DNA of 64,000 nt from Coffea arabica. Its lineage: Eukaryota > Streptophyta > Magnoliopsida > Gentianales > Rubiaceae. Below the pieces are notes generated by a model. It saw only the letters and a list, made by a program, of their open reading frames with translations. It had not been told where the DNA came from and ran no database searches. Both the position numbers and the translations under genes were made by a program. Positions within the stretch are counted from its first letter, which is position 1; every line of letters starts with the position of its first letter. Below are positions 1-64,000 of the stretch, in pieces. Location of the stretch: positions 28,776,501-28,840,500 of the forward strand of contig NC_092323.1 in assembly GCF_036785885.1 (NCBI RefSeq). The letters run 5' to 3'.

Positions 1-857
1 AATACAGTGAGTGAGCATCAATAGACGGACGAGGAACCGTACAATCCAGGCTATACCTCGTCATAGTCTTCAATCAGTAGACGAAAGAAGAAAGATTTCT
101 CAATAATGGAGAATTTCAAGCAATAATGTCTGTTTTGGTGCACACTGGGCCGAAAAACATCTCAGTCAGAATTGCTCCATATCATTTGAAGAGCCATGAC
201 TTGGCTCGGGTTCCAATTAGCATAATTTAATGTCTCCTTCAAAGGTAGTTCAATTTGTCAGAGACACAAATAATCTGCCTAATGGCCGCTCATTCAATAT
301 AACCACGAAGTTTTGGATCTTCCAACCAGAAGGCAGTGAAAGGTGTTTTTGTAGCAGCAGGGGCAGCGATTAATGAAAGGGTACACGCAATTCTGGATTA
401 TCAACTGCGTTTCACCACCAAAAACCAACCTCTCCTCCACGGCCTTGCAATCCTGATAATCATTCAAACTCTGGATCCATCCTTTTCAAAAAGCTCATTG
501 CATTGCTCGCTATTGCGTCCGCACAAGTAATTACGAATGGAGGCAATTTGCTATTTCCACGTTACAGCGGAATACAACTTCCCACGTTGACTTCTTTCGC
601 TACATTACTAACAGACAGCCAATCGATTTGGTTTACATCAAATTTTAGAATCAGCTAAAACGGAAGCGTAAATTGGAAAACCATTCACGTCTCTAAATGA
701 GCACTAGCCAAGTTCAAAAGCGTACATAATTTTTAAGGTCTCAAAGGCCGAATATTATCCTATACCAAACTGGGCTGCTGAACATGGCTTTGATGATCTC
801 CCTTGCATAACATACGAGCTTTGACGCTCTTAAGATTACAATCATATTCTGGAATGA
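1..857. other. 3' flank of SmD3, no gene seen
   Basis: No convincing exon chain was found on either strand. Short open frames occur, but none has a recognisable motif or a supporting splice pattern. The minus strand here would hold the 3' UTR and downstream flank of the SmD3 gene. Confidence 0.5.
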
Positions 858-2806
858 TCACCTCCTTACAGGTGGCACAACACCCCTGCCAGGTGGAGCT
901 CCACGACCAGCAGCCTGAGCCTGCATAAACGGATGGCACAGTCAGGCAAACTTCACTCCACAAAACTTAATTTGTAACTATCTATTTCTCCAACCTAATC
1001 ATTTTACATGCTCCGTAAAACTACATTCTCATCGTTTTACAGTATTTGTTAGATCCTAGTTCTAGAGTGGCCATCCAGCATTGCCTTTTCTTGACAAGAG
1101 ATCATAATGCATTTCAGAGCTTACAGTACAGAAATGGAGTGTCATTCCTAACTTTTAGATTTAAATAAATGATCTTGGAGTATAAGATGCAAAAGTCACG
1201 AAATAGATCTTACCCTGGCTCTCATGGCCACAGCACATCCCCGTCCAACGCCAAGTGCTGAACCCTTGCCCTTCAAAAGATAATATAAAAAGCGTAAGCA
1301 AAGCTGTGATGGTCACAAATACACTCTAATACACATGGGCAAACTGGGAAAGCACCTTGATTCTAGCTTCTAGACGTTTGAACATTGGAGCATTCTTAAG
1401 CATATCTGGAATCACCATAAACCTGATAAAAATTTGTTTTACTCGTGATCAGAACTCAGAAAGCAGTTGAGAGAATCAGAAAACATTTTATATTACACTT
1501 TCTATACCTGACTTTGCTTCCTCGAATGAAAACATGCTCCAGTTGTGATACCTTGCCATCCTGTAAAGAAACAGACCAAAATTAGTCTTCCACAAGACTA
1601 AAAAACGCCAAAAGGGCACAACATAACATCTTAATCCAATGAAACTCTCTCTAATAGGCAGTCAAAAACAACTGAAATCTTGAAGCTAATTTGCTTCAGT
1701 TCAGAGGTTTAAAAAAGAAGATATCAGGATTGAGGCGGCTAAAGATGTAAATCATATCAGTGCTTCAAAGATCCTTGCAAGGATAAGAGACCGTTCAGAA
1801 TCTATCAAAAATTCAAAAAGAGATCTTATATTCTGTAGCCATTGGTGTAGAAGAAATTATATGGCACTGGAAATAATTGCTCATGAATGTCAAAAATGAC
1901 AGGTCCAAATTCAATGAAATTATCAAGGGAATACTCTTAAAACCAGCTGTCAGTTAAAATAAGTACGATAAATGAGCATCCACAGGTCAAAAAGTTCCTT
2001 ACAACCCCAACCCCAACTAGTCCGACACACTGTGAACTCTAAAGCATGTGTGCAGAAGACACTTAATTTGTTGTAAAATCTGAGACGTGCATCTGACACC
2101 TAAAGGACACGTCATAAAATAAGATGCTTAATTCTATAATAAAAACACATATTAAAGACCTTACCCACAACAACAAAAAAAATACACATTAAAGAACGGT
2201 TTTGCATGTAAGATCAAAGAATTTTAAAAAAGCAAATACACGACTAGGAATTTAGTTGGATAGAATTCTGTTATTTGAGAACATATTGCCAATAATAGTT
2301 TAAAAATACTTATGCCACAAACATGAAATTCTTACTAGGAAAACCTATATACATCATTTATGAGCACAAATACAACAGACTGTCCACGTGTTCTGAATAG
2401 CATTCACCACCCAACCCATGTTACCTCCTTAAAGAGTGAATAGATTTCAGTTCCAATTTACTAACATCCCATATTTTCAATTTTCCTGCCACAGAAAATC
2501 ATCGTAGGCTTCCGCCCATCATGCATTGGAATCAAAGTGAAAGAAAAAGGTCATTAAGAAGCTCGAAAGCAGCATAAAGAAACTTGAAACAGAAAAGCAC
2601 TTTCACAATTCTTAATGAAGGGCAGAATAACATTGGAACGAGAGTACCTTAGCTGTGAAAGTGATGTTCTCGAGCTGGCAATTCCAATTGTCTTCGCATT
2701 CAACCATGCTGCCTCTGTAGAGCTCTCCGCTCTTCAGCTCTACGCTCACGATGTGTCCTGTGGCTTCGTGTAGAAGCTTCACTGGTATTCCTAAGCTACG
2801 ACTCAT
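858..2806 (-). CDS. SmD3: Small nuclear ribonucleoprotein SmD3, five exons
   Basis: Core Sm protein of the spliceosomal U1, U2, U4 and U5 snRNPs. It binds the snRNA Sm site in the heptameric ring next to SmB. Exons, all with GT/AG borders, are 2648-2806, 1508-1560, 1356-1422, 1214-1270 and 858-920. They join in frame to 132 codons, close to the usual plant and animal length (about 126-131). Residues 1-53 ([15 protein letters not shown]..., [25 protein letters not shown]) carry Sm motif 1. Residues 54-93 ([19 protein letters not shown]...) carry Sm motif 2. The tail is Gly/Arg-rich and ends [10 protein letters not shown], as in SmD3. The start is the only ATG that gives the conserved N-terminus. 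No frameshift or stop was found, so the coding part looks functional. The oddity is a solo LTR inserted 7 bp before the ATG. Confidence 0.96.
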
Positions 2807-2808
2807 TG

Positions 2809-5189
2809 CTATTTGTGACGCCCCGAAAAAAAAATGAGTTTGAGAACCCGGAAATTTTCTAATTTTCTAGGGTTTATTTTATTTAATCGTCCGCCTTTTC
2901 TACATTTTCTTGATTAGAAAAATTCCCCAGATAAAGTTTATGAGCAAATATAGTTTTTAGATGATTTTTCTAGTATCGAATAGATTTTGAGAAATTAAAA
3001 GCGTATTTTGGACGTGGGACCCGCTAGTGCGGTAAATGCATTATATTTTTGACAACTTGTTGGAATTTTGTATTAAGTGATATTAGTTTACAATGTGTTA
3101 AGATATTTGTCTTGGAGAGACAAAAAGATAAGTTTTAAACCTAAAGGTGACAAGTGTCACCATTGTATTGGAAATAGCTTAAGAGTTACTATTCACTTTT
3201 TTTTACTTTTGACCCATTTGAGTTAAATATCTTCAAAAATCACTAAAAATTCACCATTTCTTACCCTTGGATGGCCGGCCCTCTTAGCTCAAGAAGGAAG
3301 AAAGTTTCTTCAACATTTCAAGCTTCCAACTAGCTTAATCTTCCAAAATCAATCGCATAAATTAGTTTTTACTCCATACAATCTTGCCTTTTTGTGTTAG
3401 TGGTGAGTTTGGTGAAGTTTTTGGAAGAGCTAAGGTGGTCTATAACTCCTTTTCTCTTGTTTCCTAGGTAAGTGATGGTTGAACATCCTACACACCTAAT
3501 GATGCTTAAGTGATGCTTAATAGTAGCTAAAGTGATGGATTATGTGAATTAATTCTTGATTTGAAGTGATTTGGTGAAGTTTTTATATTTATGAGGAATT
3601 TTCTGGTTTAATATGAATGAGATGTTGTGGTCATCTATGATGGCTGTTAATGAGTGGAAATGACTCATGTGGGTGTGAATTGGTGATAATAGCAACCAAT
3701 TTTGGGTTTGGAAGAAATTCTGGAAAATTAGGGTTCTTGAAGCTACATTCTGTCCGAAATTTTAGGTCATAGATAGAGGCCGAATTGGCCTTAGCTCAAA
3801 ACATGAAAGTTGTAGGGAATGACATTTTAGAGGTGCCTACAAAATTTCAGGTCAATTGGAGTAGTGTCGAATGAGATAAGCCGAATTTACTGTTGCTGTT
3901 CTGGGTTCATCAGGATGTAAGAACTGCGTCTGAAATGGGTTGTTTTGACTGGAATTGTTTTGGATTTGGGTGTTCAGGTCTTCTGATGAAATGTAACTTG
4001 ATGTCCTAGGTACTATATGCCTTTGGAATTTCTACATTTGGACCTGTTTAGACTGAGTTGTACTGATTACAGCATAGTGTAATTTGTAAACCTGCAATTA
4101 CGGTTCTGGTTTGGTATTTGGCATATATGACTTAGTTGTGCTGGGATTTGGACTGAGTAACCTTCTACATTGTTGTAGCCCTGGTTCTTAGCTTCGAAAC
4201 GGTGGATTTTGCACCTTCATCCGACCATCGTAGTGCTTTTGGTGCCATTACCGCAAAAGGACGACAAAACTGTTTTCTGGTTTTGAGCAATTGTGGTTAA
4301 TTGCTATGTGATTGGGTTTGATTGTAGGATGGTAAGGATGAATTTATGGGGAAATGCTGTCCGATTTTTAATAGCGTTGGTTACCTTAAGTTTCCAGTGA
4401 AAGGCTTGGACTTGAATGATGGAATTGGCTATATTGAACAAGGATTATGAGCCGTGGAGGTGAGTGACCCTAAACTATTTCCAAAGTACTTGTGAAATGT
4501 TTCTTGCATTAATTATTCGATTGCATATCATGCGTGCTTGCATGTGAATTCATGACATGATTTGGCTTCAATGAGTTTTGGGAAAGTCTTGTGCTGGACA
4601 CCAACGTATCCACCTTGTTATGGTTCATGTTCATGGTTATCTGGAGCACCGATGTTGCTCCCACTTTCGTGAGTTCGTGAGTTAATGTTAAATGAAATAT
4701 TTGAGCGTTGGGTGTTCAAGTGCTATGATTTCACCGGCTCATGAGAGCACTAAACGGACATTTGATCTCTGAATCATGACATCATCGAAATCATCGAAAT
4801 GCAACATTGTGAAATATATTTGCTTAATGATTTTGCTGGTTACTCGCTGAGCTTCTAGCTCACCCCAAAACTATTTTATTCCCCTCCACAGGGCTCAAGG
4901 CGAAGGCAGGACTTGTTGTGCTTATTCACGTGAATGGATGGCCTATATTTGTACAATTTGGATTTGGAATCATTTTATGTATAGTTGGGAATTGTTTCCG
5001 CTGCATTTGTGACATGTAATTATTGGAGACTTGGATGTATATTTGTGGACCATTTGATGTATATTTGAGATTTATTCTTGTAATTCATTTGAGGACTTTA
5101 GTGAACGACTGAGTCCCGGCGAGAGTCGGGCAGGCGGCCCGCCGAACCCTCTGGTTCGCCTTAGGGGAAGGTGGGGTCGTCACACTATT
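2809..5189 (+). mobile_element. Solo LTR 1 (2814-5184) with CTATT target duplication, in the SmD3 5' region
   Basis: The element begins TGTGACG and ends CGTCACA. It is flanked by perfect 5-bp repeats CTATT at 2809-2813 and 5185-5189. TG...CA ends plus a 5-bp duplication are the signature of an LTR retrotransposon. Only one unit and no internal domain are present, so it reads as a solo LTR of 2,371 bp. Its last 80 bp (a pyrimidine/purine block ending in GGTTCGCCTTAGGGGAAGG) recur at the ends of the elements at 10762-15324 and, inverted, 25914-30157. Long LTRs of this kind occur in Ty3/gypsy Tekay/Del-type elements; that family assignment is an inference. The strand given is relative to the other two copies only. 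Confidence 0.85.
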
Positions 5190-5745
5190 GCTATTTCCTG
5201 CTATGCTCCCTACGCAAAACCCTAAACCCAAAGTCCAGCAAGAAAACTACCAAAAATTAATTAGCAGTAACTGTATACCAGTAAATCCAGCACAAAGCTT
5301 CGAAAAAAATTTTAAAAAATTGTAGACAAACGTAAAAATAAAAATGCACAATATATTCTAAGAATTATAGCCAAAAAACACAGATACATACAAGAGATTG
5401 AAATTTGTGAGATTAAAAGTAAATAAATAAATACAAGGCGAGAAGAGAGATAAAGTAAACCTCGCCGGATAAAGAGGTAGAGAAGTATATCCTCGCCGTT
5501 GGCTGCCGCCGGAAGATGCTGCGTTGCGGTTCAGCTAAGAGAACTGTCTCTTCACCTAGGGGCGACGAGAGAGGGAAAGTTAATAGGGTGGCCTCGTACA
5601 AGTGAGATCCGCTATATCAAGATCCGGACCTATATTTACGATTTGACCTGCCCATGTTTCCTAATCCTAATCTTTTCCTAATTTCTTATTGCCCGGGCCC
5701 TTGGGCCTTGGACTTTTACTTGGTTGTAGACCATTACTAGGAGGA
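5190..5745 (-). promoter_or_regulatory. SmD3 leader exon, leader intron and promoter
   Basis: Read on the minus strand this runs from promoter (about 5745) to leader end (about 5190). Near 5690-5720 are clustered GGCCCA/GGGCCC motifs (site II-like), and at about 5215-5230 a telo-box-like AGGGTTT. Both are common in promoters of plant housekeeping and ribonucleoprotein genes. A GC-richer leader exon (about 5463-5620) is followed by an AT-rich stretch that looks like a leader intron. Exact transcription start and splice sites are inferred. About 530 bp of this block (5212-5740) recurs, inverted, upstream of both MSRA5 copies. Confidence 0.7.
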
Positions 5746-8700
5746 GAACACCGCGCTTTTCAAGCTTGCACAGAAACGTCCAATTATTCAAATTGAGCTA
5801 TTAAATATAAAAAACTACATAAAGGTGCACCAAAATCTTTGTAGTTATTTTTTGTAATTTTATTAAGCATGAAGAGAAAACACAATTTCAGCCTAGTTGC
5901 TGACGAGTTATTTTTTGTTTTGAGACTAATTGGACAGCAATGACAATGTCATTAGTTTGAAAATAATATATCACCGCATAATGCTGCCTTACATTTTCTA
6001 TGTACACCAAAAATGTCTTGCTCATGAACAAATTCAACAGGAATTTATGAACAACACGAAAATATGTTGGGGGAAAAATCTATATAATTGTAAAATATAG
6101 TAATGGTTGCAGAATAGCAAGAGACATAGGACTCAAAGCAATAAAGATTGGAGAATTGTATATGCTTTCTTGTCTATGATAAGATAAACAAACCATTATC
6201 TCATACTCAAAATCTTCTCAACACATATGCCATTTAATTTTTGTGCCAGCAACTCTTAGCATCACAAAAAATAAACATAAAATCTTATAGACTAAAAAAG
6301 GAGAGGGAAGAGCACCCCAAAAATAAAAACTAAGTAAGATTAATTAAATAACAAAAATTTTATTGAGATTCAGCATTAGAGACTCAAATTATACATAATC
6401 TAAGCACAATAATAGTAGTAAGGTCCACAACCGCAATAGCATGGTAGTTCCATTTTTATTATTATTTTCAATCGAACCAAAATATGATAACTCAAGCCAA
6501 TCCCCTTGGTACAAATCAACAAAAATTTAATGAAAGAGCCAGACTCTTGGCAAAAGGACAAAAAGACAAGCAAGATTTATGCAAAGACATGAGCAAAACA
6601 ACATCAATTATACCCATTTTTTTTGTGACAAAACGGTGTCTTAGAGTTCAAACTATTGTTTTATCAAATGGAACAAAAAAGTAAGTTCACTACATTGACA
6701 AAATATACATCCAGTCTAACATGAAAACTTCATGAAGGAATGTCATTGAAGTTGGCAAAATCAAACTGCATCCCCAGTGGCACTGGTAAGCTTAAGAATC
6801 ATCGCCATCACAAAGATAAGCTTAAAAAATAGCTTCATTACCAGTGGCACTGGTAACTGACCAGGTTGGCATTACCAACCGAAATAATTTAAAGAAAAGG
6901 CAAACTACAAATTGCCTAAGAAAACTAACTAATTTATTTTCCTTGTCAATATTGAGTTCATAAAACAAAAGAAAAGTAAATCTTACAACCCATCAATAAG
7001 ATTGACAAATAACCAAATCTAAAAAACAAAAACAAGGCTAATATCTCTAGACAAAAGGAATGAGCAAAATTACAAGTTGAACAGCAAATGTACAATGAAT
7101 AATATGGCCAAGTTGAATTCTGCAAAGAAGAAATTGAATTTTAGTTCCTGGTTGTGTATGATTCCCAAAAGAAAAACTCTAAACAGTAAAAATGGAATAA
7201 GTAAAGCAAGACAGTAAAAGAAAATAAATTTGGATCTAAAGGAAATAGGATCCCATCACAAATTTTCATCTTCACTTTTCCAAAGACTAATAACAGGGTA
7301 AAGAGGGCTGAAAGTTACAGTAACTGCAGGGAGAGAAATCTGTTCACACAAAAAAAAAGAAATCTGTCCACACAAAAAAAAGGGCATTAAAACATACCGT
7401 CAAGGCTTAATGAAGAAAAGCACTCTTTTTTATTTTTTTTCCTTCATCTAACAAAGACTTAGAATAAACAACACTTATTAGAAAAAAAGGAAGAAAAAAT
7501 CTTGGATCTGCACTAAACAAATTAACATTTTTCTGTTCAAAAAAAGCCCCTAAATAATATTCACCTTGAGAAAACAAATTCCATAATCCTTTTCTCCGAT
7601 GGTGCAAATATTAATATCTCAGCCTGTAACAAACATATGTAATTTAGTAGAAAATAAAGACAGTTATAATTCTTATGTTACACCATGAAATCTAACATAG
7701 CCTATGTGAGATCACAAAAGGAAGTAAAACAATAGGATTGAAGCACTAAACACCTGAATGTTTTTTCAAAGTTTTACATCCAGATCACACTCAATGTAAT
7801 TAGTCATATCTATAGAAGGAAATTGACCATGAGAAAGTACCTTAAAGTAAATGCCTTTAACAATTACTAAGTCATTCAAGCCAAGTGTGTTTCTCATTTA
7901 GGTTTTAACTTCCTAAGAATGTCCAACATGACATTACCATGTGCTTTGAATGAAAGTCTTATGTACTTTATTCAGTAATGGACAAAGTCAAAAGGAACAT
8001 GTGGGGGTTCCAGTGGGTCCAAATAAAGAAATTGTGGTAATCAGGTATGAGCACCTTGATTACTAACTCAAATTATTACCCAGACAGTATTTTGAATATC
8101 CTATGTTTTTTTTCGACAAATCTATTACTGAAAAATGTTCATCTTTTATTTCAGATAAACCCTGATAAATTCACCTTCTTCATACAAAAGCAATAGCAAG
8201 ACAAAAAGAAAAAATTCAAAGGATTTGAGAGCTGAGAGATAGAAATCAAAAGAACAACGTTATTATTAGCCAAAAAAGAAAAAAAAAAGCTTCAAATGTA
8301 TATATCCTTAGAGAACAAAAAAGAATGAAAGTAGGTGTTGTCATCTTTCTTCGTGCAAGGACAATAACATAAAAATGCAAAATCAGATGAACAAAAAATC
8401 GGTGACACAACAATACTTTCCTGAGATGCAAAAGATTTAACGAACAAAGGTCTTATTAATTGGAAAAAAAAAACCATGGGTCATTAAATCTAATAAACAT
8501 AATCCACCAGTTGAAGAATGAGGGATAAATTACAAAAGGGACCAAAACTCTCAACTTTGGGCTAAATCTACCTCAATAGTACCTCAAAAATAAGCCAAAT
8601 ATTCAAAAAAAGAAAGCACAAAACAAACTTATTAACTTGACATTGAAATGTACCAAAACACAATTAAGTACAAGAGAAAGCAACAGACTTTTCTAATTTA

Positions 8701-9482
8701 TACAAAAAGATCAGCAACGAGATTTGTGCTGATGGCAATTCTAAAGGACATGAAAATCGGGATTGTCATCAAATACCCTCTCCTGCAACAAAAATTGGAA
8801 AAAAACTGTTTTATCATTTAAAATCAAAACATTTGAAGATGAGGGCATAAAAAATACTCAAAATAAGACTCACCTGAATAAAATTTTTACAAGCTCCAAA
8901 AACCTACCGCCATTCTTTAATAATCAACAGAAACTTAATCATTTTTTCATAATCAACAGTAACTTAATCGACAGAGATATCTACTAATTATTAGTATACA
9001 AGCACATCTATTTGACTAAGATATTTTTCTAAATAAAGTGTAACAGATTACCTGTCCAAAGCTGAACTATGCTAAAAGTCCAAAGCTTAGACTCACTGGC
9101 ACTAAACGAGCCATTACCCCTATAAAATTCACCCCGAAAAGTGAACAACAATAAATAGGAGGAAAAATAAGTTGTTCATATGCAAAATCGAAACAAATGA
9201 GAAAAAAAAAGGTTATAAAATGTTACACAAAAATAATCACCAAGTTTTTAGCCAAAAATATTGTGCTAAAATTTGAACAGACTATGAATCCAAAACAACC
9301 AAAAAATACACCAAGCAATTTTCCCATACATAATAGAAATCACACAAGTTTGTATAGGTGTCATAGAAGGCCAGAAAAAAGGACAAATAAGTAACATGAG
9401 AACTATTAAAAATGCGTGCAAAAAATAAAAAATGATAGTGAAAACCCGAGATCTGGAAGAATGAAACTCAAAGAAGCAAAAT
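5746..9482. other. AT-rich DNA with faint exon-like pieces on the minus strand
   Basis: No complete gene could be built. On the minus strand a few stretches look like exons with AG/GT borders. One starts at about 7620 and reads AEILIFAPSEKRIMEFVFS; another lies near 7400-7450. The latter resembles 17780-17860 in sequence, which suggests that this block and 15.8-21.4 kb are related copies of one split gene. Poly-A/T tracts are abundant, as in introns. Confidence 0.3.
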
Positions 9483-9814
9483 GACATACAATTTTTCTTG
9501 GTAATGATCTTCTTTTGACAGCCTCTGTCTCCTAAGAAAGCATGGACAGAAAATCAGGCATAGTACATGTGAAATTTTAGATGGTAAATAAGAGAAAACG
9601 TTGAGGAAAAAAATCAAGAAATATTGAAAGGAAATAAATCTAAGAGGCAATAAAGAACCTGAAGTCTGGAGTTAGATTCTTCAAACTTGTTTTTGGATTC
9701 AATTCTTTCAACCGTACTCTTTGTTCGGGAGAGCGAGAAGGGATCTGCGAGAGAGGCAGACGGCGGCCCTCTGGGATTTGGAGGAGAAGATGTTGCGATA
9801 GGGATTCTGGTCAC
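9483..9814 (-). pseudogene. Two exon-like segments of an unidentified minus-strand gene
   Basis: An open frame on the minus strand from 9814 reads TRIPIATSSPPNPRGPPSAS and continues to SNSRLQ, followed by a possible GT donor. A second piece ending near 9490 follows an AG acceptor and reads ETEAVKRRSLPRKI, followed by GTATGT, in the same phase. The Ser/Pro-rich start looks like the N-terminus of a nuclear protein. However, the frame opens without an ATG (GTG at 9814, TAG just upstream) and downstream exons cannot be followed. No family is recognised. It may be a decayed gene or the true 5' end of one whose later exons I cannot see. Confidence 0.3.
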
Positions 9815-10227
9815 TGCTACGTGGGTCTAGTAATTGGGATAGGTAGATAAGGAGGTGAAATCTCATTTTTGTCCTCAGTTCAATTCACCAACTCAATAAA
9901 TTGCAGGAGGACTACCATCAATTGGTGAATGAGAATGCGCCATATCAGCTATTGAATCTCAATTGAAACTTCTTGCATTCCCGCATAGACTAGGTACTAG
10001 GAGGGGATCGCGGTGTGAAATTAATAGGTAGCATGCCCAGCGTAAAGCCCATTGTAATAGTTTTTTTTAAAACAAAATAGATAATTCATAATTAGGAGTA
10101 ATGACTAAAATAAGTTATTAAACTATATTGGCCGAATATGTTGAGTCAAGGCCAAGTATATTAATAAACAATACAGTTAAAAAAAAACTTCTATAAATTA
10201 TTACAAGTTGTATGCATAATTGGATAC
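9815..10227. other. Intergenic, nothing recognised
   Basis: AT-rich sequence without open frames of note. It may contain the promoter of the minus-strand exon-like segments at 9483-9814. Confidence 0.4.
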
Positions 10228-13200
10228 TAAGGGGCCGCTTGGTTAGCGGGTATGGGAATCACAAAATGGAATAAATCCCTTATCACTTGCTTGGGTTATA
10301 CCTATTGGAATGTAATTTTTGGAATCATTCCCAAAATATTGGACTTCTCCCATTCCTGACCAAGTTGGGAGGTTTTGTGAAACCCCACGTTTGATTCCAA
10401 AGCTAATTTTTTTTTTATTTCATCTCACTCATTGCTTCACCATCTCTCTTCTTTTTTCATCACATTTTCCTATTTGCTTCCTTCCCCATATCAGACCGGC
10501 CTTTCCCTTTCCTCTATCCCACTTATTCCAATCTTCTAATTTCTCTCCTACCGGTGTAGCAGGCCTCTTTTTTTCCAATCTTCCATAGCTGACGACGGCT
10601 CTGTGCTGCAAATGTGAGAGTAATTTTTGTTGGCCAAAGAATCTCATCTTGATTGGTTGCTGACGGCTCTGTGCTGCAAAAACCCACAGCTGACGACGGC
10701 TCTGTGCTCTGTGCTGCAAATCTGAGTCTTTTTTGGGGGTTGTATGGCTGCAATGGAGGAGTGTGAGATCCCGAAATTTATTGGGTTTTTCATGATCTTG
10801 TTTTAGAATTGAAGGTATTATGTTTACTTGTTACTTGTTTCTTAACGACTTGTTCTGATGAATTGTAGCCTTTTGAATCTAGTTTCCAACACCATAAATC
10901 ATTCTCAATTTGAACTTGTATTGAGTGAGTGGTGGTCTGAGTTCGAAAGTGCAGCAAAGCTGCAAAAGTGGAAATCTTTCTTTTCTTGCTAGCCAAATGA
11001 TTAGGTTAGTTTTGGGATGTATTGTTTTGAAAATTTTGATGTCAAACACCCATCCAGTGCTCATCAAATGTTTATAGACCCTTCGTTTCAAAGATGGAGT
11101 GGATTGGGGTTGGTTTTAGTGGACAAAACTTTTGGAAAAGAAGGAGAACTAAGGTTGGCACTTACTTTAAAAATTTTCCCAAACTTTGGTCATTTCATTA
11201 AATGATTTTCCATGGGATTTGTTACGTGAAATTGGATAGAGAAGTAGTTCTCATATGGAAGTTTAAGTGTACCAAATTTGGTGTAATTTCAATGCCATTT
11301 CGATATCCAAATGATGCCCCAAAGATTGCTTGGCAAATCTGGAACTTCACTGTTCTAGTGGTGAAATTTAACCAACTTTAGACTGTGACATCTTCTTACT
11401 AAAAACTCCAAATTTAGTTCCATTTATTGTGTTTGAAACCTTGTTTGGAACTCTTATTGTGTTACGAATTTCAAAGGCTAGTTCACTTTTTGTGAATTTT
11501 GCCTAATTTCCAAAGATTGCCGAAAAACAAGACTGAATCTGCCTCGCTTGCTCAGATCAGCCACTTTGGGCTGAAAAAACGAATGCCTTCAGTTTAGAAT
11601 CTTGGAAAAATGTCTTCTAGAAAATTTTAGTACTTTGAACCTAATTTCCAACGGTGTAAATTTTTCCATTTTTGGACGTGTCAAACTCAAGATTCGATTT
11701 TCCAAAGATCATCATGCAAAGCTGAAATTTCCCAATTTCTTATGAAATGAGTTTTTAAGAACTCGTTACTCTTTCTTTTACACTCAATTTCATGGATGTA
11801 CTTGGATGTACTATTTTAAATAACTTGGATGTACCCTATATTAGTGTTGGATCAACCTTTATAGAAATGAAAACTAGAATAAGAAATTAGTAGGAATATA
11901 ACATGAGAATATAGAAGTGAGGGGTAATTGTTAGAATAACTCTTGACCAACCTTGACCAAGACTAGAGTTATGTCTATCCAGTTGAAGTTTCATGCAGCT
12001 TTATTCCTCATTCTTTTTCTCTTGCTTTGGTCGGTTCTAGAGAGAGGGGAGGTGAGAGATATTTCTTCTTCATTTTTCCAGCCAAGAGAGTAGGAAAAGT
12101 CAAGGAAAGCTGCAGGAATTTTTTTCCCTTGTCCTACTCCAATTTCCCAATCGTGAGAGATATACTTCTCCATTGCCTCCATTTTTGACCAAGTCCAAGT
12201 AGCATGCAAGTTGACTAAGCCAAATTTACCTCCTCTTGTTTCTTTTCTTCAGCTCAACCACCGAGAGAAAGAAAAACAATGACAAACAAGACTGGTCACT
12301 TGTTTTGTCTCACTTTAGCCGAGAGAGAGTAGAGAGAGTTGAGAGGAAAAATTTGTGCCATGCTTCAACCTTCCAGCCGAGAGGAACTTGAGAGAAGAAT
12401 AAAGAAATTTCTCTTGTTTTGCTTCCACTTCAGCCAAGAGGAACCAGAGAGAGAACACTTAAAGGAAGCTTGTGTCTTACTTCCATTTCCAGCTTGCTTG
12501 ATCGGGTAGAAGGACCAAAACAGGGGAGTTAACTTCTAGCTTGTGTCAAAGGTAACATGACTTGGAATTTCAATTTCTTTCACATACCTTAGAGGGCTTT
12601 TGATGTATGTTTGGTTGAGGTTGGATTGAGGTAGAAACAGGTTGTAGAGACTTGCTTTATTGCTGGAAATTTTCCAGCTTGGATTGAACTAGGAATAACC
12701 ATTTGTTTTCTAGATTTTGGCTCTTGTTTTGCTGCAAGTTACTAGGGAATCCTTGAATCCCTTTTGATAGATGAAGCTTGGTGTAAATATAGCATCCACG
12801 TGAGCTAGTGGTTGCTAAAATGAAATTTCCAGATTTGACCGAGGGAGAAACATGAGCTCAATTTACAGCTTTTCTTGTGAAATTTTGAGGAGTTTCCACT
12901 AGGAAGTTTTGCTATAAATGTTATATTTCTTGTTTCGTATGATATATAGCATGTTGTCTTTGATCTTGGTAGAAAATTGCTGGCTTAGATGTGAGATTGG
13001 CAGCAATAAAGTTGAAGTAACTCTTGTGAAAGCTTGAAATTGTCCGAAGTGGGAGAGAGGAAGAGTTGAGCTTCACCTTTGGTTTTTGTTGAAATTTGAT
13101 GCTTAAATTATGTTAAAGTTGCTGATATGAATGTCATACTTAAGTGTATGAGTGGTTTGAATAAAATTTTTGTGGTTTTAAAAGAGAAAAGGAGTTTTTC

Positions 13201-15824
13201 ACAAGTGAAAAATGAGTTTCCTGATTTTCGGCTTTCACTGACCAGTCTCAGTAAAATGCTTATATCTTGATGTCGAAAAATCCGATTGAGGTGCCGTCAG
13301 TGGCATCGGAAACTAGACTCATGGGCCTTCGTTCTGTAAAAATTTCATATTTTTCCTCCTGGTGTACTGCTGTCCGTGATTCCTCAAAGTAGGCTGTCCT
13401 GCTTGAATGTCCTGTTTTTACAGGAAAATGAATTTGTAACTTAGATGATGAATCTGCCCTGTTTTTGCACTGCATGGTTGTCCATGGTAAAGGCCGAACC
13501 AGGTCCTGCTCAGAACATGAATTGTAGATACTTGAGTTAAATATATGCCTGCAAAATTTCAGCCCAATCGAAGCAACGTAGCCTGTGAAAAGACTGAAAT
13601 ACCCCTGCTGCCCTGTTTCTATCCGAACATGCTAATCAGCTTCTGTACTTGGTTGTTTTGACCAGGAATACTACTGATTTGGTTGTCGATGTCTTTTTAA
13701 GACTTATAGCCTTGTATCTTAGCTTTCAAATGGCTTTGGAATCCTTGAATTGGAGTTGTATATGCTAAGATATGACTGAATGAATCAGGACTGCCACAGT
13801 AAACTTCGAATTGGAAAATCTGAGGTTGTTTTGGTAAATTTGACCTAGAAACATTGTAAACTAGACTGAGTAGCCTTCATCAAAGTTGTAGCCCTCTTTC
13901 TTAGCTTCGTAACGGTATAAATTACACCCCAATCCGATAATCGTAGTGCCGGTTGTGTCCAATACGCTAAATGACATCAAATCTGTTTTTGGGTTTTAGT
14001 GTTTAACTTTCATTTCCGGACTTTCCCTAACTTACTTTGGTACTTATACGTTCTAATGGAGTCTTATTTTTGGTAGTATGTGGATATGGTTTATGACTCG
14101 TAAACGAGTCTCATTGTGCTTGTTTGAATGTTTTAGGGCGTGACGGTGGTCCGAAACGCTCGTCGGGTGGACAAGTGTGAAAATTCTCTTTGCTTACTTG
14201 GTGAGTGTACTACTCACATGATTGATACTTCTTGGCTTTGTTGTACTTGAGATACATGATTGGAATGTTTGTGTTTACTGATGATACTGGTTGAGACGAG
14301 GGTGTACTTTACCACTCTCGCACTCTATGGTTTAATTGACTGTTCACTGTATCACTTGAATTGACTTGATTATACTTGAACTGTGTCGTTTGAACGTGTC
14401 TCCAATGACTTATACTGTTATCACTGAGCTCAACCCCATTGGTGGTCAATTGAATCGAGCCAGCAAGGGCTTGATCGAGGAAATTGATAAACCATGGGGA
14501 CTGTTATAAGGAATCATTGAGTATGAGACTCTTGGTTCCGGTATACTCGAGTATTACCATTTATTGAACTGTTTGGAGTTCGGGCCCGGTAGGGGTATGT
14601 GAGGTGGAAGGAAATGGGAGTAAAATGGGGTCTACGGTATTGGTTACTTTTAAACATTGACGGAGCGTCAATGAGGTGAGATCAAGTATGCCAAAAGTGG
14701 AAAAGGGCTCTTGAGAGCCGACCGTATCCTTTTACAAATCTTCTTGGAATGTGATGTTTGTTGTGCTTACTTGTTGAACTTATTTGAATAGTGTATCACT
14801 GTGATTTTGTACCCCTTGAATGCCTGAGTGATAGTACCTCTTTGGGCGAAAGCTCACTCCATTAAATTTTGTTTTCCTTACAGAGAACAACTTTTGAAGA
14901 CTGTGATATTTTGATGTACGAGTTGAGCTAGTTTTAATACATATTCTGTGTAAAGCTCCTCGATGCTTGGAAACTCTGAATGTACTTGGATCCAAATATT
15001 TTCCTTTTATTTGTAAATTACAAACGTATATGTATAAAACTATTTACCCTGTTCATGTATCCTATTTGGTTTGGAAATGTTTTCCCGAGTTATATGGCTA
15101 TATCTGTATTCGATTGGCTTCTAGTTGGATGGTGACGTGGCAACCACTATTCATTATGGTTTCGATTTTCGTTTTGCCATTTGGCGACTTTGAATCATTT
15201 GAGCGCGCTATTACCTTTCTGAACGTTTTCGATTTCATTTAACTGCTCGTTAGTCCTAGCAAGAGTTGGGCAGGCAGTCCGCTAACCCCTTTGGTACGCC
15301 TTAGGGGAAGGTAGGGCTGTCACAAGGAGGAGTTAAAGTGGTGGAGTATGGCTGCAAATCTTTTTGATGGAGTATGGCTGCAATCTGATGACGACTCTCA
15401 TCTTTTTTGGGGGTTGAATGGCTGCAAATCTGAGTCTTTCTTTCTTTCTTTTTTTTAAAAGTTGTTTAGAAACTAGATCTAATGATCTTCAAGTTACAAG
15501 TGGGGTTTACGAAAACAGATTTTGTGATCTTGAAGTCCAAGAAAAATAGCGGTTGATCCATTAATGGTCACTATGAAGTTCTACAATTCGGTTAAGAAGG
15601 ATGTTCTGCAATTGGATTAAGAACAAAAAGGAGAGAACAAAAAAAAATTTAAAAATGATAAAATATTCAAATTTTAATGTAATATCCATTCCTGACAAAT
15701 ATCTACCAAGCGCTTGTTATTGTATTGATACCTTGACCACAACCCAATCAAAACCCATACTAATTTTTTGTAAATGATTCCAATTACAATTCCGTTTCCT
15801 AAACATGAACCAAGCGGCCCCTAA
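10228..15824. mobile_element. PIF/Harbinger-like element (10231-15821) with TAA duplications, interrupted by solo LTR 2
   Basis: Inverted ends GGGGCCGCTTGGTT at 10231 and AACCAAGCGGCCCC ending at 15821 are flanked by TAA at 10228-10230 and 15822-15824. A 3-bp TAA/TTA duplication is typical of PIF/Harbinger and Tourist-type elements. Without the nested LTR the element is about 1.02 kb and has no transposase frame, so it is non-autonomous. Between 10588 and 10725 it carries imperfect repeats of a unit containing GACGGCTCTGTGCTGCAAA. The same theme (TATGGCTGCAA, ATCTGA) recurs just right of the LTR at 15345-15440. Confidence 0.8.
10757..15329 (+). mobile_element. Solo LTR 2 (10762-15324) with AGGAG target duplication
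   Basis: The element begins TGTGAGATCCCG and ends GGCTGTCACA. It is flanked by perfect AGGAG repeats at 10757-10761 and 15325-15329. At 4,563 bp it is long for a solo LTR, but no PBS, gag or pol could be seen inside. The block at about 13880-13990 (GTAGCCCTCTTTCTTAGCTT and following) matches the block at about 4175-4275 in solo LTR 1, showing the same family. It inserted into the PIF-like element, so it is the younger insertion. Confidence 0.8.
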
Positions 15825-18800
15825 GTGTTTACTATGGTTCAAGTTTGCATTTCTCAATCTCTTTACAATGTCGAATATCATTCAAGAGTTTATTTGTCTT
15901 TCTCTTCCCAGAGCTTATTCGAATAATCTCCTACTGCCATGTTTTTATCCTGCACAAGAGGTAATGCAATTTTATGTTTAAGCCATATGAATTTTATGTA
16001 TCATTAAGGATATAATCTGGACAGAGTAATAAATGAACTACTCTGATGGAACTAAAAGGAATATAATATTACAGTATAAATTGAGTTGGAATCGGCCCAG
16101 CAGGAAGCAAATAAAAACTACTTTCTCCTCTATAAAATATGTAATTTGCTGGTAGCTATGCTTGATATGCATATGAAATGGTGATAACGTTCTTTATTGC
16201 CATGGCCTTGTATGTGTCAAAATCAAGTGTAAATTAAGCTCTTGTATGTTGAAACCAAAACTTTACACATTAGACAAAATTAAGAATGATACCATGTAAA
16301 AATAGGAACGAAATATGTGATCAGTTTTGAAGCCAAAAATATTGAAATTTGAGAAATAAAAATGAAAGAACTAACATTTTCATGGGAAACAAATACGAAA
16401 CAGAAATTATTGATTAAGTAAAAAGGCCAATCAATCTCACAATTATTGATCACTATACTGGGGAAAGATAAATGATAGCAAATAGTAAAATAGTTCATAT
16501 CCACACTGTTTGTGGTTGGAAAACCATACCTTGCTTCTTGATAAGAATTCATGAGAAAAGTCTTGTAGTAGCCAGCCAACTCGAGCAGTTCATCAAATTT
16601 CTCACTTTTCCTCCAAAAATTTGAAAAGCAAATTCAGTAAGTACTATATGATTGATAGCAACAAGTGATTATTCAAAAAACAACGGGTGAAGGAAATGCA
16701 AAGAGATTTAGAAATTTGAGGGATGAAAGCAAATGATCCTAAGAGGGTTCAGCACATGCAGTCCTCAACCAAAAGATGTTGAATTTAGGCAAAGACTTGC
16801 TGTTCATCAAGAATGACAGTAATACCTATACATTATTTGGAAACAAGCACAATCAAGTCATCCATGTGGTTTCCATCATTTAATAGAAAGGCAATGAGCG
16901 GACAGGATGACTTGGAATTCAAGAAAAAATCAAGTTAACAGGAATACCTAAAACCAAGAAAAAATGTAAACCACTGACCAACTTGATATGAACTATTTAA
17001 ACTATCCATGAAATAGCAAGTTGAAGTTCCCATGGATTACATCATTTTCATTAAGAAAAGGCATAAGATCATTACATGCAATCTTGGACCAATCAGTAAA
17101 GTCAAGATCAACTGAAAGCTTTTAATGCAGAAATTATTAATACAATTCCATAAGGCTTCCACAAATATGCCTTTTTCGAAAAAGAAACAGGGCTGCAATG
17201 TAACAATTCTTGGATCTCGATTAAATTGGGAAATTTGTAATATAGGTCCAATTAAAAACAAAAGCAAAAATTTTTTTGGTCGAATAAATTGGGGAATTTG
17301 TATCAGTTAAGTTTCTTTAGAAAAAGTAACAAGTAACCGAGGATAGCATAAGATGCATAAGGTAAATAAGTACCTATTTAACTCAAATTCTGAACTACAT
17401 CAATTCAAAAGAAAACCATGACTTGCGTTCCGAATCTAAAGCCAATTCGAGAGTCTTGTAAAGGGTTTGACTTGGCATCTGGACTGCTATATCCTTCAAT
17501 TTTAGTTTGTAAAGAACCACATTGATCATCTTCCAGTAGCTCAAAGACAATAGTGCCAGGCTAATTGTGATATTTCCATCACCACATACCTTGACTAATT
17601 TTTTCACCATAAGGTGTCAGTTTAGATTCTTTATCCACTTCTTCACCTTGAAATCCATAAACAGCCTCCAAAGACTTACCCAAAATCCATCAATAGTTGT
17701 GCAAAGAATAAACTGCTAAATAAATTTGAAAAAAAAAGAAAGCAAAGAGAGAACAAAAACACTGAAACGATAACTCCCGCACATACCTTGAAGGCTGAAA
17801 TAAGAAAAGTAGCCTCCTTATTTCGCTCTTCCTTTATCTAACAAAAATTTAGTGTAAACAAGTGTCGGCCAGATGAAGAATATAATTAAAACAACCTCAT
17901 GGTAATAACATGAGAATGATTCAGAGAAAATTATTGAACTTATTCTCCATATTCTTCAACATTATTAACAGTTGCAAATGAAATATAAACCCATCATTTT
18001 TTCCTTGCTTTTTTTAATTAAAATAAAAGTCTATAGTTACATGAAGCAAGATGATATGTAGATTAATATCACAAGTTTTCCTCTCCTTTCTGAGTATGAC
18101 CCTTTTGATTTCACAGCCCTTTCAAGAATTCAATATTTTCATTTAATGGTTCACAAACCTTACATGGTTTGAAATTTAACTACTTCAACCATTAACAGCC
18201 TAGAATTTAACCCCAAGCATTGAATAAATTGCATAGATAGCATGCTTAGCAAAGCAAACATGACAATCCAATCGTTAATCAAACAATTTTGATCCAAATC
18301 CAAGGAAAAAAGGCCCCAAGATGGAATTCCACTCACTTGATCTATACAAAGTTGTCCAAAAAGTGCATTAGTTGGCTGCAAAAAGAAAAAAAAATGACAA
18401 AATCATTACCAACTAACTAAGAGAGTTTAACAGAAACAGTAAACCCACACCCTCTTACTTTGAATTATTTACTTATAAAGAGTTATTGGCAATATCAACT
18501 GGAAAACAAAAATTTCTTTGAACATGAAAAAAGAGGAAAGAAATTAAACCATTTCATCTAAGGAAATAATCACAAGTTTCAATGCAAAAAAGTGAAAGCA
18601 TAAAATATTGGATCTTAAGTAAGGATAATTACTGAATGGAGTTGCTTAAAAAGACCTGACAATCTCATAATCATGACTTACACTGAAATTTTAGGAAATA
18701 CTTCAATAAGAGGCAGACTGTCCTCTCCATAGTCCATTTCTTGAACGTCTATGAAAGAGGAGTAAAGATAGGAGAAGATTATAGTTGACTTCTGGTAAAA

Positions 18801-21390
18801 AGAAAGAAAAAATAGACAAACAGAGATCCTAAATGTATTTACTTGAGCAAAGAATTTCCAATCATTCATACTTGGTAGCAAATCCCTATTCCTCAACCCG
18901 TAGCAAACATATAAAACTTATTAGAGAATAAAATAAAATTTAATCAAGAGAAAAAAGTACACATAGAACAAGAGTGGAGAAGCTAGCAGTTTTCAGAGAA
19001 AAAGAAAGAAAGATAAAAACATAAGGGACTTTTCAAATAGAAGCTTTGAGTTGGAGGGGATTGAGATATGGAAAATTATCTGATGGGAATTGATTAGTCT
19101 TGTCAGCATTGAGCCAAACTCCTCTATTGCAGATACAGGAATTTGAGGGAAGGCCTTTAGTTTTGTAACTCCCAGTACTTTAACTCGCCAGCAAAGAGGA
19201 AAACAATAACTTTTTGCACAGAAAGGAGATGGGAGAGTTTTTTTTTTTTTACACAAAAGATAGGAGAGAGATGGCTCTGAGGTCTTTCTATCAATTTTTC
19301 TCATAAAAAATCTGAGGTAAGATGACTCCAGAACACCACTCCAAAAATAGTTGGATGTGTCAAAGAAGTGATTGTATTCTCAAATTCTAGGAAGAATTGT
19401 ATGCCATTTATCTCAAAGTAGAGGCATCTTGCCCTCATATTTGAACATCTAAATGTGTTATATTTCGTACAAATTATCCATCCAGTTAAAACAAATTAGG
19501 AGTTCTACCAAATTTTCTTCAAAAGTAACATGCCTTTCCTTTAAGTTCTTTCCTGCATAAAAAACTTCAACATAAATTGAAGGTCTGCATCATATTCACC
19601 TTTTTGAACCTATCAATTGGAATACCATCTTCATGTTTCTCACAAAATTTTCTGTTTAGGCTTACCTCAATTAAGTTTATTTTTACAAGTAAAAAAACTA
19701 TCATAAGGTTCAGTTTTCCAGACTTAATCTTACTGAAATGTTACAAATCTAAGAGAACATCATGTTTTGTAAATATAGACTTAAGTCAACCAAAACTGAT
19801 TTTCCTAATAAGAATTTCCAAGCTATTAAACATCGTAGTCTATGATTCAAGAGGCAAAACTACAATTATGTAGCAATTTAATTCTTTTTTTGATCAAGGA
19901 ATAGAAAATTTAAGGTGTTTTATTAAAACAGTAACTTACTCATTATTTCAAGCAGGTGCTTAGAATGTAATATTTGAGAATCCTCATCTTGGACAAACCT
20001 TTAACCACCTACAAATAGGAAAACTATTTAGATTGCCATTGTAACAAAAAAATATATTGCTGAAGATACTCAGTTTAATATCCACTTAAGGTTCATAAAA
20101 CGAATATTCAAGAGGTTTTACCAAGAGACAATTTATGTACTAAAACAAAAAATTTCAACACAAAGCAATCAAAAGAATAGCATCACACGATCTTTTGTAA
20201 CTCATGGCCAATAACCAATGTGACCTGGAAGTTCTTGATTCTCAGAGAAGAAATTTATTAATTCTTCAAATGTTGAAAACCCAATGAAGAAAAAGGAATC
20301 GGAAGAACTGGAGCAAATAGAAAGACATTTTGACGATGAAGAAATCTATTTTAAACAAGTGAATCTTTTTGGTTACCATATGGATTGCTTTTCTGATCAG
20401 GAGATCAACAAAACACCTGCATGAAAGACACCAAAAAAAATGACTAAAAAAGAAAACTCGAATGAGGTTTGAAAAGAGCAAAGGCCAAAGAAAAATATAC
20501 CATCATTTGAGCTCTGAAAAGAGCAATTTAAAGTAAAAATTAAATTAGAATGATAAAACAAAGCTTACGATTTTCCCCTCAGCAGTTGTCTTTCACGGGT
20601 GGCCATTTTCCTCCCTGTTGCAGAAGAAATCCTAGAAAGGCAAAAACGGAAAGAAAAATGGAACAATAAAACACAAAGTAGGTACAAAAAATAAAATAAA
20701 TAAATACTCTACAGGCCAGCTAATCATCAATTATTCACCATCTCCGACCATATTAAAAGTTTTTTGTTGAAACTAAAAATAAAAATTTAATGATAAAACT
20801 AAAATGAAACAAATACATTAATCATGGAAAGAAAGGGGAAGAAAAATACCATATCTGTATTCTACAAATTCATATAGACAGTGGAGATGAAATATTAACC
20901 TTTCACTTCCTCGTTGTTTCAGAAAAGGACCAAAAAAAAGAAGGGGGAAGAATTGATTGTTTTTAGCCAAGGAAATATCAGGTAAAATGGCAGAAAAAAA
21001 GAAAAAATCAGCTATAATTACTTGAGGTATGGAGCGAGGGAGATGAAGGAGAACAGGAGGGAGAAATCGACAAAGGGAGGAGAGGAAGATTACCAGTCCC
21101 TTTGCAGTCTTGAGCCCACCGTCCATCAACTCAATCAGAAGGAAAAAAATCTGGAGCCCCCCAATTGAGATTACAACCTGTTTCAAGTACAATCAAATGC
21201 CAGAAATTCAGGAAAAAACTATGGGTCTCGCAAAGATGGAATTTTGTCTGGAGAATAACAGCAATAGGGATCGGTCTTCAAGAGTTCTTGACACTGACTG
21301 ATAGGTGTGCGTTTGACAGAGAGAGAGAGAGAGAGAAAAGCGGAAGAAAAAGGATTGAAGATCCATCAGCATACGATGTCGTTTGATTGA
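15825..21390 (-). other. Unidentified split gene or gene remnant on the minus strand
   Basis: Several minus-strand stretches have AG/GT borders and clean short frames. Near 20580-20625: MATRERQLLRGKS. Near 20380-20425: CFVDLLIRKAIHM. Near 19940-20000: FVQDEDSQILHSKHLLEIM. Near 18880: RNRDLLPSMNDWKFFAQVN. Near 18350: PTNALFGQLCIDQ. Near 17785-17820: KEATFLISAFK. Near 17590-17680: a frame containing AVYGFQGEEVDKESKLTPYG. Near 16520-16610: FDELLELAGYYKTFLMNSYQ. Together they look like a many-exon gene read from about 21 kb down to 16 kb. I could not link them into one validated frame and recognise no family. Some may be chance frames. Confidence 0.35.
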
Positions 21391-22420
21391 TCAAAAGGAA
21401 AAAGGGCAAAAAACCCATAAATCCTCAAACCATATGCCAAAAAAAGTTCCAAAGGTAAAAAATTCTTCAATATAAAAGACTTCAAAAGGTAATAAGTAAG
21501 TAGATTAACAATTAATCGCAAAAAAGTTTATAAATAATTGGGATTTATTTGGCAACCAAAAAAAAGTGTTAATAAGTACAAAAAGCTGGTAATTAAATGT
21601 TATTTGCTAGGCAATAAAAAGTGACAATTCACTTCCAAAAAAAAGAGACTAATTTTTGGGTAATAACTACATACAACTGGTAATTGAATGCGATTTGCTA
21701 GGCAACAAAAACATAATAATAATTATAAAAGTCAGCAATTAAACAGCAAAACCAGAGCTTAATTAATAAAAAATGAATTGAAACAAAGCTGATAAGTAAA
21801 CCTCATTTGTTGGGCAACCTAAAAAATAAAAGAGGACATTTCCTTAAAAAAAAGTTGGGAAAAAGGTAACTAAATGAGATTTTTTGGGCAACAAAAAAAG
21901 GTTTTTTTTGTTAATAATTGCAAAAAAGTTATGAATTAAAAGCGATTTGTTGGGTAACAAAAAATGAAAATAAAAAGCGACATTATTAATTAGCTACTAA
22001 CAATGAATTAATAATTAATACAATTAAAGCTATAAGTACAATAAAAGATAATAATTAATAATTGCAATTTATTCTGCAACCAAAAGAAAGCACCGATAAT
22101 TGTAATAATTGAGATACCAATTTTTTGTTAACACAATTTATTGTTGGGAAAGGGCAAAAAGGGGCCAAATTTTAGCACAATCCAACATGTAATATGTTAA
22201 CAAGCACTTCCAATCCAATAAAATAACAAAAGGATTGTAAATCAGGTTTTATTAGAACACTTCCTGGCAAACAATATTAATGAACAATAAATCAGAACAC
22301 TTCTTGGCAAACAACAAACAAAGAAAAACAAAAGGATTGTAAACGTCTGAACAAAAGAATTCAATTGGAAATTGGCACGGCCCGAACAACCACCAACAAT
22401 CAGCCAATAGCAGGCAAACA
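21391..22420. repeat. AT-rich degenerate repeats
   Basis: A loosely repeated theme (TTTGCTAGGCAA or TTTGTTGGGCAAC, followed by an A-run) recurs about every 60-130 bp from 21550 to 22090. Around 22250-22320 the theme AACACTTCYTGGCAAACAA is repeated. A stretch at about 22315-22370 reappears in altered form at 22650-22745, on the far side of the SINE. No coding potential was seen. Confidence 0.45.
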
Positions 22421-22665
22421 ACAAACAAAGAAGCAAAAGAACTCTGTTTTCAGCCTTTTAAGCCCCCCGGGGTTAGATCACCCGGTCTGCGGCTGGAAAA
22501 CCACTCGCAAGGTCGTGGGATCAAACCTCACCTAACGCCTGGGTGCGGTTGGGGTGGCGCTGTACTCCAGGCGCAGGGGATTAGTCGGGCCGCCTTCGGG
22601 TCTTGACCCGGACACCCCTGTGTTGACAAAAAAAAAAAAAAAAAAAAACAAACAAAGAAGCAAAA
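22421..22665 (+). mobile_element. tRNA-derived SINE (22439-22647) with 18-bp target duplication
   Basis: A roughly 190-bp GC-rich body ends in a run of about 20 A. It is flanked by perfect 18-bp copies of ACAAACAAAGAAGCAAAA at 22421-22438 and 22648-22665. The head contains pol III-like boxes (GGTTAGATCACCCGG as a weak A box; GTGGGATCAAACCTC as a B box), as expected for a tRNA-derived SINE. The A-tail fixes the plus orientation. The intact duplication suggests a fairly recent insertion. Confidence 0.85.
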
Positions 22666-23376
22666 TGATTACTAAACGCCTGAGCAAGCAAACAAAAGAA
22701 TTCACGCGTGGGAAACGGACGACCATCAATTGGAATTCGCACGGGCGGACGACCGCCAATCAGCCAATAGCAGCGCGCCACGTCAGCAATCACAACCCAA
22801 TTGAAAACAATTGGCATTCCCCAATAGACTAGATATGTTAATTAGCTTCTCTGTATTTCTACTTTAGTAGGAATACCACAAAAAGGAAAGGGCTTTGGAG
22901 TTAAAAGAAAAACTAAAGGGTAATGGCAATGGTTTTGGCAAAGGATATTCTTGAAAGTAAGTGGTTATGCAAAATTTAACAAAGGTGTAAAAAACTAAAA
23001 AGCAGGACAAAGTAAAATTTGCAAGTCCACACGTCATGGCAAATGGGAATGCATGAAGAAAACAAGATATTAAAACTACTTTTAGTTTCTGAGAATTTGT
23101 GGATGTAAATAGTTTCTTTTCTTAATAAAAAACTACCTCGAAACGGTGTAAGATTGGACATAAACTCCGACCTATTTATTAAAAAATTTCAAAGAGTCCA
23201 TGATAAAGAGGATATACACTTCTCAAATTTGACTAAGAATTTTACAAACTTTTAAATGATATCAACATACTCCACATTCATGGTACCGTGAGGGTGTTAG
23301 AATTTTTTACTTTAAATTTTGTCGCATTTGTATTGTTTTACTACTAGTTTTTGATCATTCATTTTATTTTTTGATC
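22666..23376. other. Intergenic, no gene seen
   Basis: Non-coding on inspection. The first 130 bp repeat a motif from the left of the SINE (AATCAGCCAATAGCAG at about 22400 and 22757). The rest is AT-rich without recognisable features. Confidence 0.4.
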
Positions 23377-23994
23377 TTCTTTGAAATTATTTGGTTGAAC
23401 TAATCATCGTCGACGTATTGATCTAGGTCACTCTTCGTGAGTAGTCTACTTCTTTATTGTTGTCATCGTTGATTGTTCAAAAAACACTTAAACAATTACC
23501 TTCAAGAAATAATCTGTTCTGTAATACTGGCACATAAATGAAGTAAATAGTTTTTGGATTACCGCTTCATATATGAGGAGGTCTACATTTATGATACATA
23601 TAAAAGATTTCAAATGTGAATATAGATAATATAGTGTAAATTTAAGTTAGATCATATAAAAATAGGGCAAATTATCCAATTGGCCCTTGAACTCTTTGTC
23701 TAAGTAAAAATAAGCCCCTCATCTATTTTTTGTTGACTTTAAGCCCTCGAACCTGTAAAATTGGGCACCCGTGACCCTTTTAGCCAGTTTCTCCGGTTTT
23801 GCAACCGGAAGGCGAATTCACACGAGTAGCAGTATGCTTTGAAAAATGGCATTTTTGTCAAAAGATTCAAAACTCGCGCGACGCTAGGGTTTTAGTACTC
23901 CCCTCTTTCGATCTCTTCGACACACAGTAGAACACGGTAGCTAACGCACAGTTGATTTGATTGGTCTCAATTCTCAGCCAACGACAGTCCATCT

Positions 23995-24308
23995 ATGGTT
24001 GAGGTACCAGTAAATGACACTGTTGCTTCTCCATCTCTGGCCAGTCAATCCAATAGTAGTGTTGTGCCGTTGGGGAGCTCGGTCATTCTGATCGTCAACA
24101 AGCTCCAAGACATATTCGCGTAGCTCTTCAGTCAGTCTACAATTGAATTGCCGCAAGTGGCCGTCGTCGGAAGCCAGAGCAGTGGAAAATCCAGTGTTCT
24201 GGAGGCACTAGTCAGAAGAGATTTCTTGCCCAGAGGTTCAGATATTTGAACTCGACGACCTCTCATTCTTCAGCTCATGCAGACTAGACGAAAACCTGAT
24301 GGCATCAA
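23995..24308 (+). pseudogene. Captured N-terminal fragment of a DRP3-like dynamin
   Basis: Starting at ATG 23995, the frame reads a short Ser/Asn-rich leader, then [35 protein letters not shown] and DFLPRGSDI. This is the start of a dynamin GTPase domain including the P-loop (GSQSSGKS), closest to plant DRP3 proteins of mitochondrial and peroxisomal fission. Two in-frame stops are present (TAG where Gln is expected after DIFA, TGA where Cys is expected after SDI). The homology ends near 24308, where an unrelated gene piece begins. It is a dead exon-1 copy, possibly with some 5' UTR upstream. Confidence 0.88.
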
Positions 24309-24309
24309 G

Positions 24310-24545
24310 TGGGCCCTCCACTAGATCGACGGCTCCGAGTCCTTCGCGAAGCGCCTGGTGGCCTTTGCCTGCGTGGAGGGGATATTCTTCTCAGGGAGCT
24401 TTTGTGCCATATTCTGGGTGAAGAATTGGGGGCTGATGCCGGGCTTGACCTTCTCCAACAAACTGATCTCGCGGGACGAGGGGCTTCATTGTGACTTCGC
24501 GTGCCTGCTGTACGGGCTGCTGAGGGCGAAGCTGAGCGAGGAGAT
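24310..24545 (+). pseudogene. Captured internal fragment of ribonucleotide reductase small subunit (R2)
   Basis: The frame reads [55 protein letters not shown] and [18 protein letters not shown]. This is the conserved core of class I RNR R2, which makes deoxyribonucleotides using a diiron-tyrosyl centre. The metal-ligand context (ACVEGI..., EGLHCDFAC) is kept. A TAG stands where Trp is expected before IDGSES. Only about 78 residues of a roughly 340-residue protein are present, fused directly to the dynamin piece. Plant R2 genes are often intronless, consistent with an uninterrupted fragment. Confidence 0.9.
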
Positions 24546-24764
24546 TTTGATCTCAGAGATGGAGGGCTTCACTGTGACTTCACTGAGGGAGGCCATGGCT
24601 GAAGCCATGGAGGACTCGGAGATGGTGTCTACGGGGGAGGAGACGAATAGGAGGGAGAGGGAGAGGTTGCGGGAGAGAGGAGAGGAGAGGGAGACGGCAT
24701 CGGTGGAGAAGTCAATGAAGTGGGGGAGGAAGATGAGGTCGTCGTAGGTGTAGGAGTAGTCCAT
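24546..24764 (-). other. Third Pack-MULE insert, opposite-strand frame of unknown origin
   Basis: On the minus strand an ATG-led frame from 24764 reads [20 protein letters not shown] and continues as a Ser/Leu-rich stretch. Since the flanking pieces are real exons, this GC-rich segment is probably also captured, perhaps the first exon of another gene. No family is recognised. Confidence 0.45.
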
Positions 24765-25908
24765 GGAGGGAAGAGAGAGGAGTTGTTCTTTTTTTGCTTA
24801 GAAGATGCGGACAAAAATGCCATTTTCCAAAGCATACTGCCACTCGTGTGAATTCGTCTTCCGGTTACAAAATCGGAGAAACTGGCTAAAAGGGTCACGG
24901 GTGCCCAATTTTACAAGTTCGAGAGCTTAAAGTCAACAAAAAATAGATGAGGGGCTTATTTTTACTTAGACAAAGAGTTCAAGGGCCAAATGGATAATTT
25001 GCCCTGTAAAAATATATGTACATTAAGCGTTAAGCTAAAACTTTACAAGGGCTGATGGGAGCGGATGGAGAACCCGCATTGGATTATGCTACTTACATAC
25101 AAGCATAGCAAGCGTCCAACGCACATTGTCAATGACCACTAGGTTAGCCTCAAGGGTCAAACTCATATCGAAATGGACAAAAATCGGGCCCAAATAACCC
25201 GCCCAGTGAAATTTGTACGTGCTTAATAAATTATTACAGTGAAATAGTACGCTGTTTTTAGAAATTAGCAAACTTCTAGGGGTAAAAAAGAAATAGCCTT
25301 CGTACCATTATTTTAATCATGGGATAATTGCAGAAACCTCCCCTGAGATTTCTGACATTTGCACTGACCTCCCCTCTAGGTTTTGAAATTGCATTCACCT
25401 CCCCTGAACAGTAACAATTCGTTGCAGAAACCTCCCTGACAGCTTTTGTAGAAGTGAGATAAGAAATTTCTTCCAATTTTGCCCTCTTCTTGCTTGACAA
25501 TTATTATTTGCTTGACAATTACTTAACTAATTATCTAGTTAGTTAATTGTTAAACTAATTAACTATTAACTAATTATTTGATTAATTATTAACTAATTAT
25601 CTAATTAATTAATTTCTATTTATCTAATTAACTAATTAACTAAAGCTATTGTCTGTCTGAAACTAACAAACTATTTGCATGTTAAACTAATTAACTAATT
25701 AACTGCTTAACTAATTAACTGATTAACTAACTAGCTAATTAACATACTATTTGCATGTTAAACTATATGCAGTACGCATTACCTATTTAAACTATCGGCT
25801 CTTTATGGGTATTTTACTTTCAAACATTTTATTTATGATAAAAACATCAATGTTTGTAAGTAAAATTCAAAAAGTGTTACAATAATATTCTTACAAAAAG
25901 GGAGGGGC

Positions 25909-28900
25909 ATAGGTGTGACGCCCCCACTTCTCCCTAAGGCGAACCAAAGGGTATCCGCGGGACGCCTGCCCAACTCTTGCCAGGACTCATTACAATCCAT
26001 CATTCAAGAGCTCGAAATACTATAAGTAACTTCAATACATAATTAAAGTACTTCAAATATCTCACACTTACAATTATGTAGCTATCAAGCTTAAATACAA
26101 CCCAACGGAAAAGGGTACAATAGCCATCCGTTATAATATAACTCAAAGTCTTCAAAAGAGAACAATCTAGTACTACTCACGAGCACCCTTGGTCTCTAAC
26201 CCTGAAAAGAAATCCACAACGTGGTATGAGCTACACAGCCCAGAGAGGTTCCAAGACACTCTAATAGTTCAAATAAATCAAGTAAGTTGGGCATATCATA
26301 TGCATGGTTCAAGGTTACACAATGGCATGTTATCATGAGGTGATAATCATTGTACGGGTAATTTGAGACATTTATCATGGTATGAGACATTAGCATGTAT
26401 AGTTCACGAGTGATGGGAGCTTATTACAGGCATAGCTCAGGATTTCATGTTGGCATTTTAGCATGAAACAATCATCATGATACAAGGTAAACATATACTG
26501 TAGGATACGGTGTTCCAGTGGAACTCTGTCGGTCATCTGCACCTTATGACTTCCGATCCCCACGGTACGGTCTGGCCATCGCCTTATCCCTCCAGTGGTA
26601 ATACTCGAGTATACCGAAACGGTGTCCCAAGCTTCCAACCTACCCGACCGAGCCCAGTCCTGGCTCGAGTAGGTCAGTAACCATGAGCAGGGCCCAGTTC
26701 AGCTTAGAGCTTACAACATGCACATGTAACCAAGTAATTCGACAAAAGGGTAAAATTCATCATTTGGGTAGGTCGAGTGAGATAAAGTACACACTCGCCT
26801 AACAATGATGGACAGTTTCATATAACGTGTGATTCATGATAATCAAGTAATCAAGTGGATACTTAACACATAAGCACGTAAGCAATACAAGTTGATTTCA
26901 TGGGAGCATGTAATTCACGGATATCGAATAGTCATGTAGATTGGAAATCATGTGAGAAAATAGTCAAGTAATCAGGTAGTAATGTCGGTTGGTAAACGGT
27001 TCACGGTTAACGGTTGAGTAGTGACGGTCAATTGACAGGCATTTGTCATATGAATAAGCCATCATTGGCCGTTATCCCATTTTTACCATGTGAGAGTCGA
27101 TGAGATTCACTCCAACGACGTATGCAACCTTAGCATACCAAGTCATGTTATTCGAGCATTTTCAAGCATGAGTTATTCATCTCAAAAGAGAACGAGTGCG
27201 ATAAAGTACACACTCGACTCCATTTTTTTTAAAATCGAGTAGGCTAAGCAAGCAATCTAGCAAGTTAAGCATGTATCGAGTTCATATGGTCATTTGATAT
27301 GGTTAATCATTTAACCAATTCATGTAGATATGTAATGCAAGTATACATTCCTTAAATAGGCATGAGTATGGTAAATACTTAACACATAGCACTTAATAAT
27401 CATGAAATAAGCGTGTCCTAGACTTATTCAATTACGTATTCCTATATGGAACACTCACCTATTGCAACAAGAGAGTAAATACTCAAACAAGTGTCTAGGC
27501 GTCCACTTCGAGTTCTTCTTGAAGGTCCCCTTGAGCGCCTGAGCAAATAACCATTAACTATTATACACTATCATTTAGAACTCCTACTTATCAAAGAAGG
27601 TTATACAATCTAAAGGGAATTCATGAATTGGGCCTTAATTATTAACAATCGAGGCTCAAGAGTAAAGTTTTAAAGTCTAAAGAGAGAGACTAATATTTTC
27701 CATGAAATCGAGTTCAAAATGTTCAATCGGTATCGAGAAAAGAAGGCAAGTTTCCAAAATCTCATTTTCTAAGAAATTGACAAATTTCAGCTTTGGGTGT
27801 CAATTTTAGAAAAATCGTATCTTGCACTATGTAGGTCCAAAATTGGAAAGCTTGATACCGTTGGAAACTTCTTCAAAAGAGCTAAAAGTTCCTAGAAGAT
27901 ACTTTTCCATGATTCCAAACGGAAGGTATTCAAAAATTGACTCAAGGTTGCCGCTTTGGACCATTAAGACAGTTCCGGGGTTGGTTTTTGACCAACTTTG
28001 AAAATCCAGCAAAATTCACACAATACGAACTACCCTCCGAAATTTAGAACTCAATTAGAGTTACAATCAAAGTTTAAAACAAAACAAACGGAACAAGAAT
28101 CAAAGTTTTGAGCGCCAAGATATAGCAGGTCAAAGTTGGCTAAAATTTCCTCCTCGATCAAGAATTTCCAGATTTAAACATGAACTTTGGGACGTTGGTT
28201 GAACACTGAAACGGACTTGGAATGGCACCAAATTTGGCAGTATTTATCCTACCATATAAGGGCTATTTCTATACCAAATTTCGTAGGAAAATTCATTCGT
28301 AAAGTTGGTTAACGAAATCACTAAAGTCCCAAGAAGTTCCTCGGCAAATCTGCCTTGGACTTCCGTTTTTTTCCATTTTCAAAACGTTTGACCAATAAAA
28401 CACCTCAAACACGGTTCATTTCAGTAGATAATGTCTAAGGTACATTTGATAGGTGATTTATACCAAGAAGCTTCAGAAAACAAGTCCCAAATCATTGTTA
28501 GTTACAAATCTGTCCAAGTGGAAAATTCTATCACTGTAGCAGTTTCAAACATTGGCCACAACTCACTCAATTTAACTTGGAATTGGGCGTGGTTAATGGC
28601 GTTGGAAAGCTCTCTCATAAAGCTAAATTTTCTCAGAAGAAACCATTTTCAAATTCCATTCACAAACAGCTCGTTTTTGAGCATCAAGAAGCAATTTCTG
28701 TCCTGTCTCCTGGAGAGCAACGAAACAGGACAGTGATTTTCAATCGAATGGTGTGGCTCACTCAAGTGGAACCAGAATGTAAAATTGGTACCAATGGAAA
28801 TCTGGGAATGTCTAGTTTCCATTGCCGCAAACGGCACTTGATTTCGACATCGGAGTAAAGAGTTATAGCCGATACAAAATGACTGCCTGGGCAATACGGG

Positions 28901-30162
28901 ATTCATTTTCCAGTTTTGCTAACTTTGGAAATCAACTCATTTAACCAACCAAATCATGTTATTTTTCAATGAAATTTTGTACACACTCACAATAACATGT
29001 AAACAATATAATCAAGTCATTAGAACCTCAAAATTGTGCACAAAAATGGTCGGACAAGGTAGGGGTAAAACGGTCACTTTTGCTTCTTGCACCCAATGAA
29101 GTTTCTATCAATTACACACCATTAATCCATCATTTTAACCACTAAACCAACAATATATCCACCATCAATCATCAAATCAGCAACAACCCAAGAGTGGGAG
29201 TTCATAGAGCCCACTTTCACATTTTATACCATAAACAAGACTACCCACATGATTATATAACCTTATATGTGCAATATATCTTACAAAAACTAAGATCTAT
29301 GGGTTGGATGATTTGCTACCTTCTTGGATGACTAGATCAGAAATTTTTGGTCACTCTTTGCTCCAGAAAACCGTGGCTTTTCAGCTCCCTTTTGCAGCTC
29401 AAAATACTCCTCAAGTGTTAATCTAAGTGTGGTGCAAGTTTGGTTGAATTTGGAGATGATTTGGTGAAGATTTGATGGAGGAATTTGAAGAACTCTTGAG
29501 CTGTTTTTCTTGTTTTGTTGTTCGGCCAGATGAGGGAGCAAGAGAGAGAGAGAGTGATCAGATTTTTAAGCTTCCATGAGAAGATACTAACTTGTGGCCA
29601 CAAATCACCCATTAGTCAACTCACATTAGGAGCCGTTTGGCGCGATTAAGGCTCGATTTCTCGCGCGTTTGGTTCACCAGTGCACTAAACCTCTAATGCA
29701 CTTATATTCATATAAATATCATTCACTCTTAATTATCTCAAAATAAGGGTCTAAAGTTCCTAAATTAAAATCACGCGTGCGAAAACGCGTATCTCCAATC
29801 TGAGCGCGATAACGCGAAACTTCCGAGAAATTCTTATAACGATAATACTAATAACTATCACTTGAGTATTTAAACATTAAAATACCTAATTTAGATCTAT
29901 TATACAAATCTCCAATATTCCAAACTTATTGTACTCTCAAGCGGATAAAATCTCCAAGCACTATTCACTATTTTTACTAAACGCGCTCCAGGAAATTAAT
30001 TCGTGAAATGAGTTACTTTAAGAATATAACGAAGTTATATTACCATGCATTTAGGTCTAATAAGACTAGAAAATATTCCTCGAGGCAAATATCCAATTAA
30101 ATAATTTATTAAGCCACAAATTAGGCTTAAAAATAATAGTTTTTACGAGTCCTCACAATAGG
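25909..30162 (-). mobile_element. Solo LTR 3 (25914-30157) with ATAGG target duplication
   Basis: The element begins TGTGACGCCCCCAC and ends TCCTCACA, flanked by perfect ATAGG repeats at 25909-25913 and 30158-30162. Its first 80 bp are the reverse complement of the last 80 bp of solo LTRs 1 and 2, so it belongs to the same family in the opposite orientation. It is 4,244 bp long with no gag/pol or primer-binding site recognised. It lies close to the symmetry centre of the fold-back element. Confidence 0.82.
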
Positions 30163-30334
30163 GCCATAAATTAAATGTTTGAAAGTAAGAATATTGATAT
30201 TTTTTGTAACACTTTTTGAATTTTACTTACAAACATTGATATTTTTATCATAAATTAAATGTTTGAAAGTAAAATACCTATAAAGAACCGATACTTTAAA
30301 TAGGTAATGCGTACTGCATATAGTTTAACATGCA

Positions 30335-31500
30335 AATAGTTTGTTAATTAGTTAGTTAATTAATTAATTAATTAGTTAAGCAGTTAATTAGTTAATTAGT
30401 TTAACATGCAAATAGTTTGTTAGTTTCGGACAGACAATAGCTTTAGTTAATTAGTTAATTAGATAAATAGAAATTAGTTAATTAGTTAATTAATTAATTA
30501 GATAATTAGTTAGTTAATTAGTTAAGCAATTAATTAGTTAATTAGTTTAACATGCAAATAGTTTGTTAGTTTCGGATAGACAACAGCTTTAGTTAATTAG
30601 TTAATTAGATAATTAGTTAATTAGTTAATTAGATAAACAAAAATTAGTTAATTAATTAATTAGATAATTAGTTAGTTAAGTAGTTAATTAATTAATTAGA
30701 TAATTAGTTAGTTAAGTAGTTAATTAATTAATTAGATAATTAGTTAGTTAATTAGTTAAGTAGTTAATTAGTTTAACATGCAAATAGTTTGTTAGTTTCG
30801 GACAGACAACAGCTTTAGTTAATTAGTTAATTAGTTAAGCAATTAATTAGTTAATTAGTTTAACATGCAAATAGTTTGTTAGTTTCGGATAGACAACAAC
30901 TTTAGTTAATTAGATAAACAAAAATTAGTTAATTAATTAATTGGATAATTAGTTAGTTAATTAGTTAAGCAATTAATTAGTTAATTAGTTTAACATGCAA
31001 ATAGTTTGTTAGTTTAGGATAGACAACAGCTTTAGTTAATTAGTTAATTAGTTTAACATGCAAATAATTTGTTAGTTTCGGATAGATAACAACTTTAGTT
31101 AATTAGATAATTAGTTAATTAGATAAACAAAAATTAGTTAATTAGTTAATTAGATAATTAGGTAGTTAATTAGTTAAGCAGCTAATTAGTTAATTAGTTT
31201 AACATGCAAATAGTTTATTAGTTTCGGACAGACAACAGCTTTAGTTAATTAGATAAATAGAGATTAGTTAATTAGATAAACAGAAATTAGTTAATTAGTT
31301 AATTAATTAATTAGTTAATTAGTTAATAGTTAATTAGTTAATTTGTTTAATTATGCAGAAATAGTTTGATTAGTTAATAACTATTAACAATTAGATAATT
31401 AGTTAATTAGTTAATAGTTAATTAGATAATTAGTTATTAATTAATTAGATTATTAGTTATTTAATTAATTAGTTAAACTATGTAGAAATAGTTAATTTAG
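30335..31500 (+). repeat. AT-rich tandem array in the right arm of the fold-back element
   Basis: Runs of (TTAGTTAA)n and (TTAGATAA)n are punctuated by a conserved unit containing AACATGCAAATAGTTTGTTAG and TTTCGGAYAGACAACAGCTTT. The unit recurs about seven or eight times at irregular spacing between 30385 and 31250. The left arm (25500-25760) has only about two units, so the array expanded on one side. Confidence 0.85.
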
Positions 31501-31731
31501 TGTAATTTTTATTAACAAATGTTTTGTTGGGTTTGATGGAAGTACTCATCACATTCATTTGGTAAAATTAAATCATGTCAGGGTTACTTTAGTAAATTGA
31601 TCCATTTTTGCTTATTAAATTGCCTCCAACTTTTGATAGGGGAGGTCAGTGCTATTTTAAAATTGATAGGGGAGGTCAATGCTATTACTATAAAAGTGAG
31701 GGGAGGTTTCTGCAATTATCCCTTTAATCAA

Positions 31732-32477
31732 AGCAATTATAGTAGCGTAAAAATTATCCGAAACACAGAAAAGACTAAAGAGTAAAGCGGAGAAGTCATA
31801 CCACCGACAAACCCTGCGTTCGTTGGGCCTCTCCCTTAATTCCTTTCCACCTTAAAACCTTTCTTCAGACAACGCGTGTTGGACCAACGTCATCATCGTC
31901 CACCACCACCCTCCTCATCTCTCCTCTCCCTAAACATTTTCCGACCTCTCCCATTTCCCTCTAAATCGAAGGTGCTATACTCCTCTGGCTTTTTATTTGA
32001 TCTCTCTCTCTCTCTGAGTTTTTTTTAATTAATTTATAATTGTCGTTTGCCCGTGATACTGGCCCTTTTAATCTTTTGGTAAATTGGGTTTTATTTTTTC
32101 AATTTCCTTTTCTTGTTTCCTGTAATAGTTGTGATTCGCGTAATGCCACAAAAGATTTGGGCCACCTGAGGCATTAGGGGTTAATTAAGAGAGGATTGAC
32201 CATTTTGTAAGTCTTAGATTATTGAGGATTCATTTCATGTAATGCCGTTGTATTTCTCTGCTAAAGTTGGGATTTTTCTGTCAGGGTTGTGTTAATTTAA
32301 CCATTGAGCTATAGAAATTGATTAGCTTTTTATGTTCTAAGAAGATTTGGTGAAGATTGATCTGTGGACCATATTTCAGTAACTGGGGTTCAAATTTTTC
32401 TCACTTTAGTGCTGTGGCGATCCTGGTGTTGCCAGTGTAGCTAAAGCTTAACAGCATAGTGTAATTTTAGTTTTGAA
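31732..32477 (+). other. Promoter/5' UTR-like region without an attached gene
   Basis: A pyrimidine-rich stretch (about 31820-32020, with a CT microsatellite at 32004-32016) resembles a plant 5' UTR. AAATCGAAG followed by GTGCTATAC at about 31970 could be a leader-intron donor. The DNA after it is T-rich and intron-like. No coding exon follows before duplicated block B. It may be the orphaned 5' end of a gene interrupted by later insertions. Confidence 0.3.
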
Positions 32478-32960
32478 CTTCTTTGAAATTATTTGGATGA
32501 ATTGATCATCATCGATGTTTTGATCTCTGTCACTCTTTGTGAGTAGTCTGCTTCTTTATTGTTGTCATAGTTGATTATTCGAAAAACACTAGAGCAATTA
32601 CCTTCAAGAAATGAATATGTTATGTAATACTAGCACATAAATGAAGTAAACAGTTTTTGGATTACCGTTTCATATACAAGGAGGTCTACATTTATGGTAC
32701 ATATAAAAGATTTCAAATGTGAATACAGATAATGTGGTGTAAATTTAAGTTAGATCATATAAAAATATATGTACATTAAACGTTAATCTAAAACTTTACA
32801 AGGGATGATGGGAGGAGATAGAGAATCCGCATTGGACTATACTACTTACATACAAGCATAGCAAGCTTCTAACGCAGATTGTCAATGACCACTAGGTTAG
32901 CCTCAAGGGTCAAACTCATATCCAAATGGATAAAAACCAGGCCCAAATAACCCGCCCAGT
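32478..32960 (+). repeat. Duplicated block B (empty site of the Pack-MULE)
   Basis: A 483-bp match to block A at 23377-25207, in direct orientation, without the transposon. At the insertion point it reads ATATAAAAATATATG, with the target octamer once. Confidence 0.8.
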
Positions 32961-33719
32961 TCATTAATTAACACGGGTAACAAAGGATTGACTTTTATAT
33001 TCCCACGAGGCTATCACTCGTTCATCAATAGTTGCTTTCTCGGTTTTTCGAAAGAAGAGAGAACTTCTCTCGTTAATATTATCAAACTCTCAATTCAAAG
33101 CCCTAAACCCAATAATTGTCTTCTCAAAGTCTCGGCCATTTGCGCATAATTCAAGCTTCCAAACCATATAAAGTTGCCGTCTTTAAGGTTAGATTGTTTC
33201 TGATTTTCAGTTCAAGTTGTTAAACTGATTGAATTTCCCAGCTTTTCATTACGCTTCTTCAGTTAGTTTAGATGGAGAGCTGAATTTGTATGGGAATCTT
33301 TGTGTAATCGTTATTGACTGTTTTATACATTTTGGGTACTTTATGTTAGAGCTATTCCTTCGAACAGTCTCACGTAGTTACAGCAGCTACCAACCCGTAT
33401 CGAAAAGTTTTGGATATATTCTTGGACATCAGTGGTATTTTACTGCTCTTACTCAGCATGAAATATGTAATTTACTTGAACTAATCGAAATTGAACTTGA
33501 AAAGATGGGCTTCCTTCATATTATACTAAAAGAAGATTTTTTTTAATCAGATCGGTCGTGTTATTCCGTCAAATTTTAAGAATTTGTTAGAGCTATTGCT
33601 CACTGATAAGGAATTAGGATAGTTATACTGCTTTTGGAAATTCAGCTGACACAAAAGGGAATTGAAGAGGCATAATTTGACAAGTAGAAGAATGAGCTAA
33701 ATGAAAATCTTATGCGGTA
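32961..33719 (+). other. Leader-like segment, no coding gene seen
   Basis: Around 33000-33190 is a segment with a CCCTAAACCC telo-box-like motif and a possible donor (TTTAAG|GTTAG at about 33187), resembling a 5' leader exon. The open frame that follows starts with TTG, has no recognisable domain, and is not called. This may be another orphan 5' end. Confidence 0.25.
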
Positions 33720-33849
33720 GAAAAATTGTTTAAAAGTCCAAGGCCCAAGGCCCCAGGCAGTCAAAAGTAGTAACTAGTAACTAGTTACTAGTAATTAGTA
33801 GTAACTAGTAACTAGTCCACCCATGCTTAAGTAGTAACTAGTAATTCAT

Positions 33850-34373
33850 AATGGTCTCTAACCAAGTAAAAGTCCAAGGCCCAAGGCCCCAGGCAGTCAA
33901 AAGTTAGGAAAAGATTAGGATTAGGAAGCATGGGTGGGTCAAATCGTAAATAGAGGTCCGGAACTTGATATAGCGGATCTCACTTGTACGCGGCCACATT
34001 ATTAACTTTCCCTGTCCTCGCCGCTAGGTGAAGACAGTTCTCCAAGCTGAACCGCAACGCAGCATCTTCCGGCGGCAGCCAACGACGAGGATATATTTCT
34101 CTACCTCTTTATCCGGTAAGGTTACTTCATTTTATCTCTCTCTTCTCGCCTTTTATTTATTTATTTACTTTTAATCTCACAAATTTCAATCTCTTGTATG
34201 CATCTTTTTTTTTTTGCTATAATTCTTAGAATTTATTGTGCATTTCTATTTTTACGTTTGTCTACGATTTTTTAAAATTTTTTTTCGAAACTTTGTGCTG
34301 GATCTACTGGTATATAGTTACTGCTAATTAATTTTTGGTAGCTTTCTGCTGGACTTTGGGTTTAGGGTTTTGC
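33850..34373 (+). promoter_or_regulatory. SmD3 promoter/leader sequence located upstream of MSRA5
   Basis: This segment matches the reverse complement of 5212-5740, from the AACCAAGTAAAAGTCCAAGG block through the leader exon (CAGCATCTTCCGGCGGCAGC) and leader intron to GTTTAGGGTTTTGC. It keeps both the GGCCCA-type motifs and the telo-box. Homology stops just before the point that, in SmD3, lies a few dozen bases from the start codon. A second copy is at 39342-39867. Confidence 0.85.
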
Positions 34374-34684
34374 ATAGGCTTTCTGTCGTGATTCGTAACT
34401 GGAGCCTAAGAAATCCTTTTTGACAGAAAGCAGATATCATTCTCCCCAACTTTTTGGGTGGGTGAAGTAACTAGTAATTTTCTCTTGAACATAAAAAAGA
34501 GAAAGGAAAAAAAAATACCACTGGAAAACCATGAATTATTAATTCGTGCATTAACTGGAGAAATCACAACAAATTGAAAAATGAGATAATATATTTATAA
34601 TGGACTTGTGGATCGAACGAATCGGATTGACCCGATCACAGCCAGCCGAATTTTGGAGAAACCGGACTCGACTTCGTCGAACAT

Positions 34685-34690
34685 TATAAA
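34685..34690 (+). promoter_or_regulatory. TATA box of MSRA5
   Basis: TATAAA lies 58 bp before the MSRA5 ATG in a G/C-richer context. It suggests a proximal start site separate from the captured SmD3-type segment. The second copy has the same box at 40176-40181. Confidence 0.55.
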
Positions 34691-34747
34691 GAATTCCAGC
34701 GACCCGACCGGATTATCCTGGCCGTCGACGATTCAACTCCCAGCCCA

Positions 34748-36949
34748 ATGAAGGAGGCCACGCGCCTTACATGCTATTTACCCATAATCATTGTATTGGC
34801 AGCAGATCTATGTGTGGGCATCAGATTCTCCGCCCAGTTATCGGAGGGTTCAATTACAGACACAGCCAATCAACAACAGCTGCAAACAGCGGTTTTTGCT
34901 CTAGGAAGCTTCTGGAGATCGGAGGCGGTGTTTGGCTGCTTGGATGGGGTAGTGCGTACGACTGTCGGCTATGCCGGTGGATCCAAAACCAATCCCGAGT
35001 ATCGGAGCTTAGGTGATCACGCTGAATCTGTTCAGGTCACCTCCTACGTTCCTTCTTTCTTCAGCCTATTGATTTGCATTTTATTACCGGTTTAAGTCTT
35101 TTGGTTTTGCTAATTGGTAAAAGGTTGGACAATTAGATCTAATTTGAAATTTGAGGACTTATCAAGATTTTGTTTTTAGTTGTTTATTGCTAATTCTCAT
35201 ACTCGGTTGTTGAGCCTGAGAAGGCTCTAATGTTGAGTGATTGGAGATAAGTACTGGGGATGTGTTTTTTTTTTTTTAAATGATTAACAAAATTAGTTTG
35301 GAGAGGAAAATGGTGAATATTGATTGTTCCTATGAACTATCGTTATTCTAGGCAGATCATGGAGAATTAGTCAACTTCTTTTATTGCTAATGAGTCTTAA
35401 TCAAGAAAAACTGGGAAGTATTTCCTATGTTTGGGGGATTCAAGTGTAAAGATCTTGAATTGTTTTTAGCCAGTCTATGCAACTTAGTTTTTGACCGTCA
35501 TCGTTCTGTTTGCTTAGAGAAGGCCTTGGAGATTCTGTAACATGACCGTGCATGAGGTTATTGCTAATGGACTTGCAACAATAGGTTTCAGTCATCCCAT
35601 CAACTTTGTTTGCACTTGTTACCTTTCAGCTGGATTTCTCAGTTGTCCACCAGCACTGAGTGAGAGTGGAAGAGTGGTACTTCATTTTGTGAACTAAATG
35701 CTTGTAACAAACCTATTGTTGCAGTTTAATTTGTTATGAAGTCGGCACTCGTTTGATTTGGGTTCTTGACATAGTTAGCTGTTTCAAGCCCTTGAAACAG
35801 ATCATTATTATAGTCTACTGTGGAGCTAATGTAATGTTTATCCTGCCAAGAGTTTTGCTTGTGACCTGAATTAGCTGAAAGGTGGAAAACCATTTGCCTA
35901 ATCTAATCTATGATAGCCTCAATAGCATAAAAGACATCCAAATTAAAAGTTTAGCAATATGAAAGTTTATGAACACTTTGAGATAACATGCTAGTCTCGC
36001 TACAGAGAAAATGGAATTTTACTCCCAAGTCAGATACTGTTGCAATTACCAACTACCAAAACATGCTCTTTAATAGACATTCAATTATTTCTACACTTGT
36101 TTTATATATTGAAATCGATTCTGTGCAGATTGAATATGATCCTAAGTTAATTACTTTTAAACAACTTTTGGAGGTCTTCTGGACCAGCCACGATTCTAGG
36201 CAGGTGTTTGGGCAAGGTCCTGATGTGGGTAACCAGTACAGGTACTGTTGGTAACCTGGATTGAAGTTGTATTTTCTATGTCATAATGCTGGCTTTCTTA
36301 GTTGAAACTTTCCAAGCAGATCCATCGTTTTCACAAATGGAACTGAAGAGTCAAGATTGGCTTCTGTAAGTAAAGAAAGAGAGCAGACAAGGTCAAAGAG
36401 TGGCATTGTAACCACTCAAATTCAGCAATTGGGAACATTCTATCCTGCAGAGCCTGATCATCAGGTTAGTGTCTTTCATCAACTTGTATAAATCGCAAAA
36501 GCAAAATTGGTGTTACAAGTACAGGTTTTCCTTTGTTTTGCTCCTATTCGGAACGGATAGGAAGGAGTCACTGTAGCAACTTGTAGATTCTGAAATAGGT
36601 GGTCCAGCAGAATTTACGAGTGCAGAAGGATGACCTCTGCTTAGTTTTGTTTAGAAGTTATTCCTGGCTTCTGCGATATTCTTACTGGGCACATTATGCA
36701 CTTATGAGAATGAAAGGAACATTAATGAAAATTTTGACTTGTGATCTTCAGAAATTTGAGCTGAAACGGAATCCATTTCTTCTTCAACTAATGGGAAACT
36801 TGCCTGAAGAAGAGCTGGAAAAATCAAGTCTGGCAGCCAAATTAAATGGTTATGCAGCAGAGCTTTGTCCGCCAAGATTGCAAAAACGTATTCATCCAAA
36901 GATCAATGACATCCTAAGAAAAGGTTGGCCCATCCTCAGAGAAGTTTAG
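34748..36949 (+). CDS. MSRA5: Peptide methionine sulfoxide reductase A5-like protein, four exons
   Basis: MsrA enzymes reduce methionine-S-sulfoxide in proteins. Exons are 34748-35035, 36129-36241, 36320-36464 and 36752-36949. All borders are GT/AG and the join is in frame, giving 247 codons, close to plant MSRA5 length. Residues about 8-27 are a hydrophobic signal peptide, so a secretory-route protein is expected. The MsrA fold follows: TAVFALGSFWRSEAVFGC, TTVGYAGG, GDHAESVQIEYDP and FWTSHD. The active-site motif, usually GCFW, reads GSFW here, with Ser54 where the nucleophilic Cys belongs. Only Cys9, 22, 64 and 221 remain, so classical reductase chemistry is doubtful. I believe some MSRA5-type plant proteins share this substitution but cannot verify it here. 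The C-terminal third (LCPPRLQKRIHPKINDIL) is typical of this subgroup. The gene looks intact. Confidence 0.92.
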
Positions 36950-37615
36950 GAAGAAACATTTTTTGGTGGTGAACTTAGAGATCCTGGGAGGCATATATTT
37001 TCGGAGGAAAATTTATTCAATTTCGTTCAGCTGCCCGCGACATTTTTTTTTGTTAAATTATACCACTAATTTAGTTTTTCCTTGGAAGATCTAAGGATTC
37101 CTTGAGAGAGATTGAGCATTATGACAAATTTGGATTTCACGACATTTTTCCTCAAAATTGGAGCGACTGATTTTTTGTTTTTTGGTACAATATTTTATCT
37201 GCTTTGTAAAGGATATTATAGTCTAATTAGTTAATTCGTTTAAGGATATTATAATTTTTCTGTCGTGGATACACACTGTTACGGGTACCCTGCTGGTTAC
37301 TGGCACTAGGCCATTAATAATGTGAACGTGCAAAAATAATAAAATTTTATCCTTTTCTTTTGGGTACCATAAATTATTATTATTTTTTAATATCTCATAG
37401 TCAGATTAAAGCATTTTCACTTGTATTGAAGATTATTTAGAAAACAACAGTAACGAAGAAAATACTTAATTCTAGAAAGCTGAAAAGTAAATGAAAAATA
37501 AAAGGTGCTCTTGCTGAAATTCTAATTGTAGTAATTAGTACGACAAATATAACGACAAAAAATCAGTTTTTACTTATCGCATCGCTTGCTCTTCGACATT
37601 TTTTGTATTCCAACT
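36950..37615. other. 3' flank of MSRA5
   Basis: Non-coding and AT-rich. The first 250 bp probably hold the MSRA5 3' UTR. No other feature was recognised before the hAT-like element. Confidence 0.5.
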
Positions 37616-39160
37616 CTTCCCACTAGGGATGTGCAAACTCGAAAAATTTCGATTTCGAAACCGATTTCGAATTGAATTCGGAATTTCGAATTCGAAATTT
37701 CGGTAATTCGGAACTGAAATCGGTAATTTCGTTTTCGAATTCGTCGAATTCGGATCGAATTCAAAAATAAAAATTTTGAAATCGAAATTATCGATTTCGA
37801 ATTGGGATATTTGAATTAGGAAATTCGAATTCGATTTCTAATAATAATATTTAAATATAATTATAATATAATATAATTTTTAACATAATAAGTTTACTAA
37901 TTGAAAACGAGCTTCCGAGTTTCGACAAATTGAGCTTCCCTATCTGCAAAAACCTAATTTCTCTCAACTCACCTTGAGCTTCCGCCGCGCCGCCTCTTCC
38001 TTCATCGCCTCTTCGTCACTGTCTTCGTCACCGCTTGACTCACCGAGTCACCGACGAAGCTTACTCTCTCTCACTCTCTTTCACCGACTCTGTTTACTCT
38101 CTCACCGACACCCCTACTCACCGCTTCCATCGCCTCTTTCATCTCAGAGATTTCACTCGTGATTTGCATCACACCTGAAATTGAACACCAGTTCTTCAAG
38201 TCCGACAGAGACAGACACCATCAGCTTTCATATTCAAGACTGTCGGACAATTTGAGGTACGCCAGTGCTTTTACTCACCTTTTTCAGCTATGTTTCTTAC
38301 GCCAGTGATTTTTCATCAATAATTTCAATGGCATGCTCAATCCTTATTTTTTCTTAGTTAAATGCGTTCTTTGGGTACTAATACGCACAAAAAATGGTTT
38401 TGAGTGTTAATTAACAAATTGTATTATTTGACCTTTTTAATTTCTTTGTTTCTTTTTCTCCCTGACATACACGGAGCAACAGAGGTGCAACAGAGGTGTT
38501 GAACTTTTGTTTTTCAACTTCTGTTTTTCACTTATGTGTTTTCCAAGCACATCTTGAAAACCATCCAGCAGGCAGATGCCATTGTACATTTTTGTGCACT
38601 GTATGTGTTTTCTGTTCATGCTTCTGGCTGCGAACATTAAATTTGTCAAAAGACAGTTTGCCCGTTTCTAAATTTATATATGACAATGTAAATTAGGGTG
38701 TTTGCCTATTTTTAAGTTGATTAGTCGTGGAATATGTGAATGTGCTGAAGGTGTTCTATGACTTTCAGTTACAATCGGCATTTGTTTGTGCTCTTTCTGA
38801 GATCTCTGAAGCTCAGCACTCAGCAGGGTTGAACTTTAATAGATAGAAGATAATGATTAGATGTGTTCATGACATGTTCGTGGATTAAATTGGTGTTAAT
38901 GATTCTGGTTAACAACCTGTTTTGGTTGGAGGAGGAACGGCTTTCAAATCTCCTCTTAAATAGAGGCGGGAAAAAAAAAGAATTCGGGGAATTCGGAATC
39001 CACCGTATTCCGAATTCAATTCGGTATCGAATTCGAAATTGGAATTAGCCATTTTGAAATCGAATTTGGTCGGGAAAACTGAAGCCAAAATTTCAAAAAT
39101 TTTTTATTTCAAACTTCCGAATTATCGCTTTCGATTTCGATGCGCACCCCTACTTCCAAC
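37616..39160. mobile_element. hAT-like non-autonomous element (37624-39152)
   Basis: Ends TAGGGATGTGCA and TGCGCACCCCTA are imperfect inverted repeats of the hAT type. Flanks CTTCCCAC (37616-37623) and CTTCCAAC (39153-39160) form an 8-bp duplication with one mismatch. Both subterminal regions are dense in GAATTCG, TTTCGAAAT and ATTTCGAATT palindromes (37640-37830 and 38980-39145), suitable as clustered transposase sites. The interior has no transposase. A 5' UTR-like pyrimidine-rich stretch lies at 37960-38160. Confidence 0.78.
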
Positions 39161-39212
39161 CAAAAAAAAAGGAATAAAAATAAAAGCATTTGGGCAGTGT
39201 AACGGGCTAGTT

Positions 39213-40834
39213 GAAAAATTGTTTAAAAGTCCAAGGCCCAAGGCCCCAGGCAGTTAAAAGTAGTAACTAGTAACTAGTTACTAGTAATTAGTAGTAACTA
39301 GTAACTAGTCCACCCATGCTTAAGTAGTAACTAGTAATTAGTAATGGTCTCTAACCAAGTAAAAGTCCAAGGCCCAAGGCCCCAGGCAGTCAAAAGTTAG
39401 GAAAACATTAGGATTAGGAAGCATGGGTGGGTCAAATCGTAAATAGAGGTCCGGAACTTGATATAGCGGATCTCACTTGTACGCGGCCACATTATTAACT
39501 TTCCCTGTCCTCGCCGCTAGGTGAAGACACAGTTCTCCAAGCTGAACCGCAACGCAGCATCTTCCGGCGGCAGCCAACGACGAGGATATATTTCTCTACC
39601 TCTTTATCCGGTAAGGTTACTTCATTTTATCTCTCTCTTCTCGCCTTTTATTTATTTATTTACTTTTAATCTCACAAATTTCAATCTCTTGTATGCATCT
39701 TTTTTTTTTTGCTATAATTCTTAGAATTTATTGTGCATTTCTATTTTTACGTTTGTTTACGATTTTTTAAAATTTTTTTTCGAAACTTTGTGTTGGATCT
39801 ACTGGTATATAGTTACTGCTAATTAATTTTTGGTAGCTTTCTGCTGGACTTTGGGTTTAGGGTTTTGCATAGGCTTTCTGTCGTGATTCGTAACTGGAGC
39901 CTAAGAAATCCTTTTTGACAGAAAGCAGATATCATTCTCCCCAACTTTTTGGGTGGGTGAAGTAACTAGTAATTTTCTCTTGAACATAAAAAAGAGAAAG
40001 GAAAAAAAAATACCACTGGAAAACCATGAATTATTAATTCGTGCATTAACTGGAGAAATCACAACAAATTGAAAAATGAGATAATATATTTATAATGGAC
40101 TTGTGGATCAAATCGGATTGACCCGATCACAGCCAGCCGAATTTTGGAGAAACCGGACTCGACTTCGTCGAACATTATAAAGAATTCCAGCGACCCGACC
40201 GGATTATCCTGGCCGTCGACGATTCAACTCCCAGCCCAATGAAGGAGGCCACGCGCCTTACATGCTATTTACCCATAATCATTGTATTGGCAGCAGATCT
40301 ATGTGTGGGCATCAGATTCTCCGCCCAGTTATCGGAGGGTTCAATTACAGACACAGCCAATCAACAACAGCTGCAAACAGCGGTTTTTGCTCTAGGAAGC
40401 TTCTGGAGATCGGAGGCGGTGTTTGGCTGCTTGGATGGGGTAGTGCGTACGACTGTCGGCTATGCCGGTGGATCCAAAACCAATCCCGAGTATCGGAGCT
40501 TAGGTGATCACGCTGAATCTGTTCAGGTCACCTCCTATGTTCCTTCTTTCTTCAGCCTATTGATTTGCATTTTATTACCGGTTTAAGTCTTTTGGTTTTG
40601 CTAATTGGTAAAAGGTTGGACAATTAGATCTAATTTGAAATTTGAGGACTTATCAAGATTTTGTTTTTAGTTGTTTATTGCTAATTCTCATACTCGGTTG
40701 TTGAGCCTGAGAAGGCTCTAATGTTGAGTGATTGGAGATAAGTACTGGGGATGTGTTTTTTTTTTTTAAATGATTAACAAAATTAGTTAGGAGAGGAAAA
40801 TGGTGAATATTGATTGTTCCTATGAACTATCGTT
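39213..40834 (+). repeat. Segmental duplication, copy 2 (truncated MSRA5 5' block)
   Basis: Near-identical to 33720-35344 at an offset of about 5.49 kb. It starts at GAAAAATTGTTTAAAAG and ends at TATGAACTATCGTT, where the sequence switches directly into gypsy integrase. In copy 1 the same point continues with MSRA5 intron 1. Confidence 0.92.
40239..40834 (+). pseudogene. Truncated second MSRA5 copy: exon 1 plus part of intron 1
   Basis: Exon 1 (40239-40526) encodes exactly the same 96 residues as the complete gene, including signal peptide and the GSFW motif, and is followed by the same donor. The intron is cut at 40834 by the gypsy element and exons 2-4 are absent from the following sequence. 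Its promoter block is complete, so it may still be transcribed. If the intron is retained, reading through gives about 115 residues ending in a stop within the intron. Confidence 0.9.
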
Positions 40835-43790
40835 TCCGACAAATTTTTTTTCCCATCTAAGCTTGTGTGCTCAGAGGAAGGTAAGGGTACCAAATCAAGA
40901 GGGGTCAAGGGGTTAAGGCCATAAACAATCTCAAAAGGTGAGTAGTGTGTAGCACTATGAACGGTGCGATTGTAGGCAAATTCTACGTAGGGCAAACACT
41001 CTTCCCAAGATTTAAGATTCTTTTTAATCAAGGCTCGAAGTAGAGTACCAAGTGTGCGATTGGCAACTTCAGTTTGTCCATCGCTTTGTGGATGACTGGT
41101 GGTGGAAAATAACAATCTAGTGCCCAGTTTAGCCCACAAAGTCTTCCAAAAATAATTCAAGAACTTTACATCTCTATCACTAACAATGGTTTTAGGCATG
41201 CCATGTAGACGGACAATTTCTTTGAAGAACAAAGTAGCAATATGAGATGCATCGTCAGTTTTGTGGCAAGGGATAAAATGAGCCATCTTAGAGAATCGAT
41301 CAACCACGACGAAGATGGAATCATTATCCCTTGGTGATCTAGGCACTCCGAAGACAATGTCCATAGACAAGTCTACCCAAGGATAATGAGGGATAGGTAA
41401 TGGAGTATACAGGCCGTATGAATTTGTTTTAGATTTCGCCTTATGACAAGTGACACATCTATCAACCATGCATTCAACATCTCTATGCATATGAGGCCAG
41501 TAAAAGTGCTCTTGTAGCATGGCTAGGGTCTTAACAATGCCAAAGTGGCCCATGAGACCACCACTATGTGCCTCCCTAACCAAAAGATCACGAACGGAAG
41601 AATTAGGCACACACAGCTTATCCACATAGAATAGAAATCCGTCATGCAAAAAGTATTTTCCATGCGGGTTCTTAACACATGCAACATATATATCACCGAA
41701 GTTATGATCATGTGTGTAGAGTTCCTTAATCATTTAGAAGCCTAACAACTTAGCATCAAGAAAGACAAGCAAACAATGTCTACGTGATAATGCATCGGCT
41801 ACCACATTTGTCTTGTCAGTCTTGTACTTAATGACATAGGAGAAGGTGTCAACGAAACTTACCCATTTGGCGTGCCTCTTACTTAATTTAGGTTGCCCTT
41901 TGAGATACTTCAATGATTCATGATCGGTGTGTATCACGAACTCCCGAGGGCGAAGATAGTGTTGCTAGGTCTCCAAGGCCCTTACCAGTGCATACAACTC
42001 CTTGTCGTACGTGGGATAGTTTAAGGCAACTCCTCCCAGTTTCTCGTTAAAGAAGGCACATGGCCTTTTGTCTTGCATGAGGACGGTGCCAATCCCTACA
42101 CCAGAAGCATCACATTCGATGTCAAAAGTTTTGTTGAAATTGGGTAATGCTAAAACAGGTGCGTGTGTGAGTTTACTTTTGAGGGTAAGAAATGCTTGTT
42201 TTTGGGATCCTCCCCAATGGAATTTGTCATTTTTCTTGGTCACGGCGGTCAATGGGGCGGCGATGGTGCTAAAGTCTTTGACAAAACGCCGATAGAAGCC
42301 TGCCAACCCAAGAAAGCTACGCACCTTAGGGACGGATGTAGGAGTTGGCCATTGTTGGATGGCCTCAATTTTGGACTCGTTCACTTTGATACCCTGTGAA
42401 CTTACCACATAGCTCAAAAACACAAACTCATTAGTACAAAAGGTGCACTTCTTAAGGTTAGCGTATAGACGCGCCTGTCGAAATGTCTCAAGAACTAGTC
42501 TCACATGCTCCAAATGCTCATGTTCACTGCGGCTGTATATAAGAATGTCATCAAAGTAAACAATGACAAATTTGCCAATAAAATTTCTCAAAACATGGTT
42601 CATTAGTCGCATGAAGGTGCTAGGGGTATTAGTCAATCCAAAAGGCATGACTAGCCACTCATAGAGACCGTGTTTGGTTTTGAAGGCCGTTTTCCACTAA
42701 TCGTCTTCTTTCATCCTAATTTGATGGTAGCCACTCCTTAAATCAATTTTGGTGAAAATGATGGCACCATCGAATTCATCAAGCATATCATCAAGTCTAG
42801 GAATGGGATGACGATATTTGACAGTGATAGCATTTACAGCCCTACACTCAGTGCACATGCGCCAAGTACCATCCTTTTTGGGGACAAGTATCACAGGCAC
42901 AACACAAGGACTTAAACTCTTTTTTACCCAACCCTTACCTAAGAGGCCATCAACTTGCCTCTGAAACTCCTTGGTCTCCTCAGGACCCATACAGTAAGCC
43001 GGTTTGTTGGGTAAGGGTGCTCCAGGAATCAGGTCTATCTGATACTCAATCCCTCGAATGGGTGGTAGGCCATCAGGGATCTCATCAGGGAATACATCCT
43101 CGAATTCCTGCAAAAGAGCAACCATACTCGAAGGTAATGCCTTATCGAGTTTAGCAACATCTAAGAGCACATGCTTGTAAATCATGAGAAGAATAGGCTG
43201 ATCAGAATTTATAACTTTTCTAACATTTTTAGCCTTAATGATCATGTTTTGCTTCCTAGTGGGTGGTTTACCTGGTGAATGATCATGCGTGTCACCAGGT
43301 GTACTCACTTGACCCTTGGTCGAATGATCACTTGTAGAAGTGGAGCATTTGCCAGGGTCGGCCGCCCTTTGTTTCTTCTTTTGGCGGTTTTGTTCACACT
43401 CTCTTTGTAACTTAAGTTAGTCCTCATACACTTGGACATGTGTGAGTGGTGTGAGGGCCAGGCGTTTGCCATTGTGCAAGAGAGTGTATTTGTTTGCTCG
43501 ACCATCAAACGTGACGGATTTGTCAAATTGCCAAGGTCTCCCTAGGATGACATGTGTCGCATGCATAGGCACAACATCACACACAACCTCATCTACGTAA
43601 TTGCCAATAGAGAAAGGAATACGTACCTGTTTGTAGACTCATACCTCACCTTCGTCACTTAGCCATTGCAGGCGGTACGGGTGTGGATGTCTAGTGGTAG
43701 GAAGGCCTAGACTCTCAACCATAAGCAAGCTCGCCACATTCGTGCAACTCCCACCGTCAATAATGAGACTGCAGATCTTATACACTTACT
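40835..43790 (-). pseudogene. Gypsy pol: protease, RT, RNase H, integrase; several stops
   Basis: The protease is recognisable by IIDGGSCTNVAS. The RT has KIDLRSGYHQIR and the catalytic [10 protein letters not shown]. RNase H has [23 protein letters not shown] and TDHESLKYL. Integrase has the HHCC finger ([20 protein letters not shown] ... CVTCHKAK), the D-D-E core ([16 protein letters not shown]) and [20 protein letters not shown]. All lie in one frame broken by stops at about 43640, about 43414, 42697-42699, 41965-41967 and 41734-41736. A +1 shift lies between gag and protease. The 3' end is lost at 40835. Confidence 0.92.
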
Positions 43791-45103
43791 TTACAACGGG
43801 TGTAAAATAAGTTCTCCCGTTGTAGTTGCTCATCCTCCTTAATTCGGGCGGTTAGCACTCGTCGTGCCACCAAGCAGCCTATTTCTCCATGTGTAGGAGA
43901 GCATTCCTCATCACCCGGGTCACCCTCTATGCAATTACTGGTGTGCAACTCGGGTACTTCCTCACAATCGTCGTCATCAGACACGATTTCACCGTTGTGA
44001 GTGATTAACATGACTCGTTGGTTTGGATATTGGGATTGTATATGTCCAAACCCTTGGCACTTGAAGCACTTAATGTCCCTACTCTTAGTCTTAGGAGTCT
44101 CATGTGGTGCCTTCGAGGTGGACCTGGATGCATCAGCAACCTTGTTAGGGGTAGAATAGAAATTTCGGTTAGGAGCATTACCTTGAGCTCGGCTAGAAGA
44201 AGTCGGTGTGGCCGAATTCCCAGATTCGTGGGTCGTTCTTCGTGGTTGGTTGCCCCTCCATGAAGACGAGTTGGAAGATTGGAAAGTACGTGCTCCTCGT
44301 CTTAATTTCTTTCCCCTTTCAGCCTTAATAGCGAGTTCAAGAAGGTCGTACATGTCCAAATAATGTTGGAGCTCCAAGGCTTCTTGAAGGTCAGGGTTGA
44401 GACCTCTAAGAAACCTAACCATGGGCGCTTCATTATCTTCTTGAAGGTTCGCCATCATCATGTCCATCTCGATCTCCTTGTAGTAATCCTCCACACTCAT
44501 GTTACCTTGAGTGAGGGTTTGAAGTTTGGCATGGAGATCGCGGTTGTAATATCTTGGAACGAATCTCTTACGCATCAAGGCCTTGAGTTCGTGCCAAGTC
44601 CGGACTCGTGGTTCTCCCATTCTCCTCCTTTGGATCCTCACTTGGTCCTACCAGACTAAGGCGTAGTCGGTGAACTCAACGATGGCAACTTTCACCTTTT
44701 GTTCCTCACTATAATCGTAAAAGTCGAAGACCATCTCGATGCGGCCTTCCCATTCCAAGTAAGCTTCCGGATCACTCTTGCCTTTGAACGCGGGTACTTG
44801 AATCTTAAGTCCTTTTAGTGCGTTCGTAGACGTGTCCCTTCTAGGCTTCTCGGGTCGATTCTCATCCTCACTAGCGGAGTAGTCCTCGCTATGTGCCCCT
44901 TTGGTGCCATGGCTACTCCGGTTGTGTGATCTAGAACGAGAGCCTCGCGTGAGACTCTTGGAGAGTTCATCAAACCGGGTGTGCAACTCCTCCATTTGTT
45001 GCTCACTAATGCGCTTGAGTTCATGCTTCATGGCGGTGAACATCAATGAATAGTCAGTAGTGGGTGGTTGTTGTTGCTCCATGTCTCTCTTGATGCCCTG
45101 CAA
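43778..45103 (-). pseudogene. Gypsy gag with one in-frame stop
   Basis: A single reading frame runs from ATG 45103 to TAA 43778 apart from a TAG at 44648-44650, in place of a probable Trp after YALVW. The capsid part contains KIQVPAFKGKSDPEAYLEWE and WHELKALMRKRFVPRYYNRD, typical of plant Ty3 gag. A zinc knuckle, CFKCQGFGHIQSQY, follows near the C-terminus. Its last Cys is replaced by Tyr, so the CCHC finger is probably broken. Confidence 0.9.
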
Positions 45104-47127
45104 AAGGTTAGTAACAAGAAAAAATAGTGCAATTATATCCTCACTTCACTCCCTTAGTGTATCACTCACGCTCGGGTATAGCACTCAAAACACTCTATTA
45201 GACTTACCAAGTACCTTTACCTGTTGGATTGGGTAGTTGAGAAATGTTGCTCAAGTCCAACGAGTTGTCACCAACGTATCCACAAGAGTAACCACGAATT
45301 AAGACACGAGATGGAGGGAAAAAGTGGCGTAGAAATGGGTAGTTTGGGACGGATTATGGTGGCGGACAGCAAGGGGAAATGCCAAATGTGAACAAAAGGA
45401 AGAAGAGAACCCTAGTTTCCTAAAATGTAGGAGTGGTTCCCTAAAGTGTAGGAGTGAAAGTAGGAAGGGTTTCCTAAAACCAAGGAGTTATTATAGGAGA
45501 GTGTCCAAGTGGAACAAAGAGTTATCCAAGTGTTGTACTTACTAAATTGATTTGGAAAACAAGTTAGGTTTGGAAACTACTTAGAAAACCTTTTCCTTTA
45601 TTGAACAACCTTTGGAAAGTTCCCAAATCCCAATCCAAGATGGATTCCACTTGCAAACCCTAGGCGTTACTTATTAATCCCTCTTTCCCCAAGGCAGCCG
45701 CACCCTCACACACCAATAAAATCAGATTCGGCTCTCACTTTCAAGAAGCAATATAATTCGGTTTCTCCTCCCTTACACATCACCCAATCAGTTCCGTCCT
45801 TTGGTCCAAGACTATGGCGTCTCAAGGGGATGTGAGCAATGTCACTCAAGAATTCCCCCCAAAGGCCTGCTCAAGAAGCTCCCAAGAAGTTTATTCCTAA
45901 ACCAAGAAAGCCCCGTATGGATGCAAGAACGTATAAGCAACTTTTTATTCGAAGGGAGGTGCAAGTGTTCAAGGCTCAAGGTGATCAAGTTGTTCGAAGT
46001 GTGGTTCAAGTTTCCAAGACTCAAGATCAAGAACCTCAAGAAGAGGTAGGCCAAAACTTTTGAGCACTTTTTTCTTGGGTTTTAAATTTCTGTTTTGAGT
46101 AGAAGAAAGATGTAGCAAATCTGACTTGGTAATAAAGAACCACGTTCTTCCTTTTCTTTCCTTGCTCGGCCTCCTTGCCCTAGCCGAATGGGTTTCTTTC
46201 TTTTCTTTTCCGTTTCTTTTTTTTTTTTTTTGACTGAAAGAACAACTCAACAACTTGGCCAAATGAATAAAATTCCAGCAACTTGGTCAGCCCTCTAATG
46301 TGCTTCTCCAATTCTCCCAAGAACCCCACACAAATTTCAAGAAGTTCAAGACTAATTCCAAAAAACTCAAGAACCCTAGGCTCTTGTAGGTTTTCTTCAA
46401 GATCTTCCAAACCCCAACTATATTAGCCAAAATCAAATTAGGAAATTAACTAAACCACTTGGATGACACCAACAAAGCTTGGACAGATTTAGAAGCAAGA
46501 ACTCTTGCGCACAAACGAAACCCTAGTGCGATAGAAACCCTAGCCGCGACCCTTAGTACTTTCTTTTGTTCTTTGATGACCACGTTCGATTGGGGTGACT
46601 ACTATGCACGACTTGGACAGAATTGTGATGCCACAAGAGACAGAAGATACGGTCAGATTTGACACAACAAGCAATACGAATATGCCCAGAATTTTGATGC
46701 AACAAACAAGTGTAACGGTAGAATTTTTTTCTTCCTCTTGGTAAGCGATGCAAAGCTGGACAGGTTCGGGTATGACTCAATGCAAGCAACAACAACAACT
46801 GGATACGACAATGGAAGAAGCAACTAACGGACAGAAATTTGAAGACTTGCGACAAGTTAACAATGCGGACAGAATTTTGCTACACGAAGTAACAAACTCG
46901 GACAGCTTTCTACCCAAACGACTCACACGACAACGAAAGAAAAGTGCGGACAGATTTGGTTTTTTTTTTTTTTTTTTCTAATGAAAAACGGCGCAACAAG
47001 GATACAACTATATGAACAGAATATTTTTTTTTTTTTTTTTGGTAAAACAAGGCAGCGGAAACAAGGAAAACTAAGACAAAACTACGGATATAACGGAAGA
47101 TACCTCCACCAAAGCTCTGAAGCCAAT
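45104..47127 (-). other. Gypsy 5' leader with degenerate primer-binding site
   Basis: This 2-kb non-coding leader lies between LTR and gag. At about 47113-47127 the minus strand reads ATTGGCTTCAGAGCTTTGG, close to the plant initiator-tRNA-Met primer site (TGGTATCAGAGC) with two changes in the core. Poly-A/T tracts occur at 46216, 46961 and 47023. Plus-strand open frames here are short and CAAGAA-rich and are not called. Confidence 0.55.
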
Positions 47128-47830
47128 TGATACGTTCCTCGATCAACTCGTTCGAGACACGTAGCACGTTGCCCAAGGATTTAGCGAGGTTGTCTAACGC
47201 TTGGGTTGCGGAATCTAGAATCAAACGGACGGCACGATTTGATTAAAGGCGGTAGAACGACGACTCCAACGAAGGTGACTACTCCAGTGGATAGGTCGGT
47301 TGAACAATCCAGGACAAGACGCAAGATTGCTCAAGAACCCTTGCCAAAGCAAGTTAAAGGCTCGAATTCCCTCTTAAGAAGAAAATCGAAAATACTAAGA
47401 ATTTTATTCATAAAACTTGTGTTTGAAACCTTACAAAGCAAGCCTATTTATAGGCTAAGGTTTACCAAAAACCCTGGAGAAATAAGGAGAGGGGTTCGAC
47501 CATCTTGGTGGACAAGATGGGGCGGCCCGATGACCTACTAAGACAAATTAATCCAATCTAACAAGTACTAAGGACTAAGGCCCTACTCGGCCGACTCTCT
47601 TGGAGGCCCATTTGATTCTTCTTGGGTTTGGATCAAGGTGTAGATAGTTGGATTGTCTCTTTCCAAGCCTTCAATATCTCTATGGGCTCCATGTTGGTCT
47701 TGGACAACGCGAACAAGAGTTTGGAGGGATTCTTTGAATAGTTTGGCCGTGCACGTGTGACTAGGCCCAATGAAACTCGGACTAGGTCATTACGTGGACT
47801 GAGATCCGTGCACACATTACTTCTATTACA
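47128..47830 (-). repeat. 5' LTR of the gypsy element
   Basis: Read on the minus strand it starts TGTAATAG and ends TATCA just before the primer-binding site, about 703 bp. It contains a TATA box (TATAAATAGG, plus 47443-47452) and downstream an AATAAA signal (about 47404), the expected order for an LTR promoter and polyadenylation region. No second LTR exists in the window for comparison, so the outer end is approximate. Confidence 0.65.
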
Positions 47831-50800
47831 TCCATCCACTTTATTAATTTAAGATCAGTTTTTAGTATATTACTAACTACACGCCTTTTTGGTATTTGTC
47901 TGTAGTTTTTTGTGAAGACGTGTTCTTTTAATTTTCGTTAACTAATGTCTATCAATATATAAGGTTAAAGGTGTTGACTATTGTGCTTTCTGTGGTCCAT
48001 TAATTTTGTATTTGACATTTGTGTGTGGATTCTTGACTAGTTTATTTGTCCCAAATGATTTGAAATCTGACATCTGGGGACTAACCAGTCATAATATTGA
48101 AAATGGACACGTTGTCGCAGTTCTGTGGATTCTTTCAAATTGATTGATTTTCTTTTGGTCTAAATTTGAGAGCGCTTTTGAGTTTTTCTCATTAAGATAC
48201 TTATAATTTTTGTCATCTTCTTTATGTCTGTCGGGTTATAGTCATTTTGTTTCACAATTCCAGAATTGATAGTGGTTCCAGAAATGCAAAGCTATTTGCT
48301 TTTCATGTGAAAACTTGTGGTTGGGTTTGATTAGTGATTAAATTGGGATGCTCTTAGATACAACTCTTCTATCAGAAATTTTTTAAAAATATTGTTATGC
48401 AATGTCTTAGGACAGTTTTGGTCTGTCATGTAGAAGAAGAAGTTATTGTTAAAAAGTTTACTGATTTTAGGTAGTAAGTATGGAATAGAATAGATGCAGA
48501 ATCATAGATAGTTTATGGGTTGATTTATGAGGTTTGAAGAAGATTGACTGATTTAAGTTCCCTTAGATGGTTCCGTTACTATATCATTAATTGAAGGCAT
48601 CTGCTTTCTGTTTTAGGTAATCCGATATTTTTAAGAGGACCGGCTAATTGATATTTTTCTTTCTGAGCATGAGCAATGTTATTGTTTGGCTTTTGAGATT
48701 TTAGTAAATGGGTTTTGAATTATCATGTTGCAGAATCACAATTTAGGATTAATAAGCTTAGAGGAGGATTGATTCATGTTTAAATTCTTCTTTGTATTTT
48801 TATACTGTGTCGTTTAGAATTAAAGATCATTTTGTTTTATTAGTTAAGTTTAAAATAAGCTACATCCAGCAAAGTTGCCCAAAGACAAGAAGCTCTTGGG
48901 ATTTGTTATTCCCTGTTGGCACTACTTTTTGTTGTTTTAGTTGTGAGATTGAAGTTGATAGATACATCTTGCCTGAATCTTTGTGATGCAGAATCATATC
49001 TTGTTCGATGTATATAATTGGAAACATAAAGGAAAAAGATCCATTCCTTGTGTTTTCTTTGACATTGGTTCATTTTTTTGTTCACAATTAAACATGATCA
49101 TGTATTCTTCGTTTCAAACATACCCTTGTACAAAAATTAGTTATCTAAAACTAATTGTATTTGGTTTGTGGCATCAGGATACATTGCAACCACAAGTCTT
49201 GTTGATTAAGTCTTTCTCCATACACAGTACCAGCTAGTGTGAATGTTAAAGAGCAAAGTGGCCTTTTTAGTTTAGCCTGTATTTGCTTCTTGAATCCAAT
49301 ATTTGTGCTGTAGCACAACATGGATCTCATTTCTACTTCTCCTTGATATCAAGCCATTTCATTGGTAGCATCCAAATACTCTCCTATCACAAGTATCGTT
49401 GATTAAATTTTTCTCCACATCTTATACAGCTAGTGTGAATCTGAGAGGCTGCTGCTTGTGTAATTAGATGCTTATTCAAGGGAACTAAGCAGCTTTTTGG
49501 TTTAGGCTGCTGTTGATATCTTTTCTGTAGGAGAACATGGATTGCCTATCTGTTTTCTCTTTGATAATGAGCCACTATGAGGACCCTTAGCTCAGATTCC
49601 TTGGAAAGTCCTTTTTGTTCTGTCACCACATAATCACTAAGTTACTAGAGAAACGTGATATGGAACTTTCTGCACTGAAACTATCAGATTTACTTGTTAA
49701 TTTTCAATGATAGGTTCGAGACTAAGGCCATATGTAGGATGCAGTTGTCGGTAGTTACTCCTCAACTAGTAAACTTTATCTGTTGCTGCAACTGCAAGTT
49801 TATTCTTGTTCTGATCTTTCAGCGAGTGGTTTAGTCTATAATATCAGTTAAAAGAAGTGGTGTAGGTATAGATGGATATATAATTCACAATTCAGGTAAT
49901 ACATGCCTAGAAGCATACCAGACATGAGTGGTTCAAATTGACCTTTTTTCTGTTATAGGATATTAAGATTGTAAATTGTAACTAGCTGCAGATTAATAAC
50001 TTTTTTATGCAAATCATTGTCCAGTCAGGAGTAACATTTTATAGCTTAGAGAAAGAAGAAATAAGCTTGGAATTTTTAGTTTCTCTTATTTCCTCTTAAA
50101 TTTTTCTCTTATGAATTATAGTTTACTTTCCTTGTTCCGGTGAGCATTCACTGGTTTCATTGCGTGATCTTGTTTTTAACTTGAGGGTCCTCCTTCAGTC
50201 AGCTTTGATGAATGATATCTTCTTTTTCACGATAAATTATGTGTTTTTATTTTTCCTTAAAATGTCTACAACTTTTGATGTGCGTGCCGCTTTGCAACAA
50301 GTTCATTTCTCAAGATTCTCTATTACCTCTACTTAATAAAGCATAAGTTTATTCATGTAAGTGTTCTTGTAATTGTCATGCTTTTCAATTATGCGTTTTA
50401 ATTCAATGACCCCTGATACTCGTTTGTTAGTAGGGAATTTCCCGTGCTAATTGAAATTTAACTTTGTGAGCTCAATTTTGGAGCATATTTAGTTGGTGTC
50501 CCTTGAAGCTTGCTCTAGATTGTTAATTTTTTTTAGTTGGTATTTTCTGGGATCTGTTATTTTATTTCAAATTTCAGAATGTGAATCTGCCTATATGATT
50601 TGAATGGTATCATGAATTTGGAAAATGAAAAATCTCTGAAAGTATAGGATATGAATGTATGTGAAAGAAGATTTTAGTCCTAGGTTATAGATCAATATTT
50701 AGAGCATCCTACAACCTTAGAATATAGGATATACAGAGTCTTTCCAAGTTTCTTTTGGAATCCCTTGGTTTCTTACTTTTTGTGAGGTGCTATTGTTCTA

Positions 50801-51118
50801 AATTGGTGATTTTTCAGTCACCATTCTTGAAGTAGTACTACACTAGTCGATGATAGATTAGTACGTGGATATTTCAGGTTCTCTGCTTCTTGTGGTCCTA
50901 ATCTATGGGTGATTTAATTTTAGGGCACCATTTAAGGAAGCATATTGGATCTCATAATTTTTTGGTTTCCTTTTTATTTTTCAAGAAAGTAGGTACAGAC
51001 GTGTCTATGTTATGTTTTGCATTGTGCGTGTGATTAATGCAAAACAGTTGTACTATGTTGTCAACTTCAAATATTAGTCCTAGCACAATATATAGCTGAT
51101 GATTTCTTTTTGAAGCAG
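47831..51118 (+). other. Intron-like AT-rich DNA upstream of an unknown gene
   Basis: T-rich and without long open frames, like a plant leader intron or intergenic DNA. It includes a diverged local duplication of about 200 bp (49160-49350 and 49375-49570, sharing GTTGATTAA, TTTCTCCA and CAGCTAGTGTGAAT, and ending in AACATGGAT). No exon was supported. Confidence 0.35.
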
Positions 51119-51956
51119 ATGGATGGTCTTCGGATTCCTAACAAAGACTTGGCTGACCTCACACCTCATTTTGTTTGGTCCAAGGCTGAAATGTTGCAGC
51201 TGATGAAGCAGATGACGAAGGGTAGAAAAGATAATCTTTTCCTTCGAAAACATTGCCGGCATATGATGTTGGCTCAACCAGCCCAATATGTTATGGAAGC
51301 AGGGAATAAGAGGTAGAATCTGTTTTCAATTTGTATATTTGTGACAGTTATACGCGTGTTTCTAAAAGTTATTTTTTTTAGGCTCTCTGTTTAATAGGAT
51401 AAAGAGGTATCTGACCATTCGGATGTAGATAGGAAGTTCAGATGCACAAAAACTCTCATCTATTCGGAGAAAGATTATGGGGAGGAGGTTCGGGAGAATC
51501 AACAAGGACTTCTACAGCCACCAAACATCCTACAAAGAGGCACTGCGTAGGAAAAAGGAAAGGAATATTTTTGTTGTGAAGCCACACGAGGTCTCGTACA
51601 ACAGGCAATTTGCTCTACTGTCGGGCTTTAACAACATTGCTACTGGACAGATATACAAAATAGAAGTTTGGTCTCATGAGCATATGTGGTTCTTGAGCAG
51701 ATTCAAGAAATCAGGATTAGTGAATGCAAAAGTATATATAATTCCTGATCCGACTGAGAGGCATTATATCACTTATTTTGATCCTGAATCATTGGCTCGA
51801 AAGATACACGACATGGGGTTCTTGGTTGTATCCGATGACTGGCACTTGTATGGCCTTGATACTCGTCTGCTATATGAGGATCTCCATGCATTTGGGGAAC
51901 CATTGTCCCACTCCGTTTACTTCAATGGCACTCCAAAAACCTATAAAAAATGGTAA
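51119..51956 (+). CDS. Uncharacterised protein, at least two exons
   Basis: The first coding exon starts at ATG 51119 immediately after a good acceptor (GAAGCAG) and runs to about 51313 before GTAGAA. It encodes MDGLRIPNKDLADLTPHFVW and continues basic and Met-rich. A second exon follows an acceptor near 51451 (GATGTAG) or 51463 and runs to TAA at 51954-51956. It reads MGRRFGRINKDFYSHQTSYK, then hydrophobic and aromatic blocks including ARKIHDMGFLVVSDDWHLYG, and ends PKTYKKW. The second exon alone gives about 170 open codons with protein-like composition. I recognise no family. Exon joining is unproven because the border positions and phase are uncertain. It could be a host gene or an old transposon-derived gene. 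Confidence 0.5.
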
Positions 51957-52549
51957 AGAATCACCCCTCCTCTCTCTCATCTCAGTTGGCACAAGGAGTG
52001 GATAGAGTATGCTGACCTGAAAAAACAGGCTTACAATTTTTGTAGATATTTTGAGATACAGGCCTACAAATTTTGTAGATTTTTCCATCTTGAAAAAACA
52101 GGCTAGTTTCTGGCGAAGTTCTTACTGCTTAGCCTACTGCACTGTCCAGAAGCCAAGAAGAGTTTACATTAAGGAAGATGAAAACGTTAACAATGTTTCA
52201 TCGGAACACGTGAACATGTATTTTACTGTATAGGCATTCAAGTTAAACATTCAGTTCTGTCAAATTTTTCAGGTTATTGAGTTCCATTGGCAACTGAGGT
52301 GTGAGATTGTTTACACTAAGTAGGCTGCAATAATCAGGGAAAAAGCTTACGAAGCGCAAGTATGAAGTATTGAAGATAGATTCAGTGCTAGTTACTACAG
52401 TTATCAAGTAATAGATCTCCCTAACTGATTCTATACATGTTGGCCAGAAATAGGATTCAAAATTGGATAACATAAGACTTCACAAAGAGGAAAAAATTAT
52501 ATGGTTTGAAATGCAATTTTTGCTAAATAATCGATATGTGCAGAAGTTT
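51957..52549. other. 3' flank of the unknown gene
   Basis: Non-coding. It contains a short duplication of a phrase including CAGGCTTACAATTTTTGTAGAT (about 52028) and CAGGCCTACAAATTTTGTAGAT (about 52060), which can pair as small stem-loops. No other feature was seen. Confidence 0.35.
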
Positions 52550-52634
52550 GAGAAAATTCTTAAATTGTGATGAAAAAAAAAAGTTATTCTACAAAGGGGG
52601 TAATTTGTGGAGTTGGTTCCTGACTTGTGATTTT

Positions 52635-55214
52635 CGCATTTGTGAAATGCGAGTTCAGGTACCTCGCATTTGTGAAATGCGAGGTAAGTCTTTTCACGAA
52701 AAAAGAAAAAGAAGATCGCATTCTCCAAATGCGAGCTTACTCAGCTCGCATTAGGAGAATGCGAGATTAGGGACCTCGCATTTCATAAATGCGAGGTACT
52801 CAATTTGAAATCAATCAGACTTCCCAATTTCGCATTTCTCTTCCGTCGTGGCTACCTGTACTCTTTCCATGCAGCCTTTCACTCTCAAAATTATCTTGGT
52901 CTGAGCTTTGTCATCGGAAAGCAGAGCCACAGCTTTGTCGTCGGAATCTGTCGGCCTTCTCCTCGGAAGCTCTGCAATGTTGTAGAGTTACGGCGTTTCT
53001 CCTCAGGCGAAACCAGAAAGGCGGCATTTCTTCCCGTCCGAAGCTGTCATCGGAAGCTCTCTGCCATTGCAGAGCTTCCCCTTTGGGAACCCATCTCTGG
53101 TAGCTAGCTCCATTTAAGTCCGGCATCCGTCTTTCTCCATTTGCCATTCCTTTCACCAGAAACAGCATAAGAGGTAAGATTTTTTTTTTTCTGAGTTTTA
53201 ATTTTTTTCTGGGATTTTTTGTTTTTACGAATTGAAGTGGCTTTTATGATTTGGTAATTTATTGGACATTGTTGTTGTTTCGGTTGGCAATTTATTTGTG
53301 ACATTGTACATTGCTTGTTATCGGAGCTAAGTTTCTTCTTGTGGTTGATTACAAGAATGGGCTGTCCTAAGTTTCGGTTGGTGTAATGATAAATGTAGAC
53401 AATAAAGAAGATAGCATGTCAGATACCTTAAAGATGAATCATGCTATGAAAATTCATAAAGGACAGGAATCTTTTTACGTGCACACAATGCGCAGGAGTG
53501 CTTGAATATCCTCATATAATAAATTTTTTTTGATCTAGCAATTAAAGATCTAGCAAGTAAATCTGATATAACTTTTAAGATCATGCTATCCTTTGAATTT
53601 TTTCCCCTGTTGCTGTCTGTACTTTGAAAAATAAATGGAGTAAGAATTTGTTTATGCACTTACAAAAAATTAAAATAAAAACAATTTATTTACACACTTT
53701 CGAATTTATCCATTAATTCTTTGTCTATCCTTTTCATTTTTCATTTTTGCAATTGAAGCATGTTAATTACTTAATCTTCTTATGCCAAGTTGTTATTAAG
53801 TTATCCTTAATGGTGTAACAATGTTTTGGACAAATCAAATGTTGGAAAAAAAAAATCTAAGTCCATAATGACAACAACTACTCAAACAATTATACTTGAA
53901 TTTAAGCACTCTTATCCTTCCAAATTTTTAAACCCTGTATACGAAGTTTATATTAAGCACCATTTACTAAAGCTAACATTTATGGAGAAAATTCTTAAAG
54001 TGTGATGAAAAAAAAAAGTTATTCTACAAAGGGGGTAATTTTTGAGACTTGTGATCTTCGCATTTGTGAAATGCGAGTTCTGATACTTCGCATTTCACAA
54101 ATGCGAGGTCAGTCTTTTACGAAAAAAAGAAAAACAATGCGGTTGCATCCACATACTTTTTCTTTTATTTTGATTAATTTTGCTGGAGGTTAGCAGTTAG
54201 CTATTGCTTTCATGTGGAGGCAACATGGGATTAACGTGGATCAATATTGTATTGCAGAAACATGAAAGAGAAAAAAAGGAAAAACAGCAATCAATATTGC
54301 ATTCCAGAAACATGAAAGAGAAAAAAAAGGAAAAGCAGCAATCTAAGAACCATAGCTAGTTAATGCCAAGTTCTAAGTAGCTAGCTAGCCTACCAAAAAA
54401 ATAAAATCTTTAAGAAGCCATGCCGAAGCTGCAAAGAAACTTTGTCCTGGCTTTCTTAGTATTTAGTCTAAAACACCCTGCCTCAAAGATATTAGTTGTC
54501 GCATGTGGTGATTACAGTATTGCTTAATTGGTTTATAGGTTTGGACTTAGTTAAAGTTTTCCTTAAGCATATGGTCTGATAGGCTTCATGAAGTTGCCCA
54601 GTTTTTTTTACAGAAATGGAGCAGAGGATCTGCCTAGTTGGTGGGCTATCATGCTATTACAATGTCTACACATTTGACTGCTATGTGTTTTATCATAGTC
54701 TACGGTATCTGAGTAGCTTCTAGTATAATTTCTACTTTTACTGCTACTAGGGGCATCTGTACTTGGAAGTACTGGCACCCTCATGCTATCCATGCTAGCT
54801 TTAGGATCCATCACACTTTCCTGCAAACTCTGGAGAAAATTCTTAAATTGTGATGAAAAAAAAAAATTATTCTACAAAGGGGGTGATTTGTGAAGTTGGT
54901 TCCATAAATGTGATTTTCGCATTTGTGAAATGCGAGTTCAGGTTTTGTGCTCATACATTTTGCTTTTACTCAGGAAAAGTAATTAAAAATATGGCTTGGT
55001 AGCAGCAAAACTTTTTTTGTTTATTTTCTTTTTAATGGACTGACTATAACCATTACTTGCTAATTGTCGATATGAAAATGATGCTATATATATCAGATTC
55101 AAGCCATAGTTAAATTGTTGGGCATCAAAAATGAAAGAAATGGTAAAGAGCATAAACTGTAAGACTCGCATATGAGAAATGCGAACCTAGCACAGATCGC
55201 ATTTATAGAATGCG
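52635..55214. repeat. Ten 17-bp dyads, CGCATT-N5-AATGCG
   Basis: Positions: 52635-52651, 52665-52681, 52717-52733, 52747-52763, 52777-52793, 54059-54075, 54089-54105, 54918-54934, 55167-55183 (one arm imperfect) and 55198-55214. The 6-bp arms are almost invariant and total length is always 17 bp, while the five central bases vary (TGTGA, CTCCA, AGGAG, TCATA, TCACA, TATAG). Most are flanked by T/C on the left and A/G on the right, extending the symmetry. Spacing between neighbours is often exactly 30 bp (52635/52665, 52717/52747/52777, 54059/54089). Function is unknown; paired protein-binding sites or small hairpins are possible. Confidence 0.9.
52794..53173 (+). other. Putative leader exon of the MULE transposase gene
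   Basis: A GC-richer stretch follows the last clustered dyad and ends in AAGAG|GTAAGAT, a strong donor at 53174. The acceptor TCAAAATAG at 56949 precedes the transposase ATG by 17 bp. A leader exon with an intron of about 3.8 kb is therefore plausible. No long conserved protein was seen in it. The intron would contain several of the dyads. Confidence 0.4.
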
Positions 55215-56966
55215 AACACCTCCCTTGTCGGAATAGGACACCAAAGTAACCCCCTTCGTGGACCTTTTTTATTTTCTATAAGTATGTTTTCTATACCTAT
55301 GTTATTTAGTTTACCAACGCATATTTTCTTTGAAATTGGGGGAATAGATCCAAAAAGGTATATCGGAACAAGCAAGATCTACGGGAACGAGGTGGTTCAT
55401 CTGAACAAATCCCTCATTGCACCCCAGATCCTCTGCTCCAGTACCTTATCTTGGTTTTCTGTGATCTCCATCATATTCATGTAGGTGCATACAAAGTTTT
55501 CGACACAAGCCAGGAGACTTGAAGAGGCTTTGATTGGTACCACTAGGAAGTTGTACGCACAAGTGCATCTTCAGAATCTGAGGCAAATCATTGGGTAAGT
55601 CATGTAGTTTACAAGTAGATTTAATTGTAGTCATATTAATGTTCTAATTTTTTGAACTTTGCTTGGATTCGTTTTATGGTGAATTCATGAATGTAAAGTG
55701 AGACCCTCTACTGTAGTATATTTTTTAATTGCATGTTATGTTGGTTGACAGGGGAGTATAAGAAATTATTGTTGTTTCACACTCTACTATATACATTATA
55801 TTATTATTGTAGGTTTGTCAAATATCACAGTTCCTTGTCTTCTATAAGAAATTATTGTATATGAAATTATTCTACCGTATTTGCAGTGGTGTAAATTATC
55901 TCATATTTCTCAATTGTTTGAAAATCGATGTGCCTATGTTGGTTGGCAGGGAGTTTTAGCCAGTTACAGGGGAAACTCTGTCAAAATTTTTTTAAAATAT
56001 TTTTGGGTGTTTTTGATTAGTTATTGCCTTAAGAGTATAATAAGACAAATTGGCGACAATATGGACTCAAAAGGGGGGGTGCTTGGAAACGTTAAATAAA
56101 ACAAGATATCTGCCTACATTTAATAAACTTATACTCCATTTAATTAGGAATTCTTGACTAACATTTTGGCATGATGCGTAATAATGTATAGGCGGTTAGA
56201 GGGAATATTAACTTAGGTATAGAACTAAAAATATGTATACAAGACAAGCATGTATCACATTTGCTTGTACTACTAAAATATGAGAAAATTCTTAAATTGT
56301 GATGAAAAAAAAAGATATTCTACAAAGGGGCTAATTTCATGCCAACTTGTTATTAATGACAAGAACTACTCAAACAATTATACTTGAATTTACGCACCCT
56401 TATCCTTACAAATTTTTAAACCCTGTGTACGAACTTTATATTACACACCTCTTACTAAAGCTAACATTTATGAAGGTAAAGGCAAGGTTTGAAGTGAAAA
56501 TGCTTAATATTCCCGCTCCACTACTTTTGTCTTTTATACCAATCCTATATTTAGTATCGCTATTTGGAACCTATACCTTTTGCTAAAAACAGTGGGAAAA
56601 TATAAACTATTTATGATTTGACAATTCTAGTTATTATTAATTCCCTAAACACCCCTTTTCTCGATTTTTAGTCTTCTTACGTTAACCTCTGTTTAAATTA
56701 TCCTTATCATTCTAACCATTATATATGCAAAAAATAAGAGGATAATAAAACTATACCTACATAGTTGAATGTGATGCAAAGTTTAGATTTGGTGTGAAAT
56801 TTGGATGAAAAAATGATGTGGGTTGTGCTATTTTGTTGCATTTTTCCTGGGTAATTCAGTGGTAAATTTGGACCACATAAAAAAGTAGGGATTGTTATTT
56901 GTTATATATTCTTGTACCACATGAGCTAACTTATTTTATTTCAAAATAGGGATTCTTTTCACACGT

Positions 56967-59693
56967 ATGTCTATAGAAAGACCTGTGCGAGTGTCTCTTT
57001 ATTGGGGAGGTAGAATACACTACGAGGATGGGTCAATTTGTTACTTGCCTCGTACGTGCAACTGTACATTCTCATTACGATCCAAAATTGGATATGATGA
57101 GTTGGTGGATAGAATTTATCAATATATGGGGGTCGATAGGGGGTTGTTCAAGTTGAATATATTTCTCCGCCAACCTTGTGGCCGGAGCTCTTATAATGTC
57201 TCCCCAGTGGTGGATGATGAAACTCTGGAGATAATGTATGATGTATGGAACGAAATTGTTCCATACATCGCAGAACTTTATATCGAGAAGGAGGAAATAT
57301 TCCAAAATCCTCGAGTCACCGGGACATTCATTTCACCAAATACCAATTGTAGTCCGATGATGTCACTTGTCCATGCGTGCATGGATCTAACAAGGTTTCG
57401 ACCAAACTTTAGTACAGCAGTACCTGAGACAGCATCGGTATCACAATTGGCCCAGGGGGATTGTGTTAGGGATTCGTTAGAGCCACGTCTTCCATCAGGC
57501 TTAAGGACGGATGTTGAATCTGTTCAAGGCCTAGACTCGATTCAAAGTTTTAGAGATCGAGAATCACCGGAACATGTTGGTAGTTATGGCTTGGATTTCA
57601 CTGCCGGTCCAAGTCATTGTAACAGCCCCCTAGCTGATGATTCGGAGCATGATGTGGAAGATGTACAGGAATCTGAGTCGGTTGATGTGTCAGGCAGTGA
57701 CTCAGATGGCGAAATTGAACAACGTGGAGTCCACCAGGATGTCGAGAACCATCAGTCCTTTGATGCATCTGGCAACCTCTCATATGCTCCACGAGGATTG
57801 AAATTTTTCTCTAATCTTGGAAACATAGATGATGACGAGCATCTCACTGATGAAAGTGAGTTGGAGCGCATTGTGATATTCAGTGAGGAGAATAATAATA
57901 TAAGGATGCATATGAGATTTGAAAGCAAACAACAGCTGAGCAGGGCTATTAGAATGTGGTCTATCAATAATAATAGGGAGTTCAGGGTTGTTGAGAGTAA
58001 GAGTAACACCTGGGTTGCCAAATGTAAATCTGCAGTTCAAAGGAGTTTCACCACTGCGGCCGACTCATCGGAACCTCCATGCGACTGGTGTGTCCGAGCA
58101 GTGAAAAAAAAGACACATGGATTGTGGCAAATAACTAAGTGGGTGAACGATCACAATTGTCTAGGTGATTTGATCAGTAATAGCAATGCTAGCCTCACAT
58201 CGTCGGTTATTGCTAGACACATTGTTCATAGCATTGAAGACGATCTTGGGTACAAAGTAAAGAGCATAGTAAGTCATGTTAAAGAAGTGCTGAAGGTGGA
58301 TGTTTCTTATAAAAAGGCTTGGTACGGCAGACGCAAAGCTATTGAACTTGTATTTGGTTCTTGGGATGCCAATTTTGCCGACCTACCAAGATATGTTGAT
58401 GCACTTATGAAGTCAAATCAGGGTACTGTGATCAGGTGGTTGCACCGTTCTGATAGTACGGATCACATGAAGACATTTAAATATGTGTTTTGGGCCTTTG
58501 GATCGGCTATTGATGCATTTCACATGTGTCGACCGGTTATATGTGTTGATGGCACGCATTTGCGTGGCGAATATAAAGGCAAACTATTTGTTGCAGTCAC
58601 GCAAGATGCCAACAACAGGATTATTCCAATAGCTTATGCCATTGTCGACGAAGAGACTATTTCTAGTTGGTCTTGGTTCATGGAGCAATTTAGGTACCAC
58701 GTGGCCCGTGATCAGTGTCCTATTTGTGTCATTTCAGATCGGCATAATGGTATCATTCATGCCATGACACATTTTGACTATTGGCAGGAACCTTTGGCAT
58801 TTCATAGGTATTGCCTGCGACACGTTAGGAGTAACCTAATGACTCACTTCAAAGGTTTGCACCTAAAAAGGTTGTGTTGGGCAATGGGAAGAGCCAGACA
58901 ATTGCGCAAGTGGCGGGCATTCAAACGAGAATTGCGGAGCACGTTTCCAGGCGCATGGACTTATCTGTCTAACATTGAAATCGAAAAGTGGTGTCTAACA
59001 CATGACGGTGAGCATCGGTGGGGTATTTTGACAACCAACATATCCGAAAGTTATAATAATGTATTTAGAGGAGCACGTCATTTGCCTATCCGGGCTTGTA
59101 TTGATTTGACTTTTCATCGGACAGTTGAGTTGTTTAAAACAAGAAGGGAGGAGGCCAGACATTGCCGTAATCCATTTCCTCCTAAGATATGGCGGAAGTT
59201 TAAGAATTCGGATCAGAAAGCGGGATGTCACAGGGTTGTTGAATTCGATGGCTCTTCCGGGGTGTATAAAGTTGTGACAGGCCGACGTGTGGATGGCAAA
59301 GGGGGTAATACACAAACGGTCAAATATTTTGAAAACACTTGCTCTTGTGGTAAGTGGCAGTGTTACAGACTGCCCTGTTCGCACGTGTTGGCTGTGTGCA
59401 GGCACCGAAGGGATAATCCAGGAGCGCTTGTAGACCCTCAGTTCACAAAAAGGCGATGGGCAGTGCAGTATTCAGGAAAGTTTAACCCTTTGCCACATCG
59501 GGATACTTGGCTCCAACCAGATTGGGAGCTGCAGGCAGATAGAAGTAAATATGTTGCCCGTCGGGCGGGAAGGGTACGAGCTAGAAGAATTCGGAATGAG
59601 ATGGATGAGAGAGACCCTGAGGAACCAAGAAGGTGTACAAATTGTCATCAGTCGGGCCACAATAGAAGAAATTGCCCTAATTTTAGAGCTTGA
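56967..59693 (+). CDS. Mutator-like (MULE/MuDR) transposase, intact 908 codons
   Basis: Cut-and-paste transposase acting on Mutator-type inverted ends. In order: an N-terminal PB1-like region (about 1-115, VRVSLYWGGRIHYEDGSICY); an acidic linker (about 220-300); a MuDR-type DNA-binding domain (about 313-400, MRFESKQQLSRAIRMWSIN, with a CDWC/HNC zinc pattern); the catalytic core with Asp about 528 (ICVDGTHLRG), Asp about 591 (VISDRHNGI), the C/H motif YCLRH and Glu about 694 (TNISESYNN); a SWIM finger (about 790-812, CSCGKWQCYRLPCSH); and a C-terminal CCHC knuckle (CTNCHQSGHNRRNC). No stop or frameshift, and all catalytic residues are present, so it may be active or only recently silenced. ATG 56967 gives the full PB1-like start. 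Confidence 0.95.
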   Translation: MSIERPVRVSLYWGGRIHYEDGSICYLPRTCNCTFSLRSKIGYDELVDRIYQYMGVDRGLFKLNIFLRQPCGRSSYNVSPVVDDETLEIMYDVWNEIVPYIAELYIEKEEIFQNPRVTGTFISPNTNCSPMMSLVHACMDLTRFRPNFSTAVPETASVSQLAQGDCVRDSLEPRLPSGLRTDVESVQGLDSIQSFRDRESPEHVGSYGLDFTAGPSHCNSPLADDSEHDVEDVQESESVDVSGSDSDGEIEQRGVHQDVENHQSFDASGNLSYAPRGLKFFSNLGNIDDDEHLTDESELERIVIFSEENNNIRMHMRFESKQQLSRAIRMWSINNNREFRVVESKSNTWVAKCKSAVQRSFTTAADSSEPPCDWCVRAVKKKTHGLWQITKWVNDHNCLGDLISNSNASLTSSVIARHIVHSIEDDLGYKVKSIVSHVKEVLKVDVSYKKAWYGRRKAIELVFGSWDANFADLPRYVDALMKSNQGTVIRWLHRSDSTDHMKTFKYVFWAFGSAIDAFHMCRPVICVDGTHLRGEYKGKLFVAVTQDANNRIIPIAYAIVDEETISSWSWFMEQFRYHVARDQCPICVISDRHNGIIHAMTHFDYWQEPLAFHRYCLRHVRSNLMTHFKGLHLKRLCWAMGRARQLRKWRAFKRELRSTFPGAWTYLSNIEIEKWCLTHDGEHRWGILTTNISESYNNVFRGARHLPIRACIDLTFHRTVELFKTRREEARHCRNPFPPKIWRKFKNSDQKAGCHRVVEFDGSSGVYKVVTGRRVDGKGGNTQTVKYFENTCSCGKWQCYRLPCSHVLAVCRHRRDNPGALVDPQFTKRRWAVQYSGKFNPLPHRDTWLQPDWELQADRSKYVARRAGRVRARRIRNEMDERDPEEPRRCTNCHQSGHNRRNCPNFRA

Positions 59694-59939
59694 TTTTGTT
59701 ATTTAGCCAATAGATCCATTGTACTCCTCGTACCTTGGTAGGATTTTCGAAGTAGTATATTATATGTGATACCTTTTGGATGAAACATTTTCATGATATT
59801 ATAATTCTGATTTATTTTGAGCTGTTTCGCATATTTAAAGTCGATATAATATGAATTCGCATCTAGATCTCCTATTCTACTACCCTAATGTGTGTGGTCG
59901 TATCTCTCACCTATGCAATTTGCAGATACTATTTTTGGT

Positions 59940-60605
59940 ATGGCAGACATCCCTATACAGCCAGACCTACATCCGGGTCCATTTGTGTATGATGTTATAC
60001 CAGCAGGTTCAGTTCACCGGGCATATTCTATATTTCACGGGCATATTGTGGGTGATCAGCTGGATGTTAGGAGATGTGATAGGGGTTTTTGGGAGCATAC
60101 ACCTATTCCCGAAACTGTTCGGCATTATATTCGATTGACGGGTTTTGAAGGGGTATTAGAGTGTGGATATATGATGATTGACCATGCCTTGATCACTAGT
60201 TTAGTGGAGCGGTGGCGGCCCGAGACTCATACATTTCATCTCCCCGTTGGGGAGACTACGGTTACCTTACAAGATATAGAGGTCCTGTGGGGGCTACCCA
60301 TAGATGGACCTCCAGTTACAGGGATAGATACATCTCATAGCGTTGAGGAGTGGAGAAATTTATGTGAGGAGTTGCTTGGTTTCTCTCCAATGATGTCCGA
60401 TTTTGATGGACAACGGCTCAAATTGGGGTGTTTATCTAGAGTATTAGATTTAGAGCTGCCACCGGATGCCCCGGATGTTCAATGTCGACAGCGGGCCCGC
60501 ATATTCCCGCTTCTTCTGTTAGGGGGCCACTTATTGTCCGATAGGATTTATTCACAAAATTATACATTTGTATACATTTATATTAACATTTATGTATATT
60601 TATAA
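59940..60605 (+). pseudogene. Plant mobile domain (PMD) protein, C-terminally truncated
   Basis: From ATG 59940 the frame reads MADIPIQPDLHPGPFVYDVI, an N-terminal helix region, then ETHTFHLPVGETTVTLQDIE and VLWGLPIDGPPVTG. These are the hallmark motifs of the aminotransferase-like plant mobile domain found in MAIN/MAIL1 and in many transposons. About 205 residues are clearly PMD, ending near LLLLGGHLLSDR. The frame then runs into AT-rich simple sequence and stops at 60605, so the second half of the domain is missing, unless an intron begins here. It lies 247 bp after the transposase, in the same orientation, as in PMD-carrying MULEs. Confidence 0.85.
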
Positions 60606-61758
60606 TATACATTAATATTATGTGTAGACACCAAATTTTTGAATAATTTTTTTTATTATTGCATTATCTATTTTATTGGTCAATTTCATGTTTTTGGGGC
60701 ATTTTCTAGCATTTTCTAGCATTTTAGATTATTAATTATTATTACTGTTATTTTATTCTCGTTTCTCTTATGTTATTTGTTGCTCATTTAGTTGGCCTTA
60801 AATAAAAAATGAATGAAAAAAAAAGAAAGAAGAAGAAGAAAGAAAATTATTCACAAAATAGGATTTATTACTGTTAAATTACCATTTGTTATTTAAAAAA
60901 AAAAAAAGGAAAAAGAAGGAAACCCGCACGCGGGTTTTAGGCTGATTAAGAGATTCTGAAGAAAAAAAAAAAAAAAAACAGCCGCGCATGCAGCAGCGAC
61001 GGGGAATGATATTTTTCATGGGATCGATGGCTGAGGATTGTGGTGGGAATCAGCCTTTCATCCTCACCTTTGAGGTGAGGGTTTGAGGGTTATGATTCCC
61101 CATATAAAAAGAAAAGAAAACAGCAGAGAACGGGGGGGGGGAGTTTTATGACGGCTGGAGTCTTAGAGAGAGCTAGAGAGGGCGACGGAAAAGGAAACGA
61201 AAAAACACAGAGAGAGGGGTTTTTCTTGGAGGACGGCTGAGTGAGTGGAAAAAAAAACCAGGAGAGTCGGGGGTTTGAGATGAGGGTTGATGAAAAAGAC
61301 GCAGCTTTGAGCGAGAGGGAGGGCTGAGAGCGAAGTCTGATGAAGTTGACGGCTGGACAAAAAAGTGGGGCGCGACATTATGTATTATATGTATTATGTA
61401 TAATATAATACATTTATACATTTATATTAATCTGCATAATATTAATTAAACATTTATATTAATTATATTAATACATTTATAGATAAAATGTATATATATA
61501 TTTATAATATATTAATTTATACATTTATATTGTATTAATTTATAATTTATACAATTATTACATTTATATTATATTTATATCATGTATTATATACAATATA
61601 ATATATTTTTGTATTTTTATATAATTATATAAATATATTTATTTATAAATATTTATAAATTTATTACAAACACATAAATGTATATCAATATTTAAACAAT
61701 AAAAATTATAAATTATAAAAAAATTATTAATTAGGTAAATTATAAAAAATTATTAATT
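60562..61758. repeat. AT-rich low-complexity sequence around solo LTR 4
   Basis: 60562-60617 and 61383-61758 are almost pure A/T with recurring ATACATTTATATTA and TATTATATGTAT words. It is probably an expanded simple repeat. Solo LTR 4 inserted into it, and it interrupts the PMD reading frame. Confidence 0.8.
60618..61382 (+). mobile_element. Solo LTR 4 (60623-61377) with TTATG target duplication
   Basis: The element begins TGTAGACACCAAATTTTTG and ends GGGGCGCGACA. It is flanked by perfect TTATG at 60618-60622 and 61378-61382. It is 755 bp, with TG...CA ends, a possible TATA (CATATAAAAAG, about 61101) and a small GC hairpin (ACCCGCACGCGGGT, about 60923). It is unrelated to solo LTRs 1-3. No internal retroelement sequence is present. 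Confidence 0.82.
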
Positions 61759-61841
61759 AGGAGAATGCGAGATTAAGTATTCCCATGGAATGCGAGGTAC
61801 TCAATCTGATATCGTAAGAATTCCCAATTCCCAGACAAACA

Positions 61842-62095
61842 CCAGTGCCGGTGTTTCAAGAACCTGTTGCGCCGGTGTTTCCCTGGCGCCGGTGTTACTC
61901 TTCTTAAGATGCGCCGGTGTTTCCCTGGAACCTAAGGGAGTTTCTTATTCCCAGACAAACACCGGCGCCGGTGTTACTCTTCTTAAGATGCGCCGGTGTT
62001 TCCCTGGAACCTAAAGGAGTTTCTTATTCCCAGACAAACACCGGCGCCGGTTTTACTCTTCTTAAGATGCGCCGGTGTTTCTCTGACATACAGGT
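61842..62095 (+). repeat. GC-rich tandem array built on GCGCCGGTGTT
   Basis: Eight copies of the core (A/G)(C/T)GCCGGTGTT or close variants occur in 250 bp. The larger unit is 79 bp (TTCTTATTCCCAGACAAACA, CCGGCGCCGGTG, a CTTCTTAAGAT spacer, then GCGCCGGTGTTTCCCTGG), with two clear copies (about 61942 and 62021) and a diverged first one (about 61825). The phrase ACACCGGCGCCGGTGT is a perfect palindrome. It stands out sharply from the AT-rich surroundings. Confidence 0.85.
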
Positions 62096-63845
62096 ACTGA
62101 ACCGTGGCTTTGGAACATTTACTTTTGACCGAATTTTCAATTTTGACCGCAATTGTCTAAACCTAATTTTCACTTCTTCACTCTTCAGTCTTCGGCCTTC
62201 ACGACACAGACAGATTCGCCGCTTCAGTCTTCCCCACTTCAGCTCAATTCATCTGCTTTGATTCTCATTTCTCAGCTGCTACCCATCAATTTAGCTCAGC
62301 TGGGTTTTGGTTATCCCTTTTTCCCCTTTTATTCCTTTCATCTTCGACGCTTCACGTCTGGTTGCTGGGTTTGTAGCCTTCGCCGCTTCATAGCCTTCCG
62401 TCCCCTCAGCCCTCTTCCGTCCCCTTCGCCGCTTCATTTGTCAGCTGCTACCCATCTCAGCTTATACCAGGTTTGTTTATCCTTTTTCCTTTTTTTTTCA
62501 TTTCATTTTTTATTACTCGGTTTTGGTTGCCCTTCCGTCCCCTCGGCCCTCCGTATAATGTTTATGTACTGCTGTAATTTTTATCAATTTATGATCCTTA
62601 TTAACTTGTCATTGCATATGATCCTTATTATAGGCTGATTAGCCTAAACCAAATTTTTTTTTTTGTCCTAAAATAGATAAGCTGATTAGCCTAAATCAAA
62701 TTAGATAAGCTGTCAGCCTATTTGTCCTGCAATTTTCATTTTTTTTGACTCAGTAGATAATTTGGTGGCCTGTTGTTGAGTTGCGCCGTTGCTGAATCTG
62801 GAACTTAATTGGGAGGTAGACTCCCTGTTAATGTTTTTGGCTGACTGTGAAAAATGTCAATTAATTGGTGGTCAAGTATTAGATGTTGGTACTAAACTGT
62901 TAAATTCCTTGTACTTCACTTTTAAATTCCACCAACGGCCTCAGTAAAAGTCTTTTTCTTTTGGTATTATCTGAAAAATGGATTAAAAAAAAGGGAAAAA
63001 AAGGTCGTCGGACTTTAAGTTGGACAGCCTATCATATGGTCCCTTGTGTCACTTAATTTAGTAATTCATAACCACGTCATTGTGGAGTTGTATTATAATT
63101 TGATATTGAAGCATGTAGAAAGTTTAACTCTAATTCAAGCACTTCCATTTGGCGAAATGGGATGAATTTTTGGCACGTTTGATTACTTGGTGAAGTGAAG
63201 TGAGAATTTGACAGAAGCTTCCAAAACATGTTTCTCAGTTGTTGAACAAATCTTATTGTTTGTCTTGTCAGGTTAATATAACAGGTTAACATAGATATAA
63301 TAACCATGACTCTTTCAATAATAATCTCATACTACCATTTATCATAGTTGCCAGTCTTTCAATAGATGTGCTATTATAGGTAAACACTTAATCCTATAAT
63401 TAGAAAACTTTATTAACCAAAGTGCAGTGACACAAAGATTCTATAATGAAACAGAATTTTATTTTCTGTACAGCAAGGTTCTTTTCTTTCTTTGGCCAAA
63501 GCTTTTTCTGCTTATGTCTACAGTGACCAAATGTTTATACATATCTGGTTTCTATCTTTTTGGTTTAAATTCTTCAAATCATCTTTTCTACAATCCACCA
63601 TTAGTGTATTTGACAGAAGCTCAAATGCTAGTCCACATATGAAATAATATAAGTCCCTTGCTAGAGCAGGGCTACTAAATCATTCCGTGACCTCCTGTTT
63701 CTGAAAGCCCTTTTACTTCCATTAGATCGAAAACCTTTTGTCCGTGGGTCACAATCGAAAACCTTTTGAGGAGATTAATTAGGTGTTGTTTGATTTAATC
63801 AGTTTTGGTCAACGAAGCAACGTTGCAAACTTGAGTCAGTTGACA
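62096..63845 (+). other. Leader-like and intron-like DNA before the final open frame
   Basis: A pyrimidine-rich, 5' UTR-like stretch at 62180-62470 ends near TATACCAG|GTTTG, a possible donor. The following 1.3 kb is T-rich and without long open frames. This resembles the arrangement upstream of the MULE transposase and may be the leader and first intron of the gene starting at 63846. Confidence 0.35.
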
Positions 63846-64000
63846 ATGCCACCTAGGAATGCAAAAAGAGGCACACGAAAGAGGAGTCGGGACCAAAACA
63901 GCACTGCTAGCACCAGTGCAGGCCCCAACTTCGATGTTAGTAGGTTCACTTCAGTTGAAAATCAAGATTGGTATCTCGTTCGTGCTAATAATACAGTTCT
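63846..64000 (+). CDS. Start of a transposon-type protein, cut by the window edge
   Basis: ATG at 63846 opens 51 codons running off the end: a basic, Ser/Thr-rich leader (MPPRNAKRGTRKRSRDQNST) followed by FDVSRFTSVENQDWYLV. The pattern (Arg/Lys-rich start, then a RF-x(n)-W/Y motif) resembles N-termini of putative plant transposon or gag-like proteins. This is a weak match from memory. The rest lies outside the window. Confidence 0.45.
   Translation, partial: MPPRNAKRGTRKRSRDQNSTASTSAGPNFDVSRFTSVENQDWYLVRANNTV

What the first reader, a model, noticed from the sequence alone, without database searches (positions are those of the whole stretch)
52635..55214. Ten fixed-length 17-bp dyads, CGCATT-N5-AATGCG, upstream of a MULE transposase
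Both arms are nearly invariant and total length is always 17 bp, while the five central bases vary. Many neighbours are spaced exactly 30 bp apart. This is not simple sequence or a by-product of one duplication, because they sit in different contexts and in both orientations of the surrounding module. The pattern suggests selection on paired half-sites (a dimeric binding protein, possibly the transposase or its PMD partner) or on small RNA hairpins. A relative of the module recurs at 61760.
Basis: seen in the sequence. Interest (0 to 1): 0.75.

Follow-up and report, generated by a model that had tools for sequence, protein, structure and literature searches.

The report
Palindromic arrays in a jumping gene's ends
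The repeated 17-letter mirror motifs are a regular part of both ends of a large family of jumping genes in what looks like a plant genome, probably docking sites for a protein of the element, and their arms stay fixed while their middle letters flip and their number changes from copy to copy.

Summary
The window holds nine exact dyads and one with a single mismatch. The 1.2-Gb genome (unnamed, plant-like) holds 2,850 exact CGCATT-N5-AATGCG sites against 8 for the reversed control; the 30 other spacings from 0 to 30 share about 471. The dyads are not just upstream of a MULE: they form short arrays inside both terminal inverted repeats of a Mutator-like (MULE) family, in large transposase-bearing copies and in 0.8-3.4 kb relatives, flanked by 9-10 bp target-site duplications. 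The first dyad begins 83-88 nt from the terminus, the next usually about 30 bp further in. The motif is better written CGCATTY-N3-RAATGCG (2,717 of 2,850). Arms are nearly invariant (A/T arm bases 0 of 828 changed in four slots of 35 left ends) while centres and spacers drift about 10%, and arms show no compensatory change, which favours DNA-sequence recognition over hairpins. Centres invert and 30-bp units come and go, even between copies of what looks like one duplicated insertion. Best reading: subterminal binding sites for a dimeric element-encoded protein, most likely the transposase; a new variant of a known kind.

The parts
52550..52800 (+). Left (A-type) terminal inverted repeat of the MULE, with five dyads; terminus GAGAAAATTCTT at 52550
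   Evidence: 98% identical to the left end L058 of an element on C2 whose two ends carry a 9-bp target-site duplication; first dyad at terminal position 86
52635..52651 (.). Dyad 1, centre TGTGA
   Evidence: exact
52665..52681 (.). Dyad 2, centre TGTGA (35 of 37 other left ends with a dyad in this slot have the reverse complement TCACA)
52717..52733 (.). Dyad 3, centre CTCCA
   Evidence: exact
52747..52763 (.). Dyad 4, centre AGGAG
   Evidence: exact
52777..52793 (.). Dyad 5, centre TCATA
   Evidence: exact
53985..54137 (+). Second copy of the left end (85% to the first), with dyads at 54059-54075 and 54089-54105
54833..54943 (+). Third, truncated copy of the left end (94%), with one dyad at 54918-54934
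55165..55271 (-). Degenerate end fragment in the opposite orientation with dyads at 55167-55183 (one mismatch) and 55198-55214
   Evidence: 72% to the left end region of L005
56282..56337 (+). Fourth fragment of the left terminus, no dyad
56967..59693 (+). MULE transposase ORF, 908 aa, no internal stop
   Evidence: PF10551 E 6.6e-19, SWIM 5.3e-7; the DBD_Tnp_Mut match (E 0.00029) is below its curated cut-off
59892..60605 (+). PMD ORF, 237 aa, covers only part of the domain (profile 1-128 of 347)
   Evidence: PF10536 E 7.1e-30; the relative in L049 matches profile 3-181 and 238-347 in two ORFs
61756..61829 (+). Relic of the inner part of a left-end dyad array (no complete dyad)
   Evidence: 79% to 52750-52829

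Best explanation
The dyads are subterminal, two-fold symmetric DNA-binding sites built into both terminal inverted repeats of a MULE family. A protein acting as a dimer reads the two half-sites CGCATTY, 3 bp apart; sites about 30 bp apart (about three helical turns) would let two dimers sit on one face at a fixed distance (first dyad start 83-88 nt) from the cleaved terminus. The most likely protein is the element's own transposase, bringing the two ends together for excision and insertion. SHOWN: location in both ends, fixed offset, target-site duplications, arm conservation, no compensatory change in arms, exact spacing, linkage to MULE genes. INFERRED: protein binding, dimer, identity of the protein, role in transposition. 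On top of this a mutational process, most simply template switching and slippage at the inverted repeats, flips centres and adds or removes 30-bp units; it may also keep neighbouring centres complementary.
For: Enrichment and exact spacing. Complete elements: 12 inward-facing end pairs on one chromosome with perfect 9-10 bp duplications (10, one, one more), 11 of them around a transposase copy listed. A-type hits with an inward transposase within 15 kb: 13 of 40 (the window's among them), all 13 upstream in the gene's orientation. Small elements on C1: 7 of 13 loci gave a perfect 10-bp duplication, and in 13 of their 14 ends the first dyad starts 83-88 nt from the terminus. Four slots in 35 distinct left ends: arms 13 of 1,659 cells changed (12 of the 13 at CG), A/T arm bases 0 of 828; centres 71 of 694, between dyads 211 of 2,103, terminal 85 nt 161 of 2,969. 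First two B slots: 2 of 384 arm cells versus 26 of 160 centre cells. Arm covariation: both-side changes 0; Y/R edges not associated (odds ratio 0.88, p 0.85; 0.52, p 0.40, and 0.18, p 0.08, in two subsets). Centres stay mostly slot-specific, so arms are not equal merely by copying between slots. Precedent: in Aedes, 10 of 12 long-TIR MULE families have 9-15 bp subterminal tandem repeats, and one of them, Muta1, is active (PMC5225508, passages).
Against: No binding, expression or transposition data. Ends were found with queries that contain dyads, so their offsets and conservation are partly ascertained (the C1 loci were found by the dyad but delimited by the duplication). Arms are not immune: in the 59 ends, 30 of 292 dyads have one arm mismatch and 7 have two, and 6 of the 30 are at A or T positions; all six B slots together give 78 of 1,298 changed arm cells. 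Array length varies between copies, down to no dyad at the right end of the C7 copy, so the full array cannot be strictly required at both ends. The transposase's DNA-binding-domain match is below cut-off. 28 of 50 transposase copies had no end among the 40 best hits of either query. Template switching can homogenise inverted-repeat arms and may add to arm sameness.
Confidence: 0.62

Rival explanations
1. Anti-silencing targets: the dyad arrays are recognised by an element-encoded protein (PMD or another ORF) that removes silencing marks from the family's own copies, as VANC proteins do at motif arrays in VANDAL MULEs.
For: VANC21 binds a 9-bp motif arrayed in non-coding regions of VANDAL21, and the arrays evolve by gain and loss of tandem units (PMC5735166, passages). 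30-bp units are gained and lost here too. The window copy and a C4 copy carry PMD, and PMC5418596 (passages) speculates that MULE-captured PMD serves anti-silencing.
Against: [quoted passage not shown] here sites are palindromic, lie at both termini at a fixed offset and are kept in small copies. No VANC sequence was compared; only the ORFs were scanned.
Confidence: 0.17
2. Hairpin function: transcripts or single strands fold at the dyads or dyad pairs and give small RNAs, or a cruciform is the recognised shape.
For: Five of five dyad pairs tested fold far better than shuffles (RNA -22.8 to -43.7 kcal/mol, z -5.3 to -12.2). The pair-level palindrome shows some covariation: cells changed on both sides 10 (0 of 500 shuffles) in B ends and 9 (1 of 500) in A ends.
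Against: The measures less sensitive to relatedness are weak: pairs with both-side change 4 (17 of 500 shuffles) and 3 (186 of 500), further pair types 242 of 500 and 75 of 500. Single-dyad stems have no both-side change; arm sequence is fixed, which a stem does not need; the seventh pair is often C..A or T..G without compensation. Arm homogenisation and spacer inversion are also products of template switching (PMC8604942, PMC8794818).
Confidence: 0.1
3. No function: palindromes spread by slippage and template switching and carried along by the transposon.
For: Array length and centre orientation differ between copies of what looks like one duplicated insertion that are otherwise nearly identical.
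Against: Fixed offset from both termini, arms more conserved than neighbouring and terminal sequence, exact spacing genome-wide, dyads in ends next to transposase copies from 84% to 100% identity and about 1.6 kb from one 77% copy.
Confidence: 0.08

Closest known systems
Aedes aegypti Muta1, Muta5 and related MULEs with subterminal tandem repeats (PMC5225508, passages)
   Same: MULE transposase, long TIRs, short repeats in arrays inside the terminus, many derivative elements sharing mainly the ends, variable repeat number; target-site duplications of 8-9 bp there, 9-10 bp here
   Different: Muta1 has nine 12-bp tandem repeats with 3-4 bp spacers and a separate 10-bp palindromic terminal motif; here the repeats themselves are 17-bp palindromes about 30 bp apart starting about 85 nt in, and PMD and Transposase_32 genes accompany the transposase
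VANDAL21/VANC21 motif arrays of Arabidopsis MULEs (PMC5735166 passages; PMC10398659 abstract and outline)
   Same: family-specific short motifs in arrays in non-coding parts of MULEs, with gain and loss of tandem units
   Different: VANC21 motif is 9 bp, arrayed in one orientation, in introns and upstream regions; anti-silencing is shown there and untested here
Maize MuDR/Mu TIR with MURA binding site (recalled; only a search listing was seen)
   Same: transposase site inside long TIRs (recalled)
   Different: recalled as one conserved site per TIR rather than an array of palindromes
Spacer inversion and arm homogenisation at short inverted repeats by template switching (PMC8604942 passages; PMC8794818 abstract)
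   Same: exact inversion of short centres between perfect arms longer than 9 bp; arm homogenisation
   Different: described in yeast genes and RNA genes; here in the end arrays of one transposon family

Membership tests
Mutator-like elements (MULE) | MULE-type transposase | tested here: met
   PF10551 E 6.6e-19 plus SWIM; 50 scored copies, 16 of 56 listed matches full length without internal stop
Mutator-like elements (MULE) | Target-site duplications of about 8-11 bp | tested here: met
   Perfect 9-10 bp in 12 large elements and 10 bp in 7 of 13 small-element loci; none found by eye for C4:8.03 Mb, C7 and C15:49.37 Mb; not determined for the window copy
Mutator-like elements (MULE) | Terminal inverted repeats | tested here: met
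   Left and right ends of the C4:8.03 Mb copy 82% over 292 columns; A- and B-type ends
MULEs with subterminal repeat arrays (Muta1 kind) | Array of short repeats inside both TIRs | tested here: met
   exception: the right end of the C7 copy
MULEs with subterminal repeat arrays (Muta1 kind) | Repeats needed for transposition | not testable with these tools
   needs an excision assay
VANDAL/VANC anti-silencing system | VANC gene in the element | not tested
   no VANC sequence was compared; families matched were MULE, SWIM, PMD, Transposase_32
VANDAL/VANC anti-silencing system | Motifs arrayed in one orientation | tested here: not met
   sites are palindromic; of 136 distinct neighbouring pairs 36 have exactly reverse-complementary centres, 8 identical, 92 other
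Small-RNA or RNA-structure element | Compensatory changes in the stem | tested here: inconclusive
   single-dyad stems: none; pair-level palindrome: some, with mixed support against shuffles

The most novel reading that the evidence does not exclude
The dyads are the recognition code of a MULE self-protection system run by the captured plant mobile domain (PMD) protein: PMD dimers bind arrays of CGCATTY-N3-RAATGCG in both ends of family members and keep them unsilenced, and template-switching palindromes supply rapidly changing arrays with fixed arms.
Probability: 0.13. Interest if true: 0.82.

Novelty: new variant of a known kind. Interest (0 to 1): 0.5.

Why it matters
It gives a precise, testable recognition motif (CGCATTY-N3-RAATGCG, first site about 85 nt from the terminus, 30-bp repeat) for a MULE family that also carries the plant mobile domain, whose role inside transposons is unknown. 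It also offers a natural record of centre inversion and unit gain at palindromes: many copies with fixed arms, some apparently duplicated copies of one insertion, in which inversion can be told from point mutation.

Tried and rejected
Rejected: chance; unrelated tandem DNA (the sites recur in element ends with target-site duplications); a stem-loop function of the single dyad as the reason for arm conservation; copying between slots as the only reason for invariant arms (centres mostly slot-specific).

Weaker, limited or contrary results: the within-slot inversion test gave 7 exact reverse complements among 80 variant pairs with three or more differences, against 27 of 1,200 across slots; the across-slot control itself contains complementary neighbours. 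CAAGA in four left ends is one branch of the tree, so cells are not events. Covariation of the pair-level palindrome is strong on two measures and weak on two others. The arm statistics of all B slots together (78 of 1,298) include a decayed last unit and gaps; the first two slots give 2 of 384. 28 of 50 transposase copies, with all 72% copies and the 75-77% copies among them, have no end among the 40 best hits of either end query; for one 77% copy (C2:43907437) three dyads about 1.6 kb upstream are known from coordinates only. Dropped rows: L074/L084 (one mismatch, different chromosomes); L096/L109 (share a duplication but face the same way); L057/L051 (perfect 10-bp match on different chromosomes, purine-rich). 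PMD and Transposase_32 were looked for in the C4:8.03 Mb copy only, PMD also in the window; that copy shows no target-site duplication. The small elements were not scanned for genes. Not done: the count of the T..A version, searches with the older end types of L006, and the right end of the window copy. Literature searches listed no paper on palindromic subterminal arrays in plant MULEs; the library holds open-licence papers only.

Full report
OBSERVATION. CGCATT-N5-AATGCG occurs 2,850 times, the same pattern read backwards 8 times. With any spacing from 0 to 30 the count is 3,321 against a control of 251, so N5 alone holds 2,850 and the other 30 spacings about 471, part of which are arms of neighbouring dyads. 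Two exact dyads with 3-33 bp between them occur 1,057 times, control 0. The centre is restricted: 2,717 of 2,850 are Y-N3-R, so the site is better written CGCATTY-N3-RAATGCG.

WHAT IT IS. Dyad loci from the first contig (13 loci) and ends found by DNA search (40 candidates scored of 505 and of 842) belong to related transposon ends. Two end types occur, A (GAGAAAATTCTTAAATTGTGATG...) and B (GAGAAATTTCTAAAATTATTATG...). A search with the window's transposase scored 50 of 3,052 first-look candidates; 16 of 56 listed matches cover the whole protein with no internal stop. Twelve pairs of inward-facing ends carry perfect 9-10 bp target-site duplications (10, C4:15.6 Mb, C20:53.1 Mb), and 11 of the 12 surround a listed transposase copy. 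From the end coordinates, ten of the twelve span 7.6-13.8 kb and two 42 and 47 kb. Of 40 A-type hits, 13 (the window's included) have a transposase inward within 15 kb, all 13 upstream in the gene's own orientation. Of the 13 contig-1 loci, 7 gave small elements of 0.8-3.4 kb with perfect 10-bp duplications. One large copy (C4:8.03 Mb) was scanned for further genes: PMD in two ORFs and a Transposase_32 protein; the window has transposase and a partial PMD. The window copy has its left end at 52550, 4.4 kb before the transposase, like the element at C2:41.71 Mb; its right end was not seen.

ANATOMY. In 59 of 59 A and B ends the first dyad starts at position 85-87 from the terminus, and in 57 of 59 another starts at 114-117 (up to two arm mismatches allowed; the search queries contained these dyads). 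In the small elements, found by the dyad but delimited by the duplication, the first dyad starts at 83-88 in 13 of 14 ends; in the exception it is decayed. In most ends further dyads follow after an A-rich gap. Of 162 distinct neighbour intervals under 60 bp, 100 are 30 bp and 21 are 31 bp.

SELECTION ON ARMS. In the first four slots of 35 distinct A ends, 13 of 1,659 arm cells depart from the majority, 12 of them at CG; A and T arm positions 0 of 828. Centres: 71 of 694; between dyads 211 of 2,103; terminal 85 nt 161 of 2,969. In the first two B slots 2 of 384 arm cells are changed against 26 of 160 in centres. Over all slots of the 59 ends, 255 of 292 dyads are exact, 30 have one arm mismatch and 7 two; 6 of the 30 are at A or T positions, so later slots do decay. 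Slots mostly keep their own centres, so arms are not simply copied between slots. If pairing mattered, arms should change in compensating pairs; both-side changes in the single-dyad stems are zero, and the edges of the centre vary independently (T-A 127, C-A 44, T-G 36, C-G 11 among 244 exact dyads; odds ratio 0.88; no excess of matching pairs in two subsets). This points to recognition of the base sequence of two half-sites.

HOW THE ARRAYS CHANGE. Neighbouring dyads often have reverse-complementary centres: 36 of 136 distinct pairs exactly, 8 identical; in the first loci 15 of 42 agree at the middle three bases, 2,000 shuffles 2.85 on average and at most 9. Taken as one 53-base palindrome, B ends show both-side changes at 4 positions (10 cells, 0 of 500 shuffles) and A ends at 3 (9 cells, 1 of 500), but the number of such positions is reached by 17 and 186 of 500 shuffles, and the number of pair types by 242 and 75, so this covariation is suggestive only. 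Centres invert as a block, for instance TCTTG and CAAGA, TTCCA and TGGAA, and the spacer CTT and AAG. Near-identical large copies differ by whole 30-bp units. Four copies with the same left flank (L066, L067, L093, L094; two on C10, two on C9), most simply one insertion in duplicated chromosome segments, are nearly identical, yet two have two more units and an inverted three-base centre between 11-bp arms. So the change does not seem to need transposition. Inversion of short spacers, seen only with arms over 9 bp, together with arm homogenisation, is reported for template switching in yeast (PMC8604942, passages); template switching can also make and maintain hairpins (PMC8794818, abstract).

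MECHANISM. The best-supported reading is a cis-acting subterminal site for a dimeric protein encoded by the element, most likely the transposase, with about 30 bp between sites and about 85 nt to the cut. Location, offset, spacing and arm conservation are shown; binding, the protein and the role are inferred. Rivals are an anti-silencing target of PMD or another protein, a hairpin role of the pair, and no function.

COMPARISON. MULEs with arrays of short subterminal repeats in long TIRs are known in Aedes (10 of 12 long-TIR families, PMC5225508, passages), so the kind is known. What differs is that the repeat is a palindrome of two half-sites with a drifting and inverting centre, at a fixed offset, in a family with PMD. 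VANC motif arrays (PMC5735166, passages; PMC10398659, abstract and outline) are the nearest functional parallel for anti-silencing, and PMC5418596 (passages) speculates that MULE-borne PMD serves that purpose. The searches listed no description of such palindromic arrays in plant MULEs.

Noticed in passing
61848-62085: A second, GC-rich palindromic array (79-bp unit, core ACACCGGCGCCGGTGT, nine half-sites) follows the broken PMD gene; such half-sites also occur downstream of two 97% transposase copies (L019, L020) and in none of the other 28 loci (which reach only 1.5 kb past the gene) nor in L049 or L051.
   Followed up: partly
L066, L067, L093, L094: What looks like one transposon insertion is present at four places (two on C10, two on C9) with identical flank, suggesting duplicated chromosome segments or assembly copies.
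   Followed up: partly
60540-61760: The PMD reading frame runs into a long stretch that includes AT-rich short repeats and inverted repeats.
   Followed up: no
53866-53987 and 56354-56475: A 122-bp direct repeat (91%) lies just before the second left-end copy and just after the fourth end fragment, suggesting nested insertions in the 5' region.
   Followed up: no
L051: The right end of the C7 copy, whose 8.4 kb downstream of the transposase are 99.6% identical to the C4:8.03 Mb copy, has lost its dyad array; the 10 bp beyond it equal those beside the left end L057 on another chromosome.
   Followed up: partly
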